A stretch of 50,157 nt of DNA from positions 1 through 50,157 of the IMG/VR virus record IMGVR_UViG_3300028844_003150; one strand, 5' to 3'. Shown here in pieces: positions 1 to 50,157 of the stretch. Under the pieces are notes generated by a model. That model worked only from the letters and a program-made list of their open reading frames with translations. It was not told the origin of the DNA and searched no databases. The translations under genes were made by a program, and so were the position numbers. Numbering within the stretch: the first letter of the stretch is position 1; every line of letters starts with the position of its first letter. The DNA comes from a virus.

Positions 1-319
1 CCAGATCAGGCGCTGGGTAGAAGTCGGGGGTAGTGACAGATGGTACGACGATACCACCCGGCTTATTCGGAGAAGCGAAGGTCAGGTCTGGTTCTGGTGG
101 GGCATCTGGCTTCGCAAACGGAGTTCCCAAACCTTCCGGGATACTTGGGAAATCAATATCTGTGCGGATAGGGGTCAGAGAGATCTCAGACAGATCGTCG
201 AAGAATCCAGAGGTGGCAGTAACCGCTTCGTCTGCGTATGCCTGCCACGTCTTCCAACCATCTGAAACGATGTCCCCAGCAATATGCTGGATTAAACTAC
301 ATTCTGAATCGATGGACAT
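1..319 (-). CDS. Partial virion/tail protein, 3' end beyond left edge
   Basis: This minus-strand reading frame starts with ATG at 319 and stays open to base 1, so at least 106 residues are present and the C-terminus is missing. The N-terminus begins MSIDSECSLIQHIAGDIVSD. The rest is rich in Pro, Asp and Phe, with spaced PDL/PDF/PSI motifs, as in extended linker segments of phage tail proteins. A strong AGGAGG lies about 10 bases upstream of the start, inside the last codons of the fibre gene, so the two are translationally coupled. I do not recognise a family. Position after the giant fibre gene suggests a tail fibre accessory or baseplate component. Confidence 0.75.
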   Translation of the reverse strand, partial: MSIDSECSLIQHIAGDIVSDGWKTWQAYADEAVTATSGFFDDLSEISLTPIRTDIDFPSIPEGLGTPFAKPDAPPEPDLTFASPNKPGGIVVPSVTTPDFYPAPDL

Positions 320-323
320 CTGT

Positions 324-3300
324 CTACACCCTCCTGTTCAATATCATCGGGAACAGTTGCAAACTGCTTATGTCAAAGTCCGCTCCTGACTTGTTAACCA
401 GCTCAAATTGCCAGTATGTGGCTTTCACACCCCTACCGAGTTTGATCCTCGCGCCGGTAGGTGCGTCCGCAGTTCTCGGGGTTAGCTCGTACCAACGCTC
501 AGTTTTGACACCCCCAGAGGTGCTGAGCGTCTTCATAATTAGTGCCCCGTCACTAGTATATCCCAAATAAGCCCTTGGAACTCTCTTATAAAGGTTCGTT
601 CCGAAGTTCGTCATCCCAGATCTGATAACTGCGTCAATGTTTGTACCGTCATCGCTCGCTCCGTTAAGAGCGTAGATAGCAGAGTCGGTAGCACCCAAAT
701 ACGTCTGCCCCATCCTCCCAAAAGAGTTGAATGGGTAATTCGTATACTCAGTAACACCAAGAGACTCTGTATTGAGGACCATGGCTGTGTAGACACCATC
801 CGGGAGAACCAGCGAACCACCGAAGACCACACCGTCATGCAGAGCCTCAATAACGGCCCAGTTCACAGCGATGCTATCGGAGATCTCAGCGGTATCAGAC
901 AGAATCACGTTCAGCCGTGGGGTGAGTACTGAGGCATCTGCAAACAGGGTCGAATCCAGCTGAGAGACTATAGCGTTGTAAACTGCCCCCACGGTCTCTG
1001 CTACTTGTACAGCATCCGTAGCTTCTGCACCTTTACCAGAAGTCGCTATATCGACAAGAACGATTGTTTCAGCCGCGATTATGGCTGCTTTCAACTCATT
1101 TGTTACTAACCCAGAAACAACCAGTGTGTCTGTTAAGATCGCCCCCCGTACTTGTTTCTCGATGGTCGCATCCGCAAAAACTGACCCTTCGATAATTGCT
1201 AAGTTAAAGGCGAGTTTTACAAGCCCACTGATCCGCATACTATCGATCTGGGATTCGTACGCTTTGATCTCACTTATTAGGTCACCGTTTGTGAGTAGAT
1301 ATTCAAATATATGCTTACCAACAACTGAAGCAACGGTATCCGCTCCAATAACTCCTTCAGTAGCAGTTCCGAAAGTCGTACGATCCCCAAACACTTCGTC
1401 GAGGAAATTAATCGCTTCGGCAATGATTTCTTGCTGTCCGGGCACATCGGACATGACCAGCTCATCAACAAAAGAAGCCCCGAGCTGAATAAGCAATGTT
1501 TCTGCTCCTATAAACTCATCCCCAAGTATCTGGTCAGAAACCAGTGGTACCAAGTCTTCAGTCTGGATAGATTCAGAATAGGCTTCCAACACTTCATCTG
1601 CTGTGAGTGCGTAGTCAAAAACGGTAAGTCCATCTAGCCACCCGTCGAAATACGCAGATCCATCATACCCACCGTACACAGCTGTAACGGTATCGACTGG
1701 CACATTTGTGCTGGCGTCAGTTCCGTCTAACAACCCGTCAATGTAAACCTTCATACCAGTAGAAGCGTGCAAAGTTGCACAAATCATATAAACCTTTCCG
1801 GGCAGAACTGTCCCTGTGCTGGTAGCAGTGTGATTGGTTAAGTTCTCATACACCCGGAACTCAACTGTATTGTCTGCCAGTATCTTCAAACTAAGCACGT
1901 TAGTAGCACTAGCCCGCTCCGTATAAATGGGGATTACAGCGCCAGATGTAGTGATGTCTACCAAGCACATTATGGAAAAAGCAGAACCACTCAGAACAGC
2001 AGATGTCCCGAACGTAATGTACTGGTTAGACCCGCGATAAAATCGCATGGAATATGTATCAGGACGAGATCGCACAAGACTGGGTTGTTCAAATGTAGGT
2101 GAACCTACAGCTGTACCGTCGAGTGTACCGACTGAATCAACAATCGTTGTTGGACCTGCATCGTTAAGAGACCAGACATGCTTAGCATTAAGCATGAGGC
2201 CAATAAGACTAAACCCAAACCAACCAAGTCTTGCCCAATGTAGACGTTTTAACTCTTCAGTCCCAAGCTCATAGTTATAGAGTAGTACTTCATCAATGGT
2301 ACCAACGAAGTTTTGTGACCCGGAATCCAAGCTACCAATACATAGACTAGCCGTATTAAGAATAGAATTCGTACCAAGTAAATCAGTAGAAGTTGAATTA
2401 GTTTGAGCTACGTTATCAACATAAATCGTCATCCCAGCAGTTAAGTTAGTGCCGTCGTACGTAACGCATACTTCATGGATATTTCCATCGTTTATGGCAG
2501 AACCAGTAGAAGTGATAGATATACCAGTACCAGCTCCAGCACTGTAAATCTGGAACGTGATAATACCGTTCGCCATCTCAACATTTATACCTTGGTTAGA
2601 ACCAGTCGTATCCATCTTGCTAACGAGGGTATACGTACCTGTACCAGATGTCTGGATGAGCATCCATATGCTGAATTCATGGTAATAATCAACAGTCCAT
2701 ACGCTGTTAAGATCTGCGTAATTAGTACCAGTAAAGGTAACGCATTTGTTATTGTCGTTTACAAGTAACCCAGCTACGTTGAGTGTTGGCGATCCCACAT
2801 ATGAGCCGTTGTACCGACTCATAAAGTCACCACATGTGGTGCCGCCATCTTCTCCCAATCTAAAATATGCAGCAGGAGCTAAATGCAGCGCATGGAAACT
2901 GAATCCACCTTTTGATTCTGTTCTACCACGTGTGTTGTGCTTTCTAAAGAAGTGCCGCTGTTCATCTTGAGTAATTCCAGTGTGATGAAGAACTGCTAAC
3001 TCGTCCATTACACCATTAAGAAATTTATTAGCCCAAGCACCGTTACGATAGGAACAACCAAAATACATGTTATCTACAAGAGACCACGGAAGACTCCAAG
3101 TACAATTTTGGGAAGGTACCTTTAAACCATCAATCCATGCTTCTATATTACTATTTTGAAAAGTACCTCCTGAATCAAAAATAACTACATGATGTGGTTT
3201 TCCGTCGTTTAATTGACTTAGCTCTGGGTTGCCAGTACCAAGACGCAAATATACAGTGTGGTCGTGATTAGCAACAGTAAGCTCACCAGTCGCAAACTCA

Positions 3301-4799
3301 TTGATATGTACTGTACATATCGAAGTGTTGCCAGTATCCATCGCCGCCCATAGTCCACTCGCAGCAGTAGTCGTAGTAACAAACCAAAATTCAAATGCTA
3401 TTCTCCCATTACTACCAAACTGTAGAAAACGGAAAGAGTTACGACCAAGATGATTTACACCATCAAAAGCCCATGCTTGCCCTGCAGGATCTAATACCAA
3501 TGAACTCGCATTATTACCATTGGCAGTACCGAATAACGTAGCAGGACTTAACCCTTGGTTATAAGGAATCGCTTTGTCTGGTTCTACATCGGTTAAAGGG
3601 GGTGCAGATGCAATGCTTTCATTTAATCTATGGTAGTTATGCGGGTTGCTGAGTAAAACTTCCATAGCATAGCCAGTATTACTTTCACTGGCATAATACA
3701 TTTGCTTCTCTTCTTCATAGGTGAACTCGTAATCAAATAACGATATCTCAGTCAATTCACCATCAAAATATGTTCCCGCCGCATTTATAGCACCAATGCA
3801 AGGGGTACCAGTATTTGATACGGTACCTAGAGTACCAGTAGCAACGTTTGTTTTTGTTCGCACAAAACCATCAACGTATATATTCATCCCCGCAACGGTG
3901 CCACTACCGCTATACGTTATAACTGCGTGGTGCCACGCATCATCATTCACCACTATTGAACTCTCGTAGACTTCAATAGCGTTTGCTACAACGGTACCCC
4001 CAACAATACGGAATGCCAGATAGCCATCACTCCGCACATATACTTCCCATCCTCTGGAATACGCAGCTCCTTCTTTCTTGCTTATGATGCAGCCATCCGC
4101 AACCATCGCGGTCTTTAAACAAAACGAAATACTGAATGCGTCTGAAGCCCCGAAATCAAATATCCCGACATCTGGAAGTGTTACATGCTGGTCTATACCG
4201 TCGAATGTTACTGCGTCACTACCGTCTACATGCCCCGTAACTTCACGAGTGGGGTCATTCACATACGTACCCATGTTTCGGAATGTTTCATCGAAACACA
4301 GATCTACTACATTAAAAACTTTGACTTCTGAATTAGTCCATGTAAGAGAATCGAAAGCAGCGACTGGTGTGTACACAATGCCATCTTCTGAGTGCTCTAT
4401 AACGAAGGAGCCGGGAGAATTAGATACACCAGCAGTATTACTCGCAGTAATAGCTATTTCCGCAACAACAACGCCCGGAGTAAACTCGTACCCAATACTC
4501 TCATTTTCAAAGTAACTAGCCGTAGATACCCAGTTAGTAGTCGTATTACCATCGAAAGCGTTGTCAACCCCAGTACCGGATGTTGCGAACGCAGTACCAC
4601 CCGTACACTGGTCAGCCCCACTGACAGTGGCACGCATCTCAATGTTGGCAATCTTAATGTCGTTGCCCCCACCGCTTAGCCCAGTTACACGGATACGCCA
4701 ATACGGATATGCATTAGCACTAGGTTGCTTAGGATCAGACAGACGCCAGTACCCAAGTGGGTACTTCTGCATAGATACATATTTAGCATTTAATGGCAT
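324..4799 (-). CDS. Giant tail fibre/adhesin with discoidin and LamG-like domains
   Basis: 1491 residues. An F5/8-type-C (discoidin)-like domain spans roughly residues 30-165 (NAFDGNTTTNWVS core). Four concanavalin-like LamG modules follow, at about 185-365, 390-620, 640-860 and 875-1070. Each is introduced by a Y/W-R-L-type motif (YWRLSD, YHRLNE, YFRLGED) and contains a YVDG/WIDG turn and an H-H-V/A-V strand, the signature of Laminin_G_3 modules. An Ala-rich helical segment (about 1075-1330) and a C-terminal beta domain follow. Such modules bind carbohydrate, so host-surface adhesion is the likely role, exposed on the virion. It starts just after the preceding tail gene, with an AGGT Shine-Dalgarno. 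The number of LamG units is judged by eye. Confidence 0.85.
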   Translation of the reverse strand: MPLNAKYVSMQKYPLGYWRLSDPKQPSANAYPYWRIRVTGLSGGGNDIKIANIEMRATVSGADQCTGGTAFATSGTGVDNAFDGNTTTNWVSTASYFENESIGYEFTPGVVVAEIAITASNTAGVSNSPGSFVIEHSEDGIVYTPVAAFDSLTWTNSEVKVFNVVDLCFDETFRNMGTYVNDPTREVTGHVDGSDAVTFDGIDQHVTLPDVGIFDFGASDAFSISFCLKTAMVADGCIISKKEGAAYSRGWEVYVRSDGYLAFRIVGGTVVANAIEVYESSIVVNDDAWHHAVITYSGSGTVAGMNIYVDGFVRTKTNVATGTLGTVSNTGTPCIGAINAAGTYFDGELTEISLFDYEFTYEEEKQMYYASESNTGYAMEVLLSNPHNYHRLNESIASAPPLTDVEPDKAIPYNQGLSPATLFGTANGNNASSLVLDPAGQAWAFDGVNHLGRNSFRFLQFGSNGRIAFEFWFVTTTTAASGLWAAMDTGNTSICTVHINEFATGELTVANHDHTVYLRLGTGNPELSQLNDGKPHHVVIFDSGGTFQNSNIEAWIDGLKVPSQNCTWSLPWSLVDNMYFGCSYRNGAWANKFLNGVMDELAVLHHTGITQDEQRHFFRKHNTRGRTESKGGFSFHALHLAPAAYFRLGEDGGTTCGDFMSRYNGSYVGSPTLNVAGLLVNDNNKCVTFTGTNYADLNSVWTVDYYHEFSIWMLIQTSGTGTYTLVSKMDTTGSNQGINVEMANGIITFQIYSAGAGTGISITSTGSAINDGNIHEVCVTYDGTNLTAGMTIYVDNVAQTNSTSTDLLGTNSILNTASLCIGSLDSGSQNFVGTIDEVLLYNYELGTEELKRLHWARLGWFGFSLIGLMLNAKHVWSLNDAGPTTIVDSVGTLDGTAVGSPTFEQPSLVRSRPDTYSMRFYRGSNQYITFGTSAVLSGSAFSIMCLVDITTSGAVIPIYTERASATNVLSLKILADNTVEFRVYENLTNHTATSTGTVLPGKVYMICATLHASTGMKVYIDGLLDGTDASTNVPVDTVTAVYGGYDGSAYFDGWLDGLTVFDYALTADEVLEAYSESIQTEDLVPLVSDQILGDEFIGAETLLIQLGASFVDELVMSDVPGQQEIIAEAINFLDEVFGDRTTFGTATEGVIGADTVASVVGKHIFEYLLTNGDLISEIKAYESQIDSMRISGLVKLAFNLAIIEGSVFADATIEKQVRGAILTDTLVVSGLVTNELKAAIIAAETIVLVDIATSGKGAEATDAVQVAETVGAVYNAIVSQLDSTLFADASVLTPRLNVILSDTAEISDSIAVNWAVIEALHDGVVFGGSLVLPDGVYTAMVLNTESLGVTEYTNYPFNSFGRMGQTYLGATDSAIYALNGASDDGTNIDAVIRSGMTNFGTNLYKRVPRAYLGYTSDGALIMKTLSTSGGVKTERWYELTPRTADAPTGARIKLGRGVKATYWQFELVNKSGADFDISSLQLFPMILNRRV

Positions 4800-4804
4800 A
4801 ACTA

Positions 4805-7123
4805 TTACCTGTAATAAGGTGCGCCTACGAAGCCAACAGGGTATTTCGAAAACTCAGAAGTAAATTCTCCATTGAGATTTTCCTGTATGGCCGTTATTCC
4901 AACATCGGGTAATGAGAACACCCAACGATCAACAAAGGTATCGAATGCAGACACTACACCCTGAACACCATAGTTCTCACTACTCTCCCTAAATGGGTTC
5001 GCTTCGTTGATTTCTGCATCTGAAAACACGACTAGTGTGCCATGCGGAGTAACCAACCCACCAGTCTGTGAGTAATTATATTCTTCGTACGGATCTTCAT
5101 TCGGTGGCTTTGCTGTATTCGGTAAAGTACCGGGGGTCATCCAACAAGGCCAAGGCTCATTAGCACCACCCGGATCTCGAACACCACAGTCTATGGGGTT
5201 CCCAGTCTCATATTCTGACGAAATATTTATTTCGAAGCCCCAATAAGTAACGCTCCCATAAGAACCAACTACCTGCGCTTCTGTACCTGCTGGAGGGGGG
5301 CAAGCAGTAATACCCGGATCACATGGACCGATGTTGCCATCCCCTCGTGATCTACCGACAGTACCGTCGTAATAAAAATTCTTTTCCCAAGTCTTCGTCG
5401 CTTCAGTTTTAGATTCTGAATATGACTTGAAATGGTAATACGCTAACCGTTCAAAACTGGGGATAACTATTACGTTAGCTGTATCAGCAGCCATATTACC
5501 AGCCACTGTGGCTACCATCTGGTCATACGGTTTGAGCATAATTCTACGAGGCCCGCCCGGAGTTGACCTTGTTAACCAGTACCCAGAAGCGTGCCACCCA
5601 CCAAGGAAATTACCAGCACTCTGGAAGAACTCAGCTCCCGCAAAATTATATACCTCGTCAGCTGCATCAGTAACATCAGATATAAACCCATGTGCCCCAT
5701 TATCAGCGCCCGTTCCACAACGCCCATATGTGCACTGGGAATAATCAAATGATGCGGGGTATCCGTGATTAGTAACATATGAATCTCTGCGACAGGCAAT
5801 TGCATCCGCCCAACCAGTCCATACTCCGCACGAGCCATCGTCAAAATCTGAAAGAGCTGTATAGGTATAGCTCACTACACGTTCTACATCATCAAGCCCA
5901 ATATAAGAATACATCGGGGCAGTGTAACTATTGGAAGGCTGCGTCCCTTTAAATCCATCATCTGCCCTCCAGAAATAAAAACTCTCCAGCTCTCCAATCG
6001 TATTGGGCACCTTAATCTGGTCACTAGCACTATCAAATAAAAATAACTTTTCGCCAAACCCAACAATGGATATCACGTATTCCTGAATGAACATACGGAA
6101 TTGCTGGGACTTAAAATTACGCCCCTCTGGATAGTTCGTAGTTATCCCGGTAAATGTGCCCTGTGTCCCCGCAGAATTAAATGACCACCCATAATCTCCC
6201 AGAGCTTCAAACGCACCGATGTGCGTAGCGTAATCCTCCGGGGTCATTAACTTGAATGTAACTTCCGGCAGACCCGGCTGTGGGTTTAGCGCATCGTACT
6301 CAGCCTTGGTGTACTCCTGCCGAGTATCATCGAACGAAGTTTGGTATGAAAAGAACCCAGCCTCTTCGAACTCCGGAGGGATGCTACCGCGCTTCAAGCC
6401 ATTATCGTCCTCGAAACGATCCTCGTCATAATCACCCATTAGCTGCATACGTACACCATTAGTCACGGTATACAACCAAACTCTGGTCTTACCGCTGGGT
6501 AGCGTTTCTAGCCGTATAAAGTCAGTCTTGCCATCGAACTGGGGGTACAGTCCCATACCAAGCTGCAGCTGTACTAATTTACGGAGCTGGCCAGAGAACT
6601 GGCCGGGAGTTAAACCAGTAAGCCATCGCTCAGGAGCACTGTTGAGCGCAAACCACGGTGCTTCTGTAAGTCCTAACTCTGTATCGTAGTCGTTGTACAT
6701 CCACCGATTAGGTGGCATTGGTGGGTCAACTTTAGCGCCATCTATGGAAGACCCAAGTCCCTTGTCGAGGTTCTGATCCGCATTAAACAGTTCATAGTTA
6801 GAAGGCCAGTATCGCAGATACCAATCCAGCGATGCTGGGTTATATCTGGGTTCGAACATACCACTGTAGAGCTTAGTGGTTTTCAGCTGTTCTTCTCCAC
6901 CGATTAATGGTACGAAGATTTCTATAATGTCGTAGCCGGGGAGAGCAGTGACCTTAATAGTCTTCTCTTTATCCCGGTACTGATACACGGGATTCTTGTA
7001 CTGCCCCAATTTCTCGTTGCGCTCGATCATATTCGAGAGCAACTTACGAGCGAATTTCAGGTGATGGATACCCTTGTCCTTATCTCCCCGATAAATAGTC
7101 TGTTCGGGTTTGAACTCATTCAT
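4805..7123 (-). CDS. Large tail protein of unknown family
   Basis: 772 residues from ATG 7123; a TTG four codons earlier (7135) is possible. ATGAATGA overlaps the stop of the preceding gene, so translation is coupled. The protein is rich in Tyr, Trp, Gly and Asn with many short beta-type segments. Its middle and C-terminal parts hold several Cys pairs (CGVW...ACRR, CDPG...ACPPP, DCGV...PCW) that could form disulfides or metal sites in an extracellular protein. No signal peptide is visible. Lying between a tail protein and the LamG fibre, it is probably a tail tip, fibre-anchor or spike component. I do not recognise a Pfam family. Confidence 0.75.
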   Translation of the reverse strand: MNEFKPEQTIYRGDKDKGIHHLKFARKLLSNMIERNEKLGQYKNPVYQYRDKEKTIKVTALPGYDIIEIFVPLIGGEEQLKTTKLYSGMFEPRYNPASLDWYLRYWPSNYELFNADQNLDKGLGSSIDGAKVDPPMPPNRWMYNDYDTELGLTEAPWFALNSAPERWLTGLTPGQFSGQLRKLVQLQLGMGLYPQFDGKTDFIRLETLPSGKTRVWLYTVTNGVRMQLMGDYDEDRFEDDNGLKRGSIPPEFEEAGFFSYQTSFDDTRQEYTKAEYDALNPQPGLPEVTFKLMTPEDYATHIGAFEALGDYGWSFNSAGTQGTFTGITTNYPEGRNFKSQQFRMFIQEYVISIVGFGEKLFLFDSASDQIKVPNTIGELESFYFWRADDGFKGTQPSNSYTAPMYSYIGLDDVERVVSYTYTALSDFDDGSCGVWTGWADAIACRRDSYVTNHGYPASFDYSQCTYGRCGTGADNGAHGFISDVTDAADEVYNFAGAEFFQSAGNFLGGWHASGYWLTRSTPGGPRRIMLKPYDQMVATVAGNMAADTANVIVIPSFERLAYYHFKSYSESKTEATKTWEKNFYYDGTVGRSRGDGNIGPCDPGITACPPPAGTEAQVVGSYGSVTYWGFEINISSEYETGNPIDCGVRDPGGANEPWPCWMTPGTLPNTAKPPNEDPYEEYNYSQTGGLVTPHGTLVVFSDAEINEANPFRESSENYGVQGVVSAFDTFVDRWVFSLPDVGITAIQENLNGEFTSEFSKYPVGFVGAPYYR

Positions 7124-7724
7124 CGAAATAATCAATAAAGCCGGTATCTATAGCAATAGCAATTTCACGATCTGAACCATTAGCTATATCATTTAAACCA
7201 ACCATCATCTTATCCATGACATGTTCATACGCTGCCATAGAGTCATTGATTAGTTTGTATATATCCTGATACGGGATCTCAACAGAGATATGCTGCTTAT
7301 CAGGAGTCCTTGCTATACAACGACAATGTTGCTTAGTTTCAAGGCAGTTTAATCTATGGATTTGTTCAAGGTAATGATTAGAGAAAAAGAGCGGCTCTCC
7401 ACACACACTAGAAGCAAAGTCACGTTCAGCGAAACGCCGCGCCATATCGCGCAGCAAACCAATAGCGTATTGAGCCTGCCCAGCTACTGGGCCGCGTTGA
7501 GGTACCTTGGCAATTATTCCGCGTTCAGGAAGAAACAATAAGCCAAAAGGTGCACCAACCCGCGTTTCGATGTCCACAGGGAACCACCCATAACGCGCAA
7601 CGTCTTTCGGTCCTAAATGATGAAAACCAACAACGTTGCCCCAGTTATGGGGCAACGTTCTAGGTCCATCGAGGATCTTACCGGTCTTTGTATCTACCCG
7701 GCAATATTGTGGACTAGTATCCAC
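7116..7724 (-). CDS. Tail-associated protein, unknown function
   Basis: 202 residues starting MDTSPQYCRVDTKTGKILDG. The first 50 residues resemble the start of phage tail-fibre-associated proteins, with a LPHNWGNV stretch followed by GWFPV. The C-terminal half is helical and contains a Cys cluster (NCLETKQHCRC). The stop overlaps the start of the 772-residue tail gene, and only two bases separate its start from the upstream structural gene. A virion or tail-assembly role is inferred from position only. Confidence 0.7.
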   Translation of the reverse strand: MDTSPQYCRVDTKTGKILDGPRTLPHNWGNVVGFHHLGPKDVARYGWFPVDIETRVGAPFGLLFLPERGIIAKVPQRGPVAGQAQYAIGLLRDMARRFAERDFASSVCGEPLFFSNHYLEQIHRLNCLETKQHCRCIARTPDKQHISVEIPYQDIYKLINDSMAAYEHVMDKMMVGLNDIANGSDREIAIAIDTGFIDYFDE

Positions 7725-7726
7725 AT

Positions 7727-8347
7727 TTACGTTGAGCTGCTGGCATTGATCGTATAGGTCACGAGCAAGTCATCACCTGCACTCAAAGCACGGGCTGTGG
7801 TGAACAACGATGCCGCCAACAGGCGACCAGCTGCATTAGAAGTTTCGCCCAACGTTGCTACGGACAGAACAGCAGCACCGTAAACGGTAGCAGACTGCCC
7901 AGTATCAATCGTAAACGTCGCCTTGGAGCTAGAATTACTGATGCTCTGAGCTGTACTCGGGCCATTAACCGTATAGGCAGGACGCGAGGAACCCGTGATC
8001 TGAACAGCAGTGATCTCAGTGGCGTTGGTGGGGTAGTTCTCGTAATCCCACGTTGCCTGCGGGGCTTGGTTGGCTGTGTATACCGAAACGAACCATGGAT
8101 AGACCGGAGTTTCCGAGTTCTGCCCAAAGATAGCGTCCAAGAATACTTTATTCAGCGCCTCGTCAACGATCTTGTTGTGACTCTGCTCTGCAGGAGCAAT
8201 GCACTCACCGTTGCGCCAAACTTCTGATTCAAACACACCACCGATGGAGACTCTCTGTCTCGGCAGGTATAGTCCACCTTGGTCGTCCTGTTCGTACTGC
8301 CCATTACCAATGGCACGGGCAAATTCTCTTTCATGTTTAGGGTTCAC
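7727..8347 (-). CDS. Virion structural protein (conserved podovirus type)
   Basis: 206 residues with a GTG start at 8347 chosen because GAGGAGGTG lies six bases upstream. The middle and C-terminus show a pattern I recognise from phage structural proteins: a helical ALNKVFLDAIF stretch, a WFVSVYTANQAP strand, then a Ser/Thr/Ala-rich beta domain with SISNSSSKATFTID and a terminal GDDLLVTYTIN strand. The family has no assigned biochemical role. In related phages it sits beside tail hub or stabilisation genes, as here. Confidence in virion location is good; the precise role is unknown. Confidence 0.75.
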   Translation of the reverse strand: MNPKHEREFARAIGNGQYEQDDQGGLYLPRQRVSIGGVFESEVWRNGECIAPAEQSHNKIVDEALNKVFLDAIFGQNSETPVYPWFVSVYTANQAPQATWDYENYPTNATEITAVQITGSSRPAYTVNGPSTAQSISNSSSKATFTIDTGQSATVYGAAVLSVATLGETSNAAGRLLAASLFTTARALSAGDDLLVTYTINASSST

Positions 8348-8359
8348 TTGAACACCTCC

Positions 8360-9652
8360 TCAGTTGATTAAAACACCATTCCTACGAACTTCTGCGGTTG
8401 CATAATCCGTAACACCAAAGCCAGTCTGATCGCCCTTATCTGTCAGGGAGGTGACTAACTGCCTGATGCCGTCCTCTTCTCTGAGAAGCGAAGCACCCTT
8501 ACCATATTCGGATATTGCGACACGATCTTCAGTGATGGGGTGTACATTCCCGTTTGGATACCCCAACACAGCTCCTTTCGTCGAATACCAGAAAGCGACG
8601 TCTTCCTTGGCTGAATCCGAAATAAGGTCATTTTCAGCTATGAATTTAGTATGGGGTACTTCCATCCCGGTCCCGCGTACGCCGGGGTATGGATACACAA
8701 CATCCTGTTTCATTTCAGCAGGGTTGGTACCGGCCAAGAAGTACGTCTTATCTGCAGTGACGTACACACCATCTTCCACTGGTTGCACAATGTCGATATC
8801 AGCAGGGAATTGAAAATAAGTGAAGCGCGGGTCATACAACCCGTATCGCAAGGCGGGGGAGAAGATGAGGAGATTCCCCCGTGCTACCCATAAACGACCA
8901 TGCCCGTACCGGACAATATGTCCCGCAGGCATACGCTCCAAAAACTGTGTCTCCAGTTTCCGCCCCTGTTTCAGGGAGGTGAAGGAGTACGTAGTTTCCC
9001 CCATGGGGATATTCGCCTGCCAGTAGAGCTGATCGCCCCCGGCAGTGGACACATACACATTCACGGAGGAAGCAGTGCTCTGGGGGATATTCATTAGCTG
9101 AATTCCCCCACCCGCTGGTACCGTAATAGGCATGGCTAAAATGGAGCCGGACTCTTCACCGAAGGGATTCAGGTAGGTAACTGCGACCTGATATTCACCT
9201 TCGTCTAAAGAACCGGCGATCTGCATAAGCAACGGCTGACCAAGTGGGGCATCTACCCCCCAGTCTGCATGGGCACCGTCGCTGTCGATAATTCCTGAAT
9301 TATCACCGTTGCTGTAATAGATCAGCTTATTAATCTCGGCGTAACTGATTGGATTGTCCGGATCAAGACCCGTACGGATATTGGTAGCTGTGAAATCAGG
9401 ATGCAGCTGCTTCAGCGCCTGCCCCTGCATAAACACGGTGAGCTGGCCTGCTGTGAAGAGGCTGTGGACAGTCTCCCCGCCGCTGTCATACACAGAAGTG
9501 TACCCCTTGCGCCGGGATGGTTCGCCAGAGTTCGTGATATCTACATTGAGAAGTTCGCGAGCAGAGTTTTCAGGAAGGTCTGTTTCATGTGAAACATTGT
9601 TCTTACCTTTTGGGAATCGCAAATCAATAAGAGGTTTATCATCCTTTATCAC
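8360..9652 (-). CDS. Tail accessory/DNA-stabilisation protein (P22 gp10-like)
   Basis: 430 residues with a GTG start directly after the stop of the adaptor gene, behind a GGGGGA Shine-Dalgarno. The N-terminus (LPENSARELLNVDIT...GEPSRRKGYT) and the repeated beta strands with Y-G-R-L-W and V-Y-V-T-A-D-K-T-Y-F-L blades match the beta-propeller proteins that close the head-tail channel in P22-type podoviruses. A FN3-like stretch (VAVTYLNPFGEESG) is inserted near residues 155-230. Order portal, capsid, gp4-like adaptor, then this protein supports the assignment. The family link is from pattern recognition, not a search. Confidence 0.75.
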   Translation of the reverse strand: MIKDDKPLIDLRFPKGKNNVSHETDLPENSARELLNVDITNSGEPSRRKGYTSVYDSGGETVHSLFTAGQLTVFMQGQALKQLHPDFTATNIRTGLDPDNPISYAEINKLIYYSNGDNSGIIDSDGAHADWGVDAPLGQPLLMQIAGSLDEGEYQVAVTYLNPFGEESGSILAMPITVPAGGGIQLMNIPQSTASSVNVYVSTAGGDQLYWQANIPMGETTYSFTSLKQGRKLETQFLERMPAGHIVRYGHGRLWVARGNLLIFSPALRYGLYDPRFTYFQFPADIDIVQPVEDGVYVTADKTYFLAGTNPAEMKQDVVYPYPGVRGTGMEVPHTKFIAENDLISDSAKEDVAFWYSTKGAVLGYPNGNVHPITEDRVAISEYGKGASLLREEDGIRQLVTSLTDKGDQTGFGVTDYATAEVRRNGVLIN

Positions 9653-10351
9653 TTAGATTCCCCCGTATGCGACTACCTGTGCTCCACGGTTTTTACGTTT
9701 GGCTTGCCTGTCTGCGTCGTTGAGGAACATTTCCCAGCGCCTCTCCCACACATCAGAGCGTCCGTTATCGTTGGTATCTACGTCATCCTTGCGGTATGCG
9801 TAGGCCTTTACTTTGTGCAGCAGCTTCTTGCGAAACTGACCGGGGATCTCCATGACCGTCTGGTCCATGGGTTCCCTGTACACATCCAGCTTAATCTCTT
9901 CGGTAGCTACTTCGCCATCGACAGCTGGGGGTATTGGTACAAGGCGGACATATCCTGTGGCGTAGTCCGTGAGGATGTAATCTGGCTCACCCTCGGCAGT
10001 TTCCCAGTTACCGAAATCAAATGAGAGTGCTCCGTTTTGATATCGACGTTCAAGCTCTGCGACGCTAATAGCAGGTAGATGCCTACCGTCTGCGCCAACG
10101 CCGCGTCGTACCTTCGTGATGCGTTCATCAAGTGCATACAAATCCTGTTGTTCGACAGTGTCGATTTTAAATGAGGACCTGTCGAATAACAGATCGAGTC
10201 TCTCGCAGATTTCCTTTTGTGCTTCGCCCAGCCACTCAGTGATCTCTGCGTTAGACCATAAAGAGTCTGAATCATCCCCGTTGCCGGGGAGTTCAGGATC
10301 GCTCATCTCTAAACGGAAATGAGCTATCAATTCGTCAGTATCAAGTGCCAT
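9653..10351 (-). CDS. Head-tail adaptor (P22 gp4-like)
   Basis: 232 residues. The N-terminus (ELIAHFRLEMSDPELPG, SNAEITEWLGEAQKEICERLDLL) and the later FRKKLLHKVKAYAYRKDD helix are typical of gp4-type adaptors that attach under the portal ring. They have a four-helix core with a mixed middle that includes YVRLVPIPP. The gene overlaps the 3' end of the preceding gene by 11 bases and is followed immediately by the GTG of the gp10-like gene, giving the classic adaptor-stabilisation pair. The role is inferred from family and order. Confidence 0.8.
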   Translation of the reverse strand: MALDTDELIAHFRLEMSDPELPGNGDDSDSLWSNAEITEWLGEAQKEICERLDLLFDRSSFKIDTVEQQDLYALDERITKVRRGVGADGRHLPAISVAELERRYQNGALSFDFGNWETAEGEPDYILTDYATGYVRLVPIPPAVDGEVATEEIKLDVYREPMDQTVMEIPGQFRKKLLHKVKAYAYRKDDVDTNDNGRSDVWERRWEMFLNDADRQAKRKNRGAQVVAYGGI

Positions 10352-10730
10352 TTGCTCTTGCCGACATTACCTTCATCCAGATAGTATTGATCTCCTTACG
10401 ATCAACGTCGTATCCAACGATGCTCTTGATCGGTTCGAGTTTTGGTTTACTACCCGGCGTAAAATCTTCAGGGTTATTCTTCTCCGCCAGCTTCACGCAA
10501 GCATCAAAGATTTCCTGTTCCCGTTGAAACCCCACTGATGGGGCCTTGATCTGCGGTGGCTCATCGACAAGGATCTTCTGTTCCTGCTTGTCTGCGAATA
10601 CCGCTCCAATTGCAATAGCTTCATCTACAGCCATCTGAGGGACGTTGATCTCTTCGTTGGCCTTGAAGTCGATGACGGCTCCAAAACGTGAACGCAGAGT
10701 AAACGTACGTGGCATATACATAAGGCTCAT
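10341..10730 (-). CDS. Conserved hypothetical virion-module protein
   Basis: 129 residues, starting MSLMYMPRTFTLRSRFGAVIDF behind a GAGAGGTAA Shine-Dalgarno. A short beta N-terminus (about 1-50) carries FKANEEINVPQMAVDEAIAIGAVFAD, and a helical C-terminal half ends in a basic tail. Small proteins of this kind lie between capsid and adaptor genes in many podoviruses and may be head-completion proteins. No catalytic motif is visible. It is the first gene after the terminator at 10758-10777, so it may be expressed less than the capsid genes. Confidence 0.7.
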   Translation of the reverse strand: MSLMYMPRTFTLRSRFGAVIDFKANEEINVPQMAVDEAIAIGAVFADKQEQKILVDEPPQIKAPSVGFQREQEIFDACVKLAEKNNPEDFTPGSKPKLEPIKSIVGYDVDRKEINTIWMKVMSARANGT

Positions 10731-10757
10731 AGGATTACCTCTCGTTATTGTAAGGAT

Positions 10758-10777
10758 GGGGGGTCCGAAGACCCCCC
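10758..10777 (-). terminator. Hairpin with UUCG loop after the decoration gene
   Basis: A perfect 8-bp GC-rich stem (GGGGGGTC/GACCCCCC) closes a TTCG tetraloop when read on the minus strand, with the classic C-UUCG-G closing pair. It lies 18 bases beyond the stop of the 142-residue decoration gene. No long T run follows, so it may be a partial terminator or an mRNA 3'-end stabiliser that gives capsid genes a higher level than the tail genes. Confidence 0.7.
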
Positions 10778-10794
10778 GATTTACCGGCTAGTGT

Positions 10795-11223
10795 TTAGCC
10801 GTCGTTCTCGTTCGAACGTCCTGCGATGTAGTACTCGATCTCAACACGCGCTTCACCAACGGTGCTATCAGCAACGTCGTTCTTCACAGTGACGATACAC
10901 GGCACAGGGATCTCGTCTTCAGTGATCGCGGTAGAGAAGCGACCAACTGCAGTTGAGGCCTGAGCCGAATCGAGCACGACAGCAGAAGCGAGATCTGTAC
11001 CGTCAAGGTTCAGAGCTTCAACTGTCAGAGTTGGCAGAGTGCCGTCGAACAGGGTAGTCACATGAAGATGACAATCAGTGATTACCGCATTACCCGGCAG
11101 CTCCAGAACAGCAACATCGTCAGACGCTGCACCAAGGTCGGCCTGCGAGACAGAACCCGAAGCGACCAACTTGTACTGAGCACCATTTGCACGTTTGCCC
11201 AGTGGGTTTTTAACTAAAGCCAT
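10795..11223 (-). CDS. Capsid decoration/head-fibre-like protein
   Basis: 142 residues, small and beta-rich, with Ala/Val/Thr/Asp-rich composition and a start MALVKNPLGKRANGAQYKLV. It directly precedes a strong hairpin and directly follows the major capsid gene, the usual place of the decoration or cement protein. Segments such as VAVLELPGNAVITDCHLHV and ARVEIEYYIAGR fit a compact beta sandwich. No family is certain; the assignment rests on context and composition. Confidence 0.65.
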   Translation of the reverse strand: MALVKNPLGKRANGAQYKLVASGSVSQADLGAASDDVAVLELPGNAVITDCHLHVTTLFDGTLPTLTVEALNLDGTDLASAVVLDSAQASTAVGRFSTAITEDEIPVPCIVTVKNDVADSTVGEARVEIEYYIAGRSNENDG

Positions 11224-11241
11224 TAGTGATAAGCCCTCCGG

Positions 11242-12378
11242 TTAAATTGCAGAATCGACGGTGATAACGCCAAAATCTTCGATGACACCGGTACCCAGAC
11301 CACTGGAGGCTTTACCCTCGAACTGCGGCTTCAGGTAGCCCGCAATCTTGCCAGTGGAAATGGCATTGATGTTCTCGAAGTCGCGATCTTCCTCGACCCA
11401 AGTTGGCAGACCAATATCTGCATAACCAAGCGCCTGAGCACCGCAGAACAGCATACGCTGCCCATTGATATCAGCACTCGGACCCCATTTGCCAACACCA
11501 GAAACAGCACCAGTGGTGTTGAACACATGACGATATTCAGAGATAGCGATGCCATCAACCAAGATGGTGTCAGTACCCTTGAACAGTTCGTTGCCCTTAC
11601 CGCGCACACCGGCATCCCGAACGATCTGGATGAAGTCGGAGTCCTTACGCAACTGAGCCATACCCAGCGGAGTAACGAAAGCGTGGTAGAAAGCTACACC
11701 GTTGTCCATGCGAATTTCACGCAGGTAGGTGTTCTTGGCGTGAGCCTTCAGGTCAACGAAGGTCTGCCACTTCAGCGTGCTGGTAGCAGTGAAGTTGGCA
11801 TCCGTGTTAGCCAGAGTGGTCAGCGCACCAGTACCACCGGTTTCCAGCGAGAAATAACGATTCGCTGTAGGAGCCTTCACATCAGCAGCGAACTCCAACA
11901 GCGGGAGATCGGAACCAACACGGGGGGCACCATTGGTGTGAAGACCGTAGTCAACACCCGACAGAGACAGGAAAGCCAACTGATCGTGGCGATCAGACAT
12001 CCAGTAAGCCAGCTTGTTACGGCTCTGCTCACGGAATTTGATGATTGAACGCTGGTCAGACATGCGACCCTTGTTGCGGTTGGCATGACGGAGTTGGTCA
12101 ACCTGAATAACCTGCTCTTCAGAAGTCAGTGCTTCTTCGTAACCGGCCAGCTGACGGTCTCCGGCACGACCATCACCTTCAAGGTCGTTTACCAGCGTAA
12201 TGACGGCGCGAGCGCCTTTCTCATCCTTCTTCAGCTCATCAACACGCTGAATCAGAGAGTCCTCGGAAGTGCCCACGAACTTGTTCAGGAACGACATATT
12301 GCGTGCCTTGTTCCAGAAGTCCATTGACCAGACCTTCTTCTCGTGGTCGGTCAGGGCGGCAAAATTTGTTGCAGACAT
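11242..12378 (-). CDS. Major capsid protein, N4-gp56 family type
   Basis: 378 residues from ATG 12378, chosen for the GAGGG nine bases upstream; the frame is open six codons further. The N-terminus MSATNFAALTDHEKKVWSMD and the AGYEEALTSEEQVIQVDQLRHANRNKGRMSDQR region (split here by the known family loop) match the N4-gp56-type capsid family. So do the later VTPLGMAQLRKDSDF and QALGYADIG motifs. The protein forms the icosahedral shell with an HK97-like fold. Scaffold, portal and decoration genes surround it. An apparent leader of about 170 non-coding bases precedes it, which may hold its own promoter. Confidence 0.9.
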   Translation of the reverse strand: MSATNFAALTDHEKKVWSMDFWNKARNMSFLNKFVGTSEDSLIQRVDELKKDEKGARAVITLVNDLEGDGRAGDRQLAGYEEALTSEEQVIQVDQLRHANRNKGRMSDQRSIIKFREQSRNKLAYWMSDRHDQLAFLSLSGVDYGLHTNGAPRVGSDLPLLEFAADVKAPTANRYFSLETGGTGALTTLANTDANFTATSTLKWQTFVDLKAHAKNTYLREIRMDNGVAFYHAFVTPLGMAQLRKDSDFIQIVRDAGVRGKGNELFKGTDTILVDGIAISEYRHVFNTTGAVSGVGKWGPSADINGQRMLFCGAQALGYADIGLPTWVEEDRDFENINAISTGKIAGYLKPQFEGKASSGLGTGVIEDFGVITVDSAI

Positions 12379-12551
12379 AGTAAATAGCCCTCTCAAAAGT
12401 TATCGCACAAAATCATCCTAAGCGGATGGCTCATTGGTTTGCCTTCGTATCGTGGAGGCCCCGAGTGCGACTCTGGTCAGGCAGTTACGATATGCCCCGC
12501 TGTATCGTAGCGGATTCGATTTGGTGAACATAAACGTATTCTTCAGAAATA
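12379..12551. other. Leader between scaffold and major capsid genes
   Basis: 173 bases with no convincing gene. On the minus strand there is a small CCGCTACGATACAGCGG hairpin, a second GATACGA-type repeat and an AT-rich start after the scaffold stop. A late promoter or processed leader for the capsid gene is plausible because neighbouring genes in this operon are otherwise almost touching, but I could not identify -10/-35 boxes. Confidence 0.35.
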
Positions 12552-13559
12552 TCAAGAAACTGAATCACCCCGCATACGTTTAAGAGTTGCTTCCGGCAGT
12601 GCTGCGACGTCTTCATAAGACAGCTTGTCCACGTTGATCTCATCTTGGAGACCATGCTTGTCGGCGTCGTCGCCTAACTTGCTCGTGTCCGGTGGCTGCT
12701 TATCTGCCGCTTCGGTTGCCTTCTTCAGCCCTGCTTTCGTTCTCTCAGCTTCAACGTCGGCTTTTTTGCCAGCATCTTTAGCTGCGTCGTTTACATCAGT
12801 CATGTCCTTCTTCGGCAGGACAAAGTCCATGGCCCGGAGAAGAGCTTGTGTAGGTGTATATTTACCAGTAGCGTAAAAACCAGACCGTAACTCCTGTACT
12901 TTGTCCACAGTTTCCTGCGAATAGTCATCAGAATCAGGGTTAAACTGGTCGTACGTGGTTTCGATGTGGTCGATTGTCAGGTCAAGGCGCACCTGTTCGC
13001 GGGTCTGGTCAGTGGTAACAGCAGCAGTCTCATCGAGATCCAACTGCCATAATTCACGTTCCTTCGCACGCTGCTCGCCGCGCAAACGGTTCGCTTCGTC
13101 GATATTGTCTTCCGCAATCGCCTTGTTAATCTCAGCGTCCATAGAAGCCAGTTCGGTTTCCAGCGTAGTGCGGGCGTCTTCATTTTGCTGCGCTGCGGCA
13201 GAATCCTGCTCCTGTTTCTCATACCGAGCCAGCTTTTCTTGTAGTGCTCTGTTCTGAGCAGTCTTGGCATCAAGCCGAGACTTTGGAATCATTGGGGTGG
13301 ATTTGTCGTCCTTGTCTTCCCCGGATTTCGCGGAGGTGTCTCCCTCCCCTGCATCAGCTGTGTCTCCTTCTCCGTCGAGTTTCTCTTTGTCGGTTCCAGC
13401 GGCATCTGCCCCCTTGGCGTCTGCAGCAGCATCATCAGATGCTCCAGCTGCACTAGTATCCGTGCTATCAGTTTGTCCAGTGTCGTCATCCGGGTTATCT
13501 CCTCGGGCTGCTGCAACTGCAGCAGGGTCATCCCAATCTATCTCATCCTGTTTGCTCAT
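12552..13559 (-). CDS. Scaffolding protein (acidic, helical)
   Basis: 335 residues, extremely acidic and Ala/Asp/Glu/Lys-rich. The first 100 residues are low-complexity (DDDTGQTDSTDTSAAGASDD, then repeated GDTA/DAGEGD). A long coiled coil follows at about 100-190 (QNRALQEKLARYEKQEQDSA) and a helical C-terminus with a short basic end. Lying between portal and major capsid, this is the typical internal scaffold that directs capsid assembly and is then lost. The start overlaps the portal 3' end by 17 bases, indicating coupled translation. Confidence 0.8.
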   Translation of the reverse strand: MSKQDEIDWDDPAAVAAARGDNPDDDTGQTDSTDTSAAGASDDAAADAKGADAAGTDKEKLDGEGDTADAGEGDTSAKSGEDKDDKSTPMIPKSRLDAKTAQNRALQEKLARYEKQEQDSAAAQQNEDARTTLETELASMDAEINKAIAEDNIDEANRLRGEQRAKERELWQLDLDETAAVTTDQTREQVRLDLTIDHIETTYDQFNPDSDDYSQETVDKVQELRSGFYATGKYTPTQALLRAMDFVLPKKDMTDVNDAAKDAGKKADVEAERTKAGLKKATEAADKQPPDTSKLGDDADKHGLQDEINVDKLSYEDVAALPEATLKRMRGDSVS

Positions 13560-15711
13560 TAGTCTTGTCCTCTGTCTTGTTATCGACCAGCTTCAGTTTA
13601 GCATTACGCTCTTCTGCTACGGCTTTGTTACGAATCTCCAACTCTTTCAAACGCAGCTCGTCGTGCTTGATAGCGATCTCATCACGCTTGATCTCCAGTT
13701 CTCGGTCGATCTTATACTTATCCAACTGTATCTTCGCAACCGCTTCTTCCCGATCAGCCTCTGCTTCAGCCAATCGAATCTCGTCGTCATTAGCCTTACC
13801 AGCCTGCCCATCCGGGTCTGCCAGCGCAGTCTGCTGAGCACGTACGAGGTTGAGTGCAGCCTCAGACTCGATCTTCTTCTGCTCAGCCATGGCTTTCCTG
13901 TTCTCAAGCTGCTTGGCCTGCAGTTCCAGTTCTGCCAGTTGTTTCTGCAATGCGGCTTCCTCCTCGGAAGGTCCACCGGCCATCTTCGCAGCCAACTCAC
14001 CCTTGCGTGCCAGATGCGAATTCTCAACCAGTACCTCGTCAGGAATAGCAATGCCAAGTTCACGCAGCTGCACAGCTTGCTCGAACTGGGTCTCCTCGAA
14101 GGTCTCGCGTGCAGGTACGCTGGTGACAACCAGACTGTACTCACCCAGCGTCAGGTCACGAGCGATCTCCCCTTCCGGTGAGACCTCGTTAATCATCATT
14201 GTCTCGTCCTGCTCACCGGGTGCATTACCTGTGATATGGATAAGTCGTGGTTCCGTTTTTCCCGTTCTTCCGTCGTGGACGGACGATTGGTCTGGTTGAG
14301 AACCTGCTCGACCCGCAGGAGCTGTACAACAAGGTGCGCTCACAGGAATTACATATTGTGAATACCACCGCAAACAGCGGCTGGAAGGTATGGAGTCAGA
14401 TGCCATGCTGATCTCTTTCAGGTCTTCTGCAGAGTTGTAGGAAATCCTGTCCATGCCGGTAGGTACGGTGTTCGGGGTGATCTTGTCCAAGCCGTCCATG
14501 TCGTTCAGCTCAGCGATCAACCCGGTTTCTGCGCCACGCTCTTCCAGATCCTCGATGCTCATGTTCTGCAGGGCACCGGTCTTCACCTTCCAGCCGCTGT
14601 TTGCGGTGGTATTCACAATATGTAATTCCTGTGAGCGCACCTTGTTGTACAGCTCCTGCGGGTCGAGCAGGTTCTCAACCAGACCAATCGTCCGTCCACG
14701 ACGGAAGAACGGGAAAAACGGAACCACGCCAATCGTCCGTCCACGACGGAAGAACGGGAAAAACGGAACCACGGTGAAATGTTTATACGGGGACTCCTCG
14801 TTGTGCACCATCACGTCATCGATAGTCACAGTCCACTTGATGCACTCGGTCTTGCGCTTGATGATGCTGACTTCGAACTCTTGCAGGATCAATTGGATCT
14901 TCTCTCGTGGCATCCCGTCCGGAATAACCCGAGTCTCGCCAGAGATCATGTCAACGAAGTGCTCCTTCATCTGGATCTGCTTATGTTGCCGTTCCAGCTG
15001 ACGCCAGCGCCGGTTGTACTTCGAATTGTCTTCCGGGAAGCGGTGCCCCTCACCCGCGAAGGTATCCGGGCGGGTATCCATGAAGTCATACCCGATGTAC
15101 CGGTCAGAACTGGTTTTCGCCCCCAGTTCCTGCGAAGCCCGTTTGCCGTACAGCATCTCGATGTCGTTCAAACTGAGCCATTTACTCAGAAACACGTCCT
15201 TCCAGCCGTCCGGGTCGTACTCTTCCGCGTCCGGGTCGATGACCACATTGCGCGGATTGCACAAACTGACGTCCACTTCACCAAAAATGTTGGTATCGAA
15301 GTTCATCCGGGCGTCGAAAAAGCCGCGAGAGGTGATTACGCCGTCCGCGAATACCTCTGACTCGATGTAATGGGTGTTATTGGCATTCCCGATCTGGATG
15401 AAAACCTTCTGAAGTGCGTCCGCAGTCTCTTGAACGCCGTTTTTGGTCGCTTTGAAGCTGATGTCGGCCTGATTATTCAGCTGCTCACCGAAAATTGCCG
15501 CCGCAGAGGGAAGAACTTTGTTGAATGTCAGCGCAGGACGCCGCTGGCGGGCCAATTTCGCCTTCGCATCCGGGTCCCACTGCTCACCAGCGAAGAAATT
15601 TTCGCATACTCGCGCCTTGGCTGAGTATAACGTGTGTCCGTTGTCCCTACTATAGACATACCGGTCCAGTTGTTCCTGCACGGTTGCGTAATCACTTGTC
15701 GATATGCCCAT
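13543..15711 (-). CDS. Portal protein, internally rearranged
   Basis: 722 residues open throughout. Residues 1 to about 440 are a normal P22/N4-type portal (NPRNVVIDPDAEEYDPDGW; FRRGRTIG; LLDPQELYNKVRSQELHI; ISMASDSI). The C-terminal part resumes at PRLIHITG and ends in a long Glu/Lys/Ala coiled coil. Between them, where the family has a conserved SGV-rich clip/stem region of some 80 residues, lie about 48 residues encoded by an inverted copy of 14585-14728. Upstream, VVPFFPFFRRGRTIG occurs twice in tandem. A functional portal with this insert is hard to imagine. Either the sequence is an assembly/amplification chimera or the genome is defective. It overlaps the scaffold gene by 17 bases. Confidence 0.85.
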   Translation of the reverse strand: MGISTSDYATVQEQLDRYVYSRDNGHTLYSAKARVCENFFAGEQWDPDAKAKLARQRRPALTFNKVLPSAAAIFGEQLNNQADISFKATKNGVQETADALQKVFIQIGNANNTHYIESEVFADGVITSRGFFDARMNFDTNIFGEVDVSLCNPRNVVIDPDAEEYDPDGWKDVFLSKWLSLNDIEMLYGKRASQELGAKTSSDRYIGYDFMDTRPDTFAGEGHRFPEDNSKYNRRWRQLERQHKQIQMKEHFVDMISGETRVIPDGMPREKIQLILQEFEVSIIKRKTECIKWTVTIDDVMVHNEESPYKHFTVVPFFPFFRRGRTIGVVPFFPFFRRGRTIGLVENLLDPQELYNKVRSQELHIVNTTANSGWKVKTGALQNMSIEDLEERGAETGLIAELNDMDGLDKITPNTVPTGMDRISYNSAEDLKEISMASDSIPSSRCLRWYSQYVIPVSAPCCTAPAGRAGSQPDQSSVHDGRTGKTEPRLIHITGNAPGEQDETMMINEVSPEGEIARDLTLGEYSLVVTSVPARETFEETQFEQAVQLRELGIAIPDEVLVENSHLARKGELAAKMAGGPSEEEAALQKQLAELELQAKQLENRKAMAEQKKIESEAALNLVRAQQTALADPDGQAGKANDDEIRLAEAEADREEAVAKIQLDKYKIDRELEIKRDEIAIKHDELRLKELEIRNKAVAEERNAKLKLVDNKTEDKTNEQTG
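14246..14389. repeat. 144-bp inverted repeat inside portal gene, arm 1
   Basis: This stretch is the exact reverse complement of 14585-14728, with a 195-bp spacer between. The flanking bases on both sides do not continue the match. Read in the portal frame it gives antisense-derived residues (SSRCLRWYSQYVIP) that belong to no portal family. Confidence 0.95.
14585..14728. repeat. 144-bp inverted repeat inside portal gene, arm 2
   Basis: This is the arm in native portal orientation (encoding the RTIGLVENLL to GWKV segment). Its upper end at 14728 falls exactly on the junction of the 45-bp tandem repeat, which links the two rearrangements. Confidence 0.95.
14684..14773. repeat. 45-bp tandem duplication in portal gene
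   Basis: Two perfect adjacent copies, 14684-14728 and 14729-14773. The duplication is in frame and adds 15 residues (VVPFFPFFRRGRTIG) to a segment that family members carry once. Confidence 0.95.
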
Positions 15712-15724
15712 TTTTTACTGACCC

Positions 15725-17746
15725 TCAAGCTGCTTGGTGGTTAGAAACAGAATTTCGCATGTTCAAACGGTCTTTCCACGATTTCAGTTTCTTTTTCGGT
15801 TGTTGTCTGCGGGGTGGAGCCTGTTGCGCCACCATCCTTACCAACCAAGCGAGTGCATCCACTTGGTCATCGAACGCCCCTCCGGGGAACCGGAGTAACT
15901 CCATCGTAAACGGCTCTACCCATGGCTGGTTTCTCGGCAGTAATATCCTTCCCTGCTGCATCCAACCCTGTGCCGGTCTTGCCCGTGCGTCCTTGTCCGT
16001 AACGGGTTTGAGGGAGTCGTCGAAAACGGGATACCATCTCTTCTCCTCCAGTAATTTATCGATAGCAGGCTTAGCTGCCATCTGAATCACGCCCTGCTCC
16101 AGCCCGATCAGCTGCAGCCTGTTCTTATACGGTTCACACGTTCCAACTACCAGTTCAGCCAGATCTGCAGTGCGAGCACGCACAACGTTAATAATATGCA
16201 GCCTATCGTCAAAGTCGTGTGCACCGACAACCCCCACAGTCCAGTCGTTAGTATGTTTTTGCCCAATCGCCAAGTCCCAAGCGATATAGACATTCATATT
16301 CGAATAATCAGGTACAACCTCTTCGTACCTAAACATCGTATCTTTAAAGTACACACCGGAATCTGGGACGGGGTTCTGCTGATACAGGGCTGACCAGATG
16401 CGTGGTTGCGAGGATTTACGCTTCCGCTTGAAGAATGCCTCGTTATACCGTTCCGGGTGCAGAGCCTCGTCCTTCTTCCTCACCGGCTTCGATCCGGGCA
16501 CCCTTTCATACAGTAACTGACCGTCATCCGTTGCAAACTCATCGTGCTCAGCCAGCGCTGGTAATGACAGCACATCCCAGCGGACTACGTCTTCGACGCT
16601 ACGATCCACCTCGTGCAACTGCTCAGTCAGCATGTCGATCTGCAGCGACTTCAGCCGGTCTTCCTTGGCCTTCTCCAGCATCGCGATTATCTCGTTGCGC
16701 TGTTCCTCGATCTCACGGAGCGCTTCCATCTCCTGAGTAAGAAGCCTTCCGCTCCAGTCGTCGTCGTTCCATCGCGTCTGGATACCCAGCACGCCGCCAC
16801 CGGGAGAGAGTCGTGTCTCTGCAGTAGAGTCCCACCAGTCCCACACGTTGTTACGCACAGTTTCGGAGTCTGCTTCCTGCATATCCTTGACCGGGTCATC
16901 GATGATGAGCACATGTGCGCCCTTACCCGTAATACCCAGACCCACACCAGCCGGTACGTATCCACCACCCTTGGTTGTGTACCAACCCTCGGTAGCCTGC
17001 GCCTTCGGATTCAACGTCACACCGGGGAACATACTCTTGTATGCCGGGTTTTCGAGCAGCTGCTTGATCTTGCGGCTGAAGCCCATCGGCAGAGACACGG
17101 CATAACTGGCCGCGATGATCTCGTGATCCGGGTGGTGTCCCAGATGCCACGCCGGGAAGTTCTTCGATGCGATCTCGCTCTTCCCCAGCCGTGGTGGCAT
17201 GAAAAAAAGTGACCGTGGGGCTAACTCCAAATACACCGCACGGGAAAAAAATTCCAGCTTCGCACAGATCAACTTGTGCACCCACCCCGGTTTGTAGTTC
17301 GGGTTGAAGCGCATGATGAAATTTATAAGCCGCCGCCGCGAAAGTTCACGTTTGGCAGTCTCTGCACGCGCCATATCCGGGATGCGTGCCTTCTTCGCAC
17401 CTTCAGACCGCTTCTTGGAGATAGCCTTGGCATGTGCCATGGCCGCTTTCTTCACTTCCTCGCGAAACGCCTTCTGGTAAGCGTGTTTATCAGCCGTACG
17501 ACGGAAATTCTCTACCGTAACCTTCTCGTGTTGGCACACAAGGCAGACAGTATGGTACTCAGCAGGCTTTGTACGAGGTAAAAATTCATTGAAACCCGCC
17601 CGAATGGACGAATAATCGCGGTTACACTGGATACACTTCTTCGTATGCGTCTTTACGTCGAGAGACTTTGGGTACCCGTTATAATCAAATTCAACTTGTT
17701 GATCCGCCCTTTGTTTGGGCTTCAGGTTATCTTTGGGGTCTCGCAT
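15725..17746 (-). CDS. terL: Terminase large subunit with N-terminal zinc ribbon
   Basis: 673 residues. A Cys4 ribbon (C38, C41, C68, C71) and a basic helical linker precede the ATPase. The ATPase has Walker A PPRLGKS at 184-190 and Walker B HVLIIDDP around 278-285. The RNase H-like nuclease has an acidic strand (YIAWDLAIG near 497), a second site in the LIGLEQG strand, and a third in GGAFDDQVDALAWL near 624. It packages and cuts DNA at the portal. It overlaps nothing but starts seven bases after the small subunit stop, without an obvious Shine-Dalgarno, so coupling is likely. The zinc-ribbon extension (residues 1-75) is unusual for a large terminase and could bind DNA or the small subunit. 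Confidence 0.93.
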   Translation of the reverse strand: MRDPKDNLKPKQRADQQVEFDYNGYPKSLDVKTHTKKCIQCNRDYSSIRAGFNEFLPRTKPAEYHTVCLVCQHEKVTVENFRRTADKHAYQKAFREEVKKAAMAHAKAISKKRSEGAKKARIPDMARAETAKRELSRRRLINFIMRFNPNYKPGWVHKLICAKLEFFSRAVYLELAPRSLFFMPPRLGKSEIASKNFPAWHLGHHPDHEIIAASYAVSLPMGFSRKIKQLLENPAYKSMFPGVTLNPKAQATEGWYTTKGGGYVPAGVGLGITGKGAHVLIIDDPVKDMQEADSETVRNNVWDWWDSTAETRLSPGGGVLGIQTRWNDDDWSGRLLTQEMEALREIEEQRNEIIAMLEKAKEDRLKSLQIDMLTEQLHEVDRSVEDVVRWDVLSLPALAEHDEFATDDGQLLYERVPGSKPVRKKDEALHPERYNEAFFKRKRKSSQPRIWSALYQQNPVPDSGVYFKDTMFRYEEVVPDYSNMNVYIAWDLAIGQKHTNDWTVGVVGAHDFDDRLHIINVVRARTADLAELVVGTCEPYKNRLQLIGLEQGVIQMAAKPAIDKLLEEKRWYPVFDDSLKPVTDKDARARPAQGWMQQGRILLPRNQPWVEPFTMELLRFPGGAFDDQVDALAWLVRMVAQQAPPRRQQPKKKLKSWKDRLNMRNSVSNHQAA

Positions 17747-17753
17747 CTAGGCA

Positions 17754-18239
17754 TCAGGAATCCAGCAGCCTGAACTCCCCATCTATGACGTTGTCGTTTT
17801 CGTCAACCAGAGCAAGCAGATCGTCATCCGATAACTGTGCGAGATCGTGTTTAGCTTCCGCAGCTGTGTGGGACACTTCCAACTTCTTCACTTCAGGTGC
17901 GTAGAACCCAAGCATCTTCGCTATTTCACGCCAACCAGCGATCTGTGCTTGCGGATCTCCAGCGAGTTTTGCGTCATTAACCGCATCCTTAAACCCCTCG
18001 ATCACATCGTCCTGCGTGATCTTTGACCGTGCTGCAATCTCTGCGCGAATTCTTCGAAGTAACTGACGACATTCAGGTTTCTCCATAATCCGCTTTGCAC
18101 CACGGTAGGAATCCTTGAACTCAAAACCAGCTTCCGCAGCAGCATCGCGATAAGTCATCCCTTGAGCAACTGCATATACCATGCGCTCCTCTTGCGGAGT
18201 GACTCCGGTGGCAACTTTTAGGTCTGCGTTTTTAGCCAT
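17754..18239 (-). CDS. terS: Terminase small subunit
   Basis: 161 residues. The N-terminal helix-turn-helix (VTPQEERMVYAVAQGMTYRDAAAEAG) and the following KPECRQLLRRIRAEIAARSKITQDDVIEGFKDAV pattern match the Terminase_2-type small subunit, which recognises packaging sites and regulates the large ATPase. The acidic C-terminus (LSDDDLLALVDENDNVIDGEF) is the usual oligomer/large-subunit contact. It is the first gene of the minus-strand virion operon, so its promoter should lie in 18240-18645. Confidence 0.85.
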   Translation of the reverse strand: MAKNADLKVATGVTPQEERMVYAVAQGMTYRDAAAEAGFEFKDSYRGAKRIMEKPECRQLLRRIRAEIAARSKITQDDVIEGFKDAVNDAKLAGDPQAQIAGWREIAKMLGFYAPEVKKLEVSHTAAEAKHDLAQLSDDDLLALVDENDNVIDGEFRLLDS

Positions 18240-18336
18240 ATTGCGAGAAAATAGATGAACTTAGCGTAAAAAGCAAGCTGGCCGCTGCTAAGCACAGGCT
18301 AGCCGCTGCCAAGCACAGGGTATTTACAAACAGAAC

Positions 18337-18390
18337 GGCAGGGGTAATGGCAGGGGTAATGGCAGGGGTAATGGCAGGGGTAATGGCAGG
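18337..18390. repeat. 12-bp tandem repeat GGCAGGGGTAAT, 4.5 copies
   Basis: Four perfect units at 18337, 18349, 18361 and 18373 plus GGCAGG at 18385-18390. A 12-base period puts successive units a little over one helical turn apart, which suits cooperative protein binding. Confidence 0.95.
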
Positions 18391-18559
18391 ATCTCTTTTG
18401 GGCTACTGCCGTGGAATTTTTTAAAAAAATTTTGAAAAAAATTAGCTGAGTTACCGGCTGGTGTACTGTGTGGGGCTTCCCCACAGACACCCCCCACTTC
18501 GGATTCGTATTCCCCAAAGACAAGCGGAGGGACCCAAGGGTCCACCCTATTTAATTGCG

Positions 18560-18587
18560 CTCGCAAGCTCACGCACGTGAGCCGTGT
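18560..18587 (+). repeat. 28-base element, copy A
   Basis: Matches 19902-19929 with three differences. It contains the dyad GCTCAC-GCAC-GTGAGC. It lies 58 bases upstream of the first early gene and may be an operator or processing site. Confidence 0.7.
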
Positions 18588-18645
18588 CGTTTGTAGCTGG
18601 TGATAGGGCTGTGTTCGCAGTCCCCAGACTACGGAGGTAGTTATT

Positions 18646-18996
18646 ATGTCCGAGAAATCCTTTGAGTTCGAAGCTCTGCATGGCTCCCTGTTCGCAGGCA
18701 CTGCTGACTGGGGCGGCAACTGGTCAGAGACCGGTGGCGCTGGTACCCATGCAGTCAAGCTCTCCGTAGAGGACGGCGTGCCATACGTCGCCTTCCGCAA
18801 GTACGGTGCTTCTAAGTGGACACAGCACGAGGTTGAGTTGAGCGACTCTACTCACCCTTCCCTGCGTGGCCACGTCACGTTCAAGGGCAACGTCCTGAAC
18901 ATCTGGCTTAATTACACCAAGGGGCACGAGGGTGATTCAGAGTATGCACGCTATGATCTGAAACCTCGCGCACCCCGCGTTGAGCCACTCATCTAA
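18646..18996 (+). CDS. First early protein, unknown function
   Basis: 116 residues, MSEKSFEFEALHGSLFAGTA, rich in Trp, Gly, His and Tyr with probable beta strands (VPYVAFRKYG, GHVTFKGNVLNIWLNY). The start has an ideal ACGGAGGT eight bases upstream. Codon use is strongly biased towards C-ending codons, unlike the AT-richer genes downstream, suggesting high expression. As the first gene on the plus strand it is a candidate host-takeover protein. No family is recognised. Confidence 0.8.
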   Translation: MSEKSFEFEALHGSLFAGTADWGGNWSETGGAGTHAVKLSVEDGVPYVAFRKYGASKWTQHEVELSDSTHPSLRGHVTFKGNVLNIWLNYTKGHEGDSEYARYDLKPRAPRVEPLI

Positions 18997-19002
18997 CCAT
19001 CC

Positions 19003-19021
19003 GGGGGGCCTCGTGCCCCCC
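19003..19021 (+). terminator. GC hairpin after first early gene
   Basis: A perfect 7-bp stem GGGGGGC/GCCCCCC with a 5-base loop lies seven bases after the stop. No T run follows, and the next gene starts 18 bases later, so attenuation or mRNA stabilisation is as likely as full termination. Confidence 0.55.
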
Positions 19022-19039
19022 AACCTTGGGAGGCTTTCT

Positions 19040-19141
19040 ATGCGTACCAACCCTGACTTCCTGTTTAACCTGTCCGTATTCCTCGGCATCACAGTTCTCG
19101 AACTGCTGCTGCTCATCGGCATCTACCATGTTCTCGCTTAG
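19040..19141 (+). CDS. Small single-span membrane protein (33 aa)
   Basis: The peptide starts MRTNPDFLFN and carries one hydrophobic helix (VFLGITVLELLLLIGIYHVL). GGGAGG lies seven bases before the ATG. The stop TAG overlaps the Shine-Dalgarno of the next gene. It belongs to a run of three tiny membrane proteins, probably acting in the inner membrane; function unknown. Confidence 0.65.
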   Translation: MRTNPDFLFNLSVFLGITVLELLLLIGIYHVLA

Positions 19142-19151
19142 GAGGCACACC

Positions 19152-19247
19152 ATGTCTGTACTCATCTTCGCCCTGTGCTGCATCGCCGGATACTTCATCG
19201 GCACTGCAGTCATTAACACCTTACGTTCATTAGGAGTATCGCTATGA
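19152..19247 (+). CDS. Small single-span membrane protein (31 aa)
   Basis: MSVLIFALCCIAGYFIGTAV forms one transmembrane helix followed by a short basic tail ending SLGVSL. A perfect GGAGG lies six bases upstream and the stop overlaps the next ATG (ATGA). The tight coupling and good ribosome site argue that it is translated despite its length. Confidence 0.65.
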   Translation: MSVLIFALCCIAGYFIGTAVINTLRSLGVSL

Positions 19248-19447
19248 TCGACTACTACGCACTGCTCGTCGGCTGCTCATCCGCAGTCGTTATCCTCATC
19301 ACTTACAAGTACATCAACCCGCTGCTGGAGGCACTCATGCACAAGCTCATTTACAAGATGCACCTGTCTTACCTGACATCCCGTCCCCTGACCCTGCGCC
19401 GCATCGGACGGATCTTCAAACTGCGCTTCAAACTCGCACGGATGTAA
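19244..19447 (+). CDS. Small membrane protein with basic tail (67 aa)
   Basis: One hydrophobic span at about 5-24 (LLVGCSSAVVILITYKYI) is followed by a very basic C-terminus (LTLRRIGRIFKLRFKLARM) that should stay in the cytoplasm and could touch nucleic acid or lipid head groups. It overlaps the preceding stop by four bases and has AGGAG upstream. It is the last gene before the terminator at 19458-19494. Confidence 0.7.
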   Translation: MIDYYALLVGCSSAVVILITYKYINPLLEALMHKLIYKMHLSYLTSRPLTLRRIGRIFKLRFKLARM

Positions 19448-19457
19448 CTTCACCTTC

Positions 19458-19494
19458 GCCGCTTGGAACACGATAACCCCGTGTTCCAGGCGGC
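19458..19494 (+). terminator. Intrinsic terminator of the first early transcript
   Basis: A 15-bp stem with a single G-T wobble closes a 7-base loop (ATAACCC). It is followed by TCCTTTCTTCG, a loosely T-rich tail. It starts 10 bases after the third membrane-protein gene and should end transcription of 18646-19447. Confidence 0.75.
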
Positions 19495-19978
19495 TCCTTT
19501 CTTCGTTCCACAATCAATGACCTCGTCACTTTGTTCCTCGGCTTATCTAATCGATTCACTTCGTTCATCCGTGCTGCCGTGCTGGAATCTTCGATTCCAG
19601 CGCAGCACATCGACTCGCTCCGCTCGTCGGCCAGAGCCGGGTCACAGTGGGGCCTGATCCTGAGTGGGCTACTGTATGGATATACAGTAACTAGTTTCCC
19701 TGAGCACGGATGCAACGAGGCCCGGACCGGGGCGTAGAGCCTTCTTTCTGGCGCTTTTTTCCTAAGCTCTTGATTTCCTTGGTGTGTTAAGAGGGGAGGG
19801 GGTGGTTCAAATTTTTGATCTTCCCCGAAAGTGTAGAGGTGTTGGTGTGGTGTGGGTGTTTAGGTGTGGTTCGTGCGAGTCCAAGGCAATCGTGTGTGCG
19901 ACTCGCAAGCTCGCGCAGGTGAGCGGTGTGTGGTGAAGGTTGGGTGTTGTGCCTGACCAAGATCGCTGGAGAAATGCC
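19495..19978. other. Long non-coding stretch with hairpins and repeat copy B
   Basis: No supportable gene in about 480 bases. Visible structure: a hairpin GCTGGAATC-TTC-GATTCCAGC (19582-19602) whose stem can be extended by GCTGC/GCAGC across a small bulge; repeated TCGTTC/TCGCTC-type words around 19500-19630; a T6 run at 19755-19760 behind a weak stem; a GT-rich strand at 19790-19960; and the second 28-base element. It could encode a structured RNA, or hold a promoter for the next operon. Confidence 0.5.
19902..19929 (+). repeat. 28-base element, copy B
   Basis: Same element as 18560-18587 with three mismatches. It lies 49 bases upstream of the next gene start, almost the same distance as copy A, which suggests a shared regulatory role for the two early transcripts. 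Confidence 0.7.
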
Positions 19979-20215
19979 ATGTCTGGAATCATTGATGACG
20001 AAGGCCAGCAATGGGAACACTGTTGTCATTGCGGAAACTTCACACGCATTCAGGATCTGGTGACTGGTTACAGTCCCAAGTGGCCTGACTATCCGTGGGT
20101 GGATCTGTGCAAGAACTGCAAGTCCAAACTGAAACCTGTTGTCTACGATATAGACGTAGATGACAACTACAGGATTCCCACAATACTCAAAGCTGACATT
20201 GAGGAGGCACCGTAA
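19979..20215 (+). CDS. Small zinc-ribbon protein
   Basis: 78 residues from ATG 19979, chosen for the GGAG seven bases upstream; the frame is open 13 codons earlier. Two Cys pairs (CCHCGNF and DLCKNCKS, about 30 residues apart) form a probable zinc ribbon. The acidic C-terminus is DIDVDDNYRIPTILKADIEEAP. It could bind nucleic acid or a host protein. The stop is immediately followed by the next ATG. Confidence 0.75.
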   Translation: MSGIIDDEGQQWEHCCHCGNFTRIQDLVTGYSPKWPDYPWVDLCKNCKSKLKPVVYDIDVDDNYRIPTILKADIEEAP

Positions 20216-20542
20216 ATGTTCACATTTATGCTTTTAACTGCGCTTGGCATGTACATCGTTCTGTGGAAGATCGGTGCATTCAAGCTGTTCAAATTCAGGG
20301 AGACACGTAGAGCCGCTGATGGTGGTCTCGATGCTGCAATGACCTTCGGGCTTGTAGCTGTGTTCGCTGGAACCATGTCCGGAATGCTCATTGCAATGGG
20401 CAGCGGACTGATGCTGAGTGGTCTGTTATTCCTGACTCGCTCTTTTATCAAGCCCACGAAATCCATAGGAGGCACCTTGGATGGAATTGCCCATAGGCTC
20501 AAATCAGTTCCAACATTACTGCGAAGGACTGCAAACAACTGA
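20216..20542 (+). CDS. Multi-span membrane protein, unknown
   Basis: 108 residues with a hydrophobic N-terminal helix (MFTFMLLTALGMYIVLWKIG), a basic patch, and two more membrane-compatible helices (AMTFGLVAVFAGTMSGML and GSGLMLSGLLFLTRSF) ending in a basic tail. It starts on the base after the preceding stop and has an overlapping downstream gene. Inner-membrane location is likely; the function is unknown. Confidence 0.7.
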   Translation: MFTFMLLTALGMYIVLWKIGAFKLFKFRETRRAADGGLDAAMTFGLVAVFAGTMSGMLIAMGSGLMLSGLLFLTRSFIKPTKSIGGTLDGIAHRLKSVPTLLRRTANN

Positions 20543-20666
20543 TAGTCCAGAAGACATACTGGACCAGATTGAACAACGCACAGGGAAGTGCATCAACGAA
20601 TTCAGTGCTGAAGAGCTTGATGCTCAGATCGCTGAAATAACCAGCAGCATCATCGCTTGGTTATAA
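20481..20666 (+). CDS. Small acidic protein overlapping the membrane gene
   Basis: 61 residues, beginning MELPIGSNQFQHYCEGLQTT, and helical with acidic character (SPEDILDQIEQRTG, FSAEELDAQIAEI). The start has AGGAGG eleven bases upstream and lies 62 bases inside the preceding gene in another frame, yet composition is protein-like throughout. Function unknown. Confidence 0.65.
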   Translation: MELPIGSNQFQHYCEGLQTTDSPEDILDQIEQRTGKCINEFSAEELDAQIAEITSSIIAWL

Positions 20667-20674
20667 AGTAGTAC
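20667..20674 (+). promoter_or_regulatory. AGTAGTAC motif upstream of 20709 gene
   Basis: The octamer recurs in tandem at 21804-21819 in the presumed origin region, and as GGTAGTAC at 21944-21951. It may be a minor operator or promoter element. Confidence 0.35.
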
Positions 20675-20708
20675 TAACCTAAACCAACTGAAACATGGAG
20701 AAACGCAA

Positions 20709-21560
20709 ATGAACGAAGAAACACAGCAGAACACCATTAATGGCTACACACATGACGGTGTGGACGCAGAGATGGTGAAAGCTACACAGATTGAGGAAGT
20801 CATTTCCCAGTTCGGGGATATTGAGGACCTGCATCAGCGTAGCTACAAGACATTCCTGTTTGCTTCACTGGCTTGGAGTTACAAGTTCAAGCTGGCTCGT
20901 AGCATCATCCGTATGCTGGATCAGAACGCTGGACTGGCAGACGCACAGGAACGTAACCAGAAGAAGCGTGAAGATGCACTCGTAGAGGTCATCAAGCGTA
21001 CAGAGACTTCAGTTGATGAGCTGCAGAATCTGTACAACTGGGCGGCATCACAGACAAAGGAAGATCTGCTTCCGCTGAATGCTGATGTCATCGCTGCACT
21101 GCAAACCGAACCAGAAACTCCGAAAGATGAAATCGCTGAGTATGCCGAGATGATGGGCATCACTATCGAAGAAGCCACGGAAGATCTGGAAACTGTGACT
21201 AATCCTGAAGTTGAGCGAGCCGTGGAATTCGCTGATGAGGCAGCTGGAGAGCTGGATCAACGTACCGATGGCAACTATGAACTCAACTTTCCCATCACAG
21301 ACTGGAATGCAGTCAGCACCATGGAAAAGATTGCCGAGAAGGCTGAAACCTATGCACTGAAGAGCAAGCAACTGTGGAGACAGAACCGCAGGAAGAGCAA
21401 GAAAGCTCACCTCATTGCTAACGTGAAGGCTTTCGAAGCAATCATGAACAGGGCAGACGAACTGGCTGTGCAATACCGCACTGACGTGGAAACTCAGATT
21501 GCAAAAGCACAGGAGCTGCAGACTGCTCTTCACGAGGATAGCAATCCCGTAATGGCGTAA
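20709..21560 (+). CDS. Helical coiled-coil early protein, unknown
   Basis: 283 residues, mostly helical and acidic. It has a KKREDALVEVIKRTETSVDELQNLYNWAAS stretch near residues 82-113 (broken here), a UBA-like YAEMMGITIEEATEDLE segment near 150, and a long basic helix near 215-245 (SKQLWRQNRRKSKKAHLIAN). GGAG lies 10 bases upstream of the start. It is the last gene before a strong hairpin and the TGTACGATC-rich region, so it could be an abundant early structural or host-interaction protein. I know no family for it. Confidence 0.75.
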   Translation: MNEETQQNTINGYTHDGVDAEMVKATQIEEVISQFGDIEDLHQRSYKTFLFASLAWSYKFKLARSIIRMLDQNAGLADAQERNQKKREDALVEVIKRTETSVDELQNLYNWAASQTKEDLLPLNADVIAALQTEPETPKDEIAEYAEMMGITIEEATEDLETVTNPEVERAVEFADEAAGELDQRTDGNYELNFPITDWNAVSTMEKIAEKAETYALKSKQLWRQNRRKSKKAHLIANVKAFEAIMNRADELAVQYRTDVETQIAKAQELQTALHEDSNPVMA

Positions 21561-21569
21561 GGCAAGGGT

Positions 21570-21591
21570 CCCCGGATCGAGAGATCCGGGG
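21570..21591 (+). terminator. Hairpin terminator before the origin-like region
   Basis: A perfect 9-bp stem CCCCGGATC/GATCCGGGG with a GAGA tetraloop lies nine bases after the stop at 21560. The downstream tail (GCTTAATCCTT) is only weakly T-rich. Confidence 0.75.
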
Positions 21592-21632
21592 GCTTAATCC
21601 TTCACGGCACCGGGGTACAGTGGGGTCTGAAA

Positions 21633-21935
21633 TGTACGATTGTATGTACGACCATTTTTTAGACCCTAAAGCATTGATCCATAAAGCAAAAGCACCCTAG
21701 TTTGTACGATCCAAACACCCCTTCTATAGGTGGAGTACGTATTAGAGGGTGTGCGGGGGGCCTCTAGTACTACTAATACGTACCTTTATAAACCAATAGG
21801 TATAGTAGTACAGTAGTACAAATCAGTCCCTTCTGCTTTATAAATCAACAAGTTGCTGATGTACGATCATCAGTACTTGTACGATCGTACATTTTCTCGA
21901 TGATCGTACAAATGTACTACCATTGTACGATCATC
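21633..21935. promoter_or_regulatory. TGTACGATC box array: candidate origin or master operator
   Basis: Copies of TGTACGAT(C): 21633, 21645 (last base C), 21703, 21860, the 14-bp palindrome TGTACGATCGTACA at 21878-21891, a reverse copy at 21902-21910, and 21924. The last two sit in a perfect 13-bp inverted repeat (21899-21911 / 21923-21935). An 11-bp inverted repeat GTACGTATTAG (21735-21745 / 21773-21783) and tandem AGTAGTAC (21804-21819) lie between. The region is AT-rich, gene-free and directly before the replication genes. Iteron origin, or operator for a phage DNA-binding protein, are the two readings. Confidence 0.75.
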
Positions 21936-21956
21936 ATTTTCACGGTAGTACATCCT

Positions 21957-22595
21957 ATGAAAATAGTATTTGGCTCCTATGAATTCCCCACCAAGAAAGC
22001 CCTGATCGAGGAGATTCGAAACCGGGTAAATGCCGCTAAATTGAATAAACCCATGACTCCTCAGGACACCAATTTCTTCTGGTGGCTTATCCACGACAGA
22101 CATCGCCACGCTGAACACAAGTTGCTTCATCCTATAAAGCATTTCTTTGTCAGACGTGGTGATTACGGTGAGAAACAAATCTGGATGGAGTACGACAATG
22201 GGGAAATAAATGACTTCTCATGGCGTGCCTGTGTAACACCACGCACTAATAAAGATGATGCACTGGCAGCTGGGCGGACAGCTATAAAATCTCAGATACG
22301 TGAGTTTGTAACTGCATTAGATGAACTACGCTGTGCAATATCAGGAGAACTGGTTACTTTTGGAGATTTCGACGTTGACCATCATCCTGTTCCTTTCAAA
22401 CAATTATTCGACGAGTGGTTGTTTGCTGAAGGCCTGACCTACGACGACATAAAAACAAACATAGGAGAACCACGCAGTCTTACAACGTCCATGATCGTAC
22501 AAGAACAAGAACTTAGCTGGCAGCAATACCATGAACGCTATGCTGAGCTACGAATATTGAAATCTGAGCTTCACAGGACACTGAAGAACAAGTAG
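21957..22595 (+). CDS. DUF3223 (DCL-like) protein with HNH-like tail
   Basis: 212 residues from ATG 21957; an earlier in-frame ATG at 21900 lies inside the inverted repeat and is rejected. Residues 3-95 match the DUF3223/DCL pattern (FGSYEFPTKKALIEEIRNRV; HKLLHPIKHFFVR; INDFSWRACV). Residues 121-160 hold an HNH-like core (CAISGE, then DVDHHPVPF with D141-H142) in which the second zinc Cys pair is not evident. DCL-family phage proteins of this build are common but uncharacterised; nuclease action is inferred. A further box GATCGTACA lies inside the gene at 22493-22501. There is no clear Shine-Dalgarno. Confidence 0.75.
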   Translation: MKIVFGSYEFPTKKALIEEIRNRVNAAKLNKPMTPQDTNFFWWLIHDRHRHAEHKLLHPIKHFFVRRGDYGEKQIWMEYDNGEINDFSWRACVTPRTNKDDALAAGRTAIKSQIREFVTALDELRCAISGELVTFGDFDVDHHPVPFKQLFDEWLFAEGLTYDDIKTNIGEPRSLTTSMIVQEQELSWQQYHERYAELRILKSELHRTLKNK

Positions 22596-22636
22596 ACTGA
22601 GCGCTCACAAAAACACAACCCGCCGAGGGAGGCCCC

Positions 22637-24934
22637 ATGGCATGGAAGACCAAGGACGGTGAGCTGTCCAGCTCACTGCTGCTACCTATTAATGACCCGA
22701 TTGAAGATTACATCACCGTCCTACGCTCTAATAAGCCATGTAATAAGACGATAAAAATCGACAAGGAAGGCAACTGGGAAGTATCTAGCTACCAGAAGCA
22801 TTACCAATTTCAATTCTACAAGCTGCCTATCACGACTATTGAGCAGCTGCTTGTAGATATGGAGCAACTAAGAAGATGTAGTTATTACTTCTTCGTGTAT
22901 GGCGCACCAACCCCTTATGCGGTTGAGCATGGAGATACCGATCTCTTAAAGCGCCGATCTGTTTCTCGGGAGGATCAGCCTGCAACGTTGATCGCAAGAG
23001 CTGCCTCCCTCATTGTGTTTGATATCGACGCACTGATCCTTCCGGGACTCACCTATGATGAAGCAGGAGCCAGAGAAGTAGTTAAAGTATTGGTTAAGCG
23101 TGGTCTCACGCAACTTGAGAACACCAAACTTATCTACTACTGGACTTCGAAAGCAGGCAAGATTCCTAACCAAGCCAATATCCGTATCATTGGCATCTGT
23201 GAAAGTGCCGCTACGCTGGAGACCATCAAGGCATGGGCTTCTACCAGTGGGATTGTAGACGCCAAGATCTATGACCCTCAACAACCTATTTATATATCTG
23301 ATCCTGTAATTACTCCTAGAGCCAAGTGTCCAATCAAACAGGAAGATCGCATTGGCATGATAGATGGTGAGTACGAGGAAATAGCTGAACTCCCCAAGAT
23401 CAAGTTCGAACAGCAGGAAAGTGCACAAACACCGGACGACCCCAAGGATGACGTAATCCTTGCCAAGCTATATGAACATGGCTATGTGAAATCCAAGCTC
23501 AACCCCGGCAAGTACGACATCACCTGTCCATGGGTACATGAACATACCAATGAAACTGATTCAGGCACTGTATTCATGCTGCCTAATTACAGTGGATTTT
23601 CACAACACGCATTCCGCTGTCAACATGAGCACTGCGCGAATCGTAACTTGGCTGACCTGCAGGCAGCACTGGATATCAACCTAGACGTAGATGATGCCGA
23701 GTTCATAACAGAAGCGAAAGATGATGATGGATCAGCTGATGCCTTGGTACGACGTTACATATATCACAAGGACGCTGATCGCTTTTATGACTTGGTGACA
23801 GGTCAGGTTCTGAAGATCGAATCCATAAACAGGACGTACGCGCACATACACATGCGCCCTTTGGCTACTACACTCATGTTCAGACGTCCTGATCTGATAA
23901 AAGCAGACAACATGGCGTACATACCGGGACAACCACGCATCACAACGTGGAATGGACTGGTAATCATCAACATGTGGAAGGACGAGGTACACGTAACACC
24001 TGTTAAAGGAGATCCCAAACCATGGCTAGATCATTTGTCCTACTTGATGGACGAGAACGATTCAAAGCACTTTCTAAGCTGGGCAGCGTACACGCTGCAG
24101 AATCAGGGAACAAAGATCAATCATGCGTTGCTGATAGGCGGACCACCGAGGATAGGAAAGGACACGCTTTTAGAGCCGCTCAAGCGCAGCTTAGGTTCTT
24201 ACAACGTATCCGAGCCGTCTGCTGAAGAGCTGAAGGAAACATATACTAATTACCTGCACCATACGAAACTTGTAGTTTTTCAGGAATGCCAGAACTTTGA
24301 CAAACTCAACATTGAAAACAAGCTCAAGCCAATGCTCGCAGCACCTCCTAGCTCATTACGGGTACGTATGTTTGGGCAAGGATTTTACGAAACACCTAAT
24401 CTCGTGCAAGCGGTGTTCATGTCCAATCACCGTAACGCACTTAAAATTTCGCGTGGTGATGGACGTTACTACACCATCTGGTGCGATGTAGAGAAGAAGG
24501 AAGAAGCCTATTACATCAACCTGTATAAATGGCTGGAAGACGAAGGTGGACTGGCTATTGTGGTTGACTATCTATTGAATTATGACGTATCACAATTCAA
24601 TCCGAAAGCATTACCACCTACCAATGCGTATAAAGAACTTATTACAGAATTAGGGTCTACAGATCTTGAAATGGTATTGAAGGAGTCGATTGAACATGGA
24701 CAACCACCATTCCACAAAGATATAGTTAAACCATCAGATCTGATAAAACATCAAGGCTGGGAAGGCGTAACAACAAAGAAACTTTCTAATGCGTTCGACT
24801 CACTGGGATGTCTACCCCGTACAGTACGGGATACAAATGGCAAACGTACATCACACAGCTTCTGGGCTATACGCAACGTAAGAAAATGGCGTAAGAGCAA
24901 GCCCATCCGCTGGTTGGAGGCTTACAGAAAATGA
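22637..24934 (+). CDS. Primase-helicase (AEP-like N-terminus, DUF5906 helicase)
   Basis: 765 residues with GGGAGG before the ATG. The N-terminal third looks like an archaeo-eukaryotic-type primase (LIVFDIDAL acidic strand near 137; NIRIIGI and QQPIYISDP strands). A zinc-binding linker follows (C297-P-W-x-H-x-H, then C-x-H-x-x-C about 35 residues later). The C-terminal superfamily 3-type helicase has Walker A GGPPRIGKD with K508, Walker B LVVFQECQ with E550, a sensor-like VFMSNHRNAL and a GDGRYYTIWCD arginine region. It should prime and unwind DNA at the phage fork, probably starting from the adjacent repeat region. Its stop overlaps the next ATG. Confidence 0.88.
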   Translation: MAWKTKDGELSSSLLLPINDPIEDYITVLRSNKPCNKTIKIDKEGNWEVSSYQKHYQFQFYKLPITTIEQLLVDMEQLRRCSYYFFVYGAPTPYAVEHGDTDLLKRRSVSREDQPATLIARAASLIVFDIDALILPGLTYDEAGAREVVKVLVKRGLTQLENTKLIYYWTSKAGKIPNQANIRIIGICESAATLETIKAWASTSGIVDAKIYDPQQPIYISDPVITPRAKCPIKQEDRIGMIDGEYEEIAELPKIKFEQQESAQTPDDPKDDVILAKLYEHGYVKSKLNPGKYDITCPWVHEHTNETDSGTVFMLPNYSGFSQHAFRCQHEHCANRNLADLQAALDINLDVDDAEFITEAKDDDGSADALVRRYIYHKDADRFYDLVTGQVLKIESINRTYAHIHMRPLATTLMFRRPDLIKADNMAYIPGQPRITTWNGLVIINMWKDEVHVTPVKGDPKPWLDHLSYLMDENDSKHFLSWAAYTLQNQGTKINHALLIGGPPRIGKDTLLEPLKRSLGSYNVSEPSAEELKETYTNYLHHTKLVVFQECQNFDKLNIENKLKPMLAAPPSSLRVRMFGQGFYETPNLVQAVFMSNHRNALKISRGDGRYYTIWCDVEKKEEAYYINLYKWLEDEGGLAIVVDYLLNYDVSQFNPKALPPTNAYKELITELGSTDLEMVLKESIEHGQPPFHKDIVKPSDLIKHQGWEGVTTKKLSNAFDSLGCLPRTVRDTNGKRTSHSFWAIRNVRKWRKSKPIRWLEAYRK

Positions 24935-25095
24935 TTAAACAACACCCAATGCCCGAACGTCCGCAATACCCGGAAGAAGATAACTTCAGTGACCGTGATA
25001 ATTGCGGTGAAACCTGCGTCATCTTCTCATTCGCACTGTTTGGAATAATAGGTGCAGCACTAGGAGCACTGGCAACCTATTTCATAATGAGGTAA
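24931..25095 (+). CDS. Small membrane protein (54 aa)
   Basis: It starts in the ATGA of the primase-helicase stop. A polar N-terminus (IKQHPMPERPQYPEEDNFSD) precedes one membrane helix (VIFSFALFGIIGAALGALAT) and ends IMR. A C-terminal anchor with a cytoplasmic head next to replication genes could tether something to the membrane; this is inference. Confidence 0.6.
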   Translation: MIKQHPMPERPQYPEEDNFSDRDNCGETCVIFSFALFGIIGAALGALATYFIMR

Positions 25096-25099
25096 TAAC

Positions 25100-25342
25100 A
25101 TGGGTGACATGGCTGATTGGTGCCTAGAGATGGCACTCATGTATGACGACCATCTTGATTTCATATCCCGTCGCAAGATAGAACAACACATCTGGACTAC
25201 CAAGGAAGGACAGGAAGTACATGTCACGAAGATGACAACGCAACATCTAATAAATACAATACTAATGATCGAAGAGGGGAGATCCAACCATGACAAAACG
25301 TGGATACAAATCCTACAAACCGAGCTTGACTCTAGGTTGTGA
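25100..25342 (+). CDS. Small acidic helical protein
   Basis: 80 residues, starting MGDMADWCLEMALMYDDHLD. The opening is a common phage pattern (A-D-W-x-x-E-x-x-L) of unknown function, in which a Cys-containing N-terminal helix is followed by charged helices (TTQHLINTILMIEEGR). GAGGTAA lies upstream of the start. It overlaps the next gene by about 50 bases. Confidence 0.7.
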   Translation: MGDMADWCLEMALMYDDHLDFISRRKIEQHIWTTKEGQEVHVTKMTTQHLINTILMIEEGRSNHDKTWIQILQTELDSRL

Positions 25343-25469
25343 CATATTACTGGCTGCAGTAGTGATATTCGGAATACTTCTGTTAATGGTCTATGCAGAA
25401 GAATTCGTAGCAGCATTGTGTGAAATAACTGGATGCGAGGAAACATCAAGCAATGGAAGAACTGACTGA
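25290..25469 (+). CDS. Small membrane protein (59 aa)
   Basis: GGGGAG lies nine bases before the ATG. A basic N-terminus (TKRGYKSYKPSLTLGC) precedes a hydrophobic helix (ILLAAVVIFGILLLMVYA) and a short Cys-containing acidic tail (LCEITGCEE). It overlaps both neighbours in other frames, which is normal in this compact cluster. Confidence 0.6.
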   Translation: MTKRGYKSYKPSLTLGCDILLAAVVIFGILLLMVYAEEFVAALCEITGCEETSSNGRTD

Positions 25470-25734
25470 TCCGCAAAGTAACGAAAAAATAAGTAGCCTT
25501 GCACGCCGGGTAAATGACATGTCTCCGAATGAAGAACCTGTAGATAAAGACAAAGTACGTGCTTGCCGGGAAGAGTATGAGAAATTTGCTAACTTCCATG
25601 GAGCAAGACCAAAGAAGTATGTAACTGATCCAGAGTTGTTCAGACAATTCATATCCAAGCAATATGACTTGAATACCCGTGCTGCTGCCAAGTTATGGTT
25701 AAAGCAGATGGGAGTGACGATAGAATTACCATAG
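25453..25734 (+). CDS. Small helical protein, unknown
   Basis: 93 residues. It is charged and helical with a possible small DNA-binding-like C-terminus (DPELFRQFISKQYDLNTRAA followed by KLWLKQMGV). A GAGG is upstream, and the start lies inside the previous gene. No family recognised. Confidence 0.7.
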   Translation: MEELTDPQSNEKISSLARRVNDMSPNEEPVDKDKVRACREEYEKFANFHGARPKKYVTDPELFRQFISKQYDLNTRAAAKLWLKQMGVTIELP

Positions 25735-25853
25735 CTTATGGCAACGTAGATTACCTCCCTAATCTACGTGCTGCACTGACGTTGTGTGGGCATGACGCAG
25801 TGCAGCTGCCACCTAATTCCCGTGTAAATATAGTACCTCCGTTATCGCAATAG
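25695..25853 (+). CDS. Possible small overlapping protein (52 aa)
   Basis: The frame starts at ATG 25695 within the end of the preceding gene and reads MVKADGSDDRITIAYGNVDY then LPNLRAALTLCGHDAVQLPP before the stop. The composition is protein-like, but no ribosome site is evident. It is kept because the region would otherwise be empty; it may not be real. Confidence 0.35.
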   Translation: MVKADGSDDRITIAYGNVDYLPNLRAALTLCGHDAVQLPPNSRVNIVPPLSQ

Positions 25854-26024
25854 GCCTCCCTGCTAATACGCGAGCTTACATATCACTGCACGGGATCTTA
25901 ATAGCACGAGGCACAATAATGGGTGGTGAGCTGCAGCATCATTACACAAGATGTCCTCGATGCTGCCTCGTGTGATAGTAGTTTGCTGTAAGGACATCAT
26001 CTGCAGCATAGTTATGGAAACGAC
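25854..26024 (+). ncRNA. Structured intergenic segment with nested inverted repeats
   Basis: No gene. CACGAGGCA (25905-25913) pairs with TGCCTCGTG (25964-25972); GCAGCATC (25933-25940) pairs with GATGCTGC (25959-25966); GATGTCC (25950-25956) pairs with GGACATC (25992-25998); TGCAGCAT recurs at 26002-26009. These pairings partly exclude each other, as in a switching or pseudoknotted RNA leader ahead of the small-gene cluster. Function is inference. Confidence 0.4.
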
Positions 26025-26219
26025 ATGAACTTACTTGATTACGAAAAACGTATTACTGAATTGGAACGAGAAGTAGCGAACCTGAAACTGGATAAGATAG
26101 AAGTTCAGAGCCAACTGAACATGCTATCAATGCTCGTGTCATGGATGAAACGAAAAACAGTATGGGAAGCAATCTGTGATGACTATCCATGGCTGAAGGA
26201 ATACAACGATGGCAGCTAA
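26025..26219 (+). CDS. Coiled-coil small protein
   Basis: 64 residues. The first 45 form a heptad coiled coil (LLDYEKRITELEREVANLKL), then a Trp-rich end (WMKRKTVWEAICDDYPWL). It may dimerise. It is the first gene of a cluster of eight tightly overlapping small genes; the Shine-Dalgarno is weak. Confidence 0.65.
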   Translation: MNLLDYEKRITELEREVANLKLDKIEVQSQLNMLSMLVSWMKRKTVWEAICDDYPWLKEYNDGS

Positions 26220-26382
26220 GAAAGGCGACCCATGCAAGCATTGCGGTAAACCTGTAGAGCAGAATCAGGCTCATATATGTAACCACTGTAAGAATTATCC
26301 CGAACGACGTAACGACGAAACTATCAAACTGTATAACCAGTTTGTATTACCAAGGAAAAAACAATGGCGACTAACACACTAG
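26209..26382 (+). CDS. Small zinc-ribbon protein (57 aa)
   Basis: AAGGA lies nine bases before the ATG, and the start overlaps the previous gene. CKHCGK and CNHCKN, 15 residues apart, form a compact zinc ribbon, followed by a basic tail (LPRKKQWRLTH). Nucleic-acid or protein binding is likely; no partner is evident. Confidence 0.65.
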   Translation: MAAKKGDPCKHCGKPVEQNQAHICNHCKNYPERRNDETIKLYNQFVLPRKKQWRLTH

Positions 26383-26558
26383 ATATCCAGCAACGCATCA
26401 TGCAGTTTCAGATAGATCTCTGGTGCGAATATAACTACATGAATTCTGATGACCTGACAGATATAGATAAACAAATCTATAACCTGTTGGGTCATGCTAT
26501 GGCTGCACGAGTTGCTGATCGTAACAGACAGGGAAGTGACGACAGTGAAGAGCACTAG
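26364..26558 (+). CDS. Small helical protein, unknown
   Basis: 64 residues beginning MATNTLDIQQRIMQFQIDLW, with AAGG upstream. All-helical, mixed charge, ending DSEEH. It overlaps both neighbours by about 15 bases. No recognised family. Confidence 0.65.
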   Translation: MATNTLDIQQRIMQFQIDLWCEYNYMNSDDLTDIDKQIYNLLGHAMAARVADRNRQGSDDSEEH

Positions 26559-26802
26559 GAAAACTGCCACTGTGACCCGTGAAGGCGTAGAGATTGAAGT
26601 TGACTATACTTATTATCCCGCTTCCCATGGAGCAAGGGAGAAAGGTAGTGGGGTACAACTGGAACCTGATGAACCAGCTACTGTAGAAATAAACGAGATG
26701 ACCATACAGGCTATCGACGTAACCGCATTATTGGTGGATTATGAAGAAGACGTTATGGAGGAGGTTCTGGCGATGGGAGATGAGAAGGATGGGGGTTACT
26801 AA
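26545..26802 (+). CDS. Small acidic protein, unknown
   Basis: 85 residues from GTG 26545, chosen for the AGGGAAG about ten bases upstream; earlier in-frame starts lie deep in the neighbour. An N-terminal beta section (ATVTREGVEIEVDYTYYP) resembles small phage proteins carrying a Tyr-Pro hairpin, followed by an acidic helix (DYEEDVMEEVLAMGDEKD). Function unknown. Confidence 0.65.
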   Translation: MKSTRKTATVTREGVEIEVDYTYYPASHGAREKGSGVQLEPDEPATVEINEMTIQAIDVTALLVDYEEDVMEEVLAMGDEKDGGY

Positions 26803-27022
26803 GTGTTTTCGCATTTGTGGTTACGGACTAGGTGACTACCCAACTGTATTCATACCTGAACGTACTGTCTTTTTTAGCTGGATATGGTGCCGCTATTACG
26901 ATAAGAATGGTGGACTCGTATTCTTCACTACATTAAATGAAGCAGAAGGATTTCTGCATAAAAAAATGGGTGTAGGTGAAGTCGTATCAAAGAAAGTAAC
27001 TGATAAGGAGTTCATGGCATGA
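26789..27022 (+). CDS. Small protein, unknown
   Basis: 77 residues from ATG 26789, directly behind GGAGATGAGAAGG. It reads MGVTKCFRICGYGLGDYPTV and later FFSWIWCRYYDKNGG, so it is aromatic and Cys-containing with beta character. The stop overlaps the next start (ATGA). Confidence 0.6.
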   Translation: MGVTKCFRICGYGLGDYPTVFIPERTVFFSWIWCRYYDKNGGLVFFTTLNEAEGFLHKKMGVGEVVSKKVTDKEFMA

Positions 27023-27201
27023 AGTTATCAGATGAGTGGTTCCGTAGCACGCAGATCCATGAAAAACATAAAGATGTCTATGACATCGGTTTCTATAGTG
27101 GAATGCAAGCTGCCATGAATCTCATTGTAGCAAAAGGCAGCGTAGAATCCGCTGAAATAATTCGGCAGGAAATTGCACGCGACACGGATAAAGACCCATG
27201 A
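27019..27201 (+). CDS. Small helical protein, unknown
   Basis: 60 residues with AAGGAG upstream. YDIGFYSGMQAAMNLIV is an amphipathic helix also seen in small phage proteins. Four-base overlaps exist at both ends, so it is translationally coupled to its neighbours. No function can be given. Confidence 0.65.
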   Translation: MKLSDEWFRSTQIHEKHKDVYDIGFYSGMQAAMNLIVAKGSVESAEIIRQEIARDTDKDP

Positions 27202-27413
27202 AAGTAAAAGAAGCCATAATAGCGTTACAAAAGATGCATCCTGATGCTGAAATAGTAATACCACCGAGTGATAAGCATGGAGCATTTGTACGACTCACTA
27301 AAATAAATTCAGCTCTGCATATCCCAGCTTACTCCATAGAAGAATCAGCAGCCTGCTTGGATGAGAAAGCTCCAATCTGCGTTGTATTTGAAGGTGAGTC
27401 ATGCTCGGACTAG
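27198..27413 (+). CDS. Small alpha/beta protein, unknown
   Basis: 71 residues. MKVKEAIIALQKMHPDAEIV is a pattern shared by many small phage proteins (helix, then a strand V/I-x-x-x-D-A-E-V), here followed by a Cys-containing strand (APICVVFEGESC). It is coupled to both neighbours by overlaps. Confidence 0.7.
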   Translation: MKVKEAIIALQKMHPDAEIVIPPSDKHGAFVRLTKINSALHIPAYSIEESAACLDEKAPICVVFEGESCSD

Positions 27414-27592
27414 AAGACTACCAATCACTATTATTTACCCTGAAGGAAGACCCAGAAGCAACAGCAGCATTACTACGGCTTTGGTCGCACCTGTGTAATA
27501 CAGAGACTGCCCTGATCGAGGCTGAAGAAGAGCTGAAATGCTATACAAATGCCATCGACAGGGCATTAGCAAGAAAGTCAATAACCAGTTGA
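27401..27592 (+). CDS. Small helical protein, unknown
   Basis: 63 residues, MLGLEDYQSLLFTLKEDPEA followed by a coiled coil (TETALIEAEEELKCYTNAID). GAAGGTGAG upstream serves as ribosome site. It ends the overlapping run that began at 26025. Confidence 0.65.
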   Translation: MLGLEDYQSLLFTLKEDPEATAALLRLWSHLCNTETALIEAEEELKCYTNAIDRALARKSITS

Positions 27593-27625
27593 CCCCCACA
27601 ATACTCGTGTGGATAATAGCCCCAC

Positions 27626-27811
27626 ATGATACGCATCAATATAACGATCACCGAGCCATTGCTCACACGCCTCGACGCCGAGGTAAACTTTCACGAAACC
27701 AGCCGTTCTGAATTACTCAGAACCATCCTGCAGGAACGGTATAACCGTATGCCAAAGCAAGGATTCGGTTCACTCACAAAAGAAGAATTAAAGAGGTGGC
27801 AGGATGATTGA
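27626..27811 (+). CDS. Ribbon-helix-helix DNA-binding protein
   Basis: 61 residues. MIRINITITEPLLTRLDAEV gives the N-terminal ribbon and first helix, and TSRSELLRTILQERYNR the second, the usual CopG/Arc-type layout. It is likely a dimeric repressor or activator and is a candidate ligand for repeated operators in this genome. There is no good Shine-Dalgarno, and the 33 bases upstream contain a CACAATA...GTGTGG stretch. The stop overlaps the nuclease gene. Confidence 0.75.
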   Translation: MIRINITITEPLLTRLDAEVNFHETSRSELLRTILQERYNRMPKQGFGSLTKEELKRWQDD

Positions 27812-28562
27812 TCGCTGGTCATTCAGCCGTCTAAATGTATATGAGTCGTGCCACAAACGTGGACAGCTTGCCTATGATGAAAAGCTGCCTGAGATCCGCA
27901 GACCTGATGGTAACAAGGCTGCTGATCGAGGAACACGAGTCCACGAGGCTGGTGAAGATTACATAAAGCATAAAACGGATAAGATGATTCCGGAGTTGAA
28001 AAACTTCGAGACTGAATTCGAACATGCGCGTGCATTGACCGATGAACAGTTTTCATCTGAACAAACGTGGTATTTCGATGAAGACTGGAATCCTACAGTA
28101 AGTCTGGAAGACCGATGGCTTACCGTTATCATTGACCTTCTAGTGTGGATCGACGACTACGAAGCTGTCGCTATCGATTTCAAGACAGGTAAACGCTATG
28201 GCAATGAAATCAAACACGGACAACAGATTCAACTGTACCAGCTGGCAACGCTGTTACGCTACCCGGATACCGATTTCATCACTACAGAAATATGGTACCT
28301 CGATCAGGATGAACTCGCATCACAGAAATACAAGCGTAGACAAGGCTTGCGATTTCTTGAGAGCTTTGACAAGCGAGGACGTGCGCTTACGACTGATGTA
28401 ACGTACAAGGCAAATCCATCTACATATGCTTGCCGATTCTGTCCATATAGAACAGGTGCAAACAAATGGGTATGCGGTACTGGTGACTGCACGCTTAATC
28501 CACCTGATCCTACAGAACTTCCTGAAGTGAAGTGGCATGAGATGCTGGAGAAGTTAAAGTGA
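27804..28562 (+). CDS. Cas4/RecB-like PD-(D/E)XK exonuclease
   Basis: 252 residues. The N-terminal WSFSRLNVYESCHKR segment (C16), the core IIDLLVWID...AVAIDFKTGK, and the QIQLYQLATLL motif give the RecB-family nuclease triad and QxxxY region. The C-terminal CRFCPYRTG...WVCGTGDC holds Cys residues that together with C16 could bind a Cas4/AddB-type iron-sulfur cluster. It probably degrades or processes DNA ends during replication or recombination. It lies between a DNA-binding protein and helicase/polymerase genes. Confidence 0.85.
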   Translation: MIDRWSFSRLNVYESCHKRGQLAYDEKLPEIRRPDGNKAADRGTRVHEAGEDYIKHKTDKMIPELKNFETEFEHARALTDEQFSSEQTWYFDEDWNPTVSLEDRWLTVIIDLLVWIDDYEAVAIDFKTGKRYGNEIKHGQQIQLYQLATLLRYPDTDFITTEIWYLDQDELASQKYKRRQGLRFLESFDKRGRALTTDVTYKANPSTYACRFCPYRTGANKWVCGTGDCTLNPPDPTELPEVKWHEMLEKLK

Positions 28563-28738
28563 TGACCACACAGGAAGCAAAGACCAAGCAATGTCCAATG
28601 ATACAAATGCGTTGTGTCGCTGAAAATTGCATGGCATGGCAACCACACGAGTATATACCCGGCAGCGGATACTGCGCCCAGTTTTCCATACAGGCACAGA
28701 TATTTGAATCAATACTGAAGAAAAAAGCTGTATCGTAA
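28562..28738 (+). CDS. Cys-rich small protein (58 aa)
   Basis: The ATG overlaps the nuclease stop. The sequence contains CPMIQMRCVAENCMAWQPHE and a later GYCAQF, giving four Cys plus His, a probable zinc site. This C-x(n)-C-x-x-x-x-C-M-A-W pattern is common in small phage proteins of unknown function. Its stop is followed at once by the next start. Confidence 0.7.
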   Translation: MTTQEAKTKQCPMIQMRCVAENCMAWQPHEYIPGSGYCAQFSIQAQIFESILKKKAVS

Positions 28739-28930
28739 ATGAGTACATTACGAATGCGCGTAGTCGTCGAACAGGACGAGCTACAGGCAAAGATCAAAGC
28801 ATTAAAAGACTTCCTGCAGTCTCCCATGTTCCATACGTTGCAGTTTGACCATCAACGTCTACTGCATACGCAGCTGACTGCCATGGAAACTTACGACAAC
28901 ATACTGGACATGAGGTTAGATCTTTTATAA
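28739..28930 (+). CDS. Small helical protein, crAss001_48-like
   Basis: 63 residues, all-helical, starting MSTLRMRVVVEQDELQAKIK. The spacing of R-V-V-x-E-x-x-E-L-x-x-K with a later LL-x-x-Q-x-x-A-M-x-x-Y matches a widespread small phage protein family (crAss001_48-related) without known function. The gene is coupled to both neighbours. Confidence 0.7.
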   Translation: MSTLRMRVVVEQDELQAKIKALKDFLQSPMFHTLQFDHQRLLHTQLTAMETYDNILDMRLDLL

Positions 28931-30372
28931 TGGGATGGAAAGTACGTGACCCGGAAAACAAACAGCCAACTCCGCGCCGAAAAAAGGCAACACCTCTCCC
29001 TTCAAAAAAGAAAAGAATTGGCAGAACGGCGAAGGTTTCCGTCAAGACCAACGCTTTTGAGTTATTCGATGCACCGGGTGTTGCGCCGCTCTACGAAAAC
29101 CAAATAGAGACACGCACACACCTACTAGAAAATCCTTGTACCTATGATGCTTCAGACCCCGGTACTGGTAAAACCAGATCTGAAGTAGAAGCATGGGTCA
29201 TGCAGGTAGCATGGGGAGATGACATTGATACATTCTTCCCAGCAGAATTTACTTATGTAGTAGCCACGGCTGCTAATAGAAAAGCAGCATTCGATTCAGA
29301 TGTAGATATCTACATTACTAATCTGGATGCAGTGACATGGCTCGCCAAGCAACCGAAAAGTTTCTTTGATAAATTTGATGAAGTGGTAGTAGATGAAGCT
29401 ACTGCCTATAAAAATCCACAGAGCCAACGATCTAAAGCTGCCAATAAGGTAGCTGACTTTTTTGATTACAGACGGCTACTGTGCGGTACACCAATGCCGA
29501 AAGGCGTGCTGGATATGTGGATGCAGATGTTTCTTCTGGATCGCGGCCAGCGGCTGGGACAGAGTTACTATAAGTTCCGTAGCCAGATGTGTGATGTGAA
29601 ACAGGTAGGTCCACGTCCTGAACACAGGCAATGGACAGACAAGCCGGATGCAAGCACCACAGTTGCAGGGTTGATAGCTGATATCACCATACGTCACAAG
29701 TTTGAAGACTGTCAGAACATTCCGCCTAACGTACAACGAACGAAGTATTTCGAATTAAGTAAAAAGCATCGCGAACAGTACGAGGAAATGAGACAGCACG
29801 CTATTATTGAGACCGAAGGTCATACGGTAATGGCAACCAATGCTGCTGTACTGGCTAACAAGCTGGTACAGATAGCATCTGGATCTGTTTACTCCCGTGA
29901 AGGAGAAAAAGTACAACTACATCCCGAACGAACCGAGCTAGTCATGGAACTAGTGCAAGAGCGGGAACACAGTATTGTATTCTTTCAATGGGAGCATCAA
30001 TTACACGCATTACGAGAACGAGCTGACAAACTGGGAATTACTTATGAATCAATTTATGGCGCTGTTCCTGACAGAAAACGAGAGAAAATCGTACATGGCT
30101 TTCAAGAAGGGTTGTATCAAGTTCTTTTCCTCCAACCCGAGTCGGCGGCTCATGGACTTACCCTTACGAAAGCTACTGCCTCCATATGGGCGTCCCCGAC
30201 GTATAGGCCGGACATAATGCGGCAGGGTCTTGCCCGTATTTACAGGGCAGGACAGGAATACCTGACCGAAAACATCCGTATCTGTGCGCGTGGTACTGCT
30301 GATGAGCATGTCTTCCAAGTAATGGAAGGCAAGGCTGTACGTATGGATGCATTACTCGGATTCCTTGAGTGA
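28930..30372 (+). CDS. SNF2-type helicase/ATPase
   Basis: 480 residues after a basic N-terminal 40. Walker A is DPGTGKTR (about 76-83), the DEAH-like box is VVDEATAYKN (near 155), motif III is LLCGTPMPKG, and motifs V-VI are SAAHGLTLTKATASIWASPTY and QGLARIYRAGQ. This is the short phage SNF2/DEAD-type translocase found beside family A polymerases. Between GKTR and AWGDDI only about 10 residues remain where family members have some 25, including the hydrophobic motif Ia strand. An in-frame deletion is suspected (29170-29215), with GCATGG words at both possible ends. The stop overlaps the next ATG. Confidence 0.85.
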   Translation: MGWKVRDPENKQPTPRRKKATPLPSKKKRIGRTAKVSVKTNAFELFDAPGVAPLYENQIETRTHLLENPCTYDASDPGTGKTRSEVEAWVMQVAWGDDIDTFFPAEFTYVVATAANRKAAFDSDVDIYITNLDAVTWLAKQPKSFFDKFDEVVVDEATAYKNPQSQRSKAANKVADFFDYRRLLCGTPMPKGVLDMWMQMFLLDRGQRLGQSYYKFRSQMCDVKQVGPRPEHRQWTDKPDASTTVAGLIADITIRHKFEDCQNIPPNVQRTKYFELSKKHREQYEEMRQHAIIETEGHTVMATNAAVLANKLVQIASGSVYSREGEKVQLHPERTELVMELVQEREHSIVFFQWEHQLHALRERADKLGITYESIYGAVPDRKREKIVHGFQEGLYQVLFLQPESAAHGLTLTKATASIWASPTYRPDIMRQGLARIYRAGQEYLTENIRICARGTADEHVFQVMEGKAVRMDALLGFLE

Positions 30373-30551
30373 TGGCCACTAAACGACATCTTACTTCTGC
30401 AATGCGCGAAGCTACAGATATAGAGTTCCGTGCATTGTGGCTTCATTTCAATCAACCTCACATGATGACATCACGTTATAAATCGGCATTAACCAGAATA
30501 AAGCGACGCATTAATACAGAGTACAGAGCAAGGGAGAAACAGAATGCTTAA
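30372..30551 (+). CDS. Small basic protein
   Basis: 59 residues, basic and helical (MATKRHLTSAMREATDIEFR; then ALTRIKRRINTEYRAREKQN). It may bind nucleic acid. It overlaps the helicase stop and the next gene. No recognised family. Confidence 0.6.
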   Translation: MATKRHLTSAMREATDIEFRALWLHFNQPHMMTSRYKSALTRIKRRINTEYRAREKQNA

Positions 30552-30774
30552 ACAGGATTGTATTGCCGTTGTATTCAAGGGCTACGATATGACTCACACC
30601 GCAGTTGTGAATGGAGCGCCGCGAGAAGTATGGCGACACATGATGAGACTGTGGGGTCTTGAGTTAATCACAGCCCGCACACTTTCATGGGACGAACAAA
30701 CTTATGTACAAATTTCTAATAAACCTGAGCGTAGGACTGGTAGTAGCAATCCGAGTTTCCATCCTGCTGCGTAA
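30544..30774 (+). CDS. Small protein, unknown
   Basis: 76 residues with AGGGAG seven to eight bases before the ATG. It reads MLKQDCIAVVFKGYDMTHTA, with a beta start then a helix (REVWRHMMRLWGLEL). The function is not known. Confidence 0.6.
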   Translation: MLKQDCIAVVFKGYDMTHTAVVNGAPREVWRHMMRLWGLELITARTLSWDEQTYVQISNKPERRTGSSNPSFHPAA

Positions 30775-30823
30775 CATCCTTGAGTTGTACAGACCACAAC
30801 AACAACGCCTCTGGAAACGATGA
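30704..30823 (+). CDS. Possible overlapping small membrane peptide (39 aa)
   Basis: Starts inside the preceding gene: MYKFLINLSVGLVVAIRVSI followed by LLRNILELYRPQQQRLWKR. A hydrophobic helix with a basic C-terminus resembles the other tiny membrane proteins here. There is no strong ribosome site, so it is tentative. Confidence 0.35.
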   Translation: MYKFLINLSVGLVVAIRVSILLRNILELYRPQQQRLWKR

Positions 30824-30848
30824 AACACCTACTTCCACCTCCTAAATA

Positions 30849-32744
30849 ATGAAAGTTCCTTTCTTTTTGCAGAAGCGCGGGATCAAACAGATCCTTGGCT
30901 TAGACTGGGAAACTTATTTCGATGTGGAATACACATTGAAAAAAATGAGCACCAGTGAATACATCCGTGACAAACGGTTCAAAGCGCATGGTGTCGGGCT
31001 ACAAAAAAGCACCAACAAGACCGGGCGTTGGATTACTAACAATAAACTCGAATCGGAACTCGGTAAGATTGACTGGAATAGCACAGCTATCCTATGTCAC
31101 CACACCCAGTTTGATGGACTGATCCTGAGCCATCATTTTGGACACAAGCCAGCCTATTACCTAGACACATTGAGCATGGCTCGTGTGTGGATTGACCATA
31201 CAGTGGGGAATTCCTTGGATGACGTTGCCAGCTACTACAGCTTGGGCAATAAGTTAAAAGATGTCCTGATGGCAACCAAGGGCATTCGGGATCTCCCACC
31301 GGCTCTGGAGAAACAACTTGCAGCGTACTGTAAGCAGGACGTACACCTGACGCTGGAGATATTGAATACCATGTGGGAAGAGGGCTTCCCAGAAGATGAG
31401 CTAGACTTGATCGACTTAACGGTGAGGATGTTTACCGAACCAGTATTAAAAGTCGATGAGAAGATGGCTCAGGCGGAGCTGGAGCGTGTCCGGGCACATA
31501 ACCTACGGGTTATCAAGAATACAGCCAGTTACTTCGGCATCCCCCGTAAAATCACAGGGGATGAGCGAATGGAGCAGGCCAGACAGATTTTATCGTCTGA
31601 TCTGAAGCTCAAAACAGCTCTGGAAGGCATGGGGGTTGTAGTCCCCATGAAAACCACCCCCAAGGGCAACGTAAAGCCTGCCTTCGCCAAGAATGACCTC
31701 GCCTTCCTCGAACTACAGATGCACCCGGACAAGCATGTACAGAAGGTCTGTGAAGCCCGTCTGGTGGTTAAATCAACCGTGGAGGAGTCCAAGGCAACGA
31801 AGCTGCTGCTCCATGCCCGCCCTGCCCTGCCTATCTATTTGAACTATGGCAAGGCACATACATACCGCTGGACAGGTGGGGACTCCATGAACCCCCAGAA
31901 TTTCCCCCGAGAAGGCGTCCTCAGACGCTGTATAAAAGCTCCACGCGGCTACAAGCTGGTGGTAGTGGACTCTGGGCAGATCGAAGCACGTGTGGTGGCG
32001 TGGCTGGCAGGACAGTGGGATCTACTGGAAGTCTTTGGCGATCCTAAACGAGATCCGTACTGTGAGTTCGCCACGGAATTATTTGGACATCCAGTCCATA
32101 AGAAAGATAAACGAGAACGATTCGTAGGTAAGGTGGGAGTGCTTGGATTGGGCTTCGGAATGGGGTGGGCGAAATACAAATATACGCTGGCATCCGGTTC
32201 AATGGGTGCCAAGGTTGAGATCACTGATGGGCAATCGCAGGATGCCGTAAACCTGTACAGATACCGGAATGACAAGATCGTTACATTCTGGAAATTCATG
32301 GAATCCATGCTGCACGCCATGGAGAAGGATCAGGTACGGGAGCTGAAAGAGGGTCTGATTACATTCTCATTAGAATCTGTTCAGATGCCAAATGGATTGT
32401 CCCTGTCGTATCCAGAACTCAGACAGAAACGCACCTATGACAATATGGGTGACGGATTCCAGTACTGGAACGGACACAAGTACACCAAAATATATGGAGG
32501 ACTGTTTACAGAGAATCTGACGCAGGCTATAGCTCGAATTATCGTAGCCAATCAGATGCTGGAGATTGCAGAACATTACAGAGTTGTTATGATGACGCAC
32601 GACGAAGCCGTCTATCTAGCACCGACTCGTAAAGCGCAAGCCGCCTTGGATTTCGGACTAGAAATATTCCAGACCAGCAAGGACTGGTATTCCGATATCC
32701 CACTAGCAGCCGAAGGTGGCTATGCAGATGAGTATTCCAAATAA
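30849..32744 (+). CDS. Family A DNA polymerase with 3'-5' exonuclease
   Basis: 631 residues. Exonuclease residues: D19 and E21 (LDWETY), D89 (HHTQFD), Y160 and D164 (YCKQD), a DEDDy site. Polymerase motif A is DSGQIEARV (D374), motif B is R424-F-V-G-K428 through L432 to F436 (GLGFGMG), and motif C is H584-D585-E586. In E. coli Pol I numbering, position 762 is Leu and position 766 is Phe instead of Tyr. The 762 residue affects speed and fidelity, and Leu forms are known in phage polymerases. There is no 5' nuclease domain. It replicates the phage genome with the primase-helicase. No Shine-Dalgarno is obvious before ATG 30849. Confidence 0.93.
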   Translation: MKVPFFLQKRGIKQILGLDWETYFDVEYTLKKMSTSEYIRDKRFKAHGVGLQKSTNKTGRWITNNKLESELGKIDWNSTAILCHHTQFDGLILSHHFGHKPAYYLDTLSMARVWIDHTVGNSLDDVASYYSLGNKLKDVLMATKGIRDLPPALEKQLAAYCKQDVHLTLEILNTMWEEGFPEDELDLIDLTVRMFTEPVLKVDEKMAQAELERVRAHNLRVIKNTASYFGIPRKITGDERMEQARQILSSDLKLKTALEGMGVVVPMKTTPKGNVKPAFAKNDLAFLELQMHPDKHVQKVCEARLVVKSTVEESKATKLLLHARPALPIYLNYGKAHTYRWTGGDSMNPQNFPREGVLRRCIKAPRGYKLVVVDSGQIEARVVAWLAGQWDLLEVFGDPKRDPYCEFATELFGHPVHKKDKRERFVGKVGVLGLGFGMGWAKYKYTLASGSMGAKVEITDGQSQDAVNLYRYRNDKIVTFWKFMESMLHAMEKDQVRELKEGLITFSLESVQMPNGLSLSYPELRQKRTYDNMGDGFQYWNGHKYTKIYGGLFTENLTQAIARIIVANQMLEIAEHYRVVMMTHDEAVYLAPTRKAQAALDFGLEIFQTSKDWYSDIPLAAEGGYADEYSK

Positions 32745-32988
32745 TCTTACTCCTGACCAGTTAACTGAGCAGGTAAGCGATATCGTCCGTGAAATTATCG
32801 ATCACGGATTTATGTCTTCTGTAGTGCAGCTTGAATCCAGAGACATGGTAGTAATAGCAACACAGGGTGACGGTACCGACCAGAACCCGATTGTGCCGCT
32901 GTTTTTCCTGCCCTCTCCGGAGATCATGCTGAGCCTTATTGATCCAGCTACGGGGGACCCAATTTTTAAATTGGCATCGGCCAACTAG
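32728..32988 (+). CDS. Small protein after polymerase, unknown
   Basis: 86 residues from ATG 32728, with GAAGGTGG upstream; an ATG two codons earlier is possible. It reads MSIPNNLTPDQLTEQVSDIV, a helical start, then beta strands (MVVIATQGDG, PLFFLPSPEIMLSLIDP). It overlaps the polymerase end. No family recognised. Confidence 0.7.
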   Translation: MSIPNNLTPDQLTEQVSDIVREIIDHGFMSSVVQLESRDMVVIATQGDGTDQNPIVPLFFLPSPEIMLSLIDPATGDPIFKLASAN

Positions 32989-32997
32989 AGGTGTAAT

Positions 32998-33378
32998 ATG
33001 ACGAAAGCAATCGGGGAACTGATTGATGATATGCACGACGTACGAGAGCAACGACGAGCGATAGCGAAAGAAGACAAGGTACTGAAAGCGGAATACGACG
33101 AACTGGAACAGAGTTTAATTTCTGCATTGGAAGCCACAGGACAAACCAAGGCCGCTTCCGAAACAGCATCAGCGACAATCAAACATACAGTAGTAGCCGA
33201 CGTTCAGGACTGGGATCGATTCCACGCTTGGATGCGTAAGACCAACCGACTCTACATGCTTGAGCGTCGTCCTTCGCAACTTGCTTTCCGTGAATATCTG
33301 GAAAATGCCCGTGGTGGTAATCCGCCTCCGGGTGTGCAGAAATTTGAACTTACATCAATCTCATTGAGGAATGTATAA
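32998..33378 (+). CDS. Conserved phage protein with coiled-coil start
   Basis: 126 residues behind AGAGGTG. A coiled coil (about 10-45, DVREQRRAIAKEDKVLKAEY) is followed by a compact domain with QDWDRFHAWMRKTNRLYMLE and a PPPGVQKFELTSISLR end. This pattern recurs in podovirus replication modules, just before the gene that follows here. A structural or single-strand-binding accessory role is possible, but the function is not established. Confidence 0.75.
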   Translation: MTKAIGELIDDMHDVREQRRAIAKEDKVLKAEYDELEQSLISALEATGQTKAASETASATIKHTVVADVQDWDRFHAWMRKTNRLYMLERRPSQLAFREYLENARGGNPPPGVQKFELTSISLRNV

Positions 33379-33380
33379 CT

Positions 33381-34102
33381 ATGGCAACACGCAAAAAGGC
33401 TATAGCTCACAAGAGCGGCACAAACCTTCCGGCTAATATCGACAAGCAAATGGAGGAAGAAGCACGCAACATCAACAGTACCATCACTAATGTCGGTAGT
33501 GACCAAATCAAGCTGGACCAAGACAACGGCTTGTTCTTTGAAATTCCCGGTCTTGGCCAAGCTGAACCTCCAATGGAAGTAGTCGTGGTTGACTACATTT
33601 CGTCCAACCAGTTCTACATCGACCCGTATGACAAAAACAATATTGTCCCGCCTGACTGCTGGGCTATTGGCAAGGACATCCGGGCGCTGGCTCCTGATCC
33701 GAATCGGGTGCTGGCAAAGCTTGTCAGAATCGTTTTCTGGTTGCAGTTGTTCCGCCTGATGCAGACGAGGATGAAGAACTGCGTTATCTGAGCATCAGTC
33801 CAATGGGACTAAAGAGCTTCAGTACATTCGTATCGGCAGTGGCAGCACGTTTCAAGAAGCCGCCAGTCGGTGCCATCGTTGAAGTCGGTATCGTGAAGGC
33901 CGGTAAGGGTTTCACTACGTCATTCGGTAAGTTTAAACCGAATCCGAATTATCGCGAGCATTACATGCGTCGTGATGATGCCAAACCAGTACTGGAAGCA
34001 GGCTTTGAAGCTGCTGCCAGTGGCAACACTGACAAGCCTGCACCAAAGCGTAAGGCTGCTCGTAAGAAAGCACCTGCCCGTAAGCGTCAGGCACGGAGGT
34101 GA
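33381..34102 (+). pseudogene. Conserved early gene broken by frameshift/deletion near 33705
   Basis: Frame 1 (33381 to stop 33791) begins MATRKKAIAHKSGTNLPANI and carries the conserved VVDYISSNQFYIDPYDKNNI and CWAIGKD...ALAPDPN. Related phage proteins then have a Cys-rich S-C-x-x-C-P-x-N-x-x-G stretch and GKGKACKN. Here the matching text GAGKACQNRFLVAVVPPDAD appears only in another frame from 33707, then runs on as YLSISPMGLKSFSTFV to a Lys/Arg/Ala-rich tail ending at 34102. So a segment carrying the first Cys residues is missing and the frame shifts at about 33705. Either it is a real out-of-frame deletion or an assembly error. The function of the family is not established. Confidence 0.8.
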
Positions 34103-34164
34103 GTAAGCCCACACGGGCTGACTCCCACATTCTCAACGCACCAGTAAGGAGTGCAAAAAAAGTT

Positions 34165-34374
34165 ATGGCAAAGAAAATCGATGTGAAGCCACTGCGTGAA
34201 GAAGCCAAGGCTATCCGGGGACGGATGGCTGAGATTCGGCGCAGTCGGACTGAAGCAAACAAGGACCTTCGTGAAGCTCAGAAGGTTGTCACTGGCATTG
34301 ATCGTATGCTGAAGAAAGAAGCTACAGCACTTGGCCGCGTGGTAGCCAAGATCGAGAAAGCCACAGCGAAATGA
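34165..34374 (+). CDS. Small basic coiled-coil protein
   Basis: 69 residues from ATG 34165 (AGGAG 13-17 bases upstream); a GTG at 34099 overlapping the previous stop would add 22 residues. It is highly charged and helical: MAKKIDVKPLREEAKAIRGR, then MLKKEATALGRVVAKIEKA. It may bind DNA or oligomerise. The stop overlaps the next ATG. Confidence 0.65.
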   Translation: MAKKIDVKPLREEAKAIRGRMAEIRRSRTEANKDLREAQKVVTGIDRMLKKEATALGRVVAKIEKATAK

Positions 34375-34553
34375 CTGCGGCCATGAGAACGGTGTTCATG
34401 TTCTCTTTCGGACGTAATGCCCTAATGCCTGAAGATTTCACCGAGCATCCAGTATCGTGGGCGCAGTTTAAAATAGCAATGCGGGAACAACTGCTACTGG
34501 AAACGGTAGCAGTTAATCCCCCCGCAGAGATCGTGGAGTTTAAGAATGCCTAG
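34371..34553 (+). CDS. Small protein, unknown
   Basis: 60 residues, MTAAMRTVFMFSFGRNALMP with an N-terminal strand and a helix (SWAQFKIAMREQLLLETVAV). It is coupled by overlaps at both ends. Similar short M-F-S-F-G-R-N-starting proteins occur in phages without known role. Confidence 0.6.
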   Translation: MTAAMRTVFMFSFGRNALMPEDFTEHPVSWAQFKIAMREQLLLETVAVNPPAEIVEFKNA

Positions 34554-34956
34554 CAAGCCGGAATCAAGATTCATAGATCGAATCCACCGGAAACTCAACA
34601 AGGACATTTACAAACAAGCCATGGGTCTCACCGCTGTTAATGGCACCCCTGATTATTATTACGAAGGTAATGCCGGTCACATATGGGTGGAATATAAGTG
34701 GTATGACAATAAACCAACTTACGTTGACCTGTGTGATACCGGAAAGAAACCTAACCTAAGCAAGCTGCAGCAGCATTGGTTGAATAGGGCTTATCATAAT
34801 AAACAACCTATTGCTGTTGTAGCTGGCTTTCCTAAAGGATGCCTGATATTCATCAACGACGAATGGAAGATGCACCTTACAGATCCAATCGTAATCGATT
34901 TGTTCACAACGACTGAAGAATCGTGGGTAGACAGCTTGAATGACCTTAACCTATGA
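34546..34956 (+). CDS. VRR-NUC-like endonuclease (PD-(D/E)XK)
   Basis: 136 residues. The core GTPDYYYEGNAGHIWVEYKW gives the P-D...E-x-K catalytic pattern (D near 37, E near 49, K near 51). It follows an N-terminal helix and precedes a Q-Q-H-W-L-N-R helix and a PIAVVAGFPKG strand. It matches phage VRR-NUC/resolvase-like nucleases that cut branched or structured DNA. GTGGAG lies upstream, and it overlaps the Gp88-like gene by 17 bases. Confidence 0.78.
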   Translation: MPSKPESRFIDRIHRKLNKDIYKQAMGLTAVNGTPDYYYEGNAGHIWVEYKWYDNKPTYVDLCDTGKKPNLSKLQQHWLNRAYHNKQPIAVVAGFPKGCLIFINDEWKMHLTDPIVIDLFTTTEESWVDSLNDLNL

Positions 34957-35599
34957 AGAAGCCAAAGAAATAACAGGAACACTATCTTACCCATCTAAAA
35001 TGCCATGCCCGTCTTGGGGCATAGATCCAAAGAATTGCGTGACTGGAGCGAAACTCCGGGCACAAAAAGGAACGACCTGCAGTATCTGTTACGCATGTAA
35101 AGGTCATTTCTGTTATCCACTTGTACGACAGAAACAAGCAGAACGTCTACAAGGAACACACGATGGTCGCTGGGTAGAAGCAATGATCGTAATGATTAAA
35201 GCGACATCCTGTAGGCATTTCAGATGGTTTGACTCAGGTGATTTACAAGGCAGTGAACACCTATTACGAATATTCCTTATTGCCCTGCGGATGCCGGATG
35301 TTCAGTTCTGGCTTCCGACACAAGAACACAAGCTGGTACACGAAGCCAAATTTGATTTACCAGCCAACCTGACTATCAGATTGACGAATTACATAATAGA
35401 TCCAATATATCCAGTACGAACAACGTTTCCAACTGCAGAAGTAATTACTTGTAGCAAGGAGGACTGGGATGTTCATACTACTTACAATGATGGTATTCAC
35501 CACTACTGTCCTGCTGATGGCACAGGCGAAAAGAAATGCGGTGCGTGCAGAGCGTGCTGGGATAAATCAATCCAGACAATAATGTACCGGAGAAGCTGA
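34940..35599 (+). CDS. Gp88-like Cys-rich phage protein
   Basis: 219 residues. The N-terminus SKMPCPSWGIDPKNCVTGAK, then CSICYACKGHFC, and the C-terminal ITCSKED...HHYCPADGTGEKKCGACRACWD supply about twelve Cys residues in an arrangement I recognise from the phage family called gene product 88. Radical-SAM-like or zinc/iron-sulfur binding has been suggested by such Cys spacing, but no activity is established. The central part has a HFRWFDSGDLQG motif and WLPTQEH. Stop and next start overlap. Confidence 0.75.
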   Translation: MTLTYEEAKEITGTLSYPSKMPCPSWGIDPKNCVTGAKLRAQKGTTCSICYACKGHFCYPLVRQKQAERLQGTHDGRWVEAMIVMIKATSCRHFRWFDSGDLQGSEHLLRIFLIALRMPDVQFWLPTQEHKLVHEAKFDLPANLTIRLTNYIIDPIYPVRTTFPTAEVITCSKEDWDVHTTYNDGIHHYCPADGTGEKKCGACRACWDKSIQTIMYRRS

Positions 35600-35691
35600 T
35601 GTACAGGCCGCTATCATGGGAAGAAGTAATATTACTCATCTTAACCATATGGGGCTTATGGATCATATGGGAATGGTGGCACGACGACTAG
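35599..35691 (+). CDS. Tiny membrane peptide (30 aa)
   Basis: ATG overlaps the previous stop. The peptide MYRPLSWEEVILLILTIWGL followed by WIIWEWWHDD is a single Trp-rich membrane helix. Ten bases separate it from the rIIA-like gene, whose Shine-Dalgarno overlaps this stop. Its position next to rIIA-like/rIIB-like genes, themselves linked to membrane exclusion in T4, is suggestive only. Confidence 0.55.
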   Translation: MYRPLSWEEVILLILTIWGLWIIWEWWHDD

Positions 35692-35700
35692 GAGAAAACA

Positions 35701-37728
35701 GTGCAGACTAACAACGCGCAACGAGAAATTGAGTCAACGTTCGAAGCAAAATCAAGTAAGTTCAGGATTGAGGCATCATCAAAAGCCTTTCAGATCCTGA
35801 GTTCAAATCTATATACAGACAAGCCATTAGCTATTATGCGCGAACTGGCTTGTAATGCACTGGATGCCCACTGGGAAGCTGAGTGTAAAGAACCTTTCCA
35901 GATAATTCTCCCCACCGCATTAAATCCCTCTCTTGAGTTCCATGATTATGGCATAGGCATGTCGCCTGAAAAGATAGGGACACTATTCACTACATTCTTC
36001 GCGTCCGATAAGAACCTGACTAATGCTGTGATAGGTGGTCTGGGGCTAGGATCAAAAACACCGTTCAGTTATACAGATACATTCACACTCGTTTCTTACT
36101 GGGAAGGAATGAAATACACATTCCTGTGCTATATAGACGAGGAAGGTGAACCATCAATACAGGCAGCTGGCGAGCCGGAACCATCTGAAGAACCTCGTGG
36201 AATTCATTACATCATCCCTGTAAAGAACGAAGACTTCAGTACGTTCCGGTATAAAGCGCAAGCTGTTCTGAAATATTTTCCTGAAGATTCCTACACTATC
36301 AACACAGACATCTCACCACAGGACTATGCAATCAAGAATGATATGTATGGACTAAGGGCTAATGCTTCATATGATGAGAAACATATGAATGTGCTGATGG
36401 GGCCAGTTGCATACAAGATGGATAAGGAGGCTTTACCTGAAAAAATACAAAGCCGATTTCGTTCATTACTGCGTGAAAAGCCGATAGATGTATTTTGTAA
36501 TATTGGTGACATCGATATCCAAGCATCAAGGGAAGCATTGTCATATGACAAAAGATCCCAAAAGAAGATCGAAGTTGTACTGCAGGCAGTCAAAGACCGT
36601 ATCAAGGATGATATGGAAAAGGAACTGGTTAATTGCTCCACGTATCTGGAAGCATGTGCAAAGGCTACGGAACTATCATCCGACTTCAGCTTTAACATCG
36701 ATAGTATGTACTGGCGCGGGACCAAGCTGACAACAGATTTTGCCGGAGAAGAATGTGACATAGTTTCCTCTGGTTCACTTACGGCTAATAATCAGTTACG
36801 ACTTAACTATTCCAGATACCACAGCTTGAATGCACAACGCATTATGGAAGCCAAGATCATGCTATATGATCCTTCCATACCTATGAGCAACCATAAATTA
36901 AAACATTACTTGCTGGAGAATCCATCAATTAATGTGGTTGTGTTTCGTAATGAAACCAAGATGCTCAACTGGATGTGGAGATTACAACTGTTCGATCATT
37001 CATTGGTAGAAGATCTGCCAATGCCACCTGAGAAGGAACTGGAAAGAACTACCAAGGGTACACGCCGTAAGACGGCACCAGTTAAGTTAAAGATCAGAAC
37101 TGGTTTCAATGAATGGGAAGCAGCCACCAAGACAATTGAAGAAATAAATGAACTGGAGAATGCGTGCTGGGCACCATTATCCGGTGGCGGCTACGAACCG
37201 TGGGCAAAAGACACACACGCTGACTTATACAGAGCCGTGTGCAACCTAAGCGGTGACGCTGTAAAGATGGTTGGAATACCCAAGTCCTTAATGCATAAGG
37301 CAAAATCTATTACTCTGCCTTACATAGAAGAATTCGTCCGGTTCAAAATGATTGAATTCATCGATACAGAAGAACGATATAACATGGCTTTTATAGCCAG
37401 ATCTGAACTGAAGTGGATGCCAGAATATGCTCAACATGTCCCGGAAGATTGGCATCATTTGGAAGTATCCCAGTATGCATTGGAGTACAGAAACCTGAGT
37501 GATATGAGGCGACAGTACCGGCATGTATGTGGAGACTTGTTTAAATGGGATATCGATAAGAAATTCAGTCTTATCGAAGAAGCGGAATACAGAAAAAAGT
37601 ACAAAGTATTTCGTGTACTTGACCATATGTATAGTCGCGAAAAGCATCTTATTTCGGATGTACTAGAATTGATCCATGGAGAAAACGATGGCGTACATAA
37701 TCAACAACCAGTCAGTGACAATAATTGA
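35701..37728 (+). CDS. rIIA: rIIA-like GHKL ATPase-domain protein
   Basis: 675 residues with a GTG start behind TAGGAGAA. The Bergerat ATP fold is clear: N-box E48, N52, D55 in MRELACNALDA; G1 box HDYGIGMS (81-88); G2 box GGLGLGSKTPFSY (112-124). The rest follows the phage rIIA-like pattern with helical C-terminal parts and a basic linker near 445-465. In T4, rIIA/rIIB protect against Rex-type exclusion, and homologues are widespread but of unclear function. It overlaps the rIIB-like gene by 41 bases, as expected for a partner pair. Confidence 0.85.
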   Translation: MQTNNAQREIESTFEAKSSKFRIEASSKAFQILSSNLYTDKPLAIMRELACNALDAHWEAECKEPFQIILPTALNPSLEFHDYGIGMSPEKIGTLFTTFFASDKNLTNAVIGGLGLGSKTPFSYTDTFTLVSYWEGMKYTFLCYIDEEGEPSIQAAGEPEPSEEPRGIHYIIPVKNEDFSTFRYKAQAVLKYFPEDSYTINTDISPQDYAIKNDMYGLRANASYDEKHMNVLMGPVAYKMDKEALPEKIQSRFRSLLREKPIDVFCNIGDIDIQASREALSYDKRSQKKIEVVLQAVKDRIKDDMEKELVNCSTYLEACAKATELSSDFSFNIDSMYWRGTKLTTDFAGEECDIVSSGSLTANNQLRLNYSRYHSLNAQRIMEAKIMLYDPSIPMSNHKLKHYLLENPSINVVVFRNETKMLNWMWRLQLFDHSLVEDLPMPPEKELERTTKGTRRKTAPVKLKIRTGFNEWEAATKTIEEINELENACWAPLSGGGYEPWAKDTHADLYRAVCNLSGDAVKMVGIPKSLMHKAKSITLPYIEEFVRFKMIEFIDTEERYNMAFIARSELKWMPEYAQHVPEDWHHLEVSQYALEYRNLSDMRRQYRHVCGDLFKWDIDKKFSLIEEAEYRKKYKVFRVLDHMYSREKHLISDVLELIHGENDGVHNQQPVSDNN

Positions 37729-38434
37729 GAACAATGCGATAGCTACTTGTTCACTGATTGATTTCGAATTTGCAGAAGAAGTGCTGGCTGCATTGCGGCG
37801 CGGAGATGAGCAAACAGCACTGGCTATCATCAACAAGGAACGCGCCATCAAGGACTGGGTTAATGATGAAGACACCATGATGGTGAAAGATCGTGACATC
37901 TTCTTCCGTGAATCTGGAGTTGAAGAATGGAGACCAGTTCACAACGCACTAATTGATCGTATCGTTGACATGCGCGATCAGGGATTTGATCCAGAACCGA
38001 TGATTAAGTTCCTGTTCAACATCAACCAGAATCCATCAGAAGATTCTAAACAGGAACTGTATGGTTTCCTCGAAACAAATAAGTTACCAGTTACCATTGA
38101 TGGGCATTTCCTAGCGTATAAGAAAGTCCGTGAGAATTTCATGGATTGTCATTCGGGTAGGTTTGATAACAGTCCCGGTAAGACAGTGGAGATGCCACGG
38201 CACGAAGTCGATGCAGATCGTACTCGTACCTGTTCACGCGGACTACATGTTTGTTCCGGTGGATACCTAAACCACTTCGGTGGTTCCCGTACCATGCTTA
38301 TCAAAGTACACCCGAAAGATGTTGTATCTGTTCCTACAGATTACAAGAACAGCAAGATGCGGTGCTGCAAGTATTACGTTGTTAAAGAACTCAATCATGA
38401 AGATGTTGAGAAGGTAGCTGTTTATGTTAGTTAA
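37688..38434 (+). CDS. rIIB: rIIB-like protein
   Basis: 248 residues from ATG 37688 (GGAGAAAACG upstream; an ATG four codons earlier is in frame). N-terminal MAYIINNQSVTIIENNAIAT is typical, and the conserved core is NKLPVTIDGHFLAYKKVREN, FDNSPGKTVEMPRHEVD and TCSRGLHVCSGGYLNHFGGS, as in rIIB family proteins. Its start lies inside the rIIA-like gene. The two proteins probably act together at the membrane or on DNA. Confidence 0.85.
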   Translation: MAYIINNQSVTIIENNAIATCSLIDFEFAEEVLAALRRGDEQTALAIINKERAIKDWVNDEDTMMVKDRDIFFRESGVEEWRPVHNALIDRIVDMRDQGFDPEPMIKFLFNINQNPSEDSKQELYGFLETNKLPVTIDGHFLAYKKVRENFMDCHSGRFDNSPGKTVEMPRHEVDADRTRTCSRGLHVCSGGYLNHFGGSRTMLIKVHPKDVVSVPTDYKNSKMRCCKYYVVKELNHEDVEKVAVYVS

Positions 38435-38849
38435 CAAGATAAACTGGATTGTCCCACGGGAAACACCGGAGGACATGTTACTTTTCATAGACAAGAACCT
38501 TGATAGCGCACGGTTTCTTATTGGTATGTTTATACCGGAAGGTTCTCGTTTTACAACTCCAGAATATCATATCCTTGAAGGTTATTTCTGCGACGGCTGG
38601 CGTACTGGAGAATTACGACTCAGAACCAGAGCAAATGCTCACCATTATCCAATACCGTATTACGGACTGGATCACATTGAATTTATTATCCCTAATACGA
38701 AACGAGATATGAAAACCAGTAAGAACTTCTGGATAAAACCCGGAGCGTTAAAACGCATGGTAGACATACCAGATCGCTGGCATTGGAGTGATTTTAAATT
38801 ATGGGTAAAACACCACCCGCACATAGAAGAGGAACAATTGCATGGCTAA
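38424..38849 (+). CDS. Conserved hypothetical protein
   Basis: 141 residues, rich in Trp, His and aromatic residues (MLVNKINWIVPRETPEDMLL; FCDGWRTGELRLRTRANAHH; IPDRWHWSDFKLWVKHHPHI). It overlaps both neighbours by about 10 bases. No family recognised. Confidence 0.7.
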   Translation: MLVNKINWIVPRETPEDMLLFIDKNLDSARFLIGMFIPEGSRFTTPEYHILEGYFCDGWRTGELRLRTRANAHHYPIPYYGLDHIEFIIPNTKRDMKTSKNFWIKPGALKRMVDIPDRWHWSDFKLWVKHHPHIEEEQLHG

Positions 38850-39663
38850 CAGAGAACTAAAAGCGAATTTAATGCTTCACTGTGGTGGACACCAAGTGGA
38901 GTACGAAGAACTGCAAATGGTGAAGACGCCGGAGCCGGAAGGTATCTGGAATCCAGTTCCTCATCCTGTCATTTTCCAGACTATGATGGATACCCTGTTG
39001 AGTACCGGGTACCAGATCAAGCAAGCTGTACATGCCGTATCAGCCAAGGGTGCTAATTACTTCGGACTGGTACAGGTCGATGCAGACTATCTCGATACCG
39101 ATGAATATGGATTGGTAGTCGGTTTCCGTAACTCCCATAACAAGAGCTTCTCAGCCAGCATGGTTGCCGGTGCACAGGTATTTATCTGTGACAATCTGGC
39201 TTTTAGCGGTGAGATTAATTTCAAGCACAAGCACACCACGAACGTAATGGATAAGCTGCCGGGTCTATTTGCTGAAGGTGTGGGTAAACTGAACGGGATG
39301 TATATGCACCAAGAGGTGCGTTACGAGGCTTACAAGGCCCACCAGCTCGATGATAACAGGGCTGAACGACTAATCGTTGATATGTACCGTAGCGGGTACA
39401 TTATGACGCAGGAAGTAGGCAAGATCATCAATGTCTATGACTCCCCCTCGCATGAAGAATACGGACAGGGAACTGCATGGACGTTGTTCAACTCCGCTAC
39501 AGAAGCGGTCAAGGGGAAGCTCGGACGTTTACCGAAGTCCACGATGGGTTTCCATTCTATACTTGATGGAGAATGTGTCGAGGAACTGAATGAACAAGCA
39601 CAAGTACATCAGCAACAACATGCTGGCAACGCTGCGAGCGTTGTCGGGGAAGAAGCCGCTTAA
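38842..39663 (+). CDS. DUF932-like protein
   Basis: 273 residues with GAGGA before the ATG. The motif run FGLVQVDADYLDTDEYGLVV, GFRNSHNKSFSASMVAGAQV and FICDNLAFSGE, and the later YGQGTAWTLFNSATEAVKG, correspond to the DUF932/phage-plasmid-like family found in many phages and plasmids beside recombination genes. Its activity is not known. The last 73 bases overlap another gene in a different frame. Confidence 0.75.
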   Translation: MANRELKANLMLHCGGHQVEYEELQMVKTPEPEGIWNPVPHPVIFQTMMDTLLSTGYQIKQAVHAVSAKGANYFGLVQVDADYLDTDEYGLVVGFRNSHNKSFSASMVAGAQVFICDNLAFSGEINFKHKHTTNVMDKLPGLFAEGVGKLNGMYMHQEVRYEAYKAHQLDDNRAERLIVDMYRSGYIMTQEVGKIINVYDSPSHEEYGQGTAWTLFNSATEAVKGKLGRLPKSTMGFHSILDGECVEELNEQAQVHQQQHAGNAASVVGEEAA

Positions 39664-39883
39664 ACTGAAAGGGTGTCATACCCTGACAGTTTCAGCACTC
39701 ATGGCCCGTGGAGCCGTTAAACTCCATCCACGACCCGGTTTCATACAAGTCGAACTTACAGATTCAGGTATCGATCTGTTGAACTGGGCGGAGCACGCGA
39801 AGTTGCGTGATTATAGAACCGAAGCATTACCAACTGTGCAGGAGTTCAAGCACAAAAAACCTACCCGTGAAGCCGGAGTATAG
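39590..39883 (+). CDS. Winged-helix-like small protein overlapping DUF932 gene
   Basis: 97 residues, starting MNKHKYISNNMLATLRALSG behind GAGGAACTGA. The order helix, helix, LTVSALMARGAV, FIQVELTDSGIDLL resembles a winged helix of the marR/phage type, with T-x-x-G-x-x-L-L at the end. It begins 73 bases before the end of the DUF932-like gene, whose tail is then low-complexity Gln/His, which supports overlap rather than error. Confidence 0.65.
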   Translation: MNKHKYISNNMLATLRALSGKKPLKLKGCHTLTVSALMARGAVKLHPRPGFIQVELTDSGIDLLNWAEHAKLRDYRTEALPTVQEFKHKKPTREAGV

Positions 39884-40031
39884 ATACGGCTTGTTACTGG
39901 TTCCCGCCCTTATTATTGCAATAAGGAAATTCTATCGACGACAACGACTCAACTTGATAACGAAAGACGAACTTGGAGAAATACAGCATGGCAAAAATCA
40001 ACGTAAAAGATTTAGATTTAAAGACCGGTAA
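39867..40031 (+). CDS. Possible small membrane protein (54 aa)
   Basis: GTG 39867 is the likely start within an open frame that begins earlier. YGLLLVPALIIAIRKFYRRQ is a short membrane helix followed by a basic tail (GKNQRKRFRFKDR). It overlaps both neighbours, and no Shine-Dalgarno is seen, so it is tentative. Confidence 0.4.
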   Translation: MKPEYRYGLLLVPALIIAIRKFYRRQRLNLITKDELGEIQHGKNQRKRFRFKDR

Positions 40032-40419
40032 GGAAATTCAACGCCTGATTGACGTAGTGCAAAACCGTAAGAAGCTGAAGAAACGTACACCGTTCCCTTC
40101 TGACTTCAAAGCCAATGCAGCTGCGTGCTGGCGCACATCCGGACTGTCCAAGAAGAAGTTCGCTGATACAATCGGTGTATCTGATTCCCTGATTTTCAAC
40201 TGGGACAAGCAGTACCCGGAGGGAACGACAACCAGCTCCCCGAAAGTAGTGGCGACAGACACAGCAACCAAGATATTATTGGAAACGGCACATGGCTATA
40301 TCCGCGATTTCGAAGCTGGGACCAGAACAGATCCAGCAACTGGTGAGTCAACTTTACTCTGTGCCTCCACTGTTCTCAACATCCTTATGGAGCAAGAAGG
40401 AGATGCCAACACGGTATAA
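39988..40419 (+). CDS. Helix-turn-helix protein (transposase-type HTH)
   Basis: 143 residues from ATG 39988 with GGAG eight bases upstream. The segment FKANAAACWRTSGLSKKKFA followed by DTIGVSDSLIFNWDKQYPEG is a helix-turn-helix of the OrfA/HTH_Tnp_1 kind, where the second helix reads I-G-V-S-x-S-x-I-x-x-W. No transposase partner is near, so a regulatory role in phage transcription is likelier. The C-terminal helix domain may oligomerise. Confidence 0.7.
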   Translation: MAKINVKDLDLKTGKEIQRLIDVVQNRKKLKKRTPFPSDFKANAAACWRTSGLSKKKFADTIGVSDSLIFNWDKQYPEGTTTSSPKVVATDTATKILLETAHGYIRDFEAGTRTDPATGESTLLCASTVLNILMEQEGDANTV

Positions 40420-41026
40420 ACACAAGAACGGCAAATACAGCACGGTCAACACTGAGAATCGATCTTTTATTAGTGTCGATAAATCTTTTGTAGCTGATTA
40501 CGCTGAATATGGAACCAAACTGATGCTTACGGATGACCTCCGTGGCGGCGTGCTTGGTGAAGGGTGGGACGTTACGCTGGTTCGCCCGGAAGAGATGGGC
40601 ATCTGGATACCACCCTATAAATTTCTGGAGATGACTGGACAGGAACCAGAAGAAGAACTGGTTGACTTGCGTGAACGCCTCCGGAAAGAACCAGATTTCG
40701 CGGATGCTGAAGAAGCTGCACAGTACCGCGATGACAAACTCAATGCAGCTATGCACGCATTTATACAACAAGGAGAAATAACAATGGGAAGTGAAACCCC
40801 GTACGATAATAACCGCGACGGCTTCAAGACCGTCCATTATTACAATGGACAGGCAGTTGGCAACATCTCGGATCGTGAGATCTTCTTCATCATTCAGGAA
40901 CTGCAGGCTGAGCTGAAAGCACTCAAGAAGCTGGGCAAGGACAAGTCGAAAGCTGTGAAGGCGCATAACAAGCGCATCAACCGCGACATCAACAAGCTGA
41001 TGACTGAACTCGACTCGCGTCACTAG
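40403..41026 (+). CDS. Hypothetical protein, possible two-gene fusion
   Basis: 207 residues from ATG 40403 (GGAG nine bases upstream). Residues 1-75 have beta segments (LGEGWDVTLVRPEEMGIWIP), then an acidic helical region. At residue 128 an internal ATG (40784) is preceded by an excellent AGGAGAAATAACA, and MGSETPYDNNRDGFKTVHYY plus a Lys-rich coiled coil follows. The internal start suggests a second product, or that two once-separate genes became fused by loss of a stop. Confidence 0.65.
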   Translation: MPTRYKHKNGKYSTVNTENRSFISVDKSFVADYAEYGTKLMLTDDLRGGVLGEGWDVTLVRPEEMGIWIPPYKFLEMTGQEPEEELVDLRERLRKEPDFADAEEAAQYRDDKLNAAMHAFIQQGEITMGSETPYDNNRDGFKTVHYYNGQAVGNISDREIFFIIQELQAELKALKKLGKDKSKAVKAHNKRINRDINKLMTELDSRH

Positions 41027-41027
41027 C

Positions 41028-41423
41028 ATGAGTGATGAAAAACAGGAGGTCGCTCCCACAGGGCCTCCTGTCCAACATACTTGGGTCGTTTGTGACGTTG
41101 GCAATTTCCATACTGAGTACGAGTGCACTAAGTGTGGTACTCGTACCTGCGTAGCACCTGAAGATACTCTATTCGAACCCCTACCCGGATTATGTTCAAT
41201 GAATAACCCAGATTTAGTTAATCATCCACCACATTACACACAACATCCATCAGGTGTGGAATGCATTCAAATTACAGAACATATGGGGTTCAATCTTGGC
41301 AACGTCGTAAAGTACGCATGGAGATGCGATCTCAAGCACGATGCTATTGAAGATTTGAAAAAGGCCCGTTTTTATTTAGAACGGGAAATTGAAAAACGGG
41401 AGAAACAAGCGCATGGCCGTTAA
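41028..41423 (+). CDS. DUF3310 protein with N-terminal Cys pair
   Basis: 131 residues. Residues 62-125 (NHPPHYTQHPSGVECIQITE, FNLGNVVKYAWRCDLK, DLKKARFYLEREIE) are a standard DUF3310 domain, annotated in some phages as a nucleotide-kinase-like small protein without proven activity. The first 60 residues add a YECTKCGTRTC Cys cluster, likely a metal site. The stop overlaps the DHH gene start. Confidence 0.8.
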   Translation: MSDEKQEVAPTGPPVQHTWVVCDVGNFHTEYECTKCGTRTCVAPEDTLFEPLPGLCSMNNPDLVNHPPHYTQHPSGVECIQITEHMGFNLGNVVKYAWRCDLKHDAIEDLKKARFYLEREIEKREKQAHGR

Positions 41424-42231
41424 AGTTTTTTATCATGCTAATTGCACCGATGGTTCCGGTGCAGCCTTAGCTGCATTCATTTCCATGGGAGATACCGCAG
41501 AGTACATCCCAGTCCAGTACAACATGCCTATGCCTGACGTTGGACCAAGCGACGTTATTTACATAGTTGACTTCAGTTATTCATACGACCAGTTGATCGA
41601 GCTGGGTAATAAGGTAGCGAAGGTCGTTGTACTCGATCATCACAAAACAGCAAGACAAGCACTGGAACATATAGACCACCCAAACATAACGGTTCAGTTC
41701 GACATGGAACAATCCGGAGCCGTTCTTACGTGGAAGTATTTCCATCCAGACCGTGCAGTTCCCCCTTTGCTCAGCCACATTCAAGATCGTGATTTGTGGC
41801 GCTTCAATATGAAGGGAACGAAAGAGATCCATAGAGCATTGGGTATGTACCCCGATTGGATAGACTGGGCGCAGTTTCTGTTCGAGGTGGGTCAGCTAAT
41901 CCCTCTTGGCGCTGCGATCATTAAATTTCTCGATGTACAAATCGACAGGATCATTTCCCACCCACCCCGTGAGTTCTTCGCTACTGATGAAATAGTACCG
42001 ATGTACAACATACCGGGGTTTTTAATATCTGATGCGTGTGACGCAGCACTCAGGAAGTACCCTGAATGCCGCTATGCCGTTGGATACATCCACTTGCCTG
42101 ACAGGATGCTCTATTCTCTCCGCTCCCGACAGGGATCTGGTGTAGATGTGGCAGAGATTGCTTTGCGTTATGGCGGCGGGGGGCATGAAAATGCTGCCGG
42201 TTTCCGTATACTACATGACCAGAAAGAGTAG
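41413..42231 (+). CDS. DHH/DHHA1-family phosphoesterase
   Basis: 272 residues from ATG 41413 (GGGAG ten bases upstream). N-terminal HANCTDGSGAALA (D13), VIYIVDFSYS and VVVLDHHKTA give the DHH metal-binding site, and VAEIALRYGGGGHENAAGFR is the DHHA1-type substrate motif. The family cleaves phosphodiester or pyrophosphate bonds in short oligonucleotides, cyclic dinucleotides or polyphosphate-like substrates. In a phage it could recycle nucleotides from degraded host nucleic acid or remove a defence signal; which applies cannot be read from sequence. Confidence 0.85.
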   Translation: MAVKVFYHANCTDGSGAALAAFISMGDTAEYIPVQYNMPMPDVGPSDVIYIVDFSYSYDQLIELGNKVAKVVVLDHHKTARQALEHIDHPNITVQFDMEQSGAVLTWKYFHPDRAVPPLLSHIQDRDLWRFNMKGTKEIHRALGMYPDWIDWAQFLFEVGQLIPLGAAIIKFLDVQIDRIISHPPREFFATDEIVPMYNIPGFLISDACDAALRKYPECRYAVGYIHLPDRMLYSLRSRQGSGVDVAEIALRYGGGGHENAAGFRILHDQKE

Positions 42232-42235
42232 GTAT

Positions 42236-42318
42236 AAAGAAACTCACTGGTCTGCACCTACCGTAAGGCGTGCTAGGACTACATGCATTGATCCTCTCCA
42301 TGGGCAGTGAGTTTCTTT
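42236..42318 (+). promoter_or_regulatory. 13-bp inverted repeat ending at a start codon
   Basis: AAAGAAACTCACT (42236-42248) is perfectly complementary to 42306-42318, which abuts the ATG of the next gene at 42319. The 57-base loop contains a smaller GCAC/GTGC and CCTA/TAGG pairing. The stem would bury the ribosome site of the next gene, so a translational switch or a small RNA with its 3' end here is plausible. Confidence 0.55.
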
Positions 42319-42636
42319 ATGAATACTGACGAACTACGAGATAGGCTCAGACGAGCTGAACAATACAAACCAATGTTGGACAGGGCACAGCACCTAGCAT
42401 TGGATCTATCAAAACTGCTGGACAAACGCGACGAAGAAATAGCGCGTCTACGCAGATCCCAGAACATCGTTCATCTAACTCCAATGATCTTGGAGAAAGA
42501 ACGCCAATCTATACGAATTGAAATATTCCAGAAGGTCTTCAAGCTGGTTCGCATGTGGAAAGACAATCATGCCAAACTGGAACAGTTACTGAAGGAAATG
42601 ATTGCGTACGAGAAGAACCATGACGGGAGTACATAG
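42319..42636 (+). CDS. Coiled-coil protein, unknown
   Basis: 105 residues from ATG 42319; a GTG at 42307 is possible. It is highly charged and helical (MNTDELRDRLRRAEQYKPML; LSKLLDKRDEEIARLRRSQN). No Shine-Dalgarno stands before the start; instead the repeat arm lies there. It overlaps the HTH gene by 17 bases. Function unknown. Confidence 0.65.
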   Translation: MNTDELRDRLRRAEQYKPMLDRAQHLALDLSKLLDKRDEEIARLRRSQNIVHLTPMILEKERQSIRIEIFQKVFKLVRMWKDNHAKLEQLLKEMIAYEKNHDGST

Positions 42637-42802
42637 TAAATTCACCAGAGAGGAAATTAACTTGATTCGTGCAGCCGCCGCAGAGAGGACACGATTACGA
42701 AAAGAAGCCCTGAAACTTAGCAATGAAGAACTGGCGAAGAAGATGGGTACCTCCCCCACCACGATTAGTTCTATAATCAATTACTACCATCCCTACAAGT
42801 GA
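42620..42802 (+). CDS. Small HTH DNA-binding protein
   Basis: 60 residues, with a basic start (MTGVHSKFTREEINLIRAAA) and an HTH (LSNEELAKKMGTSPTTISSI) in which the recognition helix is clear. Its last codons (NYYHPYK) and stop are encoded by copy 1 of the 28-bp direct repeat. It may regulate early genes or bind the TGTACGATC boxes. Confidence 0.7.
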   Translation: MTGVHSKFTREEINLIRAAAAERTRLRKEALKLSNEELAKKMGTSPTTISSIINYYHPYK

Positions 42803-42807
42803 GCGCA
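42780..42807 (+). repeat. 28-bp direct repeat, copy 1 (left of glutaminase cassette)
   Basis: Identical to 43989-44016. It contains the last seven codons and the stop of the HTH gene plus five bases. The cassette of two genes follows directly. Confidence 0.97.
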
Positions 42808-42824
42808 CAGGAGAAAATAAACTC

Positions 42825-43046
42825 ATGATGACACCCGAGGAACTTAGGCAGCGCATCGTTGACCACGCAGTTGCTGATGATAAAGATCACCAGACAATTG
42901 TTCAGGTTATGGACCAATTTGTTATCGATCACCCCGACGGCGACTTTGCAGCCATCCGCAGACTTGTGGTCAATCATGCGGAAACTACTGATGCGAGTCA
43001 CCAGCGGCTGGTCAAAGCACTGGACAGGCTCCTAGAACAACAGTGA
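42825..43046 (+). CDS. Small helical protein in the glutaminase cassette
   Basis: 73 residues behind AGGAG. It contains two similar halves: RIVDHAVADDKDHQTIVQVM and RLVVNHAETTDASHQRLVKA share R-I/L-V-x-x-H-A-x-x-x-D-x-x-H-Q-x-x-V, so it is an internal duplication of about 30 residues. The stop overlaps the GTG start of the glutaminase by four bases, so both are made together. Function unknown; it may be a partner or regulator of the enzyme. Confidence 0.75.
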   Translation: MMTPEELRQRIVDHAVADDKDHQTIVQVMDQFVIDHPDGDFAAIRRLVVNHAETTDASHQRLVKALDRLLEQQ

Positions 43047-43987
43047 AATTTGACAGCCCAGTTTTCAAAGGAATGCTGGAGGACGCGTTCGAGCTGGGAC
43101 ATGGTATCACTGGCGGCAAGGTTGCTGACTATATCCCGGCATTGGCCCTCGCTAACCCGGAAGACTGGGCCTTTACAATACATCCATTGATAGATGCGCC
43201 ACCGCAAAACTTCGGTCAAGTGGATGAATACTTTACGATACAGAGTATTTCTAAAACATTTTCTTATTCGCTGGCGCTAACGGAAGTGGGAAGAGATGAG
43301 GTGCATAACCGAGTGGGCGCTGAGCCCAGTGGCCAAGCGTTCAATGGTATTGCTCTGATGATTGACGGTCGCCCACACAATCCGATGGTCAACGCCGGTG
43401 CCATTGCAGTCACAGGTTGTTTGCATGACCGTTTCGGAAGCAGTGCAGTAGATGAGGTGGTCAGTTTGTTTTCAGAGTTTGCTGATGAGCAGCTGGTAAT
43501 AGACCAGAATGTCTATGAAAGTGAGCTTTCGAGTGGGCACGTTAACCTCGCCATCGCTCATCTGCTAAGAGCCAAGGGGGTCCTTACGACGGACCCCCTA
43601 AAGGTAATTGAATTGTATTTTTCAATCTGCTCACTGCTGGTTAACACACGTATCCTCGCGCGCATGGGTGCAGTGTTGGGTAGAGGTGGCAAAGCAGAAG
43701 ATGGCCACTATGTTTGCGAGGTGGAAAGCGCGACCAGCGCACTGGCGCTAACTCTAAGCTGTGGGATGTACGACCGGAGCGGCACTTGGATTCGTGACAT
43801 TGGGCTGCCGACAAAAAGCGGAGTGAGTGGTGGATTGCTTTGTATTGTCCCCGGAAAGATGAGTATGGCTTTCTGGTCGCCTCCTATCGATGAATTCGGG
43901 AATACAGTTCGAGGAATGGCAGCTTGCCAAAATTTGGTGACAGACTTGGATCTTCACCTCTTTGGACCGGGTTCGATATTTGACTGA
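43043..43987 (+). CDS. glsA: Glutaminase (serine beta-lactamase-fold type)
   Basis: 314 residues from GTG 43043, full length for the bacterial GlsA/YbaS family. It hydrolyses L-glutamine to L-glutamate and ammonia. All expected residues align at nearly the numbering I recall for E. coli YbaS: Y30 (KVADYIPALA), nucleophile S68 and K71 (QSISK), N117 (NPMVNAGAI), E161 and N168 (YESELSSGHVNLA), Y192, Y243 (GMYDRSG) and V261 (KSGVSGG). EPSGQAFN and the C-terminal LGLP/KSG loop are also present, so the enzyme is probably active and cytoplasmic. It sits in a direct-repeat-bracketed cassette, an unusual gene for a phage. Confidence 0.95.
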   Translation: MKFDSPVFKGMLEDAFELGHGITGGKVADYIPALALANPEDWAFTIHPLIDAPPQNFGQVDEYFTIQSISKTFSYSLALTEVGRDEVHNRVGAEPSGQAFNGIALMIDGRPHNPMVNAGAIAVTGCLHDRFGSSAVDEVVSLFSEFADEQLVIDQNVYESELSSGHVNLAIAHLLRAKGVLTTDPLKVIELYFSICSLLVNTRILARMGAVLGRGGKAEDGHYVCEVESATSALALTLSCGMYDRSGTWIRDIGLPTKSGVSGGLLCIVPGKMSMAFWSPPIDEFGNTVRGMAACQNLVTDLDLHLFGPGSIFD

Positions 43988-43988
43988 T

Positions 43989-44016
43989 ATTACTACCATC
44001 CCTACAAGTGAGCGCA
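43989..44016 (+). repeat. 28-bp direct repeat, copy 2 (right of glutaminase cassette)
   Basis: Starts two bases after the glutaminase stop and ends at the ATG of the next gene. Identity with copy 1 over 28 bases with unrelated flanks marks the cassette boundaries. Confidence 0.97.
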
Positions 44017-44193
44017 ATGGAAAACTTCATTAAGCTGTTGGAGACCACCGATTCCGTGAAGATGTATATCACGCGGGGCGGAGAATTTTTCATAGAGATA
44101 TGGACACTCCAAGGAAGTTATTTTCATGTACAGAGCATGTCGCTGGAGGCCGCAATAGTGGACGCAATAGAGAGACTTCCCCCGACAACATGA
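44017..44193 (+). CDS. Small protein, unknown
   Basis: 58 residues from ATG 44017; a GTG three codons earlier lies inside the repeat. It reads MENFIKLLETTDSVKMYITR, then FFIEIWTLQGSYFHVQSMSL, a helix-strand-helix protein. Before the cassette inserted it probably followed the HTH stop by five bases. Overlaps the next gene. Confidence 0.65.
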   Translation: MENFIKLLETTDSVKMYITRGGEFFIEIWTLQGSYFHVQSMSLEAAIVDAIERLPPTT

Positions 44194-44438
44194 CAGAAAA
44201 AGGTGAACCAATTGAAGCGATCTGGAAAGAAGCCTTTGAGACCGGCCATGCTTGCAGGCTGGTTGGGCGCACGCTCAAAAGGGGGTCCTTCACAATGGCT
44301 TGGTTTTCTTGTAACGATGGTCGCGTGTTTCCTCTGTCCAAAGCCGATCTCCTCCGGTACAAACCCGACGCAAAGGTCTCAAAAACATACAAAAAGCCAA
44401 AAATGAATGCTAGACTCTCCGCTGGCTCAAAACCATGA
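44190..44438 (+). CDS. Small basic protein, unknown
   Basis: 82 residues, MTEKGEPIEAIWKEAFETGH to a basic tail (KTYKKPKMNARLSAGSKP). It contains a RTLKRGSFTMAWFSCNDGRV beta segment. The four-base overlap with the previous stop implies coupling. No family recognised. Confidence 0.65.
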   Translation: MTEKGEPIEAIWKEAFETGHACRLVGRTLKRGSFTMAWFSCNDGRVFPLSKADLLRYKPDAKVSKTYKKPKMNARLSAGSKP

Positions 44439-44448
44439 GGGCAGTGAG

Positions 44449-45222
44449 ATGTATAAATTTCTGGTATCGATACTGGTATTCATAATTGGATTTGTAGTTA
44501 CCCAACGAGTTCTCGCTTGGGATCACACAGTAATAATGTCTCCGTTTGAAGGGTCTTCTTATACAGTCCCATTACCAGAAGGACGAGCGTGTATTTACGT
44601 TACAGACTGCACAGAGAACATCCTCACAACCCCAGCAGTTCCATCGACTCCTCCTCCAAGTTCACCGACTTTAATATCAGAAATACCTAATATAGTTGGA
44701 ACTGAAGGGTGGTCTTTTTTTGATGTGGTGGACCGTTCAGAGTGGGCTATCGAAGTGGACGACGAAGAAACTTCCGACGCCACCAAAGCAGACCGATACC
44801 AGAAAGCACACGCTATTGATGACGACCCAACCACGATCTGGCACACCAGATGGGTAGATCCTGCGACTCCCATGCCACACTGGGCCAAGATTGATCTGGG
44901 GAGAGAGGCTTGGGTTGATTCGATGATTATCACCCCCCGGCCTTGGACTGGCCCAGACTGCGCTTACTGCGACACGAGCAACGTCAAAGGTTACGAAGTC
45001 TGGGTGAGTAAGGACGATAACATCTGGGCGAGGGTTGCTGCTGGGGAACTGGTATTTGTGGAGGGGGCACCACAGACAATCAAATTCTCAATCCCAAATC
45101 TAGTCAGGTACGTGCGACTGGATATTCTAAGTGCTTCTGGGGACACAGCAGCTGTGACACTTGGAGACATTCAAATTACTGAATCCACCAAAGACATAGT
45201 CATAACTGGGGGTGGTGTGTGA
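44449..45222 (+). CDS. Secreted/anchored discoidin (F5/8 type C) protein
   Basis: 257 residues from ATG 44449 (GAGGG upstream). The N-terminus MYKFLVSILVFIIGFVVTQRVLAWD is a signal peptide or anchor. A Pro-rich linker (about 65-80) leads to an F5/8C domain (about 95-250) with AIDDDPTTIWHTRWVD, HWAKIDLGREAWVD, KGYEVWVSKDD and VRYVRLDIL. Such beta sandwiches bind sugars or surfaces. It is unusual that a phage early/middle operon encodes an exported adhesin-like protein; it may coat the host surface or join the virion. A partner with the same fold lies on the opposite strand at 46197-47033. Confidence 0.8.
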   Translation: MYKFLVSILVFIIGFVVTQRVLAWDHTVIMSPFEGSSYTVPLPEGRACIYVTDCTENILTTPAVPSTPPPSSPTLISEIPNIVGTEGWSFFDVVDRSEWAIEVDDEETSDATKADRYQKAHAIDDDPTTIWHTRWVDPATPMPHWAKIDLGREAWVDSMIITPRPWTGPDCAYCDTSNVKGYEVWVSKDDNIWARVAAGELVFVEGAPQTIKFSIPNLVRYVRLDILSASGDTAAVTLGDIQITESTKDIVITGGGV

Positions 45223-45230
45223 GGTGTTTG

Positions 45231-45341
45231 ATGGAAATCTGGTTACTGACCTCGCAAGTGCTATTACTCACTGGGGCAATCGTAATACTCGCCACTATTG
45301 CTATAGTGTCACACCTTGGTAGGAGTCGTGATGCCCCGTGA
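45231..45341 (+). CDS. Tiny membrane peptide (36 aa)
   Basis: GAGGT lies seven bases before ATG 45231. MEIWLLTSQVLLLTGAIVIL followed by ATIAIVSHLGRSRDAP is one membrane helix with a basic tail. It ends four bases past the GTG start of the sigma factor gene. Confidence 0.6.
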   Translation: MEIWLLTSQVLLLTGAIVILATIAIVSHLGRSRDAP

Positions 45342-46012
45342 ACTCAATTGGCCCCAAGAACGATACATCTGCGAAGAAGAAAGACGGTCCATGCTCAGGC
45401 GGAGGGACATGGAAAGAGAACCAAGCGTTAAGCAAAACCGTAGAAAAATACTCAGACGCAAGCCATTGGACGGAGGAAGAAGTCCTGATCCGGTTCGAGG
45501 CGTGGATGCTTTTTGTTATAGACCGTGCAACAGCAAACTTACCGAAGCACTACAAAGCAAACATAAAAAACGACATCGATCAAGAAGCCCGCATCGCCTT
45601 GCTACTGTGTTGGCGAGACTATCAGAAGAAGAAGGCTCTATGTAAATTCACTACGTTCTCCTTCCTCCGTATCAGGGGGGCAGTCATAGATTTCTTCCGT
45701 GAGAGAAGAACCTCCGATACTCCATTCCCAAAAATAGTCTCTGTAGACTTCAGTTGCCTACTTAATGATGAAGAGGAAGCAATATCGAGAGCTGTACTGG
45801 GGGATACAATAGTAACTACAGATCTACTAATCGATTTATGTAACGCGCTCTTCGCCTTGGACCCATGGGAGAGAAAACTAATCTCTCTCCATTACACGAA
45901 AGACAGTACGTTGAAAGAAATAGGTGCTCTAGCCGACGTGACTGAAGGACGAGCCTGTCAGGTACACGCCGACGTAATAGAGAAGCTACGACTGAGCATG
46001 GATCACAGCTGA
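45338..46012 (+). CDS. Sigma-70-family (FliA-like) sigma factor
   Basis: 224 residues from GTG 45338. Region 2 is at about 45-125 (ANIKNDIDQEARIALLLCWR; CKFTTFSFLRIRGAVIDFFR), where I-R-G-A-V-I-D-F is the FliA/SigF-type signature. Region 4 is at about 165-220 (LFALDPWERKLISLHYTKDS; TLKEIGALADVTEGRACQVH) with a clear HTH. It directs host RNA polymerase, most likely to phage late promoters on the minus strand. It is the last plus-strand gene. An ATG at 45331 with an ideal AGGAG begins a different, overlapping frame, so the true start remains uncertain. Confidence 0.85.
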   Translation: MNSIGPKNDTSAKKKDGPCSGGGTWKENQALSKTVEKYSDASHWTEEEVLIRFEAWMLFVIDRATANLPKHYKANIKNDIDQEARIALLLCWRDYQKKKALCKFTTFSFLRIRGAVIDFFRERRTSDTPFPKIVSVDFSCLLNDEEEAISRAVLGDTIVTTDLLIDLCNALFALDPWERKLISLHYTKDSTLKEIGALADVTEGRACQVHADVIEKLRLSMDHS

Positions 46013-46185
46013 TCGAGAATATTTTTCCGGCGCTGGTAGCCCTGTTTAATTGACCTCACACCAGAGCCAACACTGACACCCGGTTTGTTCGGATCAAGCG
46101 CTTTCACTTGCGGTTTCTTTGGTTTCTTCTTGGTTTTGGTCGGTGTAGCTATTGGGCTACGAAGCCCTCTCATTCCTGTATTCAT
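46003..46185 (-). CDS. Small very basic protein
   Basis: 60 residues starting MNTGMRGLRSPIATPTKTKK with KKPKKPQVKALDPNKPG, then a basic end. GAGGG lies upstream. It converges with the sigma gene and overlaps it by ten bases. A Lys/Pro-rich protein of this kind could bind DNA or the virion interior. No family recognised. Confidence 0.6.
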   Translation of the reverse strand: MNTGMRGLRSPIATPTKTKKKPKKPQVKALDPNKPGVSVGSGVRSIKQGYQRRKNILDQL

Positions 46186-46196
46186 GGTCGTGCCCT

Positions 46197-47033
46197 CTAT
46201 TCAATTACAGTTGGTGGAAGTGGTCGTGCGCCTACAATAACTGGAGTACCCAGTACATACAACTCATCTACAGAAGCCTGATTCCCACCATCCTGTTCGC
46301 TGAGTGCGACGAACTGGATATACCTCGCTTTCGTAGTGGGGAACTCAATGGTGTGAAGCTGATCGCCGGGAGGGAACGTCCCACCAGCTACCTGTGTCCA
46401 TCCTACGCCATCCATGCTGACCTGAAACGAATAGTCTTTGACTACAGCATTACCGCCACTAGCTCTTGGTTGCTGCTGAAAAGCAGTGAGTTGGTAAATA
46501 CTACCCATGTCTATCGCGATAGCATGAGGGAACTGGGCTTCAGTTGGAGTGTACCGTGAGTGCCATATGTCACCCTGACTTGTACAGGGAGTACCACGAT
46601 CAAAAGCACACTCAGGTGGCATCAACCAGTTGTCCTTTTCGTAACTGGTGTAGGCTAGGACAGTCCACTCATCAGCAGGGATGTCTGGATCAAGTGGGGG
46701 CGGGGGTATAATGACTACCCCATCAGTCTCATCCTTACAGCTTGTCTCGCTGTCTCGGCTAACCCTACCCCCAGTATCTACAGTCCGTAGGACAATACAA
46801 TACTCACCGTTTTCAAGACCAACCAAGGAAATGCTAGACTCAGTGCCGCCCAGATCATCAGGTTGTCTGACGCCATTGATATAAACTTCATAGTGTGAAA
46901 TCTCCTCGTTGGTTAGTGGTGTGTCATCTTCTCGCGCAACTGGTGGGTCGAACGTCCACCCAACAGCAGCGTACAATGGGAAGCAAATGAACAGGAGCCA
47001 TATCGCTAATAAAATAGCGGCTACCTTGGTCAT
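46197..47033 (-). CDS. Secreted FN3 + discoidin (F5/8 type C) protein
   Basis: 278 residues from ATG 47033; the frame opens 9 codons earlier. A signal peptide (MTKVAAILLAIWLLFICFPLYA) is followed by a fibronectin-III-like domain (about 23-105: HYEVYINGVRQPDD, YCIVLRTVDTGGR), a Pro-rich linker (IIPPPPLDPDIP), then an F5/8C domain (about 125-265: DIWHSRYTP, HAIAIDMGSIYQL, KDYSFQVSMDGVGWTQV, ARYIQFVAL). It shares layout with 44449-45222. The ending PPTVIE resembles the ending PPVIVE of the next exported protein. It may act on the host surface or the virion. Confidence 0.8.
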   Translation of the reverse strand: MTKVAAILLAIWLLFICFPLYAAVGWTFDPPVAREDDTPLTNEEISHYEVYINGVRQPDDLGGTESSISLVGLENGEYCIVLRTVDTGGRVSRDSETSCKDETDGVVIIPPPPLDPDIPADEWTVLAYTSYEKDNWLMPPECAFDRGTPCTSQGDIWHSRYTPTEAQFPHAIAIDMGSIYQLTAFQQQPRASGGNAVVKDYSFQVSMDGVGWTQVAGGTFPPGDQLHTIEFPTTKARYIQFVALSEQDGGNQASVDELYVLGTPVIVGARPLPPTVIE

Positions 47034-47113
47034 AATTGCTTCAACTTGTCCCATTGCCAATCCGGTGTGCAGAACAGATTACAGCGAGGTTCGCAGAACT
47101 GTATCCCGCGCAT
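47030..47113 (-). CDS. Possible Cys-rich peptide (27 aa)
   Basis: From ATG 47113 the frame reads MRGIQFCEPRCNLFCTPDWQ WDKLKQL and stops in an ATGA overlap with the discoidin gene start. The same frame stays open upstream with two more Cys. The overlap argues for a coupled peptide, but the start signal is poor. Confidence 0.35.
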   Translation of the reverse strand: MRGIQFCEPRCNLFCTPDWQWDKLKQL

Positions 47114-47136
47114 CTCACAATCTTGAATGCAGGTGC

Positions 47137-47520
47137 CTACTCCACTATAACAGGGGGTTTGGGTCGTGCTGCTGACCTCGACTCGAAAGGGACGCCGTCT
47201 GCAAAGAACTGTCCGAAACCGATGTCGGTAATATCAACACCCTCGATGCGCGTACAGCCACCGGGCATTGGAACTGTCTTTACTACGTTCCCCAATAGCG
47301 CACTGTCGAGGACATACATGGTGGCTGATTGGATCTCTCCCGGCAGGATCGGCTGACCGTCATCACGTTCAGTGGGGTTCTGGCATTCGAAAGCCTTCGT
47401 TCCTTTGTATACAGTACCTTCTGACATAACATCGAAGGACACTAAAGACAGTATTAACATCAAAGCCACCATCCCAGCCCAGCACTGTATACGGCATTCT
47501 TTTTTCGTTAAGTCGAACAT
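47137..47520 (-). CDS. Small exported protein, unknown
   Basis: 127 residues. A hydrophobic helix (about 14-32, WAGMVALMLILSLVSFDVMS) acts as signal peptide. The mature part has a Cys pair (AFECQNP, PGGCTRI) and beta strands (SATMYVLDSALLG, DITDIGFGQFF) resembling small phage FN3-like exported proteins. It ends RPKPPVIVE. Together with the next gene it forms an exported pair between lysis genes and the convergence point. Confidence 0.7.
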   Translation of the reverse strand: MFDLTKKECRIQCWAGMVALMLILSLVSFDVMSEGTVYKGTKAFECQNPTERDDGQPILPGEIQSATMYVLDSALLGNVVKTVPMPGGCTRIEGVDITDIGFGQFFADGVPFESRSAARPKPPVIVE

Positions 47521-47523
47521 AAA

Positions 47524-47916
47524 CTACTCCTCTATTGGAAACCAAGGGGTGCGTTTCCCCCCATAATATTCTCTTGCTAAACCCAGTCCTAACATATACT
47601 CAGCTAGAGATTCGCCATCAGCATAAATAGACCCGAGAACACGCCCAGCGTACTTACCATATACAACGTTGTCCACAGACAAAGTCTTGCCCTTGAGAAA
47701 TTCTTCAGCAGTTCTGGTTGCAGTGAGGCCAAGCTCTTTCTCTTTCTTGTTCCGTGTTCTGGTCTCAGGAGTATCGATTCCGAACTCCCGAACAGATATG
47801 AGCACCCGGTTACTCGGCCATGTCCTAATATAAAGTAGTGCAGTGTCTCCATCTTTTGCTCTCACCAGTTCCGCTGCATAGGGTCCGTAAACGATCCCCG
47901 AAGGTAATACCATCAT
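47524..47916 (-). CDS. Staphylococcal-nuclease-like (SNase) protein
   Basis: 130 residues. DGDT (22-25), VREFGIDTPE with R43, D48, T49 and E51, and GRVLG with R92 correspond to the metal ligands and catalytic Arg-Glu-Arg of thermonuclease. GLAREYYGGKR closes the fold. It cleaves DNA/RNA with calcium. No signal peptide is visible, so it may act in the cytoplasm on host DNA or be released at lysis to degrade nucleic acid outside. The start overlaps the DUF1353 stop by four bases. Confidence 0.85.
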   Translation of the reverse strand: MMVLPSGIVYGPYAAELVRAKDGDTALLYIRTWPSNRVLISVREFGIDTPETRTRNKKEKELGLTATRTAEEFLKGKTLSVDNVVYGKYAGRVLGSIYADGESLAEYMLGLGLAREYYGGKRTPWFPIEE

Positions 47917-48365
47917 TGATCTAAAATATCCTCGTGTAACTGGAGTCTCTCCAGCCGCGCTTTACGCTCTTTTGGTGTCTCCCAATACTCAGGACCCGCT
48001 GCCATGACGCCACCATAAATAAGCCAGTGCCTGCGATCTTTCTCTGGTACTGACCACAGGTTAGCCATTACCTTACAGCCTTCCAGTAAGTCTTGGTTTG
48101 CTTCCCACACAGTACGCTTCTTCTCCATCCCAGAACGATGGAGCCAGAAGTGGTAATCGTGGATGACTGCGGCGGGACTCCAGTAACCTACCTTTGAAAT
48201 AATCGATTGCGCCAATGGCGGTATGCTTGCAAAATCATGTTCGAAGCCCACCGGAACAACCGTAACCACACCCTTGCTATTAGTGAAGCTAAACTGTTCG
48301 AAGACTCGCCATCTTTGATGGTCGATTTGCTCATTAATATACCGTCCTTGGAAGAAAGGAATCAT
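47913..48365 (-). CDS. DUF1353 protein
   Basis: 150 residues with the DUF1353 signature VPVGFEHDFASIPPLAQSII and AAVIHDYHFWLHRSGM. The family is frequent in phage tail/lysis modules and of unknown activity; a metal-dependent hydrolase fold is sometimes suggested by the H-D pair. It overlaps the holin-like gene start by four bases. Confidence 0.8.
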   Translation of the reverse strand: MIPFFQGRYINEQIDHQRWRVFEQFSFTNSKGVVTVVPVGFEHDFASIPPLAQSIISKVGYWSPAAVIHDYHFWLHRSGMEKKRTVWEANQDLLEGCKVMANLWSVPEKDRRHWLIYGGVMAAGPEYWETPKERKARLERLQLHEDILDQ

Positions 48366-48556
48366 TTCGGATTAGGGACGACGTACTGTGCCACATAGGT
48401 TGCAAAACCAGCGAACGCAATACCGACTTCTGCCGGAATAGTTACACCGCTGAATTCCCCTACACTCCACGCTAACATAGTAGAGAGGAAGGTCATTGCG
48501 CCACCGACGTTGACCTTGCGATCAGGGGCTGGGAGTTTGTTAACTGTACCGTTCAT
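48362..48556 (-). CDS. Putative holin
   Basis: 64 residues. A polar N-terminus (MNGTVNKLPAPDRKVNVGGA) is followed by two hydrophobic segments (TFLSTMLAWSV and VGIAFAGFATYVAQYVV) separated by FSGVTIPAE. This pattern (G-V-x-V/I-P-A-E before the second span) is typical of small phage holins encoded next to endolysin. It would form the membrane lesion that releases the GH24 enzyme. Three bases separate it from the endolysin stop. Confidence 0.75.
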   Translation of the reverse strand: MNGTVNKLPAPDRKVNVGGAMTFLSTMLAWSVGEFSGVTIPAEVGIAFAGFATYVAQYVVPNPK

Positions 48557-48558
48557 AA

Positions 48559-48996
48559 TTAAACCTCTGCTGTTCCGCTTTCCATTTCACGAGCCAGTTC
48601 CTGTGCACGAATGCCAACCTGCCTCGCCCATTTACTCTTCAACATATTACGAGCTGCTAAATCATAATGCCCTTCTTCGATATATCCAATAGTATTTCTG
48701 AACTGTGCAAAAGTGGGGACACCCATGTTGAACGCCATATTTATGATTACTTCCCGACGCACGTCATCAAGAGAGTCGAACCAATAGTACTTTTGCTTTA
48801 GTTCTTTGATGGTGTCCTGAATATCGTTGTGAAGGAGGTACAGCGCCTCGTCTTCACTCAGCCCACGGTCACTAATGTTTCTACCGTAGCCAATTGTAAG
48901 TTTCCCGACACTGTCCTTGTACGGTTTGTGATAACCATCCTTGTAGACTCTCCCCTCGTGCCGCTTGAAATCTTCCACCATCCTGTCGAAATTCAT
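48559..48996 (-). CDS. Endolysin, GH24 T4-lysozyme-like muramidase
   Basis: 145 residues. Catalytic residues E14 (KRHEG), D28 (KPYKDSVG) and T34 (LTIGYG) give the E-D-T triad of T4-type lysozyme; helical C-terminal motifs (IINMAFNMGVPTFAQFRNTI and SKWARQVGIRAQELA) are standard. It cleaves peptidoglycan at MurNAc-GlcNAc bonds. There is no signal-arrest-release segment, so it needs a holin, which lies downstream. The start overlaps the preceding gene by four bases. Confidence 0.93.
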   Translation of the reverse strand: MNFDRMVEDFKRHEGRVYKDGYHKPYKDSVGKLTIGYGRNISDRGLSEDEALYLLHNDIQDTIKELKQKYYWFDSLDDVRREVIINMAFNMGVPTFAQFRNTIGYIEEGHYDLAARNMLKSKWARQVGIRAQELAREMESGTAEV

Positions 48997-49241
48997 ACCC
49001 CAAGTCTCCTTATTTGTTCTAACAAGAGATCAATTTCCTGCTGTTCCAGTGGGGTTGGGTCTCTGCTCTCATATCGCGCTTTGCCCCGAATACGATCAAT
49101 ACGATCCTGTAGTTCCCAACTGCGCTGCTGTTTTACAGCGTTCTCAAAAGTCTCTTGTTTCACATACCGGGTATCCCCGACATACAAAGCCCCCGTACCG
49201 GCCCCACCAATGAGGACGGTTATAATCGCTTCTTTAATCAC
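48993..49241 (-). CDS. Single-span membrane protein, i-spanin-like
   Basis: 82 residues with an N-terminal membrane helix (IITVLIGGAGTGALYVG) and a charged coiled-coil periplasmic part (FENAVKQQRSWELQDRIDRI...LEQQEIDLLLEQI). This is the topology of inner-membrane spanins, and the site next to endolysin fits, but no o-spanin lipoprotein was found. Alternative: accessory holin. Confidence 0.5.
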   Translation of the reverse strand: MIKEAIITVLIGGAGTGALYVGDTRYVKQETFENAVKQQRSWELQDRIDRIRGKARYESRDPTPLEQQEIDLLLEQIRRLGV

Positions 49242-49677
49242 GACGCTGCTTCATCCTCGCGTCATAGTTTTCTTGGTGAGATACCTCGTTGATCTTGTCG
49301 TAGATCACGACAGTAGCCCCGATACCAGATACAAGGATGCTGGCTGCGAGACCCATTGCAATGATGAGTGCTCTGGGGGTTACTACCTCATGCTTCTTTG
49401 CGTAATTGTCTCCGACTTCCCTGCGAACTTCCAGTTGGCAAGCAGCTAATTTGTTGCTGACCATTTCAGGGATGCGATAGACATTGCCGCTGATCTCATC
49501 CAGTCGAGCATGGATACTGGCTTCCTCTCTGGCAGACCGGCTCAGAAATTCTACAGACGCCTGCTCGAAGGTGTTCTGTTGCTGTTCGAGAAGTCCAAGG
49601 CGCACCTGATGGTCATCAACACGCTGGTCTAGTGCGTGCAGTTCCCTCTGGATTTGCTCTACAGCGTCAGTAGTCAT
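49234..49677 (-). CDS. Coiled-coil protein with C-terminal membrane span
   Basis: 147 residues from ATG 49677 (AGGAC upstream; the frame is open 32 codons further). A long coiled coil (about 5-60, IQRELHALDQRVDDHQVRLG) precedes a helical domain and a membrane helix (ALIIAMGLAASILVSGIGAT) near 105-125, ending in a basic tail. It resembles haemolysin XhlA-type or holin-partner proteins of phage lysis cassettes. It overlaps the next gene by eight bases. Confidence 0.65.
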   Translation of the reverse strand: MTTDAVEQIQRELHALDQRVDDHQVRLGLLEQQQNTFEQASVEFLSRSAREEASIHARLDEISGNVYRIPEMVSNKLAACQLEVRREVGDNYAKKHEVVTPRALIIAMGLAASILVSGIGATVVIYDKINEVSHQENYDARMKQRRD

Positions 49678-49685
49678 TACATGTC

Positions 49686-49997
49686 CTATGCGATATTCGG
49701 GTATACGGTGAATTTGGATATATCTGATTTCCAAGACCCGGTAGGTAATGTAACGTGAGCTTGGATCTTCCACTTACCATTGGGAACGAGGTCATCCGCG
49801 ATAGTTACATACTGGATAATCCCATCAGTTCCGTTTGTCTTGAACACAGATGTCTGGGTAACTGTTGTGCCATCAGGCTTTTCGAACAGGATGAATTGTG
49901 CGGTGGCTCCTGAAAGGTCAACAATTACGTCACCGTCCAAGAGAGTGATCTCGAAGATTGTCCCAATGTCCCCTTCATGGATTTCTCTTGCTGCCAT
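49686..49997 (-). CDS. BppU-like baseplate/receptor-binding N-domain protein
   Basis: 103 residues, all beta. MAAREIHEGDIGTIFEITLL followed by VDLSGATAQFILFEKPDGTT and a GKWKIQAHVTLPTG strand match the short N-terminal module of BppU-type (DUF2479-like) tail proteins, which clamp fibres to the tail. A free-standing copy is common in podovirus tail modules. It follows the partial gene at the right edge with a three-base gap-free junction. Confidence 0.65.
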   Translation of the reverse strand: MAAREIHEGDIGTIFEITLLDGDVIVDLSGATAQFILFEKPDGTTVTQTSVFKTNGTDGIIQYVTIADDLVPNGKWKIQAHVTLPTGSWKSDISKFTVYPNIA

Positions 49998-49998
49998 G

Positions 49999-50157
49999 TC
50001 ATAACTCCACAGAGTGCTCTGATAGCTCAGTTATAAAATTCGTATGTGCATAAACTTGGTTTATGTACCCATCCACTTCCTTAGTCGGAGTGACGTATAA
50101 CTGCTGCTGCTCTGTCATGTGTATATGGGCCTCTTCGCTAAGAACAGGATTTATATA
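49999..50157 (-). CDS. Partial tail-module protein, 5' end beyond right edge
   Basis: Open from the right edge to TGA at 49999-50001. The readable C-terminal part ends TEQQQLYVTPTKEVDGYINQ, then VYAHTNFITELSEHSVEL. An internal ATG at 50118 could give a free 39-residue peptide, but the frame is open further, so a longer protein is likely. It may be the far end of the gene cut at the left edge if the molecule is circular; a direct join of the window ends puts the two frames one base out of step. Confidence 0.5.
   Translation of the reverse strand, partial: YINPVLSEEAHIHMTEQQQLYVTPTKEVDGYINQVYAHTNFITELSEHSVEL

Follow-up and report, generated by a model that had tools for sequence, protein, structure and literature searches.

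The stretch of DNA analysed here (the window, 50,157 nucleotides) comprises bases 1-50157 of the 67,281-bp IMG/VR record IMGVR_UViG_3300028844_003150. It carries a glutaminase gene, which is located together with a small ORF between two copies of an exact direct repeat. The locus is composed as follows (G004 is a related phage of 59.5 kb, terminase 72% identical; L124 belongs to a sister phage):

41389..42231, + strand: DHH phosphoesterase, a conserved phage neighbour (62% in G004)
42307..42636, + strand: flanking phage ORF, 109 aa, whose G004 orthologue adjoins that of the ORF at 44100
42602..42802, + strand: 66-aa helix-turn-helix ORF, its 3' end formed by the left repeat
42780..42807, + strand: left repeat copy (28 bp, direct, exact), made up of the final codons and the stop of the helix-turn-helix ORF and of 5 further bases
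42808..43988, + strand: insert between the repeats, 1,181 bp, with the 73-aa ORF and the glutaminase gene
42825..43046, + strand: 73-aa companion ORF on the insert
43043..43987, + strand: glutaminase gene with a GTG start; its 314-aa product consists of the catalytic domain only (Pfam, NCBIfam, alignment, fold)
43989..44016, + strand: right repeat copy (28 bp, direct), which ends immediately 5' of the ATG at 44017
44100..44438, + strand: flanking phage ORF, 112 aa, with orthologues in G004 and L124
45338..46012, + strand: sigma-factor-like gene downstream, a phage neighbour common to L124

The 66-aa ORF resembles the helix-turn-helix parts of phage regulators, of an HNH endonuclease family and of ParB-type proteins, and stands alone at the insertion point. 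The sigma-factor-like gene is flanked by genes for two F5/8 type C (discoidin-like) proteins (44407-45222 and 46197-47060) on opposite strands.

The ORF at 43043-43987 contains no internal stop codons. Its product matches PF04960 over the whole profile (1-286 of 286; E 8.4e-93; 311 bits vs a cut-off of 27) and passes the cut-off of the NCBIfam glutaminase A equivalog TIGR03814 (292.5 vs 255.4 bits). Furthermore, its AlphaFold2 model (mean pLDDT 94) has the glutaminase (beta-lactamase-like) fold, and the best solved structural neighbours of this model are human and mouse glutaminase and the Micrococcus glutaminase (TM 0.90-0.93). The original prediction of a glutaminase is thus borne out, as Pfam, the NCBIfam cut-off and the predicted fold agree, and profile matches and model together confirm the ORF as a member of the serine-dependent glutaminase family (PF04960/TIGR03814). 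The SxxK dyad S68/K71 as well as Y30, N117, E161, N168, Y192, Y243 and V261 are all present in order (nine of nine), and all of them fall into invariant or near-invariant columns of an alignment with 33 homologues; the active site, which had been called intact, therefore does appear so. Alignments were used to pair these residues with human GLS, in which the equivalents are S286/K289, Y249, N335, E381, N388, Y414, Y466 and V484. Hydrolysis of glutamine by the phage protein is predicted from these features and is likely. Within the coding sequence, positions 43575-43599 form a perfect 9-bp hairpin (AGGGGGTCC-TTACGAC-GGACCCCCT; folding z of -3.9 against shuffles).

The best bacterial matches (one genome each from ~85,000 species) are 39-46% identical to the phage glutaminase among the matches listed, and the scan needs exact motif matches, so relatives nearer than those listed are possible. 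In the collections searched, no close bacterial donor was found among the matches listed. The phage protein forms the longest end branch in the tree (~2 changes per site) and lies in no supported bacterial group; therefore, no donor is named. In 80 bacteria, 45 columns show a conservation of 98% or more; the phage protein agrees with 41 of them despite its long branch, and this suggests constraint. With the threshold lowered to 90% of the same bacteria, it deviates at 15 conserved columns. The departures at the most conserved columns (G52A, R167V, M237T and A257T) are found in none of the 80 bacterial proteins, and A257T adjoins K258 within the PxKSGV motif; these exchanges could change kinetics or substrate. 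The changed near-invariant sites, including the one beside K258, and the longest branch of the tree speak for a protein which has kept the glutaminase fold but acts on another amide substrate or has a non-catalytic role. We regard this as improbable, as every catalytic and substrate-binding residue is kept and the equivalog cut-off of TIGR03814 is passed.

Most of the nearest bacterial proteins are considerably longer than the phage protein: among the matches listed, 68 of 80 have at least 390 aa, and the remaining 12 consist, judged by length, of the catalytic domain alone. All five longer bacterial proteins that were scanned carry STAS and/or cNMP-binding domains C-terminal to the glutaminase domain. 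A C-terminal regulatory domain is absent from the phage glutaminase, which may accordingly be free of some regulation. With respect to composition, the third-base GC of the gene resembles that of its neighbours, its strand skew is mildly atypical, and its codon-use score is, by a small margin, the lowest among the genes compared.

The source of the DNA is a tailed phage encoding terminase, portal, head, polymerase, primase, helicase and exonuclease proteins as well as rIIA/rIIB. The first 144 bases of the record are repeated directly at its end, and a contig from another sample (99.5-99.9% identity along most of its length) reads across the joined record ends; the phage genome (67.1 kb) is therefore closed. 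Among cultured phages, the KPP25-type Pseudomonas phages and Aeromonas phage phiA008 come nearest (terminase identity 37-40%). Membership in Kochitakasuvirus (KPP25) was rejected, because the core genes are not close enough (TerL ~39%, DNA polymerase 37% identity to the KPP25-type phages), and these phages are distant kin. Of the phage proteins scanned, none was recognised as an integrase, and a lytic lifestyle is therefore likely. The glutaminase gene has phage genes on either side in this closed circle, i.e., in a bona fide phage genome, and its predicted carriage by a phage stands.

A misassembled host contaminant was considered from the beginning. The second-sample contig stops short of the glutaminase, and the gene is covered by a single assembly. 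Moreover, the same record probably contains a local assembly fault in the portal gene: the 144-bp segments 14246-14389 and 14585-14728 of the portal ORF are exact inverted copies, and the near-identical contig (L104) and G004 agree on a different sequence at 14246-14389 (a real inversion is the other possible cause). Both points would fit bacterial or other-phage DNA misjoined into the genome. However, the same 28-bp phage sequence is found at both ends of the insert, the glutaminase start overlaps the stop of the 73-aa ORF (GTGA), the protein sits on the longest branch, and its bacterial relatives are at most ~46% identical among the matches listed. Host contamination is accordingly unlikely in the light of the sequence, and a misjoined assembly is extremely improbable as an explanation of the locus.

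The 28-bp repeat was never matched by chance in 100 shuffles of the window. The insert does not appear to be a transposon or homing element, since it lacks a mobility gene; its contents are the 73-aa ORF and the glutaminase gene, and no transposase, integrase or endonuclease gene is present in it. If the repeat were closed, two phage genes would remain with normal spacing. G004 lacks the glutaminase, and in this phage the ORFs orthologous to those at 42307 and 44100 lie next to each other; the 66-aa helix-turn-helix ORF was not found at the matching place there, so that the exact empty site is not seen in G004. For the 73-aa ORF, profile and phage-protein searches gave neither a family match nor a phage match. 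Its TGA stop codon overlaps the GTG start of the glutaminase gene (GTGA), and the two genes may be translationally coupled. Promoter and terminator scans gave results no better than chance.

Two readings of this insert can be put forward. According to the first, which we offer as a tentative possibility, the glutaminase and its 73-aa partner would be a small mobile cassette of phages, which moves in and out by recombination at the 28-bp site, spreading a single-domain glutaminase among phages and resetting the glutamine level of the host, possibly under control of the partner. According to the second, the gene would be chance cargo, captured recently, useless to the phage and about to be lost through recombination at the same repeat. 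The flanking repeats, the absence of the gene from the related phage and the slightly atypical codon use are compatible with such cargo. Nevertheless, we consider it very improbable, as the open frame and the conserved sites have been kept on a very long branch and a close bacterial source was not found among the matches listed.

Bacteria, animals and giant viruses are known to possess glutaminases. Among 50,697 GenBank phage records, only four glutaminase matches were obtained, and none of the four is a verified phage locus. Two of them are Acinetobacter-type records filed as 'Acinetobacter phage MD-2021a': in CAKLQH020000010.1, the one that was viewed, the 31-kb stretch around the glutaminase contains Acinetobacter-type housekeeping genes only; CAKLQF020000014.1 has the same glutaminase match. 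The other two are unverified fragments with bacterial-type genes. PHROGs and BFVD gave no glutaminase match. When 2.9 million IMG/VR contigs were scanned twice with profiles, 15 distinct contigs with a glutaminase match were obtained. Eight of these (L010-L014, L018, L021 and L022) were set aside, as the gene lies at or near the contig edge and the sequence there is probably host flank. Probable phage glutaminases, judged by their neighbours, are those of L009 (located between the genes for tail tube and tail chaperone), L015, L017, L019 and L020 (adjoining tail genes) and L023 (partial, 5' of the tape measure gene). L015, L017, L019 and L020 also encode a weakly Dyp-type-peroxidase-like protein, and L015 a cytochrome P450-like one; these genes perhaps represent a block of bacterial cargo. 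These other probable phage glutaminases of IMG/VR look like separate captures. Grouping the window protein with L016 and the L015 type in one clade was rejected (p 0.0009), and grouping it with L009 was borderline (p 0.056). Around the glutaminase genes of L009, L017 and L019, exact repeats did not exceed 12 bp. The useful loci came from alignment-based scans; viral scans with a single sequence found no relatives for the glutaminase and for rIIB, and one contig each for the DHH and F5/8 type C proteins, and a glutaminase was absent from both contigs. In the open-licence literature, no paper on a phage glutaminase was found and, giant viruses aside, nothing relevant. The gene had been called unusual for a phage, and the absence of verified cases from the phage records and from BFVD, with a few probable ones in IMG/VR, agrees with that; phage glutaminases are very rare, yet not unique to this record.

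The glutaminase gene is located on the strand of the replication genes, opposite to the structural genes, and this position suggests that it is expressed in the early or middle phase. Altogether, the phage probably makes a working single-domain serine-lysine glutaminase of the GlsA/GLS type together with its replication-side genes, and this enzyme, which lacks the C-terminal domains that most of its nearest relatives in bacteria possess, would hydrolyse host glutamine in the course of infection. The protein would be produced from the same strand as the replication-side genes, its start overlapping the stop of the 73-aa gene, and would convert glutamine of the host to glutamate and ammonia by the Ser68/Lys71 mechanism. 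Most likely, the phage would benefit from the additional glutamate and ammonia, from which amino acids and nucleotides could be synthesised in the infected cell. An auxiliary metabolic gene, as originally proposed, appears to be the best reading; its location among phage genes in a closed phage genome supports the proposal, and the function in infection is put forward as a prediction. No other genes of glutamine, nitrogen or acid metabolism were found among the phage proteins scanned.

It had also been suggested that the enzyme silences nitrogen control by GlnD/PII. This is the wrong direction, because low glutamine signals nitrogen starvation, and falling glutamine turns the PII/NtrC nitrogen-starvation response on. 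This response could itself help the phage by raising nitrogen uptake. An active enzyme might therefore be used for signalling or antagonism rather than for supply, if by draining glutamine it made the host read nitrogen starvation (PII-UMP, NtrC on) or stalled glutamine-dependent steps of the host or of a rival phage. Glutamine is indeed both substrate and nitrogen signal (textbook knowledge), and the lack of the C-terminal domains of most relatives would suit such a use. We nevertheless consider it unlikely: no regulatory partner was identified, none of the five proteins scanned with PADLOC matched a defence family, and a glutamine drain would also cost the phage's own nucleotide synthesis. 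Apart from supply, which we prefer, ammonia release against acid, as in the E. coli YbaS system (PMC6250119), could conceivably be a benefit.

The metabolic genes reported in phages to date mostly concern photosynthesis, carbon, nucleotides, sulphur and phosphate. A glutaminase would give a phage direct action on the main nitrogen donor of the cell and on its nitrogen signal, and with a phage glutaminase at hand it becomes testable whether a phage gains from lowered glutamine. Furthermore, the repeat-flanked insert represents a simple case for how a metabolic gene enters a phage. The glutaminase family and viral metabolic genes as a kind are already known; new is a glutaminase, probably active as judged by its sequence, in a closed phage genome on a repeat-flanked insert.

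Among known systems, bacterial GlsA proteins with STAS and/or cNMP domains (Synechococcus L024, Verrucomicrobiota L030/L060) share 42-46% identity in the catalytic domain and the same active site with the phage protein; they comprise 609-617 aa with their C-terminal domains, whereas the phage protein has no domain besides the catalytic one. Human and mouse GLS (KGA/GAC) and the salt-tolerant Micrococcus glutaminase, the closest in predicted fold, are 35-38% identical and possess further domains absent from the phage protein; human FNKL corresponds to FNGI in the phage enzyme. Glutaminases of the E. coli YbaS/YneH type (YbaS structure, PDB 1u60) are also single-domain proteins of ~310 aa with the same residues, and the copies of L010-L014, which are single-domain proteins encoded at contig edges, are ~36% identical to the phage protein. 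Mimiviridae and other Nucleocytoviricota encode glutaminase, transcripts of which are present in metatranscriptomes (PMC9270025, PMC8407384); these enzymes are likewise virus-encoded, but belong to viruses of eukaryotes. The other probable IMG/VR phage glutaminases are likewise found beside phage structural genes, but in other locations and lineages, and for that of L009 the identity to bacterial proteins reaches 65%.
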